Of a DNA stretch of 42,436 nucleotides, positions 1 to 42,436 are shown piece after piece (position 1 is the stretch's first letter; every line of letters starts with the position of its first letter). The stretch comes from Candidatus Obscuribacterales bacterium (lineage in GTDB: Bacteria; Cyanobacteriota; Vampirovibrionia; Obscuribacterales; Obscuribacteraceae): the NCBI GenBank assembly GCA_019745505.1, contig JAIETE010000140.1:1-42436 (forward strand), written 5' to 3'. A program made the position numbers and the translations under genes. The notes under the pieces were generated by a model that searched no databases, was not told where the DNA came from, and saw nothing but the letters and a program-made list of their open reading frames with translations.

Positions 1-777
1 AGAAAAAATTTCTCTGCTGAGGAGTCCTCCGGCAAAGCCCGGTTGGATACGGCTAATTTGCAATCGGGCGTTTCGACTCAGCATGCGCGTGCTTCTATCG
101 AGCAGCACATAACACTGCTGTCCGGCGCCACTAAAAGCGATACCAGTAGATTCTTGCTGAAAGTCGATAGGGAGACGATAGCGAAAACGGTCTATAACTG
201 TTTTGCAGAGATGACTTGCCTTGAAACAGCGGAGATTGGTTCAAATATCAATAATGCGGTTGGTCGCTGGCAGCCTTTGCTCGTCGAAGAAGATCCGGCA
301 GCATTGGCTCTGGGCAACAGTAATCCGCAAATCAGCGTCAAGATGGACGGAACAGTTTACAAAATAGGGCTTCCAAGTTTCCGCGGGCTGAAGAGAATCC
401 TGCTCGCGACTGATGGTGCGCAAATTTGTGCCATGGATCTGGATTCTAATGATAGCTGGCTGCTGCGTCTTAAGAAAAATCGGGACGGTTCATTAAACTC
501 TGTCCAGTGGGCAAAGTTAGTGCATATGAAGACCAAAGTTGAGCGAGGTGTTGCAGTCACTGCGCCAAAGCATGTCTGGGACGCTAAAGAGGCATCCACT
601 CGTGGCTGGGAAGCTAAAACTTCCCGGAGCCATGGTCGGGACGAAGGAAATAGCAGCGGCAGCCGCTCCGGGGTAAGAAGCAGCAACGGCTCAGGAGGCT
701 TTCTTGGTGGAGACAGCTCTATTAGATTTACTCGCAGGGGGAGCCGCTACGGGGCCCGAGGAAGCTCTGGTTTCTAA
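1..777 (+). CDS. Hypothetical protein, 5'-truncated by window edge
   Basis: The frame is open from the first base, so the gene very probably starts upstream; 258 codons are visible. A TTG at 43 could serve as a start, but nothing near it looks like a ribosome binding site. The visible part has a mixed alpha/beta composition for about 200 residues. It then changes to a low-complexity tail rich in Gly, Ser and Arg (about the last 55 residues), which looks disordered and positively charged. No catalytic motif, signal peptide or membrane segment is visible in this part. I do not recognise the family. The RG/GS-rich tail could bind nucleic acid or act as a flexible linker, but that is a guess. The next gene starts 67 bases downstream on the same strand. 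Confidence 0.6.
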   Translation, partial: RKNFSAEESSGKARLDTANLQSGVSTQHARASIEQHITLLSGATKSDTSRFLLKVDRETIAKTVYNCFAEMTCLETAEIGSNINNAVGRWQPLLVEEDPAALALGNSNPQISVKMDGTVYKIGLPSFRGLKRILLATDGAQICAMDLDSNDSWLLRLKKNRDGSLNSVQWAKLVHMKTKVERGVAVTAPKHVWDAKEASTRGWEAKTSRSHGRDEGNSSGSRSGVRSSNGSGGFLGGDSSIRFTRRGSRYGARGSSGF

Positions 778-844
778 AAGTCAGGGTTTTGCCCATATGA
801 CAGCGTTTGAGTGATGTGATAAAACGGGTTCTGGGGGGAATTTT

Positions 845-1582
845 ATGGCGAATGAGCACCCTGGCGAGCACGATGAAGTTGTTAGCGAGCACAAGGTTAA
901 ACTCGTGACCGCTGACCCTGGCACTCTGGCAATTAATGAGAAGTTAGCTGAAGTTGTGGGTGGCAATACGGCGGGCGCCGATAGAGGTCGCCCGCAGTCT
1001 GTGAGTGTCAAGGAATCTGCAACACTAGGTTCTGCCGCGTCTATAGTTAATACTTCTGCTGGCGTTCGACCTGACCCGCAGAGAATCATGCACGAGCTTT
1101 CATCGGACGAATTCTTCAAGGTTTTGGAAGAGTCGACCCCGGAGCAGCTTCAAGCCCTGATTCACACTTTCGAGAAAGGTTCCGCTACTACAGGTAGTGC
1201 ATCATTCTTTCGTCGAATAGTTGAAGTGCCGGCGGGTAAGAGATCGATTTTTTCGATTTTTCTATGGTGGGAAAGTCGAAGGCTGGCATACAACCTGATT
1301 GTCGGATTGTCAGGTCTGCCTTCCGTTTTAATCTTGTCTCTATTCGGACTGGCTTTTCCGGCTGCCATCGCCACTTTCTTTTACGCTCTGTGTGCCAATG
1401 TCTGCTACTGCCTGGGCGCTCCAGCAGAAATAATCGCAGGCGCCGTCTGGAAGGAGAAGGCGAATCACTCAGGCTCCGTCTTGCTCACTTTGGGCACGAT
1501 ATTCTCCGTCATTCTGACGGTATTTCTTGAATTGCTTGTTCTCTGTATTTTTCTGTACTCGGCAGTTAGTCCGAGGTTTTAG
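845..1582 (+). CDS. Hypothetical membrane protein
   Basis: A 245-aa protein with an ATG start preceded by a G-rich stretch (GGGGGG around 834-840) at acceptable spacing. Residues 1-120 are hydrophilic and acidic, with a helical segment near 80-112 (SSDEFFKVLEESTPEQLQAL). Two long hydrophobic stretches follow, about 148-195 (probably two passes) and about 210-242, so three to four membrane segments are likely. The large soluble part is then probably cytosolic. No enzyme motif is visible and I do not recognise the family. It lies 67 bases after the truncated gene and converges with the lipase gene on the other strand. Confidence 0.65.
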   Translation: MANEHPGEHDEVVSEHKVKLVTADPGTLAINEKLAEVVGGNTAGADRGRPQSVSVKESATLGSAASIVNTSAGVRPDPQRIMHELSSDEFFKVLEESTPEQLQALIHTFEKGSATTGSASFFRRIVEVPAGKRSIFSIFLWWESRRLAYNLIVGLSGLPSVLILSLFGLAFPAAIATFFYALCANVCYCLGAPAEIIAGAVWKEKANHSGSVLLTLGTIFSVILTVFLELLVLCIFLYSAVSPRF

Positions 1583-1620
1583 TATGGCGTGACATGCGTT
1601 TTGACTATCTGTCTTTAGTC

Positions 1621-3441
1621 CTATTCGTCGAACTTTGAGTCGAGGCAATTCTTAATCACCGGCTGGGAAAGTAATTCACCTAAAGTCAGGTTTGTTTTCT
1701 GAAGTCTTGCGAGAATGGCGCCGCAGTAAATCCATTGCTCTTCGTTTGTAAGCCCGAGATTGCCGTCAATCAGTTCGGATTCTTTGAGTAAGCTATCTAC
1801 TTCCGCTGCATTGTCGCTCGCTGGTGGCGTTCGCATCCTTTGGGCAATATCCAGGACGAGCTTGCGCCGTTCGTCCAGCGTGCTCTGGAATTTTGGCCCG
1901 ATATAGCTGCTCTTATCCACAATCATTCGCGAGTAAACGAGCTCCAGCCATCGGTCGAACTCCGATCCGAAATTGTAGTTTTGAAGGACTCTCTTGAAGT
2001 TGCCTTCGTTTACGATCTTTGGTGCGGGAGCTCCCGGGTAGACATAGCTCTCTTGCTGTCCGGCGAGCATCTTAGAAACAGTCGAGTAATAAGCCCAGCT
2101 GCTCTCCTGTCCGAGTTGTTGAGCCAATGCCGGATCGGTCGCGGCCATGTCGCGCACAAGCGCGTCCCTTATTACGAACACCTCGTGCGCATTGTCGTTG
2201 CAGTTGGCGAGCTTGGTCAGTTTCTTTTGTGAGCCACAGTGTTCGCCTTTATCGATAAGCAAGCCTACTATTGCGTTCGAGGTTGCTTCGACGACTGCGT
2301 CACCCTCCACCCAATAATGTTGTGCTGACGGAGACAGCTTGTCGAAATTCGCAGCCCAAACGGGATCACCCGGTATTGGTTGAGCGTAAGCCATAAGCGT
2401 TGCTTTATTCCAATCCCAACCGCTTACTTCATTCTTGAGTGCGTCTCCATATGAGCCCTGTGTCAATGCGCTCACGAACTGGCTGGCTAACCCGGCTCCC
2501 AGGCTGTGTCCAGTCACGTAGATGTGCTCTGGTGCCGGATAAGTTTGCTCGAGGTATTTGCAGCTGGCAGTGATCGTTCCCAGCATCGTCGGAAGTGATT
2601 CGGCAAAACCCTCGGTGACTTTTCCGACTCTGCTGATCAATGGTTGTTCAATCTGCTTCGAACTGCGCAAATCCGTTATCCAATCGGGATTTCCTTTGTG
2701 AGCACCAATTGCGTCTTGCGCTCTCCAGACTGTTTTGACCAGCGAGGCACCACTGCGGCTTCCGCGAAAGACGATGTGAGCATCGTAGCCCGTTGGCGTC
2801 TTATGCATCAGGGTAAAACCCATCAGGCTCCAGGAAGGGTCAGTATTACCATCGCTGCCCGTGCCTCCTTCGAAGACTATCAGGTGGTCCGTGCCGCTGG
2901 AATTTGATCGAATCGGAAAACGTTCCACATCGTTGTAAGGATAGGCTGTCGGTTTGGTCCTGTACCGAATTCCCTCGACAGTCCGGATGTTTTTAGTCAC
3001 ATAATCCGGTGCAACGACTGCAAGAAAGCGCTCTCCGTCTCTGGTAAAGGCGGGCAGAGTAGTGTCGATATGTTTGTAATTCGTCAAAATCGGATCGAGA
3101 TTGAGATTGCTATTTTTCCAATCTCTTGCCGCATTTGGTCCACTGTAAAATCCGTGCTCCAAGCCGAGGTTCGCAGCATAGTCATGTGTAAACCGGCATA
3201 TGTTGTCGCGTCTATCGCTGCCGACTCTGGACATCATGTCGAACCAGGGATCGAGCGGAAGGCAAAGGGATTGGTGGTAAAACTGGTAGGCCAGAGTGCA
3301 CAAATCCAGATTGAAAATCGTTTGGGGTATTGCTCTACTTTGCCCGTTATCATCGCTCGCGATTGCCGGTGTTGAGACCATTAATCCCAGGCTGAAAATA
3401 GCTGCGATAGCGATACTTTGAATCTTGGTTCTTGGGAACAT
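1621..3441 (-). CDS. Secreted class-3-type lipase / alpha-beta hydrolase
   Basis: A 606-aa protein with a clear N-terminal signal peptide (basic start, hydrophobic core, likely cleavage after STPAIA near residue 28), so it is exported. The nucleophile elbow GHSLGAG lies at about 311-317 (Ser313). It is preceded by a strand with FRGSRSG (about 225-231), typical of the oxyanion region in class-3 lipases. A PIPGDPVW segment follows, matching the usual spot around the acid residue. The roughly 200 residues after the hydrolase core are helical and unassigned. A triacylglycerol or phospholipid esterase role is established for this fold, but the substrate cannot be read from sequence. It stands alone, convergent with the membrane protein gene and divergent from the kinase pair. 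Confidence 0.8.
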   Translation of the reverse strand: MFPRTKIQSIAIAAIFSLGLMVSTPAIASDDNGQSRAIPQTIFNLDLCTLAYQFYHQSLCLPLDPWFDMMSRVGSDRRDNICRFTHDYAANLGLEHGFYSGPNAARDWKNSNLNLDPILTNYKHIDTTLPAFTRDGERFLAVVAPDYVTKNIRTVEGIRYRTKPTAYPYNDVERFPIRSNSSGTDHLIVFEGGTGSDGNTDPSWSLMGFTLMHKTPTGYDAHIVFRGSRSGASLVKTVWRAQDAIGAHKGNPDWITDLRSSKQIEQPLISRVGKVTEGFAESLPTMLGTITASCKYLEQTYPAPEHIYVTGHSLGAGLASQFVSALTQGSYGDALKNEVSGWDWNKATLMAYAQPIPGDPVWAANFDKLSPSAQHYWVEGDAVVEATSNAIVGLLIDKGEHCGSQKKLTKLANCNDNAHEVFVIRDALVRDMAATDPALAQQLGQESSWAYYSTVSKMLAGQQESYVYPGAPAPKIVNEGNFKRVLQNYNFGSEFDRWLELVYSRMIVDKSSYIGPKFQSTLDERRKLVLDIAQRMRTPPASDNAAEVDSLLKESELIDGNLGLTNEEQWIYCGAILARLQKTNLTLGELLSQPVIKNCLDSKFDE

Positions 3442-3661
3442 CTTTCACCATTGAATAGAGCGGAGGCGGAATCGCCGCCCAGTTGTTTTAGCGCTAATTT
3501 CGCGCAGGTCGAAGTGTACCACCAATGTGGTGTGCCTGGTTTTTTCAGAAACCTTTCCTGCTTTTCGTCTACAATCTAGCAGTTCTCTGATAGTTTTGGC
3601 CACGGTAACCCGACAGCAATTTCAAGCATATCCTCCTGGGGCTCAGCGCGAGCACAAGCAG

Positions 3662-5038
3662 ATGAAATCCGAGCTGGCTAAAGTCGAAGAATATCCTGTG
3701 ATGACGCCGCAGAAAATGGCTACTGCCGAAGGCGCCGGGCTTCGTTTTTTGGCCGCCTTTGCAATTATTGTTTTGGCTTGGCTTACCTTTTCGGCGATCG
3801 CTAAGTTCGCGATTGTTTGGCAGATTTTTGCGATTGTGTCGTTTTTTCTGTTCAACAATGCTATGAACAACGACGCCACAATAGTGCGCTCCAGCCTTGA
3901 TTTGAAGGCCAAGGGGCTCGATATAAAAGAGAGGCACATCAATACGATAGTGCCCTGGGATTGGCTAGCCAAAGTAGAAATCAGGCAGCGGCGCTTCAGT
4001 GTGTTTCCTAATTATGTCTACTTCAAGTTCAAAAATGATGCTGATGTTTTGATTCTGTGGGATGACATCCGTGAATCAATGGATTCGACTACGCTGGTTT
4101 CGTGTGTGCGAACCTGGGCTCCCCATGCTGAAATTGTCGGAGATGCAAAACTGACGAAGTCTGAATCAATTGCAACTTATACTGAGCTGTGGCTGAAAGA
4201 TATGAGTTTGGCCAAGGTGGAAAGAAGGCTCAGGCAAGACCAAACCTTGCCGGAAGGAACCGTTCTCAGCAACAGCTACAAAATCGAGCGTATGCTGAGC
4301 GGAGGAGGACAGGGAACTGCTTACTACGCTTCGGTCCTGCCGGGTGCGGAAGTACCTGCTGTGCCACCAAATGTAGTGATTAAGGAATTCATCCTTCCGA
4401 ATAACGAACGCGGACTGAAGAAGGCTACCGATGCCTTAGTCAAGGAAGTGGCAATATTGAGGCGCATTTCTCATCCTCGGATCGTCCGGTTGTATGATTT
4501 TTTCATTGAGGATATGCGCGGGTATTTTGCTATCGAGTTTATCGATGGCTTGACTCTTCGACAGATGGTCCAAGACACCGGCCCGCTTGAGGACAAGCTT
4601 GCCGCTAAAATTGCCATGACTGTATGCGACGCGCTCATATATTTGCACGAGCTCAGCCCGGCCATTATTCACGGCGATCTGACTCCTGATAACGTCATGG
4701 TGGACAAGCAAGGCAACGTCAAGATAATGGATTTTGACGCTTCGCAGGAATTGACTCGCAACAAGACCAACACTGTTGTCGGCAAGCATGCCTACATGTC
4801 TCCGGAACAATTCAAAGGATTGCTCGGGAGTGAGTCGGATATTTATGCTCTTGGATGTACACTTCACTTCATGCTTACCGGTGTCGATCCTGAGCCCATA
4901 AGCGAATCCAGACCTGCCTCCGTGCGTAGCACCGTTGGAACGGCGATCGATCAAGTAGTTTGTGACGCGACTAAGCTCAAGCTGGCGGATAGGCTGGCGA
5001 ATATGAAGCAGATGAGGGCGCGACTTGAGCGAATCTAA
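3662..5038 (+). CDS. Membrane Ser/Thr protein kinase, atypical (HGD/DFD)
   Basis: Annotated from the ATG at 3662 (458 aa). The frame stays open further upstream to an ATG at 3527, but that extension reads poorly; the start is uncertain and an ATG at 3701 is also possible. Residues about 25-67 are hydrophobic (two passes). A PH-like beta region (about 75-155, containing VPWDWLAKVEI) and then a kinase domain from about 203 follow. Visible kinase landmarks are the loop GGGQG (214-218), VIK Lys241, alpha-C Glu262, catalytic loop HGDLTPDN (Asp339, Asn344), metal site DFD (357-359) where DFG is expected, and YMSPEQ. The invariant acid and amide residues remain, so activity is plausible, but HRD is HGD, the loop Lys is Thr and the DFG Gly is Asp. 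It overlaps the next kinase gene by 14 bases. Confidence 0.85.
   Translation: MKSELAKVEEYPVMTPQKMATAEGAGLRFLAAFAIIVLAWLTFSAIAKFAIVWQIFAIVSFFLFNNAMNNDATIVRSSLDLKAKGLDIKERHINTIVPWDWLAKVEIRQRRFSVFPNYVYFKFKNDADVLILWDDIRESMDSTTLVSCVRTWAPHAEIVGDAKLTKSESIATYTELWLKDMSLAKVERRLRQDQTLPEGTVLSNSYKIERMLSGGGQGTAYYASVLPGAEVPAVPPNVVIKEFILPNNERGLKKATDALVKEVAILRRISHPRIVRLYDFFIEDMRGYFAIEFIDGLTLRQMVQDTGPLEDKLAAKIAMTVCDALIYLHELSPAIIHGDLTPDNVMVDKQGNVKIMDFDASQELTRNKTNTVVGKHAYMSPEQFKGLLGSESDIYALGCTLHFMLTGVDPEPISESRPASVRSTVGTAIDQVVCDATKLKLADRLANMKQMRARLERI
5014..5018 (+). promoter_or_regulatory. Ribosome binding site deciding a TTG start
   Basis: GAGGG lies six bases before TTG 5025, inside the last codons of the upstream kinase gene. 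The next in-frame ATG of the downstream kinase is about 60 codons further, inside its first membrane segment. The TTG with this site is therefore the best start and implies translational coupling of the two kinases. Confidence 0.6.
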
Positions 5039-6536
5039 AAGCAATGAAATAGCTGCAAGTGTGCCGGCGTTGTCGCATGAGAAGAGCGACGCTCATCGCA
5101 TCTCACTCAAGACCGGGTTCGAAAATGTCAGTGAGACTGCGCTAAAGTTCACATGGCCCGCCGTGCTTTTTGCCGGCTGGTATTTGTTTACTACCTTTGG
5201 CGCCATGTGCTTTGGTGCACCTGCAACTCTTGGCGCCATCCTTGGATGTTTGATTGGCGTTCTGTTTTTCAGCGCATTCTTCGGGCTGATGTTTCTTACC
5301 TGGAAGAGCGACTTTGTTCTTCGGCAGTGGGGAATCACGCTGCCTGCAATTTTTTTGCTTGCCTCGCGCGGGCGCCTTACTTGGAGCTGGTCTCAACTGG
5401 TGAAAGTCGTTTTTTCAAAGAGCGATACCATGCTGAAATCTGCGGACCAAATCGTTCTTGGCTTTGAAGTGCCCGATTCTTCCGAAACGATCGACATATA
5501 CGTCAAGTTGAAGGAGCTGGAGCAGCTCGATCTGAAGAAGCTCGTCTATGCGATTGTCACCAATGCATCACATGCGGTGATCGAACCTCCACTGGAAAAA
5601 GTGGCGCTTGAACTTCCTACCGTATCAGGTATGAAGCATATCAATTTTCAGAGTTTTACCAACCTGTGGAATGAAGAGTTTTCTACGCGTTATTCACCGA
5701 CTCTCTTTGTTCCTCTGGCACAAGGCGAAGGGGTGAGAAATGGCTCAATAACGATAACCGAGCTTGTTGCTTGCGGCGGTTCGGCGGCAATTTATTCAGC
5801 AAAAACATCTAATGGTGAGCAAATAATCGTCAAAGAAGCCGTCATTCCGAAGAATTCACCCGAAGCGCTCAAAGCAAAAGCTATCGAACTCTTCAATCGG
5901 GAAGCTCTCCTTTTGAGCAGACTCGACCACCCACACATTGCGAAAGTCTTCGACCATTTTGTAGAAAATGAGCATCATTATGAGGTGCTTGAGTATATTG
6001 ACGGACTCGATTTGCGTCGTTTCGTAAAGGAGAGAGGACCGCAGCCGGAGGATTTTGTACTGAATTGGGCGGAACAGATTTGCGAAATTCTGGTCTACTT
6101 GCACAAGCAGGAACCGCCTGTGATACACAGAGATTTGACTCCGGACAACCTTGTGCTGCGAGTCGACGGTCAGCTCGTCTTGATCGATTTCGGCGCAGCC
6201 AATGCTTTTGTTGGGACTGCCACCGGCACAATGGTCGGAAAACAATCCTATATGCCTCCAGAGCAATTGCGCGGTAAATCTGTCCCTCAAAGCGATATTT
6301 ACTCACTTGGCGGCACCTGCTATTTCCTTTTGACTGGAAAAGATCCTACGCCGCTTGAAGAGTCTCAAGTAAGTGAAGATTCGGGATTGCCGACGAATCT
6401 CAATTCATTGCTGGCTAGATGCACTGCCGGCGAAGTTTCAGATAGATACAGTTCGGCGCAGGAAGTGCTGATCGAAATTCGACGCATTCGTCAGCAGCGT
6501 GCAGTAGCTGCTGCTGCCAATGGAGGCTCGGCATAG
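5025..6536 (+). CDS. Membrane Ser/Thr protein kinase, paralogue of upstream gene
   Basis: A 503-aa protein from a TTG start supported by GAGGG at 5014-5018. It has the same layout as its neighbour: a soluble N-terminus, two membrane segments (about 43-92), a PH-like beta region (about 95-190, with WSWSQLVKV echoing the neighbour's PWDWLAKV), a linker, and a kinase domain from about 240. Kinase landmarks are a degenerate loop GGSAAIYSA, Lys270 (IVK), Glu293, HRDLTPDN (Asp370, Asn375), a canonical DFG at 388-390, and VGKQSYMPPEQ in the activation segment. It therefore looks active. The catalytic-loop Lys is replaced by Thr, as in the neighbour. No extracytoplasmic sensor is seen; both termini are probably cytosolic. 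Likely cotranscribed with the upstream kinase, so the two may dimerise or transphosphorylate (inference). Confidence 0.88.
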   Translation: MSESKSNEIAASVPALSHEKSDAHRISLKTGFENVSETALKFTWPAVLFAGWYLFTTFGAMCFGAPATLGAILGCLIGVLFFSAFFGLMFLTWKSDFVLRQWGITLPAIFLLASRGRLTWSWSQLVKVVFSKSDTMLKSADQIVLGFEVPDSSETIDIYVKLKELEQLDLKKLVYAIVTNASHAVIEPPLEKVALELPTVSGMKHINFQSFTNLWNEEFSTRYSPTLFVPLAQGEGVRNGSITITELVACGGSAAIYSAKTSNGEQIIVKEAVIPKNSPEALKAKAIELFNREALLLSRLDHPHIAKVFDHFVENEHHYEVLEYIDGLDLRRFVKERGPQPEDFVLNWAEQICEILVYLHKQEPPVIHRDLTPDNLVLRVDGQLVLIDFGAANAFVGTATGTMVGKQSYMPPEQLRGKSVPQSDIYSLGGTCYFLLTGKDPTPLEESQVSEDSGLPTNLNSLLARCTAGEVSDRYSSAQEVLIEIRRIRQQRAVAAAANGGSA

Positions 6537-6769
6537 ACTAAGAAAATGATGCGCATTCTGATTGGCAAAAGTCTTTTTTTGAGAAAGTTCGCTCGTCCCG
6601 ATTCGCCCCTATTTAACAGTCAGCATGCAGCCAATCAGGTGTAAATTGGAAACCGTTCGGCGCTGCAAGTTTCAACTTTCTTTCACGATTGAGCGGACAA
6701 TTTCGGCATTGTTTTGGGTAAATCTCTCTAGAAGGAGTCCAGTAGCATTGTTAATTTGACGGGTGTAGC

Positions 6770-8641
6770 ATGCTGAATTTCGCAGACACTGAATATAAGT
6801 GGTGTCCCCAATGCGCTGGAAACATACGACTGAAAGCGACGCATTGCCGCTTTTGTCATAAGCCAGTTGAAAACAGGCTGATGAAGAAAGTTGCCCTTCC
6901 CTCTTTTGTAGCTGTTCGAAGCATCAAGGAGTGGCTGCCGAATTTCGCAGATGTTAAGGCCAAGCTGCCTGCAGAGTTTCTCAGTCGCTTGGAGCAAGCA
7001 GAATCTGAAATCCCGGAGGCTCAAGTCCCTGAGTCGATTAAGAATCAACTTCAGCCGTCAGTCGAGATCGACTGCCCTCACGAGCCGCCTGCCGCGAACA
7101 TTCAAGCGGTGCTCATGGATTTGCTTCTATCAATTCATTCCAGTGGTGCTCCGATTGCTGAAATTTGCGAACAGCCGCAGCTGCGTTTGCTCGAGATTAC
7201 TCCGCCGGAAGTTGTTGCGGAATATGAGCTGCGCATGGAGGAGATGGATAAGGGGCATCGTTGCACCTACTGTCAGGAATTCGTACTGGCAGATGGAGAT
7301 GAGTGTCGCTTTTGCCAAGGCACCGACCAAACTCCACCCAAGCCAATTGAGAATACCTGGGAGAAGCCCGTGGATCCGCTTCTTCTCAAGGATGTCATCT
7401 TGTATGAGGCGGCCCGGCGAGCATCACTAGAAGAAGAGGCAATACCGCAGGATATCCTTGCCGCAAGTTCGATAAGCCAGGATGATGTCGACCGAGAGAT
7501 TTTGCGTTTGCGCACCGGAGAGGCTGAGTTGCCTATGCCGCGCTTTACGAAACGCATGGTCGAGTTGAAACTCAAGTGTTTCTGGAGCCCAGAGCAAAAT
7601 GCGTTGTCTGCGATTGCCGATTTGGGCTCGGCTCTGGACAGCCGTAAGGTAAATCGTTCTGCCGAAGCCTTAGTCGTCCTCGAGCATGCGCTCCGCAGGA
7701 CCGAAGGCGATGATGAGCTCATGAGCCAGCGCTCTACCGTCCTTTCGAAACTTTCGACCCATTATTTGGCGAAGAAAGATGATTCGAAGTATGAACTCTA
7801 CAGCGCGATGTCTCATGAGTGCGGCAAATTCGGCATGTCTGACGAGATGAAGGCGATGATGGATAAGTCGCACGAGAGCATGAAAAATATGTTCAGAGGC
7901 GACTCTCATTTCGACACTGATCCAGAAAAACGTTTGGCTTCACTTGATAATGATTACGGACTGAACCTGAGTGGCATGGGAGACATGCTCGCTCAGATCG
8001 AGGAAACATTACCAGGAATGGGAGAAATGCTTTCGTCGCTGCAGAGCGGTTTGGCAGAGACGATGAAGAATACTCGTCTGATTCTCGAGGCTCAAGTCGC
8101 AGAGAAAAACGGCGACTTGATTACCGCCGAGGCCAAATATCGCCAGTCACTCGCAAATAACAATGAAGATCGGCTGACCGGGCATCTTAGTAAGATAAGT
8201 AGCATGACTGCGCTTGGGCAGATCAAGCATAAGCAGGGCGAAAATGAGGAGTCTGAATCTCTATTGAAGGAAGCGATGGCTATAGCTTTGGAATATGCAG
8301 AAGCCGTGCCGACAATCGGGAAAGCTTCTTTATATCCGGTGCTTAATGTTTATGCGTGCTTTCTCAGAGATGTTGGCAGGCATGAAGAGTCCGAGCAGGA
8401 ATTTCAGAAAGCGTTGCAGTTAGAGGCCGAAGTATCATCGACATACCTCAGCGAGTATGGTGGCTCCCCCGGGGATTACAGTGGGCAAAGAGCGGATATC
8501 AAAGAAAGTTACGCTCAACTCCTGCGCGCTATGAAGCGCGAAGAGGATGCACAGAAGCTTGATTCCGAAGTCGCCGTGCTGAGGAAAGAGGCCGCCGACA
8601 GGCAAATAGAAATCGAACAGCGCCGCGCTGGGCGCCAGTGA
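6770..8641 (+). CDS. Double zinc-ribbon and TPR protein
   Basis: A 623-aa protein; an in-frame stop at 6752 fixes ATG 6770 as the first possible start. Two zinc-ribbon motifs of identical spacing, C-x2-C-x10-C-x2-C, lie at Cys12/15/26/29 and Cys165/168/179/182. A helical region follows, with an acidic, Met-rich segment near 380-440. TPR-type helices occupy about 440-610 (for example AEAKYRQSLANN and SEQEFQKALQLEAE). No signal peptide is present, so it is cytosolic. TPR proteins act as binding platforms, and the position directly before dnaK on the same strand suggests a chaperone or signalling adaptor; the 268-base gap leaves cotranscription open. No enzyme motif was recognised. Confidence 0.75.
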   Translation: MLNFADTEYKWCPQCAGNIRLKATHCRFCHKPVENRLMKKVALPSFVAVRSIKEWLPNFADVKAKLPAEFLSRLEQAESEIPEAQVPESIKNQLQPSVEIDCPHEPPAANIQAVLMDLLLSIHSSGAPIAEICEQPQLRLLEITPPEVVAEYELRMEEMDKGHRCTYCQEFVLADGDECRFCQGTDQTPPKPIENTWEKPVDPLLLKDVILYEAARRASLEEEAIPQDILAASSISQDDVDREILRLRTGEAELPMPRFTKRMVELKLKCFWSPEQNALSAIADLGSALDSRKVNRSAEALVVLEHALRRTEGDDELMSQRSTVLSKLSTHYLAKKDDSKYELYSAMSHECGKFGMSDEMKAMMDKSHESMKNMFRGDSHFDTDPEKRLASLDNDYGLNLSGMGDMLAQIEETLPGMGEMLSSLQSGLAETMKNTRLILEAQVAEKNGDLITAEAKYRQSLANNNEDRLTGHLSKISSMTALGQIKHKQGENEESESLLKEAMAIALEYAEAVPTIGKASLYPVLNVYACFLRDVGRHEESEQEFQKALQLEAEVSSTYLSEYGGSPGDYSGQRADIKESYAQLLRAMKREEDAQKLDSEVAVLRKEAADRQIEIEQRRAGRQ

Positions 8642-8766
8642 CCCTCGTGGCGGCAATTTGCAGTTTGGTGAATGAAAAAACGGCTTGCAAGAAAAGGATA
8701 AAAAACGGATTAAGGCTGCATAGCCTCATCTGCTGGCGTTTCTTCGCCTCACCTCGGTGAAAAATA

Positions 8767-8797
8767 AAGAAATTTTGTTATTTGGACAACATTTCTT
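8767..8797. promoter_or_regulatory. Inverted repeat upstream of dnaK, possible operator
   Basis: Twelve-base arms, AAGAAATTTTGT (8767-8778) and ACAACATTTCTT (8786-8797), pair with one mismatch around a 7-base spacer, about 110 bases before the dnaK start. It is not the CIRCE element recognised by HrcA. A TTGGAC hexamer at 8782-8787 overlaps the right arm and could be a -35 box, but no good -10 follows. A repressor-binding role in heat-shock control is inferred from position and symmetry alone. Confidence 0.35.
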
Positions 8798-8909
8798 CCC
8801 CGTTGGTTAAAACGAAGGTAGGACCGATTTACTCCACCGCTCCGATTGGCGCTGCACGCCTTTCTGGAGAGCGGCTTTTGGTCTGCTTTTCACTAATGAG
8901 GAAACAAAT

Positions 8910-10862
8910 ATGAGTAAGACTGTTGGTATCGATTTGGGCACGACAAACTCTGTTGTCGCCGTGATGGAGGGCGGCCAGCCGACCGTTATCGCCAATGCGG
9001 AAGGCTCACGCACGACGCCCTCAGTCGTCGCGTTCACCAAGACGGGCGAACGGCTGGTGGGACAGCTGGCCAGACGCCAGGCTGTGGTCAATCCGCAAAA
9101 CACTATATATTCGATCAAGCGCTTCATCGGTCGTCGATTCGACGAAGTCGAAGCAGAAAGAGCAATCGTTTCTTATCGAATCAAACCTGGTGCTGAAAAC
9201 GGCAGCAAAGTCGTAATCCAGGACAAGGAATACACTCCGGAAGAAATTTCAGCCATGGTTCTGCGCAAATTGAAGGAGGACGCCGAAAAGTACCTGGGTG
9301 AAAAGGTAACCAGTGCGGTTATCACAGTACCCGCTTACTTCAATGACTCGCAAAGGCAGTCGACGAAAAACGCCGGCGCAATAGCCGGTTTGGATGTTCT
9401 GAGAATCATTAATGAACCGACGGCAGCCGCGCTTGCTTACGGTATAGATAAGAAGAACAATGAAACCGTACTTGTCTTCGACCTGGGCGGCGGAACTTTC
9501 GATGTCTCCATCCTGGAAGTCGGCGACGGCGTTTTTGAAGTTAAATCCACTTCCGGAGATACGCACCTGGGCGGCGACGATTTCGATCATGCCCTTGTCG
9601 ATTGGGCTGCAGATGAGTTCAAAAAACTCGAAGGGGTCGATCTTCGCAAAGACAAGCAGGCTTTGCAGCGTCTGATTGAAGCTTCGGAGAAGGCGAAAAT
9701 TGAGCTGTCATCCGTTTCTGAGACAACAATTTCGCTTCCGTTTGTCACTGCAAATGAAACCGGTCCAAAGCACTTGGACATGAGGCTGTCGCGGGCCAAA
9801 TTCAATGAATTGACACGTGACTTGGTTGAGCGTTGCCGCAAGCCTGTCGAGCAGGCGATTCGCGATGCCGGATTGAAACCGTCGGAAATCGACGAAATCG
9901 TTCTGGTTGGCGGTTCGACGCGTATACCGGCAGTGCAAGAGTTGGTCAAAACCCTGACCGGCGGTAAGGAGCCGAATCAAGGCGTCAACCCTGATGAGGT
10001 TGTGGCCATTGGCGCTGCAATCCAGTCCGGTGTCCTTGCCGGTGAGGTCAAGGATGTGGTGCTTCTCGACGTAACTCCGCTTTCTCTGGGGATCGAAACC
10101 ATGGGTGGTGTCTTCACGAAACTAGTGGAGCGCAACACCACGATTCCGACTCACAAGTCGCAGGTATTCTCCACTGCCGATGACAATCAGCCCGGAGTCG
10201 ATGTTTGCGTCTTCCAGGGTGAACGTCCTATGGCTCGCGACAATAAGATGTTGGGCAATTTCCGTCTCGATGGTATTGCGCCTGCACCTCGCGGACTTCC
10301 AAAGATCGAAGTCTCATTCGACATCGATGCCAATGGCATAGTCAGCGTCACCGCCCGGGATCAAGCGACAAATAAAGAACAGAAGATCACTATTACTGCC
10401 AGCACCAATTTAAGCAAGAGTGATATCGATCGCCTGGTCAAGGAAGCATCAGAGCACGCTGAGCAGGATCGCGGGCTTAGAGAAGCTGCCGATACTCGCA
10501 ATGAAGCCGATCAAATGTGCTACATGATCGAGCGGCAGCTGAAGGAGTTGGGCTCCGCAGCCAACGAGCAAACTAAGGCGAGAGCCAAGATGCTTGTCGA
10601 TGATCTTCGCAAGAAGATTGAAGAGAAAGGTGATACGCAGTCACTGAAATCTGCAATGGACGAACTCCGCGGCGTTCTTGTCATTCTGCAACAAGAGGCA
10701 ACGGCTGCTCAATCCGCCTCTTCTGGCTCCGGCTCTGCTCATCCTGGCGACTTCGGTGCAAATGCTCGGCAGAATAGCGGCGGCGCCGGCGGCTCTAGCG
10801 GCAGTGGCTCGCGTCAGCACGACGATGATGACATTGTTGATGTTGAAGTAAGCGCTGCATAG
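8910..10862 (+). CDS. dnaK: Chaperone protein DnaK (Hsp70)
   Basis: A 650-aa protein, of usual DnaK length, with ATG 8910 and GAGGAA at 8897-8902. The three Hsp70 signatures are present: IDLGTTNS at the start, [14 protein letters not shown] near 190, and [17 protein letters not shown] near 330. The ATPase domain (1 to about 385) is joined to the peptide-binding domain by the linker [10 protein letters not shown] helical lid follows, then a Gly/Ser-rich tail ending in an acidic [10 protein letters not shown] motif. It binds exposed hydrophobic segments of unfolded client proteins in an ATP cycle driven by DnaJ and GrpE, neither of which is encoded in this window. The absence of grpE and dnaJ beside it suggests either an extra dnaK copy or a dispersed chaperone set. 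Confidence 0.98.
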
Positions 10863-10915
10863 AGATGGCTCGATTGGCAAAATAGACGCAACTTTATGTT
10901 GTGAGGGCAAAACGG

Positions 10916-10943
10916 AAAAGCCTCTGGACATCCAGGGGCTTTT
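10916..10943 (+). terminator. Rho-independent terminator after dnaK
   Basis: Arms AAAAGCCTCTGGA (10916-10928) and TCCAGGGGCTTTT (10931-10943) pair over 13 positions with one G-U wobble and a tight CA loop, ending in a T-rich stretch. It sits 54 bases after the dnaK stop. Because the arms begin with A4 and end with T4, it could also stop the convergent DUF4256 transcript. Confidence 0.8.
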
Positions 10944-10984
10944 CTCACTGGTGCTCTTTGTCCCTTCTGCTGCGATACCGTTTG

Positions 10985-11551
10985 TTAGACTCTTAACGAG
11001 CCGCGAAATCCACGCACCGCGTAGTAGGACGAAGCACCATTATGATAGAGAAAAACCTTGTCATAGCGACGATCGCAAAAGAGAGCTCCTCCCAGTTTTC
11101 TGATCGACTCCGGTGTTTTCACCCAGCTTGAAGTTTTCAAATCAAACTGTCCGAGCTTTTGCAATTCGCGATATTCCTCTTCAGAAAGCATCTCGATACC
11201 CATCGAATCTGCCATTTCAAGGGCATTGCCTGCCGGCTTATGCTCTTTTCGAGAATCAAGGGCTTCGCGATCAAAACAAACACTGCGTCGCTCTTTTGGC
11301 GATTCAGGTGAGCAATCGTAGAAGAGAAGCTCTCCGGTTTTTTTGTCCTCTCCTACGACATCAGGCTCTCCGCCTGTTTGCTCCATCTGGCTGAGCGACC
11401 AAAGTTTGTTAGGATTGCTTTCCAGCCTGGATTGCACTTTCTGCCACTCGATGTCTTTATGGCGGCTCGTGTTTTTGTCGAATCTTGTCTTCAGTACTTT
11501 GAGCAACTCTTTCTCTTGTTGCGCAGATAATTTTTTGCCTTTCTGGCTCAT
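10985..11551 (-). CDS. DUF4256 family protein
   Basis: A 188-aa soluble protein without signal peptide or membrane segment. The whole length resembles the DUF4256 family. Recognisable stretches are GGEPDVVGEDKKTGELLFYD, CSPESPKERRSVCFDREAL, a central AxxMGIEMLSEEEYRELQ, and a C-terminal YDKVFLYHNGASSYYAVRGFRG. The family is widespread in bacteria and its biochemical role is unknown to me. The ATG start has GGAG nine bases upstream. It lies 29 bases after the aldolase gene on the same strand, so the two are probably cotranscribed with the lipid kinase-like gene before them. Confidence 0.8.
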   Translation of the reverse strand: MSQKGKKLSAQQEKELLKVLKTRFDKNTSRHKDIEWQKVQSRLESNPNKLWSLSQMEQTGGEPDVVGEDKKTGELLFYDCSPESPKERRSVCFDREALDSRKEHKPAGNALEMADSMGIEMLSEEEYRELQKLGQFDLKTSSWVKTPESIRKLGGALFCDRRYDKVFLYHNGASSYYAVRGFRGSLRV

Positions 11552-11580
11552 TGTTTCTGACTCCGAATTTCACAGATGAG

Positions 11581-12336
11581 TTAATCGCCTCGAAGCTGCT
11601 GAAGTTTTTGCTTTGCAGCGGTCCACATTGTGTGCAGGTCCACTCCCGCTGCAACTAGAGTAAAGCCGGCTTCTATGTATGTTTTCGCCTGCTCCGGCAA
11701 GAGAGCGAATATTCCGGCTGCCACTTTTCGGTTTTGGCAAGCGGTAAGGACTGTCTTGATCGCAGCTTGAACTTCAGCATCTGCCACTTGACCAAGTTTT
11801 CCAAAACTGCCGGAAAGGTCATACGGTCCGATGATGATTCCATCGATACCATCGACGGAGATAATCTCGTTGATGTTTTCAACGGCAGCGCGGTCCTCGA
11901 TTTGTACAACCACGCAAGTCAGTTCGTTCGCGTTTTCATGGTGGGTTGCGTCCAGACCATAAGTGTGCGCGCGACCTGCACCAAAACTGCGCTCGCCGGC
12001 GGGAGGATATTTTGCAGAATTGACTGCCCGCAGCGCATCTTCCTTGCTGCTTACATGCGGGACGATTATTCCATCTGCTCCGATGTCCAGGACTCGCTTG
12101 ATCCATTCATCCGAATTGACAGGCACTCGCACGAGACCAGCGCATTCAGGCGTTTTTGCAGTCAGCATCGCCTGTACTTGCTCTAATGACAGAGGGGAGT
12201 GTTCCAGGTCAATCCACAACCAATCATAGCCAAGGTTTGATAAACACTCGGTCACCGCCGGCGGTGATAGTGAGACAATCGTCCCAATTTGAGTTTTTCC
12301 GGACTTGATTTTGTCTTTGAATTTTGCGAACTTCAA
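11581..12336 (-). CDS. HpcH/HpaI family aldolase
   Basis: A 251-aa protein with the class II pyruvate-dependent aldolase fold (HpaI, 2-keto-3-deoxy-sugar-acid aldolases). Family residues are in place: WIDLEHSP with Glu45 and His46, RVP with Arg70, QIED with metal ligand Glu147, and GPYDLSGS with metal ligand Asp173. The usual reaction is reversible, divalent-metal-dependent cleavage of a 4-hydroxy-2-oxo acid to pyruvate (or oxaloacetate-type product) plus an aldehyde. The exact substrate cannot be told. The start is TTG 12336: an in-frame stop lies 18 bases upstream and the next Met is at residue 57, beyond conserved sequence. It is the middle gene of a three-gene minus-strand run, with gaps of 41 and 29 bases. 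Confidence 0.85.
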   Translation of the reverse strand: MKFAKFKDKIKSGKTQIGTIVSLSPPAVTECLSNLGYDWLWIDLEHSPLSLEQVQAMLTAKTPECAGLVRVPVNSDEWIKRVLDIGADGIIVPHVSSKEDALRAVNSAKYPPAGERSFGAGRAHTYGLDATHHENANELTCVVVQIEDRAAVENINEIISVDGIDGIIIGPYDLSGSFGKLGQVADAEVQAAIKTVLTACQNRKVAAGIFALLPEQAKTYIEAGFTLVAAGVDLHTMWTAAKQKLQQLRGD

Positions 12337-12377
12337 TTTTACTGCCCCGCTTTACTTCTGTGCGCTTCGTTGCAGCA

Positions 12378-13433
12378 TTATTTCACGATTGCAGATGCCG
12401 GTGCTCTTGGCACGCGGATCAACACGGCGGAGGGCACAATTTCGACTGTGCAGGGCGTGGTTCCGCAGGGTTCTCCATCGATCATGGTTTCTGCTTCCAT
12501 ACGAATTTTAGGTATATGTGTTTGTCCGGACAAAAAATCGCGCAGCTTACGTGCAAATCTGTGCAGGGGGGAACGGCTTACTTGTTTCGGTACCATTTTT
12601 ATATGGACTTTCTTGACCTTCCGCAAGAGGTACGGCACATGCCCTGAATCTTGATTGAGTATGAACCATTTGAAGAATCGAGCCAGTAGTCGATAGTAAT
12701 CAACGACCGTGCGAGGGTTCATTACAAGCAAGTCCAGTACGCCATCGGATAGATGCTCGATTCCCTCTGCGCCGATGCCCATCTCGGAGCTGTTGGTAAT
12801 GAAAATACCGGACGCCTCGACGTCTATCTTTTCACCATCGTCGATCATCAGCTCGTATCGCAGCGGACGATGGGTAACACTTTTCAAAAGCGGCCAACCA
12901 TAGGCAAGCAAACGAAATTTGGTTTTGTGTTCTTTTACTGGTTTGGTAATGGCATCAGCGATAGGCCCCGTTCCGGCATCGATCGTGAACCAACGATCGT
13001 TCATTTTTCCGAGATCGAGGCTGATTGTTTCACCATGCATTATCGTATCCATGGCGCTGTCGAGCGGGTCTTCGTTGTGTTTGCCGCTGCAAATTTTCAG
13101 AGTTCGCGCCAGCAGGTTGCCTGTGCCGAAAGGAACTATGCCCACCGGTATTTTCAAGCCGGATTCTGCAACCGCCCCCAGTACGAATCCAACAGTCCCA
13201 TCCCCGCCGACCGCAACGACTAATTCGAAGGGGCCCATTATCGGTGCTAGCATCTGCGCACTGGTCATATTTTGCGTGATCGGTCTGGCGTTGACCACAT
13301 AGCCCTTCTCTTCGGCGAACTTTCGCACCATCGCACCCAGCCGTCTATCAAAGTCTCCTACAGTTCCGGATGCCGGATTGTAGACTACGAGAACTTGCTT
13401 TAGCTTATGCGACTGGGTGTCTTCGGATGGCAT
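12378..13433 (-). CDS. Diacylglycerol/sphingosine kinase-like lipid kinase (YegS/DgkB family)
   Basis: A 351-aa cytosolic protein with the DAGK catalytic signature. VYNPASG is at 17-23, the nucleotide-binding GGDGT at 76-80, and PFGTGNLLAR at 101-110, with a C-terminal half in beta strands as in the YegS/DgkB fold. Members phosphorylate diacylglycerol or related lipids with ATP at the inner membrane face, recycling lipid headgroups. The substrate here is not determinable. It is the first gene of the minus-strand run with the aldolase and DUF4256 genes. It diverges from the phosphatase gene across about 150 bases, which must hold both promoters. Confidence 0.87.
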   Translation of the reverse strand: MPSEDTQSHKLKQVLVVYNPASGTVGDFDRRLGAMVRKFAEEKGYVVNARPITQNMTSAQMLAPIMGPFELVVAVGGDGTVGFVLGAVAESGLKIPVGIVPFGTGNLLARTLKICSGKHNEDPLDSAMDTIMHGETISLDLGKMNDRWFTIDAGTGPIADAITKPVKEHKTKFRLLAYGWPLLKSVTHRPLRYELMIDDGEKIDVEASGIFITNSSEMGIGAEGIEHLSDGVLDLLVMNPRTVVDYYRLLARFFKWFILNQDSGHVPYLLRKVKKVHIKMVPKQVSRSPLHRFARKLRDFLSGQTHIPKIRMEAETMIDGEPCGTTPCTVEIVPSAVLIRVPRAPASAIVK

Positions 13434-13586
13434 TTGAAAGAATCGAGAAAGCGGTCAACTATCTCGGTGTAAGAAAATTGCGATGGAGGCTATAGTAGAA
13501 CTTGTGAGTGATAAGTGCCACCGGCAAGATGAGTATGTAGCAGATTCGTTAAGCCAGTCAGTCTTTTCCATATAGAAAGTTCCGCA

Positions 13587-14057
13587 GTGCATAGTAAAGG
13601 CGTACCGATCCGTAATTTCAGCTCTGTTGAGCCCTACCTCTTTCGTGGCGGGCAGCCCGTAAAGGAGGGTTTCATCGCCTTGCAGCAGATGGGTGTAAAG
13701 ACAGTCATCTGCTTGCGGTGGGGAAAAAAGGTGATTGCAGCGGAGCAGTCCGCGGTCGAAGAGTTGGGCATGAAGTTTGTATCGATGCCTCTCAACTACT
13801 GGAATTTGCCAAAGCAAGAAACTGTCGACCAATTCTTGTCGTTAATTGATGATCCGGCCAATCATCCAATTTTTGTTCATTGCCTGCACGGCTCAGACCG
13901 CACTGGAATTTTGTTGGCAATCTTTCGTATGTTTCGTCAAGGGTGGTCCTTTGATCGGTCATACGATGAAATGCGCAAATTCGGATTTCATCGATTTCGC
14001 TTGCAGAATTTCAAATGGTGGTTGCGTAAATTCAGTCGTGCTGCCGGATATCACTGA
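13587..14057 (+). CDS. Dual-specificity/tyrosine phosphatase-like protein
   Basis: A 156-aa single-domain protein with the Cys-based phosphatase loop HCLHGSDRTG (nucleophile Cys99, Arg105). The upstream segment YLFRGGQP, the strand KTVICLRW and the turn MPLNYWNLP match the DSP-PTPase group, which also occurs in proteins called fused phosphatase/NAD-kinase-like. It has no signal peptide and is probably cytosolic. It could dephosphorylate phosphoproteins or inositol-type and other small phosphates. The three kinases in this window make a protein substrate attractive, but that is inference. The start is the GTG at 13587; no ATG lies at a suitable place and the ribosome site is weak. Confidence 0.82.
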   Translation: MHSKGVPIRNFSSVEPYLFRGGQPVKEGFIALQQMGVKTVICLRWGKKVIAAEQSAVEELGMKFVSMPLNYWNLPKQETVDQFLSLIDDPANHPIFVHCLHGSDRTGILLAIFRMFRQGWSFDRSYDEMRKFGFHRFRLQNFKWWLRKFSRAAGYH

Positions 14058-14162
14058 GTCTGTGTAATAGGTTTATTAGTGTAAAAATCTTCCGGTTGCT
14101 TGGCACTTTTCGCCCAGGCTGGGGGTCCGCCTGAGAACAAAGCACAAATAGGAGATTGTTTA

Positions 14163-14477
14163 ATGTTCAAGTCTTTAACATCACTAGTCTCATTAGTTGC
14201 CTTTTTAGGTGTTTTGGCAGCACCTTCATTCGCCAAGGATTCTGCTGAAATTCAAGCGGAAGCCGACAGAAAGGCTGCTGAAGCCGCGGCCGTGGGAGCG
14301 GAGGCCTCCGCTGAATCCACTAAATCCGCAGTGGCGCAAGTCAAAGGTAAAGAAGGGCGTGCCGCCAAGCATGCCAGAGAAGCTGCTGAAAAGTCGAGGA
14401 AGGCAGACAAAATTCAGGATGACGCTGACGATTTGCAGCGCAAAGCCGATAAGAAATTGCGCAAGGAGCTTCGATAG
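14163..14477 (+). CDS. Small secreted Ala/Lys-rich coiled-coil protein
   Basis: The start is ATG 14163, supported by AGGAG at 14150-14154 with an 8-base spacer; earlier in-frame codons lack such a site. The 104-aa product opens with a signal peptide (MFKSLTSLVSLVAFLGVL, cleavage after SFA near residue 24). The mature part is almost wholly Ala, Lys, Glu, Asp and Ser in a helical pattern, ending in a run of basic residues (DKKLRKELR). It resembles short periplasmic or outer-membrane-associated helical proteins in composition only. No family was recognised. It converges with the caspase gene with only 18 bases between. Confidence 0.7.
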   Translation: MFKSLTSLVSLVAFLGVLAAPSFAKDSAEIQAEADRKAAEAAAVGAEASAESTKSAVAQVKGKEGRAAKHAREAAEKSRKADKIQDDADDLQRKADKKLRKELR

Positions 14478-14495
14478 AGATTACTTCTCAGTCAG

Positions 14496-17048
14496 CTATT
14501 TTCCACTGCGCGGCGATGAAGGCGGGACAGCCAGGATCGGATCACCGCCGCTCCAGCTCTTGTTGTACAAACTAGGCGTTTGCACCACACCGCGATCGCT
14601 GAGCACTTCTGCGCTCACTAAAGTGCGCAGCTTGTCGAATGCTTCATTCAATGACGTGTCTTTGCCTTTGCATTGCAGAGCTTCCATCAGCTTTCTTGTG
14701 AAAATGCTGTTCGGATAGTTTTTCGATTCCCAGGAAACCTGGTCGGCAAGACTTGAACATAGTACGACTTGTCCGCTTCCGACATTGAGCTTGCTGGCAT
14801 CCATTTTTGTGACCCGCATCAAGCCTTTGCTGGAGGCATCGGCGTCCGCACTGTCATCCACGTCGTCGACATCGGCCGTTTTCTTGGACTCTTCGCCGGC
14901 CGATCCGCTGTGGCACACATCGAGAATGACAACGACACGCTTGCTGTGCACTTGCTCCTGAATAATCTTGGTCAACCACTGCATAGGTATGCCGGTGGAG
15001 ACTAGCTTGTATTTGTCAGTATCATGCGCTACCAGAAAATTGACGCCGACATCTTCCATTGACGGGCTGCCATGACTGGATACGTATACGACTACGAGAT
15101 CATCGGGTTGTGCTCTTTTACCGAGCCAGCCCTGACCTAATTGTGACGTTATCTCCTCTTTCGTTGCGCTATTGTCTGTGAGCAACCTCACATGGTCGGC
15201 TGCAAAATTCTCCTGAGTAACAAGGAAGTTTTTGAAGTCGGTTGCATCCTTGGCTGCGTATTTCAGATTTATTGTTGAATCTTTGAAATTGCTGATTCCA
15301 ATTACCAGTGCCCACTTATCCGCTACTTTCTTGTCTTGGGTAGACCCTGTAAGCGCGGTGGACGCGTAGGTTTGCGCATCTGCGGCGCCGGGCAATGCCG
15401 CGGTAATTTCTCTGGATTTTTTCAATAGAGGGTCGGCGAGGTCATTCTTGTTCTGTTTGGTGTACAAAGATGCCAACGCTTCGAGGTCTCTTGCCACTTG
15501 TGGGCTCTTTTGTCCAAAGACTTTCTCGTCCGTGGACAAAACTTGTTTTAGCAGCGGCTCAGCCTCATCATATTTTTTCTGAAGAGTAAGAAGTTCGCAC
15601 AAATCTCTCAGGCTGTTAACGACCTGAGTGCTATCTTGTCCCAGCGTTTTTTCCGCCAGTTGCAGGGAACTGCGCAACATCGGCTCGGCTTTGACATAGT
15701 CGTTTTGCGCAAGGTAAATCTCTGCCAGGCTGCGCACTGTGAGCGCGATGTCCGGATGATCGGCGCCAAGTTTTTCCTTGCTGATCTTAAGTGCCTTGTT
15801 CAGCAGATTCTCGGCTTCTTCATACTTGCGCTCGTCGGCGAGAATGCTTCCTAATTCCACCATGTCGTGAGCGACAGCTGGATGATCCGCCGTGACCAAT
15901 TTTTCATCGAGTTCCAGAGCGCGCCTGGCTAGTGCTTCTGCCTCGCTGTAGCGACCCTGGTAACGCGCGATCGACGCTTGCGTGATCCAGCACTTCGAAA
16001 TTTCGACATTGTTTTGTCCCAGCGAGCGTTCGATGATTTTTGTAGCGGCCTTGCAAAATTCTTCTGCTTTTGAATAGCGGCCTTCGTCTCTGCACACCAG
16101 TGCTAGATCCAGCAGAGCCTTTCCATAATCCGGGTGCTCTTTGGTCAAAGCTGCTTCGCGAATCTTGCGGACTTGCTGGAAAGTCTTCCTCGCTTCAGCA
16201 AAGCGACTTTGCTTGCGATAGAGATCTCCTAATGGTTCCATCACTATTGCAATGTGTTCGTGTTCGAATCCGATCAGAGATTGAAGCCCCAGCAAGGTCG
16301 CCTTGTACAAGGCTTCCGCTTCTTTATACTTTCCTTTCTCATTCAAGATTTGCGCAAGATTAAAGGCCGTGTACGCATAGAGCCAATTTTGTTTGGATTG
16401 CGGCGTGGCGAACAGAGCTAGGGTTCTGTCATTGATTGCTTTTGCTTCGCTGAGCTTGCCCCACTTGAGATAAAGTCTCGTCAAACCGTTGAGTGGAAGC
16501 GCCAGATTGAAATTAGTCGGACCAACCTTCTTTGTGGCAATTGCCAGCGAGCTGTTCAGTACGGCTTCGCACTCGGGAAATCGGCTCTGATCTAGATAGA
16601 GCACCGACAGATTGCTCATCATGCTGGGAATCAAATCGCTGGCGCGCTTTTTGCTTGCTTTGTATTTCTTGTTGAGGTGTTTCTTGTCGGCTTCTTCCGC
16701 TTCTGCAATCGAGCTCTTGAAAAGATCTTCGGCCTCCTTGTATCGACCGACCGATCGGTATGACTCGGCAAGACCCAGGGCTATTTGTGCACTCTGGTAG
16801 CTGGACAGGTCCTCGGACTTTTGAGCTTTCTCGAAAAGCTCGATTGCGTCTTTATAGCGCCCGTGCTGGTAGTTGTTTTGCGCGTTGATAATCAGGCTGT
16901 CTAATTGAAAGGGGGCATCGATGGCCGGCTGTGAATTACCTGGCTGCGAAGCTGCTTGCGTGCTCGATGTATCGCCGGCGTGTCCGGGTTGTTGCGATAA
17001 CGCGAAGTACAGTCCCAGGACTGCGGCAAGAAAACGCTTCGATCTCAT
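14496..17048 (-). CDS. TPR-repeat caspase-family protein (orthocaspase-like)
   Basis: The frame is open for 83 codons further upstream, but ATG 17048 begins a good signal peptide (MRSKRFLAAVLGLYFALS, ending near GHAG), so I annotate 850 aa. Residues about 50-560 form a long array of 42-residue TPRs of the kinesin-light-chain type. A peptidase C14 domain (about 575-835) follows, with ALVIGISNF at its start and a catalytic dyad His659 (SSHG) and Cys712 (DVCHSG). An Asp-rich insert (DVDDVDDSADAD) follows the Cys where p20 and p10 normally join. Caspase homologues in bacteria cleave after Arg/Lys, sometimes Asp, and serve in regulated proteolysis or cell death. Export would place this one outside the cytoplasm. 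Target unknown. Confidence 0.9.
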   Translation of the reverse strand: MRSKRFLAAVLGLYFALSQQPGHAGDTSSTQAASQPGNSQPAIDAPFQLDSLIINAQNNYQHGRYKDAIELFEKAQKSEDLSSYQSAQIALGLAESYRSVGRYKEAEDLFKSSIAEAEEADKKHLNKKYKASKKRASDLIPSMMSNLSVLYLDQSRFPECEAVLNSSLAIATKKVGPTNFNLALPLNGLTRLYLKWGKLSEAKAINDRTLALFATPQSKQNWLYAYTAFNLAQILNEKGKYKEAEALYKATLLGLQSLIGFEHEHIAIVMEPLGDLYRKQSRFAEARKTFQQVRKIREAALTKEHPDYGKALLDLALVCRDEGRYSKAEEFCKAATKIIERSLGQNNVEISKCWITQASIARYQGRYSEAEALARRALELDEKLVTADHPAVAHDMVELGSILADERKYEEAENLLNKALKISKEKLGADHPDIALTVRSLAEIYLAQNDYVKAEPMLRSSLQLAEKTLGQDSTQVVNSLRDLCELLTLQKKYDEAEPLLKQVLSTDEKVFGQKSPQVARDLEALASLYTKQNKNDLADPLLKKSREITAALPGAADAQTYASTALTGSTQDKKVADKWALVIGISNFKDSTINLKYAAKDATDFKNFLVTQENFAADHVRLLTDNSATKEEITSQLGQGWLGKRAQPDDLVVVYVSSHGSPSMEDVGVNFLVAHDTDKYKLVSTGIPMQWLTKIIQEQVHSKRVVVILDVCHSGSAGEESKKTADVDDVDDSADADASSKGLMRVTKMDASKLNVGSGQVVLCSSLADQVSWESKNYPNSIFTRKLMEALQCKGKDTSLNEAFDKLRTLVSAEVLSDRGVVQTPSLYNKSWSGGDPILAVPPSSPRSGK

Positions 17049-17250
17049 TGAAAACCTGTTGTACGGTAGCTGATGTAATGACCTGTGATTTGGTATGGAT
17101 TTTAGCGCGAATCCAAGAAGTGAATATTTAATGTTTGCGCATCTGCCAGCAAGGTGGGGTGCGGCTTTCGAAATTTCGCCCCACGTTTTTAAGAGCAAAT
17201 CTGCGTGTATGTAGATAGTGAGAGCGGCAGACTTATCAAGGGAGAAGAGA

Positions 17251-17691
17251 ATGATTCGAGCACTTTTGAACGGCTTCGTCGGTGCAGTGGCGCTCACTAC
17301 CGCGCATCAGGCTCTTCGCCGGGCATTGCCGGATGCACCGCAGTTGGACCGCATGGGCATGAAGGGTGTGGCTAAGGTCTGCTCGGCTGTCGGCAGAACA
17401 CCTCCCAGTGGATCGTCTCTTTTCCTCTTTGCATTGCTTGGCGACATTTTGACGAATACTCTGTACTTCAGTCGTGTCGGTACGAAGCCGGGGTTCGCTA
17501 GTATCGGTAAGGGAATCTCTCTTGGACTGAGCGCAGGGTTAGGCGCTGCAGCTTTGCCGGTCATACTCAGTTTTGACAATGGTGCAAGAAAGAGAACCAG
17601 AAGAACCGGAGCCTTGACTGTCGGCCTCTTCCTCTGCGGTGGCTTGGCGGCCGCTATGGCCGCACAGTGCTGCCCTAGATCGGCTGATTAG
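17251..17691 (+). CDS. Small integral membrane protein, unknown
   Basis: A GTG at 17218 also opens the frame, but ATG 17251 follows a purine-rich AGGGAGAAGAGA and gives a cleaner N-terminus, so I use it (146 aa). Hydrophobic stretches lie near 3-20, 55-75, 83-108 and 117-138, rich in Gly and Ala, suggesting four membrane passes. The C-terminus ends in a short CCPRSAD tail. No motif points to a function. It is transcribed divergently from the caspase gene, with about 200 bases between the starts. Confidence 0.6.
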   Translation: MIRALLNGFVGAVALTTAHQALRRALPDAPQLDRMGMKGVAKVCSAVGRTPPSGSSLFLFALLGDILTNTLYFSRVGTKPGFASIGKGISLGLSAGLGAAALPVILSFDNGARKRTRRTGALTVGLFLCGGLAAAMAAQCCPRSAD

Positions 17692-17947
17692 TCTGCTGAG
17701 AAAGTCCGTGCATAACTGAGTTTGCATGCGAAGAATTTCAACGAGTTTTTCTCGAAGCTCATAAGCAATCGTCCTGCTGTGAGTGGTGCCATATTTGGTG
17801 CAAGACTCGTGAAAACAATTTTCTTGGATGTTTAAAACTGACTCTCTTCTGCCGGCAGGCCATTAAAGGGAACTCGGACTGCCATCTAGTTGCTATTCTA
17901 AGAGAGGTTCAGGAATCTCTTTTCAACAGCTATTGGAGTGGTCTAGC

Positions 17948-19234
17948 GTGGAAAACGCGGCACCGGAGAATTGTCAAAATTGTTTTCGACCGTTTCCGGA
18001 AGGGACCGCCCCGGGACAATCGCAGAGCGTGGGCTCCGCTCAAGTCCAACCCAGGGACAAAACCCAATGGTTTTCACTGTGTCGTTGTGACCGTCCTTTT
18101 GCTCCCAGTACGAACTTTTCGATCGACATTTGCTGCGCATGCAACCGGCGAATTGCCGCCAATATTGCACCAGGTCCGAAGCACGTTGACTTGTGCAGTT
18201 GCATGGAAAGAAAGCCCAAGCAGGTTCCGACCCATTTGAAGCCGAATGAGGTCGACGCCGTCAGCCTGGATTTATCAACGGTCGGACTGTCGGCCGCGAA
18301 TTTCCCTTCTGAAAGATATTCACCACTTGCACTTTTGGGTTTCAGCAAAAGAGCCACGACAATACTGGCCAGGGACAGAACCCGCGGCACGAAAGTTGCT
18401 GTTAAATGTTTCAAAAAGGTCGCTGCTGAGATGCAATCGATCTTTCAGAGTGAAGTGAAGAAAAACCAGCAGCTTACACACACGAATATAGTCAAAATCG
18501 TTGACGCCGGGTTCCACAATGGTAAAGCACCATATCTGGTGACAGAGTACAAGGATGGTTTCAATGTGGAACAGTGCTTGGCTCTCTATGGTATTCCAAG
18601 TTTTGACGTGGCGGTAAAAGTGATGCTGTCGCTCTGTGAGGCCCTTCTCTATGCTCAAAAGCAGGGAGTCTGGCATAAAGATATCCGGCCGGGAAATGTC
18701 ATATTCTTTGATGACATGAATGCGGAGCCGTCTGTTTTCATTACCGATTTTGCTTTGCCCAAGATAAGGGCCGGCGAGGGAATGATCGATTCAAATGACG
18801 CAATCTGGATGTCGGCTGACGAAGCGCGCAATATGGAGTACACCGAAAGGTCCGAGGTCTATTCCATTGGAATGATTGGCTATTCACTGTTGACCGGTCG
18901 CCCTCCGTTTCGAGATGGCGACATGCAAGAAATCAAAAACATGCATGCGCTGAAACTGCCGCCAAAGATTTCGGATTTGAACTTCGACAACAAGAGACCG
19001 AAAGATCTGGAGGAGATAATCGTCAAATGCCTGGAAAAAGATCCGAATTATCGATTTGAAACCGTGACCAAGCTGCAAGAACGCCTGGAGATTTTTCCTC
19101 GCAGAGTGCAGATGCAAATCAATGCAGTGCTGGCAGCAAGAAAGAGAAAGAAAATCATGCTTATCGCTTCAATTGCTGCAGCCGTAATTTCGGTGGTTGG
19201 CGCTGTCGGTTTTTTTGTATTGCGCGGGCATTGA
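17948..19234 (+). CDS. Zinc-finger, tail-anchored Ser/Thr kinase, atypical
   Basis: The start is chosen as GTG 17948, with GGAGTGG at 17935-17941; a TTG at 17933 is possible. The product is 428 aa. The first 95 residues carry paired cysteines (CQNC, CRC, CCAC, CSC), probably two zinc-binding knuckles. The kinase domain spans about 123-375. It has Lys153 (VAVK), Glu169, WHKDIRPGN (Asp245, Asn250) and DFA in place of DFG at 267-269. The glycine loop is replaced by GFSKRATT and the APE region by SADEA. The catalytic residues remain, so it may be active but slow, or act as a pseudokinase scaffold. A C-terminal hydrophobic segment (about 403-425) anchors it in the membrane, facing the cytosol. It lacks the PH-like region of the other two kinases. 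Confidence 0.83.
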   Translation: MENAAPENCQNCFRPFPEGTAPGQSQSVGSAQVQPRDKTQWFSLCRCDRPFAPSTNFSIDICCACNRRIAANIAPGPKHVDLCSCMERKPKQVPTHLKPNEVDAVSLDLSTVGLSAANFPSERYSPLALLGFSKRATTILARDRTRGTKVAVKCFKKVAAEMQSIFQSEVKKNQQLTHTNIVKIVDAGFHNGKAPYLVTEYKDGFNVEQCLALYGIPSFDVAVKVMLSLCEALLYAQKQGVWHKDIRPGNVIFFDDMNAEPSVFITDFALPKIRAGEGMIDSNDAIWMSADEARNMEYTERSEVYSIGMIGYSLLTGRPPFRDGDMQEIKNMHALKLPPKISDLNFDNKRPKDLEEIIVKCLEKDPNYRFETVTKLQERLEIFPRRVQMQINAVLAARKRKKIMLIASIAAAVISVVGAVGFFVLRGH

Positions 19235-19261
19235 AGTTGTTATTTCGCGCACTCGAATCTT

Positions 19262-19918
19262 TCAATGATTGCATACCGGCAGCAGATTCGCTGAGTTGAA
19301 CATCGTGGATGGTGCAATGACGGTTTCGCCTAGAGGAACATTGGCTCCATATCTCTCTGCCAGCAGCTGTTTGACGACTTTCGAATCGAGGTCGAAATCG
19401 CCCAACTTTTGCAAATGACCAACTTCGATGTTTAAGGACTCCTTATACATCTTCCAGACGAGCTCAGAACAATAAATGCGCTGGTCTGACCATTCAAAGT
19501 ACGGATCGTAAGGCTTGCCTTCGAATCTTTTCCAGACTGCTTTCAATTTTTCGATGGATTGCTGTGGGAGTTTGTTTGGACTCTTCAATCTCTTGATCGA
19601 ATAATGCGCATCGACTCCGCTTTCGATCCAAGCGCCGATCGGTGTTTTGACCACTGGTCCGACCGCCTCATAAACATACCAGCCATCTTTTTCGAGAAAT
19701 ATAATTCCTACGTGAGAAATTTGAGAGTGTGTGGCTTGATGAATCGCAGCGCTCTGGCGTGACTTTGATGCCTGGAAAATGATGTCTCCGTCCTGCAGAG
19801 GCTCAGAGGGAGTGAAGCGATGCTCAACGCCGGCGACAGAAAAATATGCAGAGATCGCAACAGATATTGCGGCCGTCATCATGCACAGTGCCAAGGCATA
19901 TTTTCTTTGTATGACCAC
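19262..19918 (-). CDS. YiiX/YebB-type permuted papain-like cysteine hydrolase
   Basis: A 218-aa protein with an N-terminal hydrophobic segment (about 7-29) that acts as signal or anchor, so the domain lies outside the cytosol. The fold is the circularly permuted NlpC/P60 group (C92-like). It opens with LQDGDIIFQ, then SHVGII carries His69, YEAVG carries Glu84, and YCSELV carries Cys150. Such enzymes hydrolyse amide or ester bonds in cell-wall peptides or lipids; the substrate is unknown. The start is GTG 19918; the ribosome site is weak. The gene converges with the zinc-finger kinase gene with 27 bases between and diverges from the CULT gene. Confidence 0.82.
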   Translation of the reverse strand: MVIQRKYALALCMMTAAISVAISAYFSVAGVEHRFTPSEPLQDGDIIFQASKSRQSAAIHQATHSQISHVGIIFLEKDGWYVYEAVGPVVKTPIGAWIESGVDAHYSIKRLKSPNKLPQQSIEKLKAVWKRFEGKPYDPYFEWSDQRIYCSELVWKMYKESLNIEVGHLQKLGDFDLDSKVVKQLLAERYGANVPLGETVIAPSTMFNSANLLPVCNH

Positions 19919-20055
19919 TCTTCATTCTCGCGTGTGGGTAGGAGCAAATATAGCGCCTTGGCAGTTTCACTTCATTGCCCGGACCAACAGTTCGGCAACT
20001 GATGGTAGTTGCTTATTTCGCCCGGCTAATTCCATATAGACACAGGCTCGAATAC

Positions 20056-20061
20056 TATAAT
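20056..20061 (+). promoter_or_regulatory. Possible -10 box (TATAAT) before the CULT gene
   Basis: A perfect TATAAT hexamer lies 52 bases before the CULT protein start, in the divergent intergenic region. No recognisable -35 hexamer sits at the right distance, so this is a weak prediction. Confidence 0.3.
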
Positions 20062-20113
20062 GAAGTGTTGCAATAGTGGCGGCGAACTACTCAATTTTTT
20101 GTGAGTTGTATGT

Positions 20114-20455
20114 ATGAACAACAGCATTTCGATTGAGACCGATGAAGTCACAGATGTGCAGACGCAAAAGAAGGTGCGATGCAAGAATTGCGAGCACGAG
20201 ATAACCAGCCCGTCGCTGGCAATACAGCCGCACGAACATACGTTTCGCAATCCTGCCGGCTATTCTTTTCACGTTCTTTGCTACAGCGATGCTCCCGGTG
20301 CAGCCAATGTAGGCGATGCAACAACGGATGCGAGTTGGTTTGCGAATTATGCATGGACCTTTGCTGTATGTGCTCAGTGCCACTATCATCTTGGTTGGTG
20401 GTACAGCGGCAAGGACCGATTTGCCGGACTGATTGCCACAAGGTTGATGCGTTAG
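20114..20455 (+). CDS. Stand-alone CULT-domain (cereblon-like) protein
   Basis: A 113-aa protein that is essentially one CULT domain, the ligand-binding fold of eukaryotic cereblon and small bacterial relatives. Zinc ligands are Cys23/Cys26 (CKNC) and Cys86/Cys89 (CAQC). Three cage tryptophans sit at Trp75, Trp81 and Trp95, with the same 6 and 14 residue spacing I recall for human cereblon. HTFRNPAGYSFHVLCY and CHYHLGWWY are typical family segments. The domain binds cyclic-imide or uridine-like ligands in studied examples; the natural bacterial ligand is uncertain. There is no signal peptide, so it is cytosolic. It stands alone between the YiiX-type hydrolase and the HTH gene. Confidence 0.88.
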   Translation: MNNSISIETDEVTDVQTQKKVRCKNCEHEITSPSLAIQPHEHTFRNPAGYSFHVLCYSDAPGAANVGDATTDASWFANYAWTFAVCAQCHYHLGWWYSGKDRFAGLIATRLMR

Positions 20456-20652
20456 TAATTTTCTGTTTTGTCACTGGAGTCGCCCCAGTGGGTGATGCTT
20501 GCCTGAAAACCCTTGCTGTACAGGCGTAAGCGCCGTTTGCCGTTCTACATTAAATTACTTTTTTCGCCGGTCGAGCCGTTACCGCGAGAAAAAGCGAAGG
20601 CAATTCTCATATATGGGCCGAGCTGTACGATTTTTTAGGAGACCTGTGGCAG

Positions 20653-21180
20653 ATGCGAATTCGAAAAGTTGAGGTACTGGCGGTGCCGGTACTCGAGTCG
20701 CATATTGAGGCAATGCGCCTGATTGCCGAGCAGCGCATGATTTCAATTGATAGATTGGCGTCAGAGATGATCGCCAAAGAAACACAAAGGCAGCGCAAAT
20801 TACTTGGAGCGGGCGCCGGTGTTGCTGCTGGCGATGGCGCGGGCAATGTTAAAGCTCCGGCGAAATCCGCCAAGAAGAGGGCGGAATCAGATGCTCCGGA
20901 AGATACGCTATTGCGCAATATCGGCAAGCAGATAAGATTGCGCCGTTTACTGATGGGAATGAGTCAGGCTGAGCTGAGTAAAAAAGCTGGTTTTAGCCGT
21001 GCCTTTATCGTCGATGTTGAAAGTGGAAATAGAAGTATTGGCTTGGACAATCTCTATCATCTAGCTTCCATGCTGGAGATCGATGGTTCGCATCTGGTCC
21101 ATTTGGCAGAGCAGATGTCTGTAGACCCGAATGCTAAGAACGAAGTGATTGATTGCGGAACTGCAGATCCGCAAGAATGA
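20653..21180 (+). CDS. XRE-type HTH regulator with N-terminal extension
   Basis: A 175-aa protein; ATG 20653 follows AGGAG at about 20638, a rather long spacing. Residues 90-144 are a Cro/C1-type helix-turn-helix (MSQAELSKKAGFSRAFIVDV with RRLLMG before and ESGNRS after). Residues 1-45 show a short strand followed by two helices (VEVLAVPVLESHIEAMRL, then ISIDRLASEMIAKE), a pattern like ribbon-helix-helix proteins. The two parts are joined by a Gly/Ala/Lys-rich linker (about 50-80). DNA-binding transcriptional regulation is the likely role; targets and ligand are unknown. It follows the CULT gene on the same strand at 197 bases, so separate transcription is likely. Confidence 0.82.
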   Translation: MRIRKVEVLAVPVLESHIEAMRLIAEQRMISIDRLASEMIAKETQRQRKLLGAGAGVAAGDGAGNVKAPAKSAKKRAESDAPEDTLLRNIGKQIRLRRLLMGMSQAELSKKAGFSRAFIVDVESGNRSIGLDNLYHLASMLEIDGSHLVHLAEQMSVDPNAKNEVIDCGTADPQE

Positions 21181-21189
21181 CTGTCTAAA

Positions 21190-21210
21190 ACGCCGACGTT
21201 GGTCGGGCGT
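21190..21210. terminator. Possible bidirectional terminator hairpin
   Basis: ACGCCGAC and GTCGGGCGT pair with a single-base bulge around a short loop, immediately between the convergent HTH and ChdC genes. Towards the minus strand it is followed by TTTTAGA, which supports termination of the chdC transcript. Plus-strand support is weak. Confidence 0.4.
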
Positions 21211-22074
21211 CTATCTCATTGCCGGTTCCAGGCGCGAATTCAATTCGGCGACCTTGTTGCCATCCAGGTAGGTGCCGAGTTGATCGAGCGAGAACTGCAC
21301 GCCCGAGTAGAAGTCTCCGAAGATGCCGTACTTCGCGCTTGCCTCGTCGAATCTCATCTCGTAAATCAGTTTTTTGAATACAAGCGGATCGTCGGCATAG
21401 AGGTCGACGCCCCATTCGAATTTGTCGTAACCGATGGAGCCGGATATTACCTGAGTTACCTGTCCATGGAAGGTTCTGCCGATTTTGCCATGATCAAGCA
21501 TCAGGCGAGCTCGGTCAGCAAAGGGAAGTGTGTACCAGTTGACTTCCTCTCCGCGTTTTTTGTCCATCGGATAAAAGCAAACATAGCGGCGTTGGGGAAT
21601 GCGAGCCCACAAGCGACCTGCATGATGCGGCACCTTTTCCTGCTCTTTGAGAAGCTCGTCGAAAGCCTTGTTCCATTCTTCGGAATGCGGCTTGAGACCC
21701 TTTTCAGCCAATCCGGCATGGATTTTGCCTGTGGCGTCATAGAGTCCGAGTTCTAGTATCGAAACATAGGATGTTGCCGGTGTAATGAATTCCGACAGGC
21801 GCAATCTGTCGATGACGGTTTGCGCATGTGCCAGTCCTTCGTAATTCTTGCTGTAGTGGGTGAGCATCAGGTCGGCTTTGTGCCCAACCATTTGCGCCAA
21901 CCCAACATCCGTGTCTTCGGAATTTTTCAGGGCGTTGAGAGCGTCGGTCGCTTGTTCGACGATTTTGGCTCTCTCTGTCTGGGCCAGTTCGTCCCACGCC
22001 AACCGGTCGAAGGCGAACATGCGGTGAAGAATCCACCAGCTGTCGAGAGATTCGGGGACATCAGGGTGACGCAT
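21211..22074 (-). CDS. chdC: Coproheme decarboxylase (HemQ/ChdC)
   Basis: A 287-aa protein of the chlorite dismutase superfamily in the HemQ/ChdC branch. Visible family residues are YPMDKKR (Tyr168, the radical-bearing Tyr position, and Lys172/173), the proximal heme ligand in MLDHGKIGR (His195), and distal Gln208 in VTQVISGS. ChdC has Gln there, whereas true chlorite dismutases have Arg. FEWGVDL and YEMRFDE also match. The enzyme performs the last step of the coproporphyrin-dependent heme pathway, turning coproheme into heme b by two peroxide-dependent decarboxylations in the cytosol. ATG 22074 has AAGGAG eight bases before it. No other heme gene lies nearby. Confidence 0.9.
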   Translation of the reverse strand: MRHPDVPESLDSWWILHRMFAFDRLAWDELAQTERAKIVEQATDALNALKNSEDTDVGLAQMVGHKADLMLTHYSKNYEGLAHAQTVIDRLRLSEFITPATSYVSILELGLYDATGKIHAGLAEKGLKPHSEEWNKAFDELLKEQEKVPHHAGRLWARIPQRRYVCFYPMDKKRGEEVNWYTLPFADRARLMLDHGKIGRTFHGQVTQVISGSIGYDKFEWGVDLYADDPLVFKKLIYEMRFDEASAKYGIFGDFYSGVQFSLDQLGTYLDGNKVAELNSRLEPAMR

Positions 22075-22227
22075 AGTCCTGGCTCCTTGGCAACGCTTTT
22101 ATACGGATTAAAGACTAATCCATAAATGCCTTGGATTCGGCGGATGCTAAGCAAGTTTTTGCATTCGGCTTGATAAAAGTGTCCGGCAATGCCCTGATTG
22201 GCGCGATATCCGGAAATCTAAAACCAA

Positions 22228-22719
22228 TCAAATCCGCTGGAAATTCCAGGAAACAAGCTTTCCGTCCTTAAAGGGGGCGATACCGTGAAACATCTTGGGA
22301 GATTCGTCGAAGACCATATCCAGCCACAATCTGTCACTTTCCCAAAGATTCAGGGCGGAGATTTTTTCTATTTCTATCCACTCGAGAGCTCCTTCGGCAT
22401 TGCCTTCGTGGGCTGCTCCACTGTATGCGTCTACACGAAAGATGAACCCGAACCAGGCTTCGTCGTTTTTGCCAAAGCCTGGCCAGCTAATGGTTCCACG
22501 CAGTTTGATATCTGTCGCAGTTAGCCCCGATTCCTCTTGAATCTCCCTGACCAAGCCGGAAATGATATCTTCGCCGTCAGAGATTTTTCCGCCCAGCCCG
22601 TTGTATTTGCCGTAGTGCAAGTCATCGGGCCTGGTATTCCGGTGAATCATCAGCACCGACTTCTTGTCCGGCGAAAGGATGTATGCGAGCGTTGCGAGAA
22701 TGGGTGTATAGGCCGTCAT
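22228..22719 (-). CDS. Nudix hydrolase (MTH1/MutT-like)
   Basis: A 163-aa protein with a complete Nudix box at residues 44-66: Gly44, Glu50, then REIQEESGL (Arg58, Glu59, Glu62, Glu63, Gly65), which binds the metal. The sequence around it (HYGKYNGLGGKI before, and a WPGFGKNDEAWFGFIF strand after) resembles the NUDT1/MTH1 type that removes oxidised purine triphosphates. Other nucleoside diphosphate-linked substrates are possible. It lacks signal or membrane segments and acts in the cytosol. It is on the same strand as chdC, 153 bases upstream of it; coregulation is possible but not shown. Confidence 0.88.
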   Translation of the reverse strand: MTAYTPILATLAYILSPDKKSVLMIHRNTRPDDLHYGKYNGLGGKISDGEDIISGLVREIQEESGLTATDIKLRGTISWPGFGKNDEAWFGFIFRVDAYSGAAHEGNAEGALEWIEIEKISALNLWESDRLWLDMVFDESPKMFHGIAPFKDGKLVSWNFQRI

Positions 22720-23019
22720 TTTCCGGCTGGTCCTGCCTTTCTATGGTCGTTTCGGGCACTTGCGAATCTTTGCACGCGCTAATCTCGGCAAATCCGACAG
22801 CACCGAATCATAACACCTCGTTTTTTCCAATCAAAGTGCGCTCCGAGAGGCGCTCGGGCAGTTGGCACCGTATGCGGTATCGAAGCCGATTCTTGCCCGG
22901 CTGCCGGTATAAATCACGAAATTGGGTGATTGCATTGAAAAGCCTCTGCTGTACGATTGCCTTAAGTCGATAGTCATAAGTAATATTTTGAACCTCCTTC
23001 GCGCCTACCGGAGTGGCAG
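22720..23019. other. Intergenic region, nothing recognised
   Basis: About 300 bases between the divergent Nudix gene and the TPR-like gene. It should contain both promoters. I see no convincing promoter hexamers, hairpin, repeat or coding frame with a ribosome site. Confidence 0.5.
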
Positions 23020-23367
23020 ATGCACGTTCTTATCGCGCGTGAAATCGAGAGACTGAGAAGTTTTTCTTGTCGCTGCCAGGAGCGTAATGATTTTCTTACG
23101 TCGTATTGGAGTCTCAAGCGAGTTTTGGATATTGCCGATAAAGACTCTTTAGGTTGCGAGTGTTACGCAGATATTCTGGTTGAGCTGGGCCTTGTTTGTA
23201 TGACCTTAAGAAAGGTCGCCGAGGGTAAGTCGTATTTCACCAACGCACTTACTCTATACAGAGAAATCTATCCGGAGAGTGGTTTTCCGGTTCAAGAGTG
23301 TATTTCGCGCATAGAACAGGCTGAAACAGGCGTGCCAGCTCAGTCTCAGGCTACTCTTCGCAGCTGA
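23020..23367 (+). CDS. Small TPR-like helical protein
   Basis: A 115-aa protein; ATG 23020 has GGAG at 23010-23013, six bases before it. The sequence forms alternating helices with spacing like two to three TPR units (ERNDFLTSYWSLKRVLDIA, then YADILVELGLVCMTLRKV, then GKSYFTNALTLYREIYP). It is rich in cysteine (four) for its size, without a zinc-ribbon pattern. There is no signal peptide. A binding or adaptor role is all that the fold allows; the partner is unknown. It lies 243 bases before the response regulator on the same strand. Confidence 0.55.
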   Translation: MHVLIAREIERLRSFSCRCQERNDFLTSYWSLKRVLDIADKDSLGCECYADILVELGLVCMTLRKVAEGKSYFTNALTLYREIYPESGFPVQECISRIEQAETGVPAQSQATLRS

Positions 23368-23610
23368 GTTTCTGGCACTAAACAAACTTATGCTTTGCCC
23401 CGAATTTGCTATACCGCGTGATTTGCTTGCCTTTGTTTATCGAGCGAAAGAGGCATAACCTGGACAAATTCGGACTTTTTCATCATCATGGATTACAGGC
23501 GGTAAATTGCATACGTGCTAAGAAAGAAGCAAATGCGACGGTGGGAGAACACGATCGCTTTCACCCTTAACTCAGTGTCGAACTGTCTGACTCGATGATT
23601 GGAATGAGAT

Positions 23611-24042
23611 ATGCCAGTATTACTAGTGGTTGAAGCCGATCTTGCCCAACGAGAGCTAATCTCGGCTTTACTTGAGAAATTCGAATATTCTGCAGTGTTT
23701 GTGGACTCAGCTGAAGAGGCATTGAGAGCCGTATCAAACTCCGAAATTGTTTTTGACGCAATTCTCATCGACTTGCGATTGCCGCAATCAAATGAAATTG
23801 AAACAGCAAGAGCAATTCGCCAGTTAGAGCGAGAGAAAGGTCGAAAGACGCCGCTGATTGCCACTACTGCTTGTGTTTCGGAATGGGAGCGCATCGATGG
23901 GCACAATCTTTGCGCTGATGATTGTCTTAGTAAGCCTTTCCAGCCTGAGGACTTGCGGCGGATGCTCTTGAAGTGGACTTACAATCCGGCACGTCCAAAC
24001 TTGAGAATTCTTCCACCGAGCAGATCCCTGGAAAGCGCTTAG
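23611..24042 (+). CDS. Single-domain response regulator
   Basis: A 143-aa protein consisting of one receiver (CheY-like) domain and a short Pro/Arg-rich tail. The phospho-acceptor is Asp54 (ILIDLRLP), the conserved Lys is Lys108 (LSKPF) and the switch Thr is Thr85/86 (IATTA). The acidic pocket near the N-terminus is Glu8-Ala9-Asp10 instead of the usual two adjacent acids, so metal binding may be altered. No output domain is attached, so it must act by protein contact or phosphorelay. No histidine kinase is encoded in the window. A GGAATGAG purine stretch precedes ATG 23611. Confidence 0.87.
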   Translation: MPVLLVVEADLAQRELISALLEKFEYSAVFVDSAEEALRAVSNSEIVFDAILIDLRLPQSNEIETARAIRQLEREKGRKTPLIATTACVSEWERIDGHNLCADDCLSKPFQPEDLRRMLLKWTYNPARPNLRILPPSRSLESA

Positions 24043-24052
24043 TGGTAAAGTC

Positions 24053-25957
24053 CTATTCTCGTATAGACGAGATTTTTACCCATACTAGATAACCGATCAG
24101 TGCGATAACCAGAAGGGCGCAGCTGATGTATTTCAAGAGAATGATAGTTGCATTCGGCGGAGTACTTTGCGCTATGCCTAATGTGGCAGTGGCGAACCTT
24201 TTTGCCGTCGACTTATCTTCCGGTCGTTGCGTAATGCCACTCGCCAACGACACTACTAGTGGTTCGTTGGTTGTGGGGCAGATAATCAATTCGCCTTTTC
24301 TGTTGTAGGCATGTAAGTACGCGAATTGGCATTGAACAGGTTGGTTTGGCAATTCAATGCGTCCGTATGGTTTGTTAATTACAGAAAGCATTGCAACTGT
24401 TCCCGGCTCTGGCGTGGTCTCTTGCCCAAAGCTATCACCTCTTAACATGCGAGCATCGAGTTTTTTATCTTTGATTTTGCTGTCTAAAGAGTACGTGTCA
24501 ACCGAATAGGCACTTACTGGCTCGACTTTGTTCGTGCATGGATTGCGATATGAATAGAGTGTTTTCACCTCGCGGGCAATCGGGTATCTATGATTGTTTT
24601 GATAAAACGCTTGAGCTTCTGCTGCTACCTTGTTCATCGCCCTTACAGTACTTGTTTCTGGAGAATGTTCATCCAGGAATTTAATACCTGTAGGATCTTG
24701 CAGACCATCTTCGAAGGGCGTCAGCCAAAGGCAGTTCTGGTATTCTCCTTTTAGTAGGCGAAGCTCGTCGGAAAATGAGCCTTTCCAGATTCGCGGACGA
24801 ACTTTCCCTTTCAAACCCGACCCCATAAGTGTGAGTCCGTCTCTTTCGACGCTGATAATCACCGAGCTGTCGATAGTGGAAAAGACCTTTCCAACAAGTG
24901 ATTGAACAAAGGCAGGAAGCTCTTTGGATGAGGGTTCGTTGACCAGAGACGTGACGAAGCATCCGAAAACCACAGCGCAAATCGCCAGTGGCGCAAGTCT
25001 TGTCAAACGTCTTGTCCAAGATCTGTCGTCTTTGATCGCTTTGTCCAGCTCTGCTGTCGACTGAGTCTTGAAATACGAACGTGCCGAACCTCGCAATGCA
25101 TTTTGTGGGTGTATGGCGAGGTCAGACCAGTCTCTTCCCGAATTGTTCTCATTGCCCGTCTTGTTGGCGGAGAGTGGGAGCGAAGACCTCGCATTCGACA
25201 CGTGATCGGCGGTGCGAAATTCTTTGTCAATTTCCTCTTCTACAGCAGCACTATCCTGCGGCGAGGCAGAGGTGCTTGCATCGAATCTTGCATATTCTCC
25301 GGTCTCGAGTTCATTCGATAGTAGGTCGGCTGCTGATTCTTCCGGTGCTTCCGGTGCAAATGATTGCTGGGGCTGGTTAAGTTCCGCATGTGAAGTGCGC
25401 AGCGGTCTTTTGCTTGCATCCCGCGAGACGAGCACTGCCTGTGTAGATGGTGTGTGTGTACCTTCGGCTTCCGATTCAGGAGGGGCTGCCCCCAGGGCTT
25501 CTTTCATCTCGCGCTTCAAATGCTGAAGCGCATTCTTGTCTCCACCTGTCTTTATCAGCCATGTGGCGTAATTTCCAATCACCGATTTTCTAATCGCGTG
25601 ATGTAGAGGCAGTAAGGATGTTGCCAGCTTGTGGGCTATTTTGAACTCAATCTCCGCTTCGCCTTGCTGATCGCAATTGTCGTGCGCCTTTGCCAGCTTC
25701 AAGTAGGTGATGATTTTATCTGCGTCATGGCTGCCGTTTTGGTCTTGCAATTCGAGCAGAGCTTCGTAAGTTGCCAGAGACTCTTTGTATTGCGATGCTC
25801 TCTGCTGGCTGGCTCCGAGCTTTTTTAAGAGCTCGATTCTTTCGCTTTTCGCGTTGCTATTGAGCATCATCAAGAGCTTGCCGTATTTCTGGCATGCTTC
25901 ATCGAAGTTGCCGGCACGAAACTCCAAATCCGCATCAGTCTCTGCTTCCGTCACCAT
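24053..25957 (-). CDS. TPR membrane protein with extracytoplasmic domain
   Basis: Annotated from ATG 25957 (634 aa); a GTG five codons upstream is the alternative, and neither start has a well-placed ribosome site. Residues 1-150 are TPR helices. A low-complexity acidic and Ser/Ala-rich stretch (about 155-300) follows, then a membrane segment (about 320-340), a roughly 270-residue domain outside the membrane, and a last membrane segment (about 607-628). The outer domain has AEAQAFYQNNHRYP and a cysteine pair, faintly like the pilin-type periplasmic fold, but this is weak. The TPR part would lie in the cytosol. It could link a cytosolic partner to an envelope process. I do not recognise the family. 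Confidence 0.7.
   Translation of the reverse strand: MVTEAETDADLEFRAGNFDEACQKYGKLLMMLNSNAKSERIELLKKLGASQQRASQYKESLATYEALLELQDQNGSHDADKIITYLKLAKAHDNCDQQGEAEIEFKIAHKLATSLLPLHHAIRKSVIGNYATWLIKTGGDKNALQHLKREMKEALGAAPPESEAEGTHTPSTQAVLVSRDASKRPLRTSHAELNQPQQSFAPEAPEESAADLLSNELETGEYARFDASTSASPQDSAAVEEEIDKEFRTADHVSNARSSLPLSANKTGNENNSGRDWSDLAIHPQNALRGSARSYFKTQSTAELDKAIKDDRSWTRRLTRLAPLAICAVVFGCFVTSLVNEPSSKELPAFVQSLVGKVFSTIDSSVIISVERDGLTLMGSGLKGKVRPRIWKGSFSDELRLLKGEYQNCLWLTPFEDGLQDPTGIKFLDEHSPETSTVRAMNKVAAEAQAFYQNNHRYPIAREVKTLYSYRNPCTNKVEPVSAYSVDTYSLDSKIKDKKLDARMLRGDSFGQETTPEPGTVAMLSVINKPYGRIELPNQPVQCQFAYLHAYNRKGELIICPTTNEPLVVSLASGITQRPEDKSTAKRFATATLGIAQSTPPNATIILLKYISCALLVIALIGYLVWVKISSIRE
24057..24077 (+). 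terminator. Terminator of the response-regulator gene, inside convergent coding end
   Basis: TCTCGT (24057-24062) and ACGAGA (24067-24072) form a 6-bp stem with an ATAG loop, followed directly by TTTTT. It starts 15 bases after the response-regulator stop and lies within the last codons of the opposing TPR membrane gene. The stem is short, so termination strength is uncertain. Confidence 0.45.
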
Positions 25958-26168
25958 AGAATTATCGAGCACCTGCTGGTAGTGGGACGCGCGGAAACAG
26001 ACAAAACTCCCAAGAATTTCGTCTAATTCCCCAAGTGAATATTTCTATTATGTCAACGGAGTTTCCGTCGGACATCACTCCAAAAGGCTATTTTAGGCGG
26101 TCACTTCCGTCATACTTTACAGGAAGCGAATCGGCGCTTCGCCTGAATCTCTGGGGCTTTTGAAGCTT

Positions 26169-26591
26169 TCAACCGGTTTTCACCTTCATCATTTTGCCGG
26201 ATATTCTTTGCTGCAGGAGGTTTAGGCGAGCAATGGCACTGAACAAATCTTGCCAATCATCAACCCCAGCACCTGTTGCTGAATTTTCTATGGTTTGCTG
26301 AATCTGCCCTGCCACTGCCAGTATGTCTTCGATTTCGCCGCTGCAGGTTGTCGTGAAAACGTCTCCAAACCGCTGCTGCAGGTTGTCCATCATTCTGACT
26401 AGTTGCTGAAGAATGGCGGGGACCATTGAGGTCTGTCTGGCAATCTGATATCCAGTGGAATCTACAGATTCCCCGCCCAGAGACGCTATCAGTTTTTCGT
26501 AAGCCTGTTCGATTTCAGAAGCCCGGGCTTTGACTTGCTCCACCATTTCTCGGGGCGCTGAATAGTCTTCACGGTCGGTAGTTGTTTCCAT
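26169..26591 (-). CDS. Small helical protein, unknown
   Basis: I use ATG 26591 (140 aa). A TTG at 26609, one base after the stop of the ATL gene and preceded by GGAAAGAA, is a real alternative that would couple the two genes. The product is almost entirely helical, rich in Gln, Glu, Ile and Met, with coiled-coil-like stretches (REMVEQVKARASEIEQAY, LVRMMDNLQQRFG, LLQQRISGKMMKV). It has no signal peptide or membrane segment. The family is not recognised. It is the third gene of a tight minus-strand run after the thioredoxin-like and ATL genes. Confidence 0.6.
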   Translation of the reverse strand: METTTDREDYSAPREMVEQVKARASEIEQAYEKLIASLGGESVDSTGYQIARQTSMVPAILQQLVRMMDNLQQRFGDVFTTTCSGEIEDILAVAGQIQQTIENSATGAGVDDWQDLFSAIARLNLLQQRISGKMMKVKTG

Positions 26592-26610
26592 GACCAAATG
26601 ATTGCACAAA

Positions 26611-26997
26611 TTATTCTTTCCAGAGGAAAATACTCAGGTCTACACTCTCGTCTGCGTTGAATCGAACCCCTTCCTTTTCCAGAAGCACTCGCTGCAATCT
26701 GACCGGGCGACCATCATCGCCGAGCTGGGCGGATTCATGATGCGTACTCAACTTGCCTTTCGAGTTGATTACTCTGTGCCAGGGGACATTGTCTGAATTG
26801 TATTTACCCGCGTTTTTATCGCTGCCTAGGGCGTTCATTGCCCATCCAACTGCCGCTGCACTGAGGCGTTTGTTGATACGCCTGGAAATGTCGCCGTATG
26901 TGCTTACTTTTCCACGAGGAATTGCCATAACAATTTCGTAGACAAGCTCAAAGGGACTGGCGGCTTTGGATTTGGTTGTTCTCTTCGATGCTGGCAT
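26611..26997 (-). CDS. Alkyltransferase-like (ATL) DNA-binding protein
   Basis: A 128-aa protein matching the DNA-binding domain of O6-alkylguanine-DNA alkyltransferases: IPRGKVSTYGDIS, AVGWAMNAL and VPWHRVINSKGKLS. The acceptor cysteine of the PCHR motif is Trp (Pro72-Trp73-His74-Arg75), which defines ATL proteins. These bind O6-alkylguanine without removing the alkyl group and hand the lesion to nucleotide excision repair. The C-terminal part is slightly longer than the minimal domain. ATG 26997 has GGAG five bases upstream. It starts 17 bases after the thioredoxin-like gene, so the two are probably cotranscribed. Confidence 0.88.
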   Translation of the reverse strand: MPASKRTTKSKAASPFELVYEIVMAIPRGKVSTYGDISRRINKRLSAAAVGWAMNALGSDKNAGKYNSDNVPWHRVINSKGKLSTHHESAQLGDDGRPVRLQRVLLEKEGVRFNADESVDLSIFLWKE

Positions 26998-27014
26998 AAG
27001 GCTCCGCCAATATG

Positions 27015-28187
27015 TTATTTGCCGGCAGGTTTGATTGCCTTCTTTTGCTGTTGTTCGCGCGCCGATTTCATGCCCTTGGCCATGTTGGCGAGTCCCGTGC
27101 GCATAGCCGGAGTGTCATCGAGTCGCAGGCACTCATCTTCTATTTTTTTTGCGTCTGCATCGCGCCCTGCTCCGACATAGGTCCCGTAGAGCAGCAGCAC
27201 CATGCTCGGGAGCGGATCAAAATCTTTTGAGATTTCTGTATTCGGTCTGGGCGCCTTAAGAGCCTCTGCCTCCTTGTGAATCTCTTTGAGGCTTTCCAGT
27301 GGATCTACATACAAGTATGTTGCCGCATCAGCCCAGCGATTCTCCGAAAAAAGCACGGTCTCCAGCGCCTTGAAGTGCTTTCTTATGACGTCGCGTTGTT
27401 TAGGGTCGACCTTTATCTTGTCGAACCATGCAACCGTGCGACCGTTTTCGCTGAGCATTCCATTTAAGATGATCCAGTCACCCCGCTTGTCCGCCTTCTC
27501 CGCTGCTTCTCTCAGCTCTATGAATTTGGCTTTGGCCGGCGGATATATCGTCAATAGCTTCTTTGCTTCAAAGGGAATCAATCCCTTGCGCAAATCTCTT
27601 TCCGTTTCATCACTGGTGCTCAGGTTGTTCCAGAGCCAAACGTACTCGGCAAGAGCTTCTTCATTTTTCCCTGCGTTTGATGTTTCGCGCGCTTTGTTGA
27701 TATGCGACCAGACATCCAGGTTGCCGGACGTGGATTGTTCCGTTGTTTGAGTGCTCGAATGCCCTTTGTCGCCTTTCGCTTCCTTGAGCCACCGCAATAG
27801 ATCCGGAGCGCTCATGTATCCGACTTTCCGTCCAAATTCCCTGGAACTCTTGGGGGTAAACAAAATCACGGTCGGCATTGCTTCGATGCGCATCGTCTCT
27901 GAAGCCTTCTCTTCTTTATCAACATCAAACTGTACAGCGATTGCGTTTTCCTTTACCCAATTCATAACCTCTACATCGACCCAGGTGGTTGCTTCCATGC
28001 GCTTGCAGGGCGGGCACCAGGATGCGGTGAAGTCCATCAACAAGACTTTGTCGTCTTTTTGTGCTTGTAGCTTAGCTTGCTCGAGCGTGTATTTCGAAAA
28101 AATGGACGATTCAGCCCGGGCGTCATTTGTCAGTGTAAGTGCCAGAAGACTTGCCAGATACAAAGGCTTCCAGAGTATGAGTCTCAT
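27015..28187 (-). CDS. Exported thioredoxin-like protein
   Basis: A 390-aa protein with a signal peptide (MRLILWKPLYLASLLALTL, cleavage near ARA at 25). A thioredoxin-fold domain (about 32-140) follows, with the active site WCPPCKRM (Cys58, Cys61) and a cis-Pro segment MPTVILF. The dithiol is complete, so it can reduce or transfer disulfides in periplasmic proteins; in sequence this domain is closest to the DsbD C-terminal/thioredoxin_7 style. The remaining 240 residues are helical and TPR-like with no named domain, perhaps for partner binding. It heads the run with the ATL and helical genes. Confidence 0.83.
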   Translation of the reverse strand: MRLILWKPLYLASLLALTLTNDARAESSIFSKYTLEQAKLQAQKDDKVLLMDFTASWCPPCKRMEATTWVDVEVMNWVKENAIAVQFDVDKEEKASETMRIEAMPTVILFTPKSSREFGRKVGYMSAPDLLRWLKEAKGDKGHSSTQTTEQSTSGNLDVWSHINKARETSNAGKNEEALAEYVWLWNNLSTSDETERDLRKGLIPFEAKKLLTIYPPAKAKFIELREAAEKADKRGDWIILNGMLSENGRTVAWFDKIKVDPKQRDVIRKHFKALETVLFSENRWADAATYLYVDPLESLKEIHKEAEALKAPRPNTEISKDFDPLPSMVLLLYGTYVGAGRDADAKKIEDECLRLDDTPAMRTGLANMAKGMKSAREQQQKKAIKPAGK

Positions 28188-28259
28188 CGCTAAATGCTCC
28201 GCTTAGGGCATGGCCGGAAGAGCAAATATATCATTGATCTATGGACGCGGCATCGCCTG

Positions 28260-29114
28260 TCAAGGGAGTTTGAGCAACCAGTCGAATAAGCCTTCTTCTT
28301 CCAGTCCCATCGTCAGAGAATCGTGGTCGACTCCTTCATACTCGGTGACTATCGGCTGCGTTCCCAGTCTGCGCAGTTCTTCCACTAGCCGGCGCGTTTC
28401 GTCTATCGGACACGGCTCGTCATCCGTGCCTTGTAAGAACCAGATCGGCATATTGACTACTTGTTTTGCAATATTTGCCGTTCGATTCGATGCCACGAAC
28501 ATCGATTCAAACAATTCATTGTCTTCTGCCGGTAAATGAGGCGGCGCTTCTTCGCCCATCCATGTGATACCAGGCGCGATGCAGACCATTCCCTTGAACT
28601 TTTGCGGATGCTTTGCCGCTATCCAGAGGTCGCTGGAGCCTCCCATCGAGTATCCAGCCAGAAAAATTCTTTGCGGATTGGCAGCCAATTGACCGACCGC
28701 AACATTGATGCAGCGCAAAACGCGCTTTTCCATTTCACCGTAAAATGCGCGATGATTCAGGTCGCATTGTGGAAAAATGACTGCGGCCGGAAGTTGCAAG
28801 GTTTCAAAAACGTGCGCGTTGCCTTTAAGTGGTAATCCAGGGTCCCAGCCTCGTTCGCCCGAGCCATGGAGAAAGACGATCAGAGGGGGATTTTCCAGAT
28901 TACCGAAATTTTCCGGAGTGAAGGCGGCAAACTCATATTGAGCGTCTTCATCTCTCAGCAGTTGAAAAGGCATGTCGGTCTCCCGGTTTCCAATTGGTCG
29001 GTCTAGCCCGAGTATTTTCAGGCGTTTGAATGTCGTGACGGTTATCTTCTTACCGTCCAAGTTGAAAGTCAATTGCGATTTTTCTTCAGCTTTGGAGCTG
29101 TCGCTATTGATCAT
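28260..29114 (-). CDS. Alpha/beta hydrolase (PHB depolymerase/esterase-like)
   Basis: A 284-aa protein with a full serine hydrolase set: oxyanion-site FLHGSGERG (81-89), nucleophile GYSMGG (Ser156), acid in QGTDDEPCP (Asp231 or 232) and His264 in GVDHDS. The layout fits the esterase/'putative peptidase' group that includes the C-terminal domain of plant and bacterial carboxylesterases. About 50 residues of beta-rich sequence precede the core. There is no signal peptide, so it is probably cytosolic. The likely chemistry is ester or short peptide hydrolysis; the substrate is unknown. It is the same strand as, and 72 bases before, the thioredoxin-like gene. Confidence 0.8.
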   Translation of the reverse strand: MINSDSSKAEEKSQLTFNLDGKKITVTTFKRLKILGLDRPIGNRETDMPFQLLRDEDAQYEFAAFTPENFGNLENPPLIVFLHGSGERGWDPGLPLKGNAHVFETLQLPAAVIFPQCDLNHRAFYGEMEKRVLRCINVAVGQLAANPQRIFLAGYSMGGSSDLWIAAKHPQKFKGMVCIAPGITWMGEEAPPHLPAEDNELFESMFVASNRTANIAKQVVNMPIWFLQGTDDEPCPIDETRRLVEELRRLGTQPIVTEYEGVDHDSLTMGLEEEGLFDWLLKLP

Positions 29115-29179
29115 CCGTCACATACCGCCCGATATGGTATCAAAAGCGGTGCAGCGCAAAGGCAGCGAGGTGAGAATTC

Positions 29180-29491
29180 TCAGCGATTTTCCAGAGTCTG
29201 GGTAATTGATTGTTCTTTCTGCTTGTGAAAGCAGGTATGGCAAAAAACCGGTCGCAATCCGGTGGGTTTGAAGGGGACGCGTGTAATTTCACCGCAGGCA
29301 TGACAGGGCACGTCGGCTCCCTGGTCGGCTGTCAGTCCCTTCTTGAAAAGTTTCAATGATGTGCGGCAATTCGGACAGCGGACAGGAACGTTTTTCAGAC
29401 CTTTGAGCGCGAAAAATTCTTGTTCTCCTGCAGAGAAAACAAAAGGTGTTTCGCATGTGCGACAAGTGATGACTTGGTCTTCCCCTGCCAT
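29180..29491 (-). CDS. Zinc-ribbon protein with CxxC-x17-CxxC motif
   Basis: A 103-aa protein with four CxxC pairs: Cys10/13, Cys39/42, Cys63/66 and Cys84/87. The first half (TCETPFVFSAGEQEFFALKG, then RCPNCR) resembles the small zinc-ribbon family zf-trcl. The second half (CHACG, then RVPFKPTGLRPVFCHTCF) matches the CxxC-x17-CxxC type often found in predicted RNA- or ribosome-linked proteins. The two halves probably bind one zinc each. The function of these proteins is not established. It lies 65 bases upstream of the hydrolase gene on the same strand. Confidence 0.78.
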   Translation of the reverse strand: MAGEDQVITCRTCETPFVFSAGEQEFFALKGLKNVPVRCPNCRTSLKLFKKGLTADQGADVPCHACGEITRVPFKPTGLRPVFCHTCFHKQKEQSITQTLENR

Positions 29492-29685
29492 ATTTCCTCG
29501 TTTAGCTTTCCGCTGGGCCCAGCTTGCCGATTGTTGTTAGTAAAGAGGGTATGCCCCGGAATAGCCAATTGGTCACAATTTTTTGCGTTTTGTAATCATT
29601 GAAAGCGGCAATGGCGGATAAAAGTTTCGCTTGAGTAATCAAAGGCAAGTCCAAGACTCAATTGAGAGACTTTCAAAAACAAACA

Positions 29686-29710
29686 CGGGATCTGCTTTTG
29701 GCAGATCCCG
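29686..29710 (-). terminator. Rho-independent terminator of the Rhs-like gene
   Basis: A perfect 10-bp stem, CGGGATCTGC and GCAGATCCCG, with a 5-base loop lies 34 bases after the stop of the minus-strand Rhs-like gene. On the minus strand it is followed by GTGTTTGTTTTTG, a good uridine tract. Confidence 0.85.
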
Positions 29711-29744
29711 CATTCGGTTCCGGCTGGGTTTTCCCCTGTAAAAT

Positions 29745-30551
29745 TTATTGCTGTTTCGGCGCCATCGGCACATCCACACCCTTTGTCGTAAAGGCCCAGC
29801 TGTTGCCGCCGGCTCCGCTGTACTCCAGATCATGCGTTGTCGAATTGATGGCGAAGTCGCCCTGCCAAACAGCACCGGTCGTGCTGTTTTTCCATGAGAT
29901 TTGTCCATTCTCTTCGACACGGTCCCAGTGACCCAGATTTCCGTCAATGGCAACCAGTTGGGTGCCGTTGTAATGATACTTTCGCACTAGACCGTCGCCC
30001 GAGGGTGTTTCGAGAACGTTTCCGTTCTTGTCAAAGAGAATTCTGCCGGTATTTTCGTCCTGGAGAACAAAGGAGCCGTCCACATTGAACTCTACATGCA
30101 AGCGTTTCGAATCTACGATCGTGTCGTATTGCATGTTGCCCAAGCCGTCAACCTTCAGGTTTTCCACTGTCTGCATGACTTTTCCGTCCTGGTCTTTCAT
30201 GGCGAATTTGCCGTCCGGTTGTCTTTCGAAAGTCACACCTGCTTGATTTTTGATTTTAGTGATTTCACCTTGATCATTGATGCTCACGTCCAGCGGACCA
30301 CGTTGTTCGTGTCTATCGGCCATGCACATCTGAGGTTCGTTTTGATCGCCCACGCTGCTGTCATAGAGCTGGTTCAGCAATAAGCTGTCCGGTGCAAGGA
30401 AGCACGCGTTCTGATTGGGCTTGGTAAGGCAATACACTTCGTTGAATCTTTTATCGATCATTGGAGTGCTTTCTAGCGGACACGAATTTGCGGCCTCCAG
30501 TGCGACTGATCTGTCGTTCAAACTAAAGCTGCCATTTTCTGGAAAAGTCAT
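29745..30551 (-). CDS. Beta-repeat (Rhs/YD-like) hypothetical protein
   Basis: ATG 30551 follows GGGAGGAC at eight bases (268 aa); the frame is open upstream but without a ribosome site. From about residue 85 the sequence alternates short strands and turns with Asp-Gly units (QPDGKFAMKDQDGKVMQ, DENTGRILFDKNGNVLET, HYNGTQLVAIDGNLGHW). This pattern is typical of YD/Rhs-like beta repeats. It lacks the conserved Rhs core and toxin tail. No signal peptide is visible. It could be a surface, secreted or structural beta-rich protein. It ends in a strong terminator and diverges from the giant HD protein gene. Confidence 0.65.
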   Translation of the reverse strand: MTFPENGSFSLNDRSVALEAANSCPLESTPMIDKRFNEVYCLTKPNQNACFLAPDSLLLNQLYDSSVGDQNEPQMCMADRHEQRGPLDVSINDQGEITKIKNQAGVTFERQPDGKFAMKDQDGKVMQTVENLKVDGLGNMQYDTIVDSKRLHVEFNVDGSFVLQDENTGRILFDKNGNVLETPSGDGLVRKYHYNGTQLVAIDGNLGHWDRVEENGQISWKNSTTGAVWQGDFAINSTTHDLEYSGAGGNSWAFTTKGVDVPMAPKQQ

Positions 30552-30778
30552 AAAATCGTCCTCCCACTCGCGCCGTCGCGTCACTGGTTGATGCCGAGAA
30601 CGATAGCGGCGATTTGTATCCAATCTGTTTATTCGCCGGGAGGATTTCTCTTTGTCCGGCGGTCGCTCTGGATAGGCACGGCGGTAAGATTAAATGTCGA
30701 AGGCGGGCGCAGGCTTGGCTTTTCGGGGTTCTGGGCTTATTTAATCTGGCTTTGTGGCACATATATTGATGAGATCAT

Positions 30779-33700
30779 ATGGTGTCCCTAATGCCGCCTG
30801 ACCAGATTTCTGCGAAGAGTGAGCCGAATAACGCTGAGCGCCAGTCCTCTGAGAAAACAGAGGCGACCGGGGCGCACAATAGTTTTATTCGAGAATTAGC
30901 GAATTCGGTAGTGTTTTCGGCAATCGAGCAGCCGGCTCTGGGTGTTGCTCAATTCATCAGCAATGATGCGATGGTCAGTGTCAAGAACGGGTTCTCGAAA
31001 TTCGGTATCGAGGCTCCCGAGGCGGCTAAGTTCAATTCTGCCAACTGGTACGCTCAAAATTTCGGCAGCGCAGTAGGGATGATTTTACCCTTCGCGCTTA
31101 CCAAGAAAGGACTGGGCAAGCTGGGAGCCTTTGGCGAAACCGCTGCTGTTGAAACCTCGGCGCTTTCTCGCCAGTCCGCAATCGGAATGAGTATAAAAGA
31201 GTCGGCCATTACTGGCGCGGCATATGGAACCCTTTTCACTCCCAGCGATCAGTCCGCCCGAAATGCCGGATGGGTTTCATTCGTGGGCGACAGAGCAGTG
31301 AGTGGCGCCGGCAGCGCGCTCACTTTCGCGACCCTCACCGCCGGCAGTCTGGGTGTAGGTCGTTTGGCAGAAACAAGTGTAGCTTCACGTTTCGGTTTGG
31401 CACCGGTGCTGAGAAGTCCGGTTGCTTCGGGAGCATTGGGAGGTTTGCCCGGAGGAGTTGTGGCCGCAGAATACGATGCTGTGGCAAGGCACCGCCGCGC
31501 CGCAACGGTTGAAGAATTGACCGAGTCCATGTTCGGCATGGCTGTAGTCGGCGGGGCCTTTGGCGGTGTTTCTTACCTGGGGCGCTTGAAGGGAGCGGCG
31601 AATCCAGACGTCCGACCGGCAGAGCATCAGAATAAGGTTGTGGAACTAAATACGGTGCCCGCCGAGCCAATTCGAAATACTTCCGGAAGTGAATCTCGCA
31701 CAGTGGGCGGCGCGGGACGGCCTGCTGAGTTGATACCGCCTGTATCAATTAATCCGCACGAGTTTCGCAAGACTGGAAATGTCGATCAATCCGTCAGAGT
31801 TGAACTGTCTTTGCAGGAGCAGAATCTTTGGCGTCAAACTCAGCAGGCCAAAACGATCGAGGAGTGGAGAAAAGTCGCCGAGCAGATTGAAGAACTGCCG
31901 CCGGACAAGCGCCTCTGGTTTGGCGAAACGCTGGATCGGCAGGGAAACAGGCTGACCAATGCCGAACTCAATGAGCTCTGGCCAAAGCTTCTGCAGGAAG
32001 ACCCACATCAGGGCTATCGAATCGCCAAGGGCATTGGTCCGGAACGCGCCAGCCAAATTTGGCAGCAGGGCCTCGAGTCGGTTCAAAAATTCGATAATCC
32101 TGTTCTGGCAGAGCAGCTTGCCAAAACCATGGTTTTCCTCGAGCCTTCCAAGCAATTGGCAGCGCTGGAGGCGATGCTCCAATTGGAAAAACCCCCTTCC
32201 TATCTTGATATGACTTCTGTCACTCTGGCTAAAGAGAATCAGCTGGCTGCCGCCAAACTCTTGGAGCGCAAAGGTATCACGCCACAGATAGAGACCGGTG
32301 CCGTTTCTGCCTCGGTCTGGGCTGACTGGGCTCTGGGGCTGGAGCCCGGCAAAATACGTGATGGTTTGATCGATCAAATTCGCAAGAGAATTGCCGGCAG
32401 CAATAAAAATGCGGCTGAAGAATTGAATGCAGTTCTGAAGATTGCGCAAGAGAAGGGAGGACCGAAGGAGTACGAGTCGTTTAACTCGATGCTCACGGCC
32501 ATCACCCCGAGGCACGGTACTGCTGCCGATGTAGTTGCGGCTCGTTCGACAGCCTTGAATGGGATCGATGCAAAATTCATAAGCCGGATGCTTTTCTTTG
32601 AACGTGACTGGCCGATGAGCGATCAAATAGCAGCAAGAAGCCCCGAGCTTGTACGTGCGCTTGCCACCAACTCCAGATTCAATCCCAGTCTCGAGCGCAG
32701 TGCTTATCTCTCGGAGCTGATGTCTAGAAATCCACCAGTGACGGTAGAACAATTGACGGGCTCTCTTCTTGAGAGCAATCGCAAGTCCGAGGAAATGCGC
32801 CAGTATTCCTTGTTGTCGCAAGGCGATATCAAGGCTTTGGTTCAGCATGGCGTAAAAGTCGAACCCGCTCAAGTGCCTGAAGCACTGCGCGCAATTAGAG
32901 CGGATGTGATGAAATCGTTTGATCTTCCCGGCGAAAAACCAATACACCTTGGTCGCCTTTCGAACGCCATGACTCTTGCAAATGAGCTTGGTAAGAGCAA
33001 TCCCGAAGCCTTTAATCGCGAGTTCAAAGAACCGATCGAATCAGTGCTCTCCAGTAACGATTATCGATATGCACGCAGGCTGGAAGCGTCTAAAGCACTT
33101 GGTGAATTGCAACGTGCCGGATATGACGGCGCTCAAGCAATTAGAATGCCGGAACTGCGCATGGGCCGCATAGTCGAGATGACGCCCGAGGCGCAAACGA
33201 CAATGCGAACGTCGGTGGAGAAATCGCTCTTTGACAAGGAATCATTGCGAAAGATGCTGGGCGATGGGCCGCTTGGCAGATTGATGCCCAGTGTTTTTGG
33301 ACGTTCTAGCGAAGGTGGTATTGTCGGACGCAAACAGCACCAGGCTCATGATTTTTCCCTAGATAACCACTTGCTAGGCGTCGTCGACAGAGTCAAGGCC
33401 GATCCGAAATTCAAAGAGCTTTTGCCCAGCGATCAGGTAAATGTTCTCTGGGCCGCCCTGCTGCATGATGTCGGCAAGATGGAGAATATGGTGGATTTCG
33501 ACCACAACAGGACTTCAATCAGTGTAACCTGGGGTGTGTTGCGTTCGCTGGGCTATTCCGATACGCGTATCCAGCGCATCACCGATGTGATGAGCAAAGA
33601 TGCCGAGCTCAGCTACAATCCCGAGGTCAGGAATTCGGTTGCTCTGGGTAACCCGAAGGTGCTGGATGATGTGGTCAATAATTATCGCAATGCCGATGCA

Positions 33701-34672
33701 CTGAATATGGTGGCGCTTTTAAATCGAGCCGACATCAAGTCCGTGAAAGCAAATGAAGCATGGTACACGCCAGAAGTTGATGCCGAACTGGGGCGCATAC
33801 ATGATCTGGCGGCACCGCGCGTCGATGCATTGAACCGTCATCTGCTGCCGCTTTTGCCGACCAAAATTCCGCAGGGCTATGGCGGACACGTGATGTCCGA
33901 CTACAGCGTTTTTGGACATTCTCCTCGCGATCTGGCCGGACAATTCCTCAAGCAGCGCTCGACGATCGAATCTCCCGAATACTCGATGTCATTCTCCGTA
34001 TTTACTCCGGAAAATCATAAGGTTTATGAGGACGGCTCGAAAGTGATCGCGCTTGTCACCGGTCCTTTCGAACATATCGCGCAGGCAAATAGAAATAACC
34101 TCTCGACCGGGAATTCGGTCGGTTGGGATGGTCATGTTGAACTGGTGCAGAGGTGGAGCACTGACAGCAAAGCCAGTGCTTTTGCTGCAGAGGCGGAAGC
34201 CAAATTAGCGGAGCTTGGTATTCCGGCCGCTCGCAACGTGGCTGCGGAGAATTTCCCACGCCTCAACCATTTGCGCAGAGTGGCCGGCCAGTTTGACACG
34301 CTGACGGACCTCATCGCGGCAGCCGGTGAAACAGATCCGTATGTGCTGGCCGCAAAGTCCCTTCATCGGCTGATGACCACTGAGCGCGATGGGTCGCCTT
34401 TACGCACGAATAACGAAGGTAAGATGAATAATGTCAGTTTGACCGGTATTGGTTTGTTGCGCAGCGGCAATCAACCTGTTTATTTCGAAGGCATGACGCA
34501 AGCGGACCTGTTGAAATTGTGGAATGGCAAGGTCCCGGACTTTGTCTCTGCCGGTCCTGCAGGCAAGGCACCTCCTGATGCGCTTCGAGTTAGCGCTGAT
34601 GTTTCTGCATCAGCAAGAGAGCATAATCTGCCGGTGGTGATTTTGAACGATAAGGGTGCCGGACCGAATTAG
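30779..34672 (+). CDS. Giant HD-domain protein with glycine-rich N-terminus
   Basis: A 1297-aa protein; ATG 30779 is the first start, though the ribosome site is weak and ATG 30791 is also possible. Residues about 40-240 are Gly/Ala-rich hydrophobic helices (GSAVGMILPFALT, GALGGLPGGVVAAEY, FGMAVVGGAFGG), probably membrane-associated. Residues about 330-830 form a long alpha-solenoid-like helical region. An HD domain is centred on His864, His896-Asp897 (ALLHDVGK) and Asp985 (NRADIKS), the metal set of HD phosphohydrolases. A C-terminal region (about 1060-1297) is unassigned. The HD domain suggests metal-dependent phosphate-ester hydrolysis, possibly of nucleotides. No signal peptide is visible. 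Its substrate and membrane placement are unknown. I know no named family with this order. Confidence 0.75.
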   Translation: MVSLMPPDQISAKSEPNNAERQSSEKTEATGAHNSFIRELANSVVFSAIEQPALGVAQFISNDAMVSVKNGFSKFGIEAPEAAKFNSANWYAQNFGSAVGMILPFALTKKGLGKLGAFGETAAVETSALSRQSAIGMSIKESAITGAAYGTLFTPSDQSARNAGWVSFVGDRAVSGAGSALTFATLTAGSLGVGRLAETSVASRFGLAPVLRSPVASGALGGLPGGVVAAEYDAVARHRRAATVEELTESMFGMAVVGGAFGGVSYLGRLKGAANPDVRPAEHQNKVVELNTVPAEPIRNTSGSESRTVGGAGRPAELIPPVSINPHEFRKTGNVDQSVRVELSLQEQNLWRQTQQAKTIEEWRKVAEQIEELPPDKRLWFGETLDRQGNRLTNAELNELWPKLLQEDPHQGYRIAKGIGPERASQIWQQGLESVQKFDNPVLAEQLAKTMVFLEPSKQLAALEAMLQLEKPPSYLDMTSVTLAKENQLAAAKLLERKGITPQIETGAVSASVWADWALGLEPGKIRDGLIDQIRKRIAGSNKNAAEELNAVLKIAQEKGGPKEYESFNSMLTAITPRHGTAADVVAARSTALNGIDAKFISRMLFFERDWPMSDQIAARSPELVRALATNSRFNPSLERSAYLSELMSRNPPVTVEQLTGSLLESNRKSEEMRQYSLLSQGDIKALVQHGVKVEPAQVPEALRAIRADVMKSFDLPGEKPIHLGRLSNAMTLANELGKSNPEAFNREFKEPIESVLSSNDYRYARRLEASKALGELQRAGYDGAQAIRMPELRMGRIVEMTPEAQTTMRTSVEKSLFDKESLRKMLGDGPLGRLMPSVFGRSSEGGIVGRKQHQAHDFSLDNHLLGVVDRVKADPKFKELLPSDQVNVLWAALLHDVGKMENMVDFDHNRTSISVTWGVLRSLGYSDTRIQRITDVMSKDAELSYNPEVRNSVALGNPKVLDDVVNNYRNADALNMVALLNRADIKSVKANEAWYTPEVDAELGRIHDLAAPRVDALNRHLLPLLPTKIPQGYGGHVMSDYSVFGHSPRDLAGQFLKQRSTIESPEYSMSFSVFTPENHKVYEDGSKVIALVTGPFEHIAQANRNNLSTGNSVGWDGHVELVQRWSTDSKASAFAAEAEAKLAELGIPAARNVAAENFPRLNHLRRVAGQFDTLTDLIAAAGETDPYVLAAKSLHRLMTTERDGSPLRTNNEGKMNNVSLTGIGLLRSGNQPVYFEGMTQADLLKLWNGKVPDFVSAGPAGKAPPDALRVSADVSASAREHNLPVVILNDKGAGPN

Positions 34673-34820
34673 CTATATCGCGACGACAGATCTTCCTTTT
34701 GCCGATCCACACTGCTACCCATTCCATTCAGGTTTTTCGGATTTTTGCTCTTGAAAAGCGGATCTGGAATCGATTGCATATATAAGGGATAATTGTCCTC
34801 TCGCAAACAGGAGAGGGGTC

Positions 34821-36014
34821 ATGCTGAAAACCACGCCCTTGCATTCCCGTACGTCTGCGCTCATGCAAGCCAATCAGTGGCGGCGTTGGGCGGGATATTC
34901 CGTCGCCAGCTCGTATGAGATGACGCACGACCGGGAGTATTATGCAATTCGCAATGCCTGTGTCTTGATTGATATTTCGCCGCTGTGCAAATACCGGATC
35001 AAAGGCGCTGATGCACTTAAATTTCTCAACCGTCTGGTCACACGTGATGTAAGCAAGATTGGCGTTGGTGGAATGCTCTATACACCTTGGTGCGATTCGC
35101 GCGGCAAGATTCTCGATGACGGCACGATTGCGCAGCTTTCAGAAAACGAATTCCGCCTCACCTCCGCTGAGCCCAACCTTCGCTGGCTGCAGGACAATGC
35201 GGTCGGGATGCAGGTGGAAATCGAGGACGTTTCCGACAAAATTGCCGCCATGTCCTTGCAAGGACCGAGCTCCCGTGATTTGCTGACGACTATCTGCAAT
35301 GCGCCTCTGGGCGGAGTCAAATACTATGAATTCGTCAACACCAAGATTGCCGGTGTGGATGTGATGATTTCGCGCACCGGATATACCGGAGACTTGGGAT
35401 TCGAACTCTGGGTCGATGCACAGAAGGCGGAGAAAGTCTGGGACGCTGTTGTCGAGGCGGGCAAGTCGTTTGCCCTCCAGCCGGCCGGCATCTGGGCTCT
35501 CGACGTCGCGCGTATCGAAGCCGGTTTGATCATGCTGGATATCGACTATACCCCTGTCAACAAAGCGATGACGGACGGTCAAACGTCTACGCCCATAGAA
35601 CTCGGATTGAACTGGGCGATTAGCTGGAAGAAAGGCAATTTCGTTGGCCGGAAAGCTTTGCTTGCTGAAAAGGAAAACGGTTCGACCATTCAGTTTGTCG
35701 GCTTGGAGATCGATCACAAAGAGTTCGAGCGGCAGCACCATGAGCTCGGACTTACCGTGCCTTATCCTTTTATGGCTTGGAGAGCGGTAATTCCCCTTCA
35801 CTTAGACGGCTCGCAAGTCGGATATGCAACCAGCGGCGTCTGGTCTCCGACTTTGAAAAAATATCTTGCTTTCGGGCATGTTCAGCCTCAGTTTGCCAAG
35901 CCCGGATCTGTAGTGACAATTGACCTCACGGTTGATCGTTACCGCCGTCCTTTCAAGGCCACGGTGACCAAATTACCCTTCTTCAATCCGCCAAGGAAGA
36001 AAGACACACTATGA
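34821..36014 (+). CDS. GcvT-fold aminomethyltransferase-like protein
   Basis: A 397-aa protein; ATG 34821 has AGGAG at 34809-34813. It follows the GcvT/DmdA fold: an N-terminal AGYSVASSYEMTHDREYYAI, then LIDISPLCKYRIKGADALKFLNR, a folate-site region RGKILDDGTI, and SRTGYTGDLGFELW, followed by a C-terminal barrel. Classical GcvT moves the aminomethyl group of glycine to tetrahydrofolate. Relatives demethylate sarcosine, dimethylglycine or DMSP. The GcvP and GcvH partners are absent here, so a demethylase-type role is more likely. Its last bases overlap the next gene's start (ATGA), so it is translationally coupled to the two flavoproteins that follow. Confidence 0.85.
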   Translation: MLKTTPLHSRTSALMQANQWRRWAGYSVASSYEMTHDREYYAIRNACVLIDISPLCKYRIKGADALKFLNRLVTRDVSKIGVGGMLYTPWCDSRGKILDDGTIAQLSENEFRLTSAEPNLRWLQDNAVGMQVEIEDVSDKIAAMSLQGPSSRDLLTTICNAPLGGVKYYEFVNTKIAGVDVMISRTGYTGDLGFELWVDAQKAEKVWDAVVEAGKSFALQPAGIWALDVARIEAGLIMLDIDYTPVNKAMTDGQTSTPIELGLNWAISWKKGNFVGRKALLAEKENGSTIQFVGLEIDHKEFERQHHELGLTVPYPFMAWRAVIPLHLDGSQVGYATSGVWSPTLKKYLAFGHVQPQFAKPGSVVTIDLTVDRYRRPFKATVTKLPFFNPPRKKDTL

Positions 36015-37606
36015 GCAAAACAAGCAACAGTCACTACGATGTGATAGTAATCGGCGGCGGGCACAATGGTTTGGTCAATGCCGCTTATCTCGGAAAGGCC
36101 GGCAAGAAAGTGCTGGTGCTGGAGCAGCGCCACACCGTGGGTGGTGCCACAGTCACTGAGGAAGTTTATCCCGGCTTCAAGTTTCTCATCGCTTCTTATT
36201 TGATCAGCCTCCTGCGCCCGGAGGTGATTCAAGAGTTGGAGCTGGCTCGCCATGGCCTGGAGATTATGCCGCTGGAGAGCACATTTGTTCCGCTCTCCAA
36301 TGGAAATTATCTGGCTGACTGGCCCGATCATGAGGCTACTCGTCACGAGATCGAACGACATTCGAAACGTGACGCTGAAGCTTACGATGAGTATGCGCGG
36401 GTTATGAAACGCCTGGCAATAGCCCTAAGACCACTGCTCGATATGATTCCTCCTGCTCCTACTTCGGTGACACCTAAGGATTTGGAGACCATGGCTCGTG
36501 TTCGTGGTGTTTTGAACAACATGACTCGAGATGATTTTCATCTGCTCTCACGTCTGATGACAATGAGTGCAGCAGACTTTCTCGACGAGTGGTTCGAAGG
36601 CACTGCCTTGAAGGGAACCAAATGCACAAGCGGCATCATCGGCACTTTTATGGGACCACGTTCTCCCGGAACCGGATATGTACTGCTTCACCATTACATC
36701 GGTGAGTTGGACGGAACGTTCCGGGCCTGGGGATTGGCACGCGGTGGAACCGGCGCTTTGAGCCAGGCGATTGCCAGTGCCGCACGTGAGGCGGGAGTCG
36801 AGATCAAGACGAATTCTCCTGTCGCACAGGTAAATATCAAGAACGGCGAGGCAACAGGCGTAACGCTCGAGAATGGTGATGAGTACAGCGCCGGCATCGT
36901 AGTGTCGAATGCTGATGCGAAAAGAACATTCTTGAAGCTGATTGACCCGAAAAATTTGCCCGATCAGTTCGTCGGCGATGTGAACAGATTTCGTATCGCC
37001 AGTCCAGCTTGCAAAGTCAATCTCGCGCTGGACGGTCTGCCGGAATTTACTTCCATGCCGAAGGGCAAAGAAGCATTGCTGCGTGGTTCGATCGAAATTG
37101 CTCCCAGTATCGATTATGTAGAGCAAGCTTACGATGATGCCAAATATGGTGGCTGGTCCAAGAAACCATTCATGGATGCCTTGATTCCTTCCCTTCTGGA
37201 TCCGGGCATGGCTCCTCCCGGCAAGCATGTTATGTCGCTCTTCGTCCAGTATGCGTCATCCGACCTGGAAGGCGGCTGGAACGAAGAGAAAAAGGCTCAA
37301 TTCCTCGATATCGTTATCGATACTCTGGCAGAACATGCTCCCAATCTGAAAAAAATCCTCATCCATAAGCACATCATGACGCCTTGGGATTTGGAGAGAA
37401 TGATAGGACTGACGAGCGGACATATCTTCCACGGTGAATTGGCGTTGCAGCAATTGTTCTTCCTGCGTCCGTCACCGCAATGGTCCAATTACAGGACTCC
37501 GATCAAAAACATGTATATGTGCGGCAGCAGTACACATCCGGGCGGCTGCATCACTGGCGCTCCCGGGCGCAATGCGGCACTGGCTATTCTGGAGGATCGC
37601 CCATGA
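36011..37606 (+). CDS. FAD-dependent oxidoreductase (PYROXD2/phytoene desaturase-type)
   Basis: A 531-aa protein with an intact FAD-binding Rossmann start, VIVIGGGHNG (GxGxxG at 15-20), EQR ending the second strand, and the C-terminal FAD-binding HPGGCITGAPGRNAA. Its length and internal blocks match PYROXD2/CrtI-like oxidoreductases, which oxidise C-C or C-N bonds; the substrate is unknown. No carotenoid genes lie beside it, so I do not call it a phytoene desaturase. It overlaps the GcvT-like gene by four bases and the second flavoprotein gene by four bases, a rigid three-gene operon. Confidence 0.9.
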   Translation: MSKTSNSHYDVIVIGGGHNGLVNAAYLGKAGKKVLVLEQRHTVGGATVTEEVYPGFKFLIASYLISLLRPEVIQELELARHGLEIMPLESTFVPLSNGNYLADWPDHEATRHEIERHSKRDAEAYDEYARVMKRLAIALRPLLDMIPPAPTSVTPKDLETMARVRGVLNNMTRDDFHLLSRLMTMSAADFLDEWFEGTALKGTKCTSGIIGTFMGPRSPGTGYVLLHHYIGELDGTFRAWGLARGGTGALSQAIASAAREAGVEIKTNSPVAQVNIKNGEATGVTLENGDEYSAGIVVSNADAKRTFLKLIDPKNLPDQFVGDVNRFRIASPACKVNLALDGLPEFTSMPKGKEALLRGSIEIAPSIDYVEQAYDDAKYGGWSKKPFMDALIPSLLDPGMAPPGKHVMSLFVQYASSDLEGGWNEEKKAQFLDIVIDTLAEHAPNLKKILIHKHIMTPWDLERMIGLTSGHIFHGELALQQLFFLRPSPQWSNYRTPIKNMYMCGSSTHPGGCITGAPGRNAALAILEDRP

Positions 37607-39150
37607 ACACTTACGACACGATAATTCTGGGTTCTTCCCCCAATGCCTTGACCGCAGCCTGCTATCTGGCTCGCGGCGGACACAAAGTGCTGGTTTTGGA
37701 ACCGTCCGAGCAAATTGGTGGCGCTGCTGCGACCGCGCAATTTCATGATGGTTTCATGGGTGATATTGGTTTGATGAGCGGGCGGCTCGATGATGAAATC
37801 ATCAATGATTTAAAACTTGCAGACCACGGACTGGAAATTATCCAACGCAAGACGCTCACCAGTTTGCTCTCCGGCGGCAAGAGCTTTACCTTGCCTGTCG
37901 ACCGGGATGCTGCAGAAAAAGTAGTGGCAGGCATTTCTGGCGAAGATGCTAAAAAGTACAAGGCATTCATGCAACTTGTCGATCTAGCCGGCGACTTCTT
38001 GAAGAGTGCATACGGTGTCACGCCTCCTCGCAATCATCCGCCCGCCAAGGATGATCTAGAAACGCTTTCCAGGCTTGCCTCCCAGTTGAAAGGTTATGGA
38101 CGTCGCGAGATGACTGAGGTGATGCGTTTGCTCGTCATGTCCGTGCGTGACCTGATGGATGAATGGTTTGTCAGTCCCCAGCTGAAGGGTTTGCTCGCAT
38201 CGACTGCTATCCGCGGCATCAATCAAGGACCTTTTGCCGGAAATACCACCTTTACGCTTTTGCATCATGTTGCTCAAGGGGACGGATTTTTCCGCTCCAC
38301 TGCCAGAGGCGGCCTGGGTGGATTGTCTCAGGCTCTGGCGGCGGCGGCGCAGTCGCATGGCGTGGAAATTCGCACCATGTGCGGCTCTCTCAGTATCAAC
38401 ATCAAAGACGGCACTGCCACCGGTGTAAAGGTTGCCAGTCAGTCTATCGACGCTTCACTGATATTGTCGGATTATGATGCCCGCTATACATTTACTCAGT
38501 TGGTGGCACCTCCTGAATTAGAGCCTGAATTCAACCGCGCGGTAAAAAATATTCGTTACAGCGGAGCCGTTGCTCGTCTCAATTTCGCACTCAAGGAAAT
38601 GCCGAGGTTTGCTGGATTGACGGAGGATGCATTGAGCGGAACGCTTATGTTGTCGCCCAGCATCAACTATCTGGAAAAAGCTTATGATGGCGGCAAACGT
38701 GGAGATATTTCCAAAGAGCCATATTTGGAGTTGACGATTCCGACTGCCGGTGACTCCACTCTTGCACCGAAAGGTAAGCATGTGATGTCTGTTTGGATGC
38801 AGTATACGCCTTGCCACAGTACCGTAAAGCCTGACCAGCTGCGCGATCTGGTGTTGCAGCAGTTGAGCGAGTTTTGCCCGAATCTCAAGTCGCTTGTAGA
38901 GCACTCGCAGGTTATTACCGCTCGCGAATTCGAATCTCAATATAAGCTGACCGAGGGCAATCTCTACGGCGGCCAGATAAATCTAACGCAGTCATTCTAC
39001 CTGCGGCCGCTTGCCGGATTTGCCCATTACTCTACGCCGATATCACAGCTTTACCTCTGTGGATCGGCCACGCATCCCGGCGGCATTACCGGCTTGTCCG
39101 GCAGAAATGCCGCCCGCGAAGCCGGTGTTAGAGATATGGTTCCGGCCTGA
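37603..39150 (+). CDS. Second PYROXD2-type flavoprotein with degenerate nucleotide loop
   Basis: ATG 37603 has GGAGG at 37591-37595 and overlaps the previous stop (ATGA), which fixes the start at 515 aa; longer readings run inside the upstream gene. The fold and length match its neighbour, with which it is paralogous (for example LADHGLEII/LARHGLEIM, DLMDEWF/DFLDEWF). Its first loop reads GSSPNAL, so two of the three GxGxxG glycines are Ser and Ala. The C-terminal FAD motif (THPGGITGLSGRNAA) is intact. It may bind FAD poorly, or form a structural or regulatory subunit with the intact paralogue (inference). Confidence 0.88.
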   Translation: MNTYDTIILGSSPNALTAACYLARGGHKVLVLEPSEQIGGAAATAQFHDGFMGDIGLMSGRLDDEIINDLKLADHGLEIIQRKTLTSLLSGGKSFTLPVDRDAAEKVVAGISGEDAKKYKAFMQLVDLAGDFLKSAYGVTPPRNHPPAKDDLETLSRLASQLKGYGRREMTEVMRLLVMSVRDLMDEWFVSPQLKGLLASTAIRGINQGPFAGNTTFTLLHHVAQGDGFFRSTARGGLGGLSQALAAAAQSHGVEIRTMCGSLSINIKDGTATGVKVASQSIDASLILSDYDARYTFTQLVAPPELEPEFNRAVKNIRYSGAVARLNFALKEMPRFAGLTEDALSGTLMLSPSINYLEKAYDGGKRGDISKEPYLELTIPTAGDSTLAPKGKHVMSVWMQYTPCHSTVKPDQLRDLVLQQLSEFCPNLKSLVEHSQVITAREFESQYKLTEGNLYGGQINLTQSFYLRPLAGFAHYSTPISQLYLCGSATHPGGITGLSGRNAAREAGVRDMVPA

Positions 39151-39273
39151 TTTTCACAGCGGATTGCATCGCTTAGAGGTCACTTCGAAAGGACTGCCGA
39201 CCGAGGGCAAGGTTCCTGCGACGTGAAGTTCCGTGACCACCAGATTAGACTTGGAAAAATCCGGACAGCCCTG

Positions 39274-39283
39274 GTGCTAGACT
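39274..39283 (+). promoter_or_regulatory. Possible extended -10 promoter for the AIM24-like gene
   Basis: TGCTAGACT, a TG-type extended -10 followed by TAGACT at 39278-39283, lies about 60 bases before ATG 39342. TTGGAA at 39251 is too far for a standard -35. Weak support. Confidence 0.3.
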
Positions 39284-39341
39284 CTGTGAGATTTGTTAAA
39301 CGGTGTTCCCGACGCAGATACTGTTGTAAAAGGAAAGAGTC

Positions 39342-40136
39342 ATGACAATTAGATCTCACGTAATCGACTATGTGATCCTGGGTGACGACATGCAAGCTGT
39401 GGAGATTGAGCTTGATCCCGGCGAAACCGTAATTGCCGAAGCGGGCGCTATGAATTACATGGAAGAGGGAATTGCTTTTGAGGCAAAGATGGGTGACGGC
39501 ACCGATGCCGACCAGGGAATGATGGGCAAATTATTTGGTGCCGGAAAGCGTTTGCTGGCTGGCGAGTCATTGATGATCACTCACTTCACCAACCAGGGCC
39601 GCGGCAAGCAGAAGGTTGCATTTGCTGCTCCTTATCCGGGCAAAATAATTCCCATGAATCTTGGCGAAATGGGCGGTGAAGTGATCGTGCAAAGAGACGG
39701 GTTTCTATGCGCTGCATTTGGCACCAAATTGAATGTCGCTTTCACTCAAAAGCTGGGCGCCGGTTTCTTTGGTGGAGAAGGTTTCGTGCTGCAGAGTTTG
39801 AAAGGTGATGGTATGGCTTTCGTGCATGCCTGCGGCGCTATCATCAAGCGCGAACTCAGAGGTGAAACATTGCGAGTAGACACTGGTTGTATCGTCGCTT
39901 TTACGCCTGGTATTTCTTATGATATCCAGCGCGCCGGTAATTTGAAATCGATGATATTCGGTGGAGAGGGGCTTTTTCTCGCAACATTGAGAGGAACAGG
40001 AACGGTATGGATGCAGAGCCTGCCATTTTCTCGACTGGCCAACAGGATTCTCGAACACGCTCCTCAAAGCGGCGGCAACAGCGCCGAGCAAGCCGGCGGT
40101 TTGATGGGGCTTGGCAGAATGTTCGAATCTGAATAG
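39342..40136 (+). CDS. AIM24/TIGR00266 family protein
   Basis: A 264-aa protein with the AIM24/TIGR00266 beta-fold. Typical pieces are the opening [62 protein letters not shown] and [20 protein letters not shown]. It is cytosolic. The family is widespread; in yeast AIM24 supports mitochondrial membrane organisation, and the bacterial role is not known. The C-terminal part (about 235-264) is Gly/Ser-rich and variable. An AAAGGAAAG stretch precedes ATG 39342. The TPR gene follows on the same strand after 76 bases. Confidence 0.9.
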
Positions 40137-40212
40137 TCGGGACACGTCGCTACTGTCGGGCCGGGCGGAAATCTTTGACATAACCATGTCGTTCGTCGCA
40201 CAATTAAGTTAG

Positions 40213-40983
40213 ATGAGAAGAACATGCTTAGTGTTGATTTCCGCCCTGCTGCAAATGCTTGCTTGCTCCTTGCGAATGCCATGCTACAGCATGGACGAGA
40301 TTGCCGCCATCAACAAGCGCATCTTGGCGAAGCCAAAGAATTCCGATGTTTATTTCGAGCGTGCCGCTGAAAAATTGAAGTACTTGGACTATGAAGGTTG
40401 TGTGGAGAATGTGACGCGCTCCATAGAGTTGAAGCCCACTGCAGACAAGTATTTTATTAGAGCGGTGGCGCGGCGCGAGACCGGCAAGTTGCTCGATGCC
40501 GAAATGGACTTTGAAAAATCTGCACAGCTTTCTCCGCGCTCTGAAAATGCCTATGCTGAGTTGGCGTGCTTAGCGGCAAAGCTGCGACACTACGATAAAG
40601 CGAATCGAGCTTTCGAGCAATTGTTCAAACTCAGTCCGGTCCGATTCGTCGAGAGAAGTCGGCGCGCGGAAATGTATCTGCAGATGAAAAAGCCGCAGGC
40701 CGCACTCAACGATGTTGAAACCTGCCTGAAAATAGATTCTGATGCTGGAGGGCGTTGTCACACGATTCTTGGTCTGGCTTGTGTACAACTTCGGCAGTAT
40801 GAGCGAGCAGTGGATGCTTTCAATTTTGCAATCAAGAAGAATGAATTCAATATCGATGCGCGCAAGGGAAGGCTGGAAGCCTACGAGAAACTTGGCAATA
40901 AGAAGATGGCGCAGCAAGAGAGGCGAGCGCTTGAGGAAGAATTTTCCGAGGCATTTAACCTTGCCCCTTTTCGATCGAAATAA
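40213..40983 (+). CDS. Exported TPR protein
   Basis: A 256-aa protein. The N-terminus MRRTCLVLISALLQMLACSL is a signal sequence with a weak lipobox-like MLAC, so it could be a lipoprotein or a cleaved periplasmic protein. The rest is about five TPRs (VYFERAAEKLKYLDYEGC, KYFIRAVARRETGKLLDA, NAYAELACLAAKLRHYDK and so on). It is a probable periplasmic scaffold. No enzymatic residues are seen. ATG 40213 is preceded only by a weak AGTTAG. It converges with the L,D-transpeptidase gene, with three bases between the stop codons. Confidence 0.8.
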   Translation: MRRTCLVLISALLQMLACSLRMPCYSMDEIAAINKRILAKPKNSDVYFERAAEKLKYLDYEGCVENVTRSIELKPTADKYFIRAVARRETGKLLDAEMDFEKSAQLSPRSENAYAELACLAAKLRHYDKANRAFEQLFKLSPVRFVERSRRAEMYLQMKKPQAALNDVETCLKIDSDAGGRCHTILGLACVQLRQYERAVDAFNFAIKKNEFNIDARKGRLEAYEKLGNKKMAQQERRALEEEFSEAFNLAPFRSK

Positions 40984-40986
40984 GTC

Positions 40987-41661
40987 TTAAGATGCTTTTC
41001 TCAAACCGAAATCCGATTTGTTGAGTACGGTGCCTCTGAATCTTCGCACGACATACACGGGTGTTCCGGCGCGCACCATTCCGTAGAGTTGCGAAATGTC
41101 GCGGTTGGAATGCCGGATGCATCCATGGCTTACACTTTTGCGAATCAGATTCGGTTGATTGGTGCCATGCAGCAGTAGTTCGTGCTTGTTCAAATAAATA
41201 GCCGCTACACCGAGCGGGTTGCTTCGATCTTGATTGTACGGTTTGTAGAGTCGTTTTTTGCCTTTGATTGTTTTTGGTACTATCCATTCGGGGTATTGTT
41301 TTTTGCCGGTTGCTACATATCGTCCGGACGGAGTCGGTTTGTCTTGCGACCCGATTGCGTTGGAGATTGTCAGCACTCTTACTACGCCGCGATTTTGCAG
41401 TTGCAGCGCATAGGTGTTGTGACTGCCTTTGTCTACGATAACTACGGTAGGCTGATCGGAGTGATAGCCGTTCATTTTCATGACCGGTCCTAGTACATAG
41501 TGATTGTTGACGAATACGCCGTCGTTTTTCCTGGTGGCGGATTGCTTGCCTTTCTTTTGAGCGGCGGTATGTCCATGCGTCGCGGCTAGTGCTCCGTTTG
41601 CAAATACGCAGAGGCTGATGGAAAGCGCCGAAATTAGTGCCGGATATCGAGATAGACGCAT
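40987..41661 (-). CDS. L,D-transpeptidase (YkuD family)
   Basis: ATG 41661 has a perfect AGGAGG (complement of 41671-41676) nine bases upstream, giving 224 aa with a signal peptide (about 1-27, ending GALA). The YkuD catalytic motif SHGCIRHSNRD carries His189, Cys191 and Arg193, and LLHGTNQP lies upstream at His165. Such enzymes cut a tetrapeptide stem and form 3-3 crosslinks in peptidoglycan, or attach proteins to it, in the periplasm. A basic, poorly conserved segment sits between signal and domain. It follows the M23 peptidase gene by 16 bases, so the two are cotranscribed and probably act on the same wall. Confidence 0.92.
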   Translation of the reverse strand: MRLSRYPALISALSISLCVFANGALAATHGHTAAQKKGKQSATRKNDGVFVNNHYVLGPVMKMNGYHSDQPTVVIVDKGSHNTYALQLQNRGVVRVLTISNAIGSQDKPTPSGRYVATGKKQYPEWIVPKTIKGKKRLYKPYNQDRSNPLGVAAIYLNKHELLLHGTNQPNLIRKSVSHGCIRHSNRDISQLYGMVRAGTPVYVVRRFRGTVLNKSDFGLRKAS

Positions 41662-41670
41662 GGAAGACTT

Positions 41671-41676
41671 CCTCCT
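41671..41676 (-). promoter_or_regulatory. Strong ribosome binding site of the L,D-transpeptidase gene
   Basis: AGGAGG on the minus strand lies nine bases before ATG 41661 and just after the M23 stop codon (41678-41680). It decides the start over an upstream in-frame ATG near 41805. Confidence 0.75.
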
Positions 41677-41677
41677 T

Positions 41678-42316
41678 TCATTGAGATTTTGCTTTGTCTG
41701 ATTTGAATACTTCATAGGGGTCGAGAGCGCGAGCTTGCCACCACTTCTTCTCCTTGGTGAGGACCGAAATCGAGAAGTGTAAATGAGGAGTATTGGGCGG
41801 TGCATTGCCGGATGTGCCGACGAATCCTATTGTCTGACCGCGTTTTACTCTGTCGCCTTCTTTCAAAGTCGGCTGATATTTTTCCAGGTGTGCATAGTAA
41901 TAAACGTATTGACCGGTGGGATCTGTCTGGTAGATAGTGTTGCCGCCAAAGCGACTGAAGAATAGTTTTGCAATAGTGCCATCTTCCACTGCACGCACAG
42001 GAGTGTTGCGAGGAGCCGGTATATCGGTGGCTTCATGAGCGGAACTTCCTCTCATCTCGTAAAACGAGCCTCTGAGCGCGTCGGCAGGAACCCCGTCAAC
42101 CGGAATCAATAGATGCCGCGTGCACAGATCTCTTATAGCAGCGCTAATTTGCGCGTCCGGAACCAGCAGATGGATATCCGCTGATTGACTAGCGCTTTCG
42201 CTTGGTCCGATCGGGTTTGACCGCGCTAGAATCTGCGCAAAGAATGCCTGCACTGCAACTGCCAGCATTGTTATTGTCAGCGCTTGAGAAATACTAATTT
42301 TTCGGTTTCGCAGCAT
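41678..42316 (-). CDS. M23-family peptidoglycan endopeptidase (LytM-like)
   Basis: A 212-aa protein with an N-terminal signal or anchor (about 10-31) and a LytM/M23 domain over about 85-200. Zinc ligands are His94 and Asp98 in HEATDIPAP (the Gly of the usual HxGxD is Ala, one place earlier) and His180 in HLHFS, with His143 (YAHL) and His178 at the usual catalytic positions. It cuts peptide crosslinks of peptidoglycan outside the membrane. It precedes the L,D-transpeptidase gene in the same operon, pairing cutting and re-crosslinking. The 120 bases upstream to the window edge show no clear promoter. Confidence 0.9.
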   Translation of the reverse strand: MLRNRKISISQALTITMLAVAVQAFFAQILARSNPIGPSESASQSADIHLLVPDAQISAAIRDLCTRHLLIPVDGVPADALRGSFYEMRGSSAHEATDIPAPRNTPVRAVEDGTIAKLFFSRFGGNTIYQTDPTGQYVYYYAHLEKYQPTLKEGDRVKRGQTIGFVGTSGNAPPNTPHLHFSISVLTKEKKWWQARALDPYEVFKSDKAKSQ

Positions 42317-42436
42317 CCATATCTCGTCCTGAATATCAAAAATGGCGAGCGGATTTCAATAACTCTTGTCGAGCTCGCACAGTAACGCAAGACGCTGACT
42401 CGTCGAATACTACGTAAGTTCCCGATTGCCGGGCAA

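Follow-up and report, generated by a model that had tools for sequence, protein, structure and literature searches.

Three adjacent genes of a Candidatus Obscuribacterales draft genome, encoding a GcvT-like folate-domain protein (GT) and two flavoproteins (A and B), are a co-inherited unit. What we infer for their products is a complex, a reaction, its direction, and a class of substrate: on balance they are likely to act as a single A-B-GcvT complex that works on mono- or dimethylated amines, oxidizing an N-methyl group and passing the one-carbon (C1) unit to tetrahydrofolate (THF). The chemistry, in which a flavin enzyme removes an N-methyl group and a GcvT-type protein accepts the C1 unit, is of a kind already known; the architecture, a CrtO/PYROXD2-type A/B pair with a stand-alone GcvT-like subunit, fits no family tested. 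No paper describing or naming the trio was found in the searchable open-access literature, and the cassette is at present annotated only as “aminomethyltransferase family protein” plus two copies of “NAD(P)/FAD-dependent oxidoreductase.”

Structure of the Locus

The window (the whole 42,436-nt stretch of DNA analyzed) belongs to a 6.7-Mb draft genome. Reading of its ORFs gives three co-directional genes on the forward strand: GT (positions 34821–36014; 397 aa), A (36011–37606; 531 aa), and B (37603–39150; 515 aa), with ATG start codons at 34821, 36011, and 37603. A belongs to the CrtO/CrtI-monoamine oxidase clan and is the presumed catalytic subunit; B is a fast-evolving paralog of A, presumed to be a partner or scaffold, or an electron-relay subunit. 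The longer in-frame ORF that can be read for B from 37480 represents an upstream start only. A GGAG sequence at 34810–34813, 11 to 8 bases 5′ of the GT start codon, is a probable ribosome-binding site. Each gene overlaps the next by four bases (ATGA), as a preliminary description of this DNA had stated: GT and A at 36011–36014, where translation is presumably coupled, and A and B at 37603–37606.

The GcvT-Like Protein

GT carries both Pfam domains expected of a glycine-cleavage T-protein, GCV_T (PF01571, E = 4e-65) and GCV_T_C (PF08669, E = 9e-13), and differs from T-proteins by an insert around residues 300–325. It scores below the cut-offs of all the specific curated NCBIfam models: for GcvT, 195.3 bits with TIGR00528 (cut-off 235.85) and 242.2 with PRK00389 (cut-off 300); for trimethylamine N-oxide (TMAO) demethylase, 268.5 with NF053776 (cut-off 1100), covering only profile positions 386–760 of 763; for SoxA, 171.9 with TIGR01372 (cut-off 1164); and for DmdA, LigM, and DesA, 131 (410), 73.9 (580), and 81.8 (800), respectively. 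Its profile aligns over its full length with T-proteins of solved structure, as well as with the folate domains of TMAO demethylase, dimethylglycine (DMG) oxidase/dehydrogenase, and sarcosine oxidase.

The landmarks of the folate-dependent GcvT superfamily, shared with the T-proteins, are all present: the Asp of the DD motif, the RTG(Y/F)(T/S)G-x-x-G-x-E motif, and R-x-E. The codons for D99-D100 are at 35115–35120; where true GcvT has the Asp of its VDD motif, GT has the invariant D100; the second motif reads (S)RTGYTGDLGFE and includes E195 (codon at 35403–35405), also invariant in true GcvT. In an alignment of 23 trio proteins with the GcvT of the window's own genome, D100, R185-T186-G187, E195, R231, and E233 are invariant. 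These landmark residues we take to be the folate pocket, a role established for T-proteins and carried over to GT by alignment; to that extent, the preliminary description's assignment of a folate-linked fold stands, and the missing folate pocket that it named as grounds for refutation is not what the sequence shows.

A Pair of Paralogous Flavoproteins

A and B both match PF01593 and NAD_binding_8 above the Pfam gathering scores and are 37% identical to each other over 515 aa, which makes them paralogs. For both, the best NCBIfam model is CrtO (NF045689), with 344.9 bits for A and 200 for B (cut-off 1000); the CrtI family model TIGR02734 (cut-off 238.1) gives 118.9 and 106.5 bits. AlphaFold2 models of the monomers (A, pLDDT 84 and pTM 0.86; B, pLDDT 90 and pTM 0.91) most resemble the carotenoid desaturase CrtD, followed by the nicotine oxidoreductase NicA2 and by 6-hydroxynicotine, putrescine, and monoamine oxidases. 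The B model also resembles Rab-GDI, a protein that shares this fold and is not an oxidase.

The FAD (dinucleotide) motif of A, GGGHNG at 36053–36070, is exact in 62 of 66 trios. In B, the GxGxxG is replaced by GSSPNA (37630–37647) in every trio seen from Obscuribacterales and Eremiobacterota; outside those lineages the motif varies, with GGGxNS or GGGxNA in some and an intact GAGHNG or GGGHNG in many. Among the 66 complete trios, near-invariant residues number 104 in A, 52 in GT, and 12 in B, mean pairwise identities are 63, 53, and 41%, respectively, and B is the least similar of the three proteins in 2130 of 2145 species pairs. A quick tree separates A and B into two ancient groups, with only two label changes needed and with long branches for B. 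Since A is constrained and B is not, the catalytic FAD subunit is probably A, to judge by its sequence, and B is probably an obligate partner that in some lineages can now do without an FAD site of its own; in the lineage of the window B probably has a structural or electron-relay role and is likely no normal FAD oxidase. The preliminary description had read the two as a pair of oxidoreductases: the flavoprotein folds stand, but probably not their independence, given that they are paralogs and that B has lost its GxGxxG here.

Distribution and Gene Order

A scan of GTDB with A as query yielded 80 loci, at 55–91% identity. All three genes are present at 67 of these, and most of the exceptions are at contig ends; L036, L070, and L089 are without a nearby GT, and L040 and L061 without a nearby B. 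The trio spans about 12 phyla, so that it is not rare, a point on which the preliminary description had made its proposal depend. The taxa represented are Obscuribacterales, Eremiobacterota, Gemmatimonadota, Acidobacteriota, Chloroflexota, Delta-, Beta-, and Gammaproteobacteria, Eisenbacteria, Neomarinimicrobiota, Rhodothermota/Bacteroidota, and one actinobacterial and one Thermoplasmata metagenome-assembled genome (MAG), although MAG labels may be wrong. Relatives of the window's trio include Obscuribacterales and Melainabacteria MAGs.

Three gene orders are found: GT-A-B at 40 loci; a divergent GT with A-B at 27, including those in Acidobacteria and Deltaproteobacteria; and A-B-GT in Alphaproteobacteria. 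A and B overlap or are no more than 30 bp apart at 55 of 63 loci, while the four-base GT/A overlap is found at 11 of 43 same-strand loci. “Rigid operon,” the term used in the preliminary description, is thus apt for A and B and less so for GT, which may be divergent or come last. Tight A-B linkage and completeness of the trio are both at frequencies exceeding chance by far, and that membership is kept despite reshuffled order is strong evidence of one functional unit. At closer range, among the window's genome and 59 relatives, the distribution is all-or-none: GT, A, and B co-occur in the same five of the 60 genomes and are absent elsewhere. These five represent two genera, with unrelated genes flanking the trio.

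Two loci have doubtful labels. L018, from an Acidobacteria-labeled MAG, has GT and A 75–84% identical to those of the window and GSSPNA in its B, and its trio was either acquired horizontally or sits on an Obscuribacterales contig that was binned wrongly. L095, on a possibly mis-binned Thermoplasmata-labeled contig, has a trio plus an extra flavoprotein paralog across GT.

Gene Neighborhoods in Other Phyla

Neighbor clustering and model searches identified GbcA-like Rieske oxygenase genes at 19 loci in at least eight phyla. They lie close to the trio: 13 of 22 Rieske copies are within 400 bp of it, versus 20% of all neighbors (p about 6e-5, uncorrected for relatedness). The Rieske gene is directly downstream in Gemmatimonadota, Chloroflexota, and Neomarinimicrobiota, and in Alphaproteobacteria, where it follows GT. 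The GbcA-like neighbors tested score at most 229 bits, well under the GbcA cut-off of 670, which makes glycine betaine itself an improbable substrate. In Acidobacteria, B is followed by PurU (formyl-THF deformylase). Genes for amino acid/polyamine (APC) permeases, class III aminotransferases, and BHMT-like proteins also recur near trios; none of the three kinds showed significant proximity in a neighbor-distance test.

A DDAH-like (dimethylargininase/arginine deiminase-like) gene is directly 5′ of GT in Neomarinimicrobiota, and in one Gemmatimonadales MAG is found after B on the opposite strand. The loci with such genes are L077, L084, L092, L094, L097, and L026; an ArgE/DapE-type deacylase gene adjoins in most Neomarinimicrobiota. 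The DDAH-like and deacylase neighbors hint that the methylated substrate is a guanidino compound or is N-acylated.

The context is probably catabolic, the breakdown of a quaternary or methylated amine, with the Rieske enzyme taking the first methyl group, the trio the next, and the C1 unit going to folate. Oxidation of an N- or S-methyl group with C1 transfer to THF had been put forward in the preliminary description; the Rieske, PurU, and DDAH-like neighbors speak for the N-methyl version, and the S-methyl version is less favored.

Two further arrangements may be related. A Shinella sumterensis plasmid (L013:9992-12743) has a single A-like flavoprotein and a GcvT scoring above the gcvT cut-off, in an operon that also holds a carnitine-3-dehydrogenase-like gene and a BKACE-type cleavage gene; this pair is possibly a two-component relative of the trio. 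Beside alphaproteobacterial trios (L011:16630-18666 and L012:18343-20382) are genes for Old-yellow-enzyme/FadH-type flavoproteins of about 680 aa, each a candidate for a further oxidoreductase of the trio pathway.

Proposed Function and Alternatives

In the reaction we propose, the substrate would be a tertiary or secondary amine, methylated as an N,N-dimethyl or N-methyl compound. A would use its FAD to dehydrogenate an N-methyl group, yielding an iminium; GT would move the one-carbon unit to THF, so that 5,10-methylene-THF is formed and the amine is released in demethylated form; and B would be retained for assembly or stability of the complex, or for electron relay. In many phyla, the adjacent Rieske oxygenase would remove the first methyl group of a quaternary ammonium compound ahead of the trio step. 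Dimethylated amino compounds are the favored substrates. Counting against this proposal, the CrtO/CrtI clan also holds desaturases and non-catalytic members.

The nearest known systems are DMG oxidase and dehydrogenase (DMGO/DMGDH) and heterotetrameric sarcosine oxidase, which likewise combine FAD-dependent amine oxidation with C1 capture by a THF domain of the GcvT type. The flavin domain of these enzymes is of the DAO type, fused N-terminal to the GcvT domain in DMGO/DMGDH, whereas in the trio a CrtO/MAO-clan flavoprotein is accompanied by its own paralog and by a GcvT-like subunit that stands alone, all from separate genes; nor are its other genes SoxB, SoxD, or SoxG. TMAO demethylase (Tdm) has an extra N-terminal half, which is metal-dependent, and no flavin, in contrast to the trio with its GT and flavoproteins. 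The C-terminal GcvT domain of Tdm is among the closest matches to GT (268 bits in NCBIfam; PDB 9q59). CrtO and CrtI have their fold and best sequence model in common with A and B, but A and B score below the cut-offs and are paired with a GcvT. In glycine betaine catabolism, a pathway that also includes PurU, the order of steps is the one proposed for the trio: the Rieske enzyme GbcA takes the first methyl group, and flavin/THF enzymes take the others by demethylation of DMG and sarcosine. That no named pathway fits exactly, as the preliminary description remarked, agrees with the failure to reach any specific family cut-off.

A possible parallel is found in animals. Among finch proteins, PYROXD2 comes closest to CrtO, being about 35% identical to that of Synechocystis, and when tested for activity on carotenoids it showed none (PMC12010460). 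The human PYROXD2 locus maps to dimethylamine and trimethylamine in metabolite genome-wide association studies (PMC3169529), to N6-methyl- and N6,N6-dimethyllysine (PMC9730628, PMC7878905), and to N2-acetyl,N6,N6-dimethyllysine (PMC13352909). A would belong to the broad PYROXD2 family, and the link to methylated amines is a parallel drawn by way of the literature on CrtO likeness. A bolder version of our proposal, which we advance tentatively and rate at somewhat under an even chance, is that the trio represents an unnamed and ancient class of three-subunit, THF-dependent oxidative N-demethylases, built on a PYROXD2/CrtO-type pair instead of a DAO-type enzyme, present in about a dozen phyla, acting on Rieske-released methylamino compounds (N,N-dimethyllysine, dimethylaminobutyrate, or dimethylamine, for example), and sharing its reaction type with human PYROXD2. 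If our reading of the trio is right, methylated amines would feed the folate C1 pool of many soil and marine phyla by a route that is new. The trio would be a second and independent evolutionary solution to the task of DMG and sarcosine oxidases, and it would supply a concrete candidate reaction for PYROXD2, an orphan human enzyme linked to disease.

A GcvT fold plus a flavin would suit either direction of C1 transfer. In reverse, 5,10-methylene-THF would be spent and the flavoprotein would reduce the C1 unit to a methyl group on the substrate, as in ThyX or TrmFO, making the trio a biosynthetic or an RNA- or protein-modifying methylase; the window's trio, without catabolic neighbors, is compatible with this. 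In relatives, however, the Rieske oxygenases, transporters, PurU, and carnitine-type operon indicate catabolism, and the patchy, all-or-none distribution is unlike that of a housekeeping modification; we consider the reverse direction unlikely. The matches of GT to the DmdA and LigM models could instead point to O- or S-demethylation, with GT as a DmdA- or LigM-like THF methyltransferase and A and B oxidizing the demethylated product, but these matches are weak, lower than those to T-protein or TMAO demethylase, and no aryl or sulfonium catabolic genes recur near the trios, so that this too seems rather improbable.

With CrtO as best model and CrtD as nearest solved fold, A could conceivably be a CrtO/CrtI-type enzyme of carotenoid or isoprenoid modification, with B as partner and GT as an incidental or structural folate protein. 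This is very unlikely: both flavoproteins are far under the CrtO and CrtI-family cut-offs, GT is co-inherited at almost every locus, no carotenoid genes were recognized among the recurrent neighbors of the trio, and avian PYROXD2 is inactive on carotenoids (PMC12010460). A role for GT as a further glycine-cleavage T-protein, or as an accessory to one, is hardly credible in spite of the shared Pfam architecture. A typical gcvT is present separately in the genome, on contig C36 (368 aa; 320 bits, versus 221 for GT), and GT is only 30% identical to it; GT does not reach the gcvT cut-offs; and it shares its operon with flavoproteins and not with a P- or H-protein.

The Genome of the Window

The window's genome also counts against the proposal: no Rieske, BHMT, or transporter genes were found beside its trio, and PurU is absent from the genome as a whole. 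There are two Rieske alpha genes elsewhere in it. The better of these was considered as a partner for the N-demethylation proposed here, but is present in trio-less relatives and was not found in G018, a relative with the trio; as it does not track the trio, no Rieske partner is claimed for this genome.

The immediate flanking genes (a 1297-aa ORF, an AIM24-family gene, and L,D-transpeptidase-like and M23-like genes) were rejected as members of the unit because their conservation around the trio holds within the same genus and does not extend to g12, the other trio genus. The 1297-aa ORF, upstream at 30779–34672 (+), has no Pfam match at E ≤ 0.001; it is 75–82% identical where kept beside the trio in the same genus. 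The AIM24-family gene (PF01987) is at 39342–40136 (+), 191 bp downstream of the trio, and its product is 96–98% identical in same-genus relatives.
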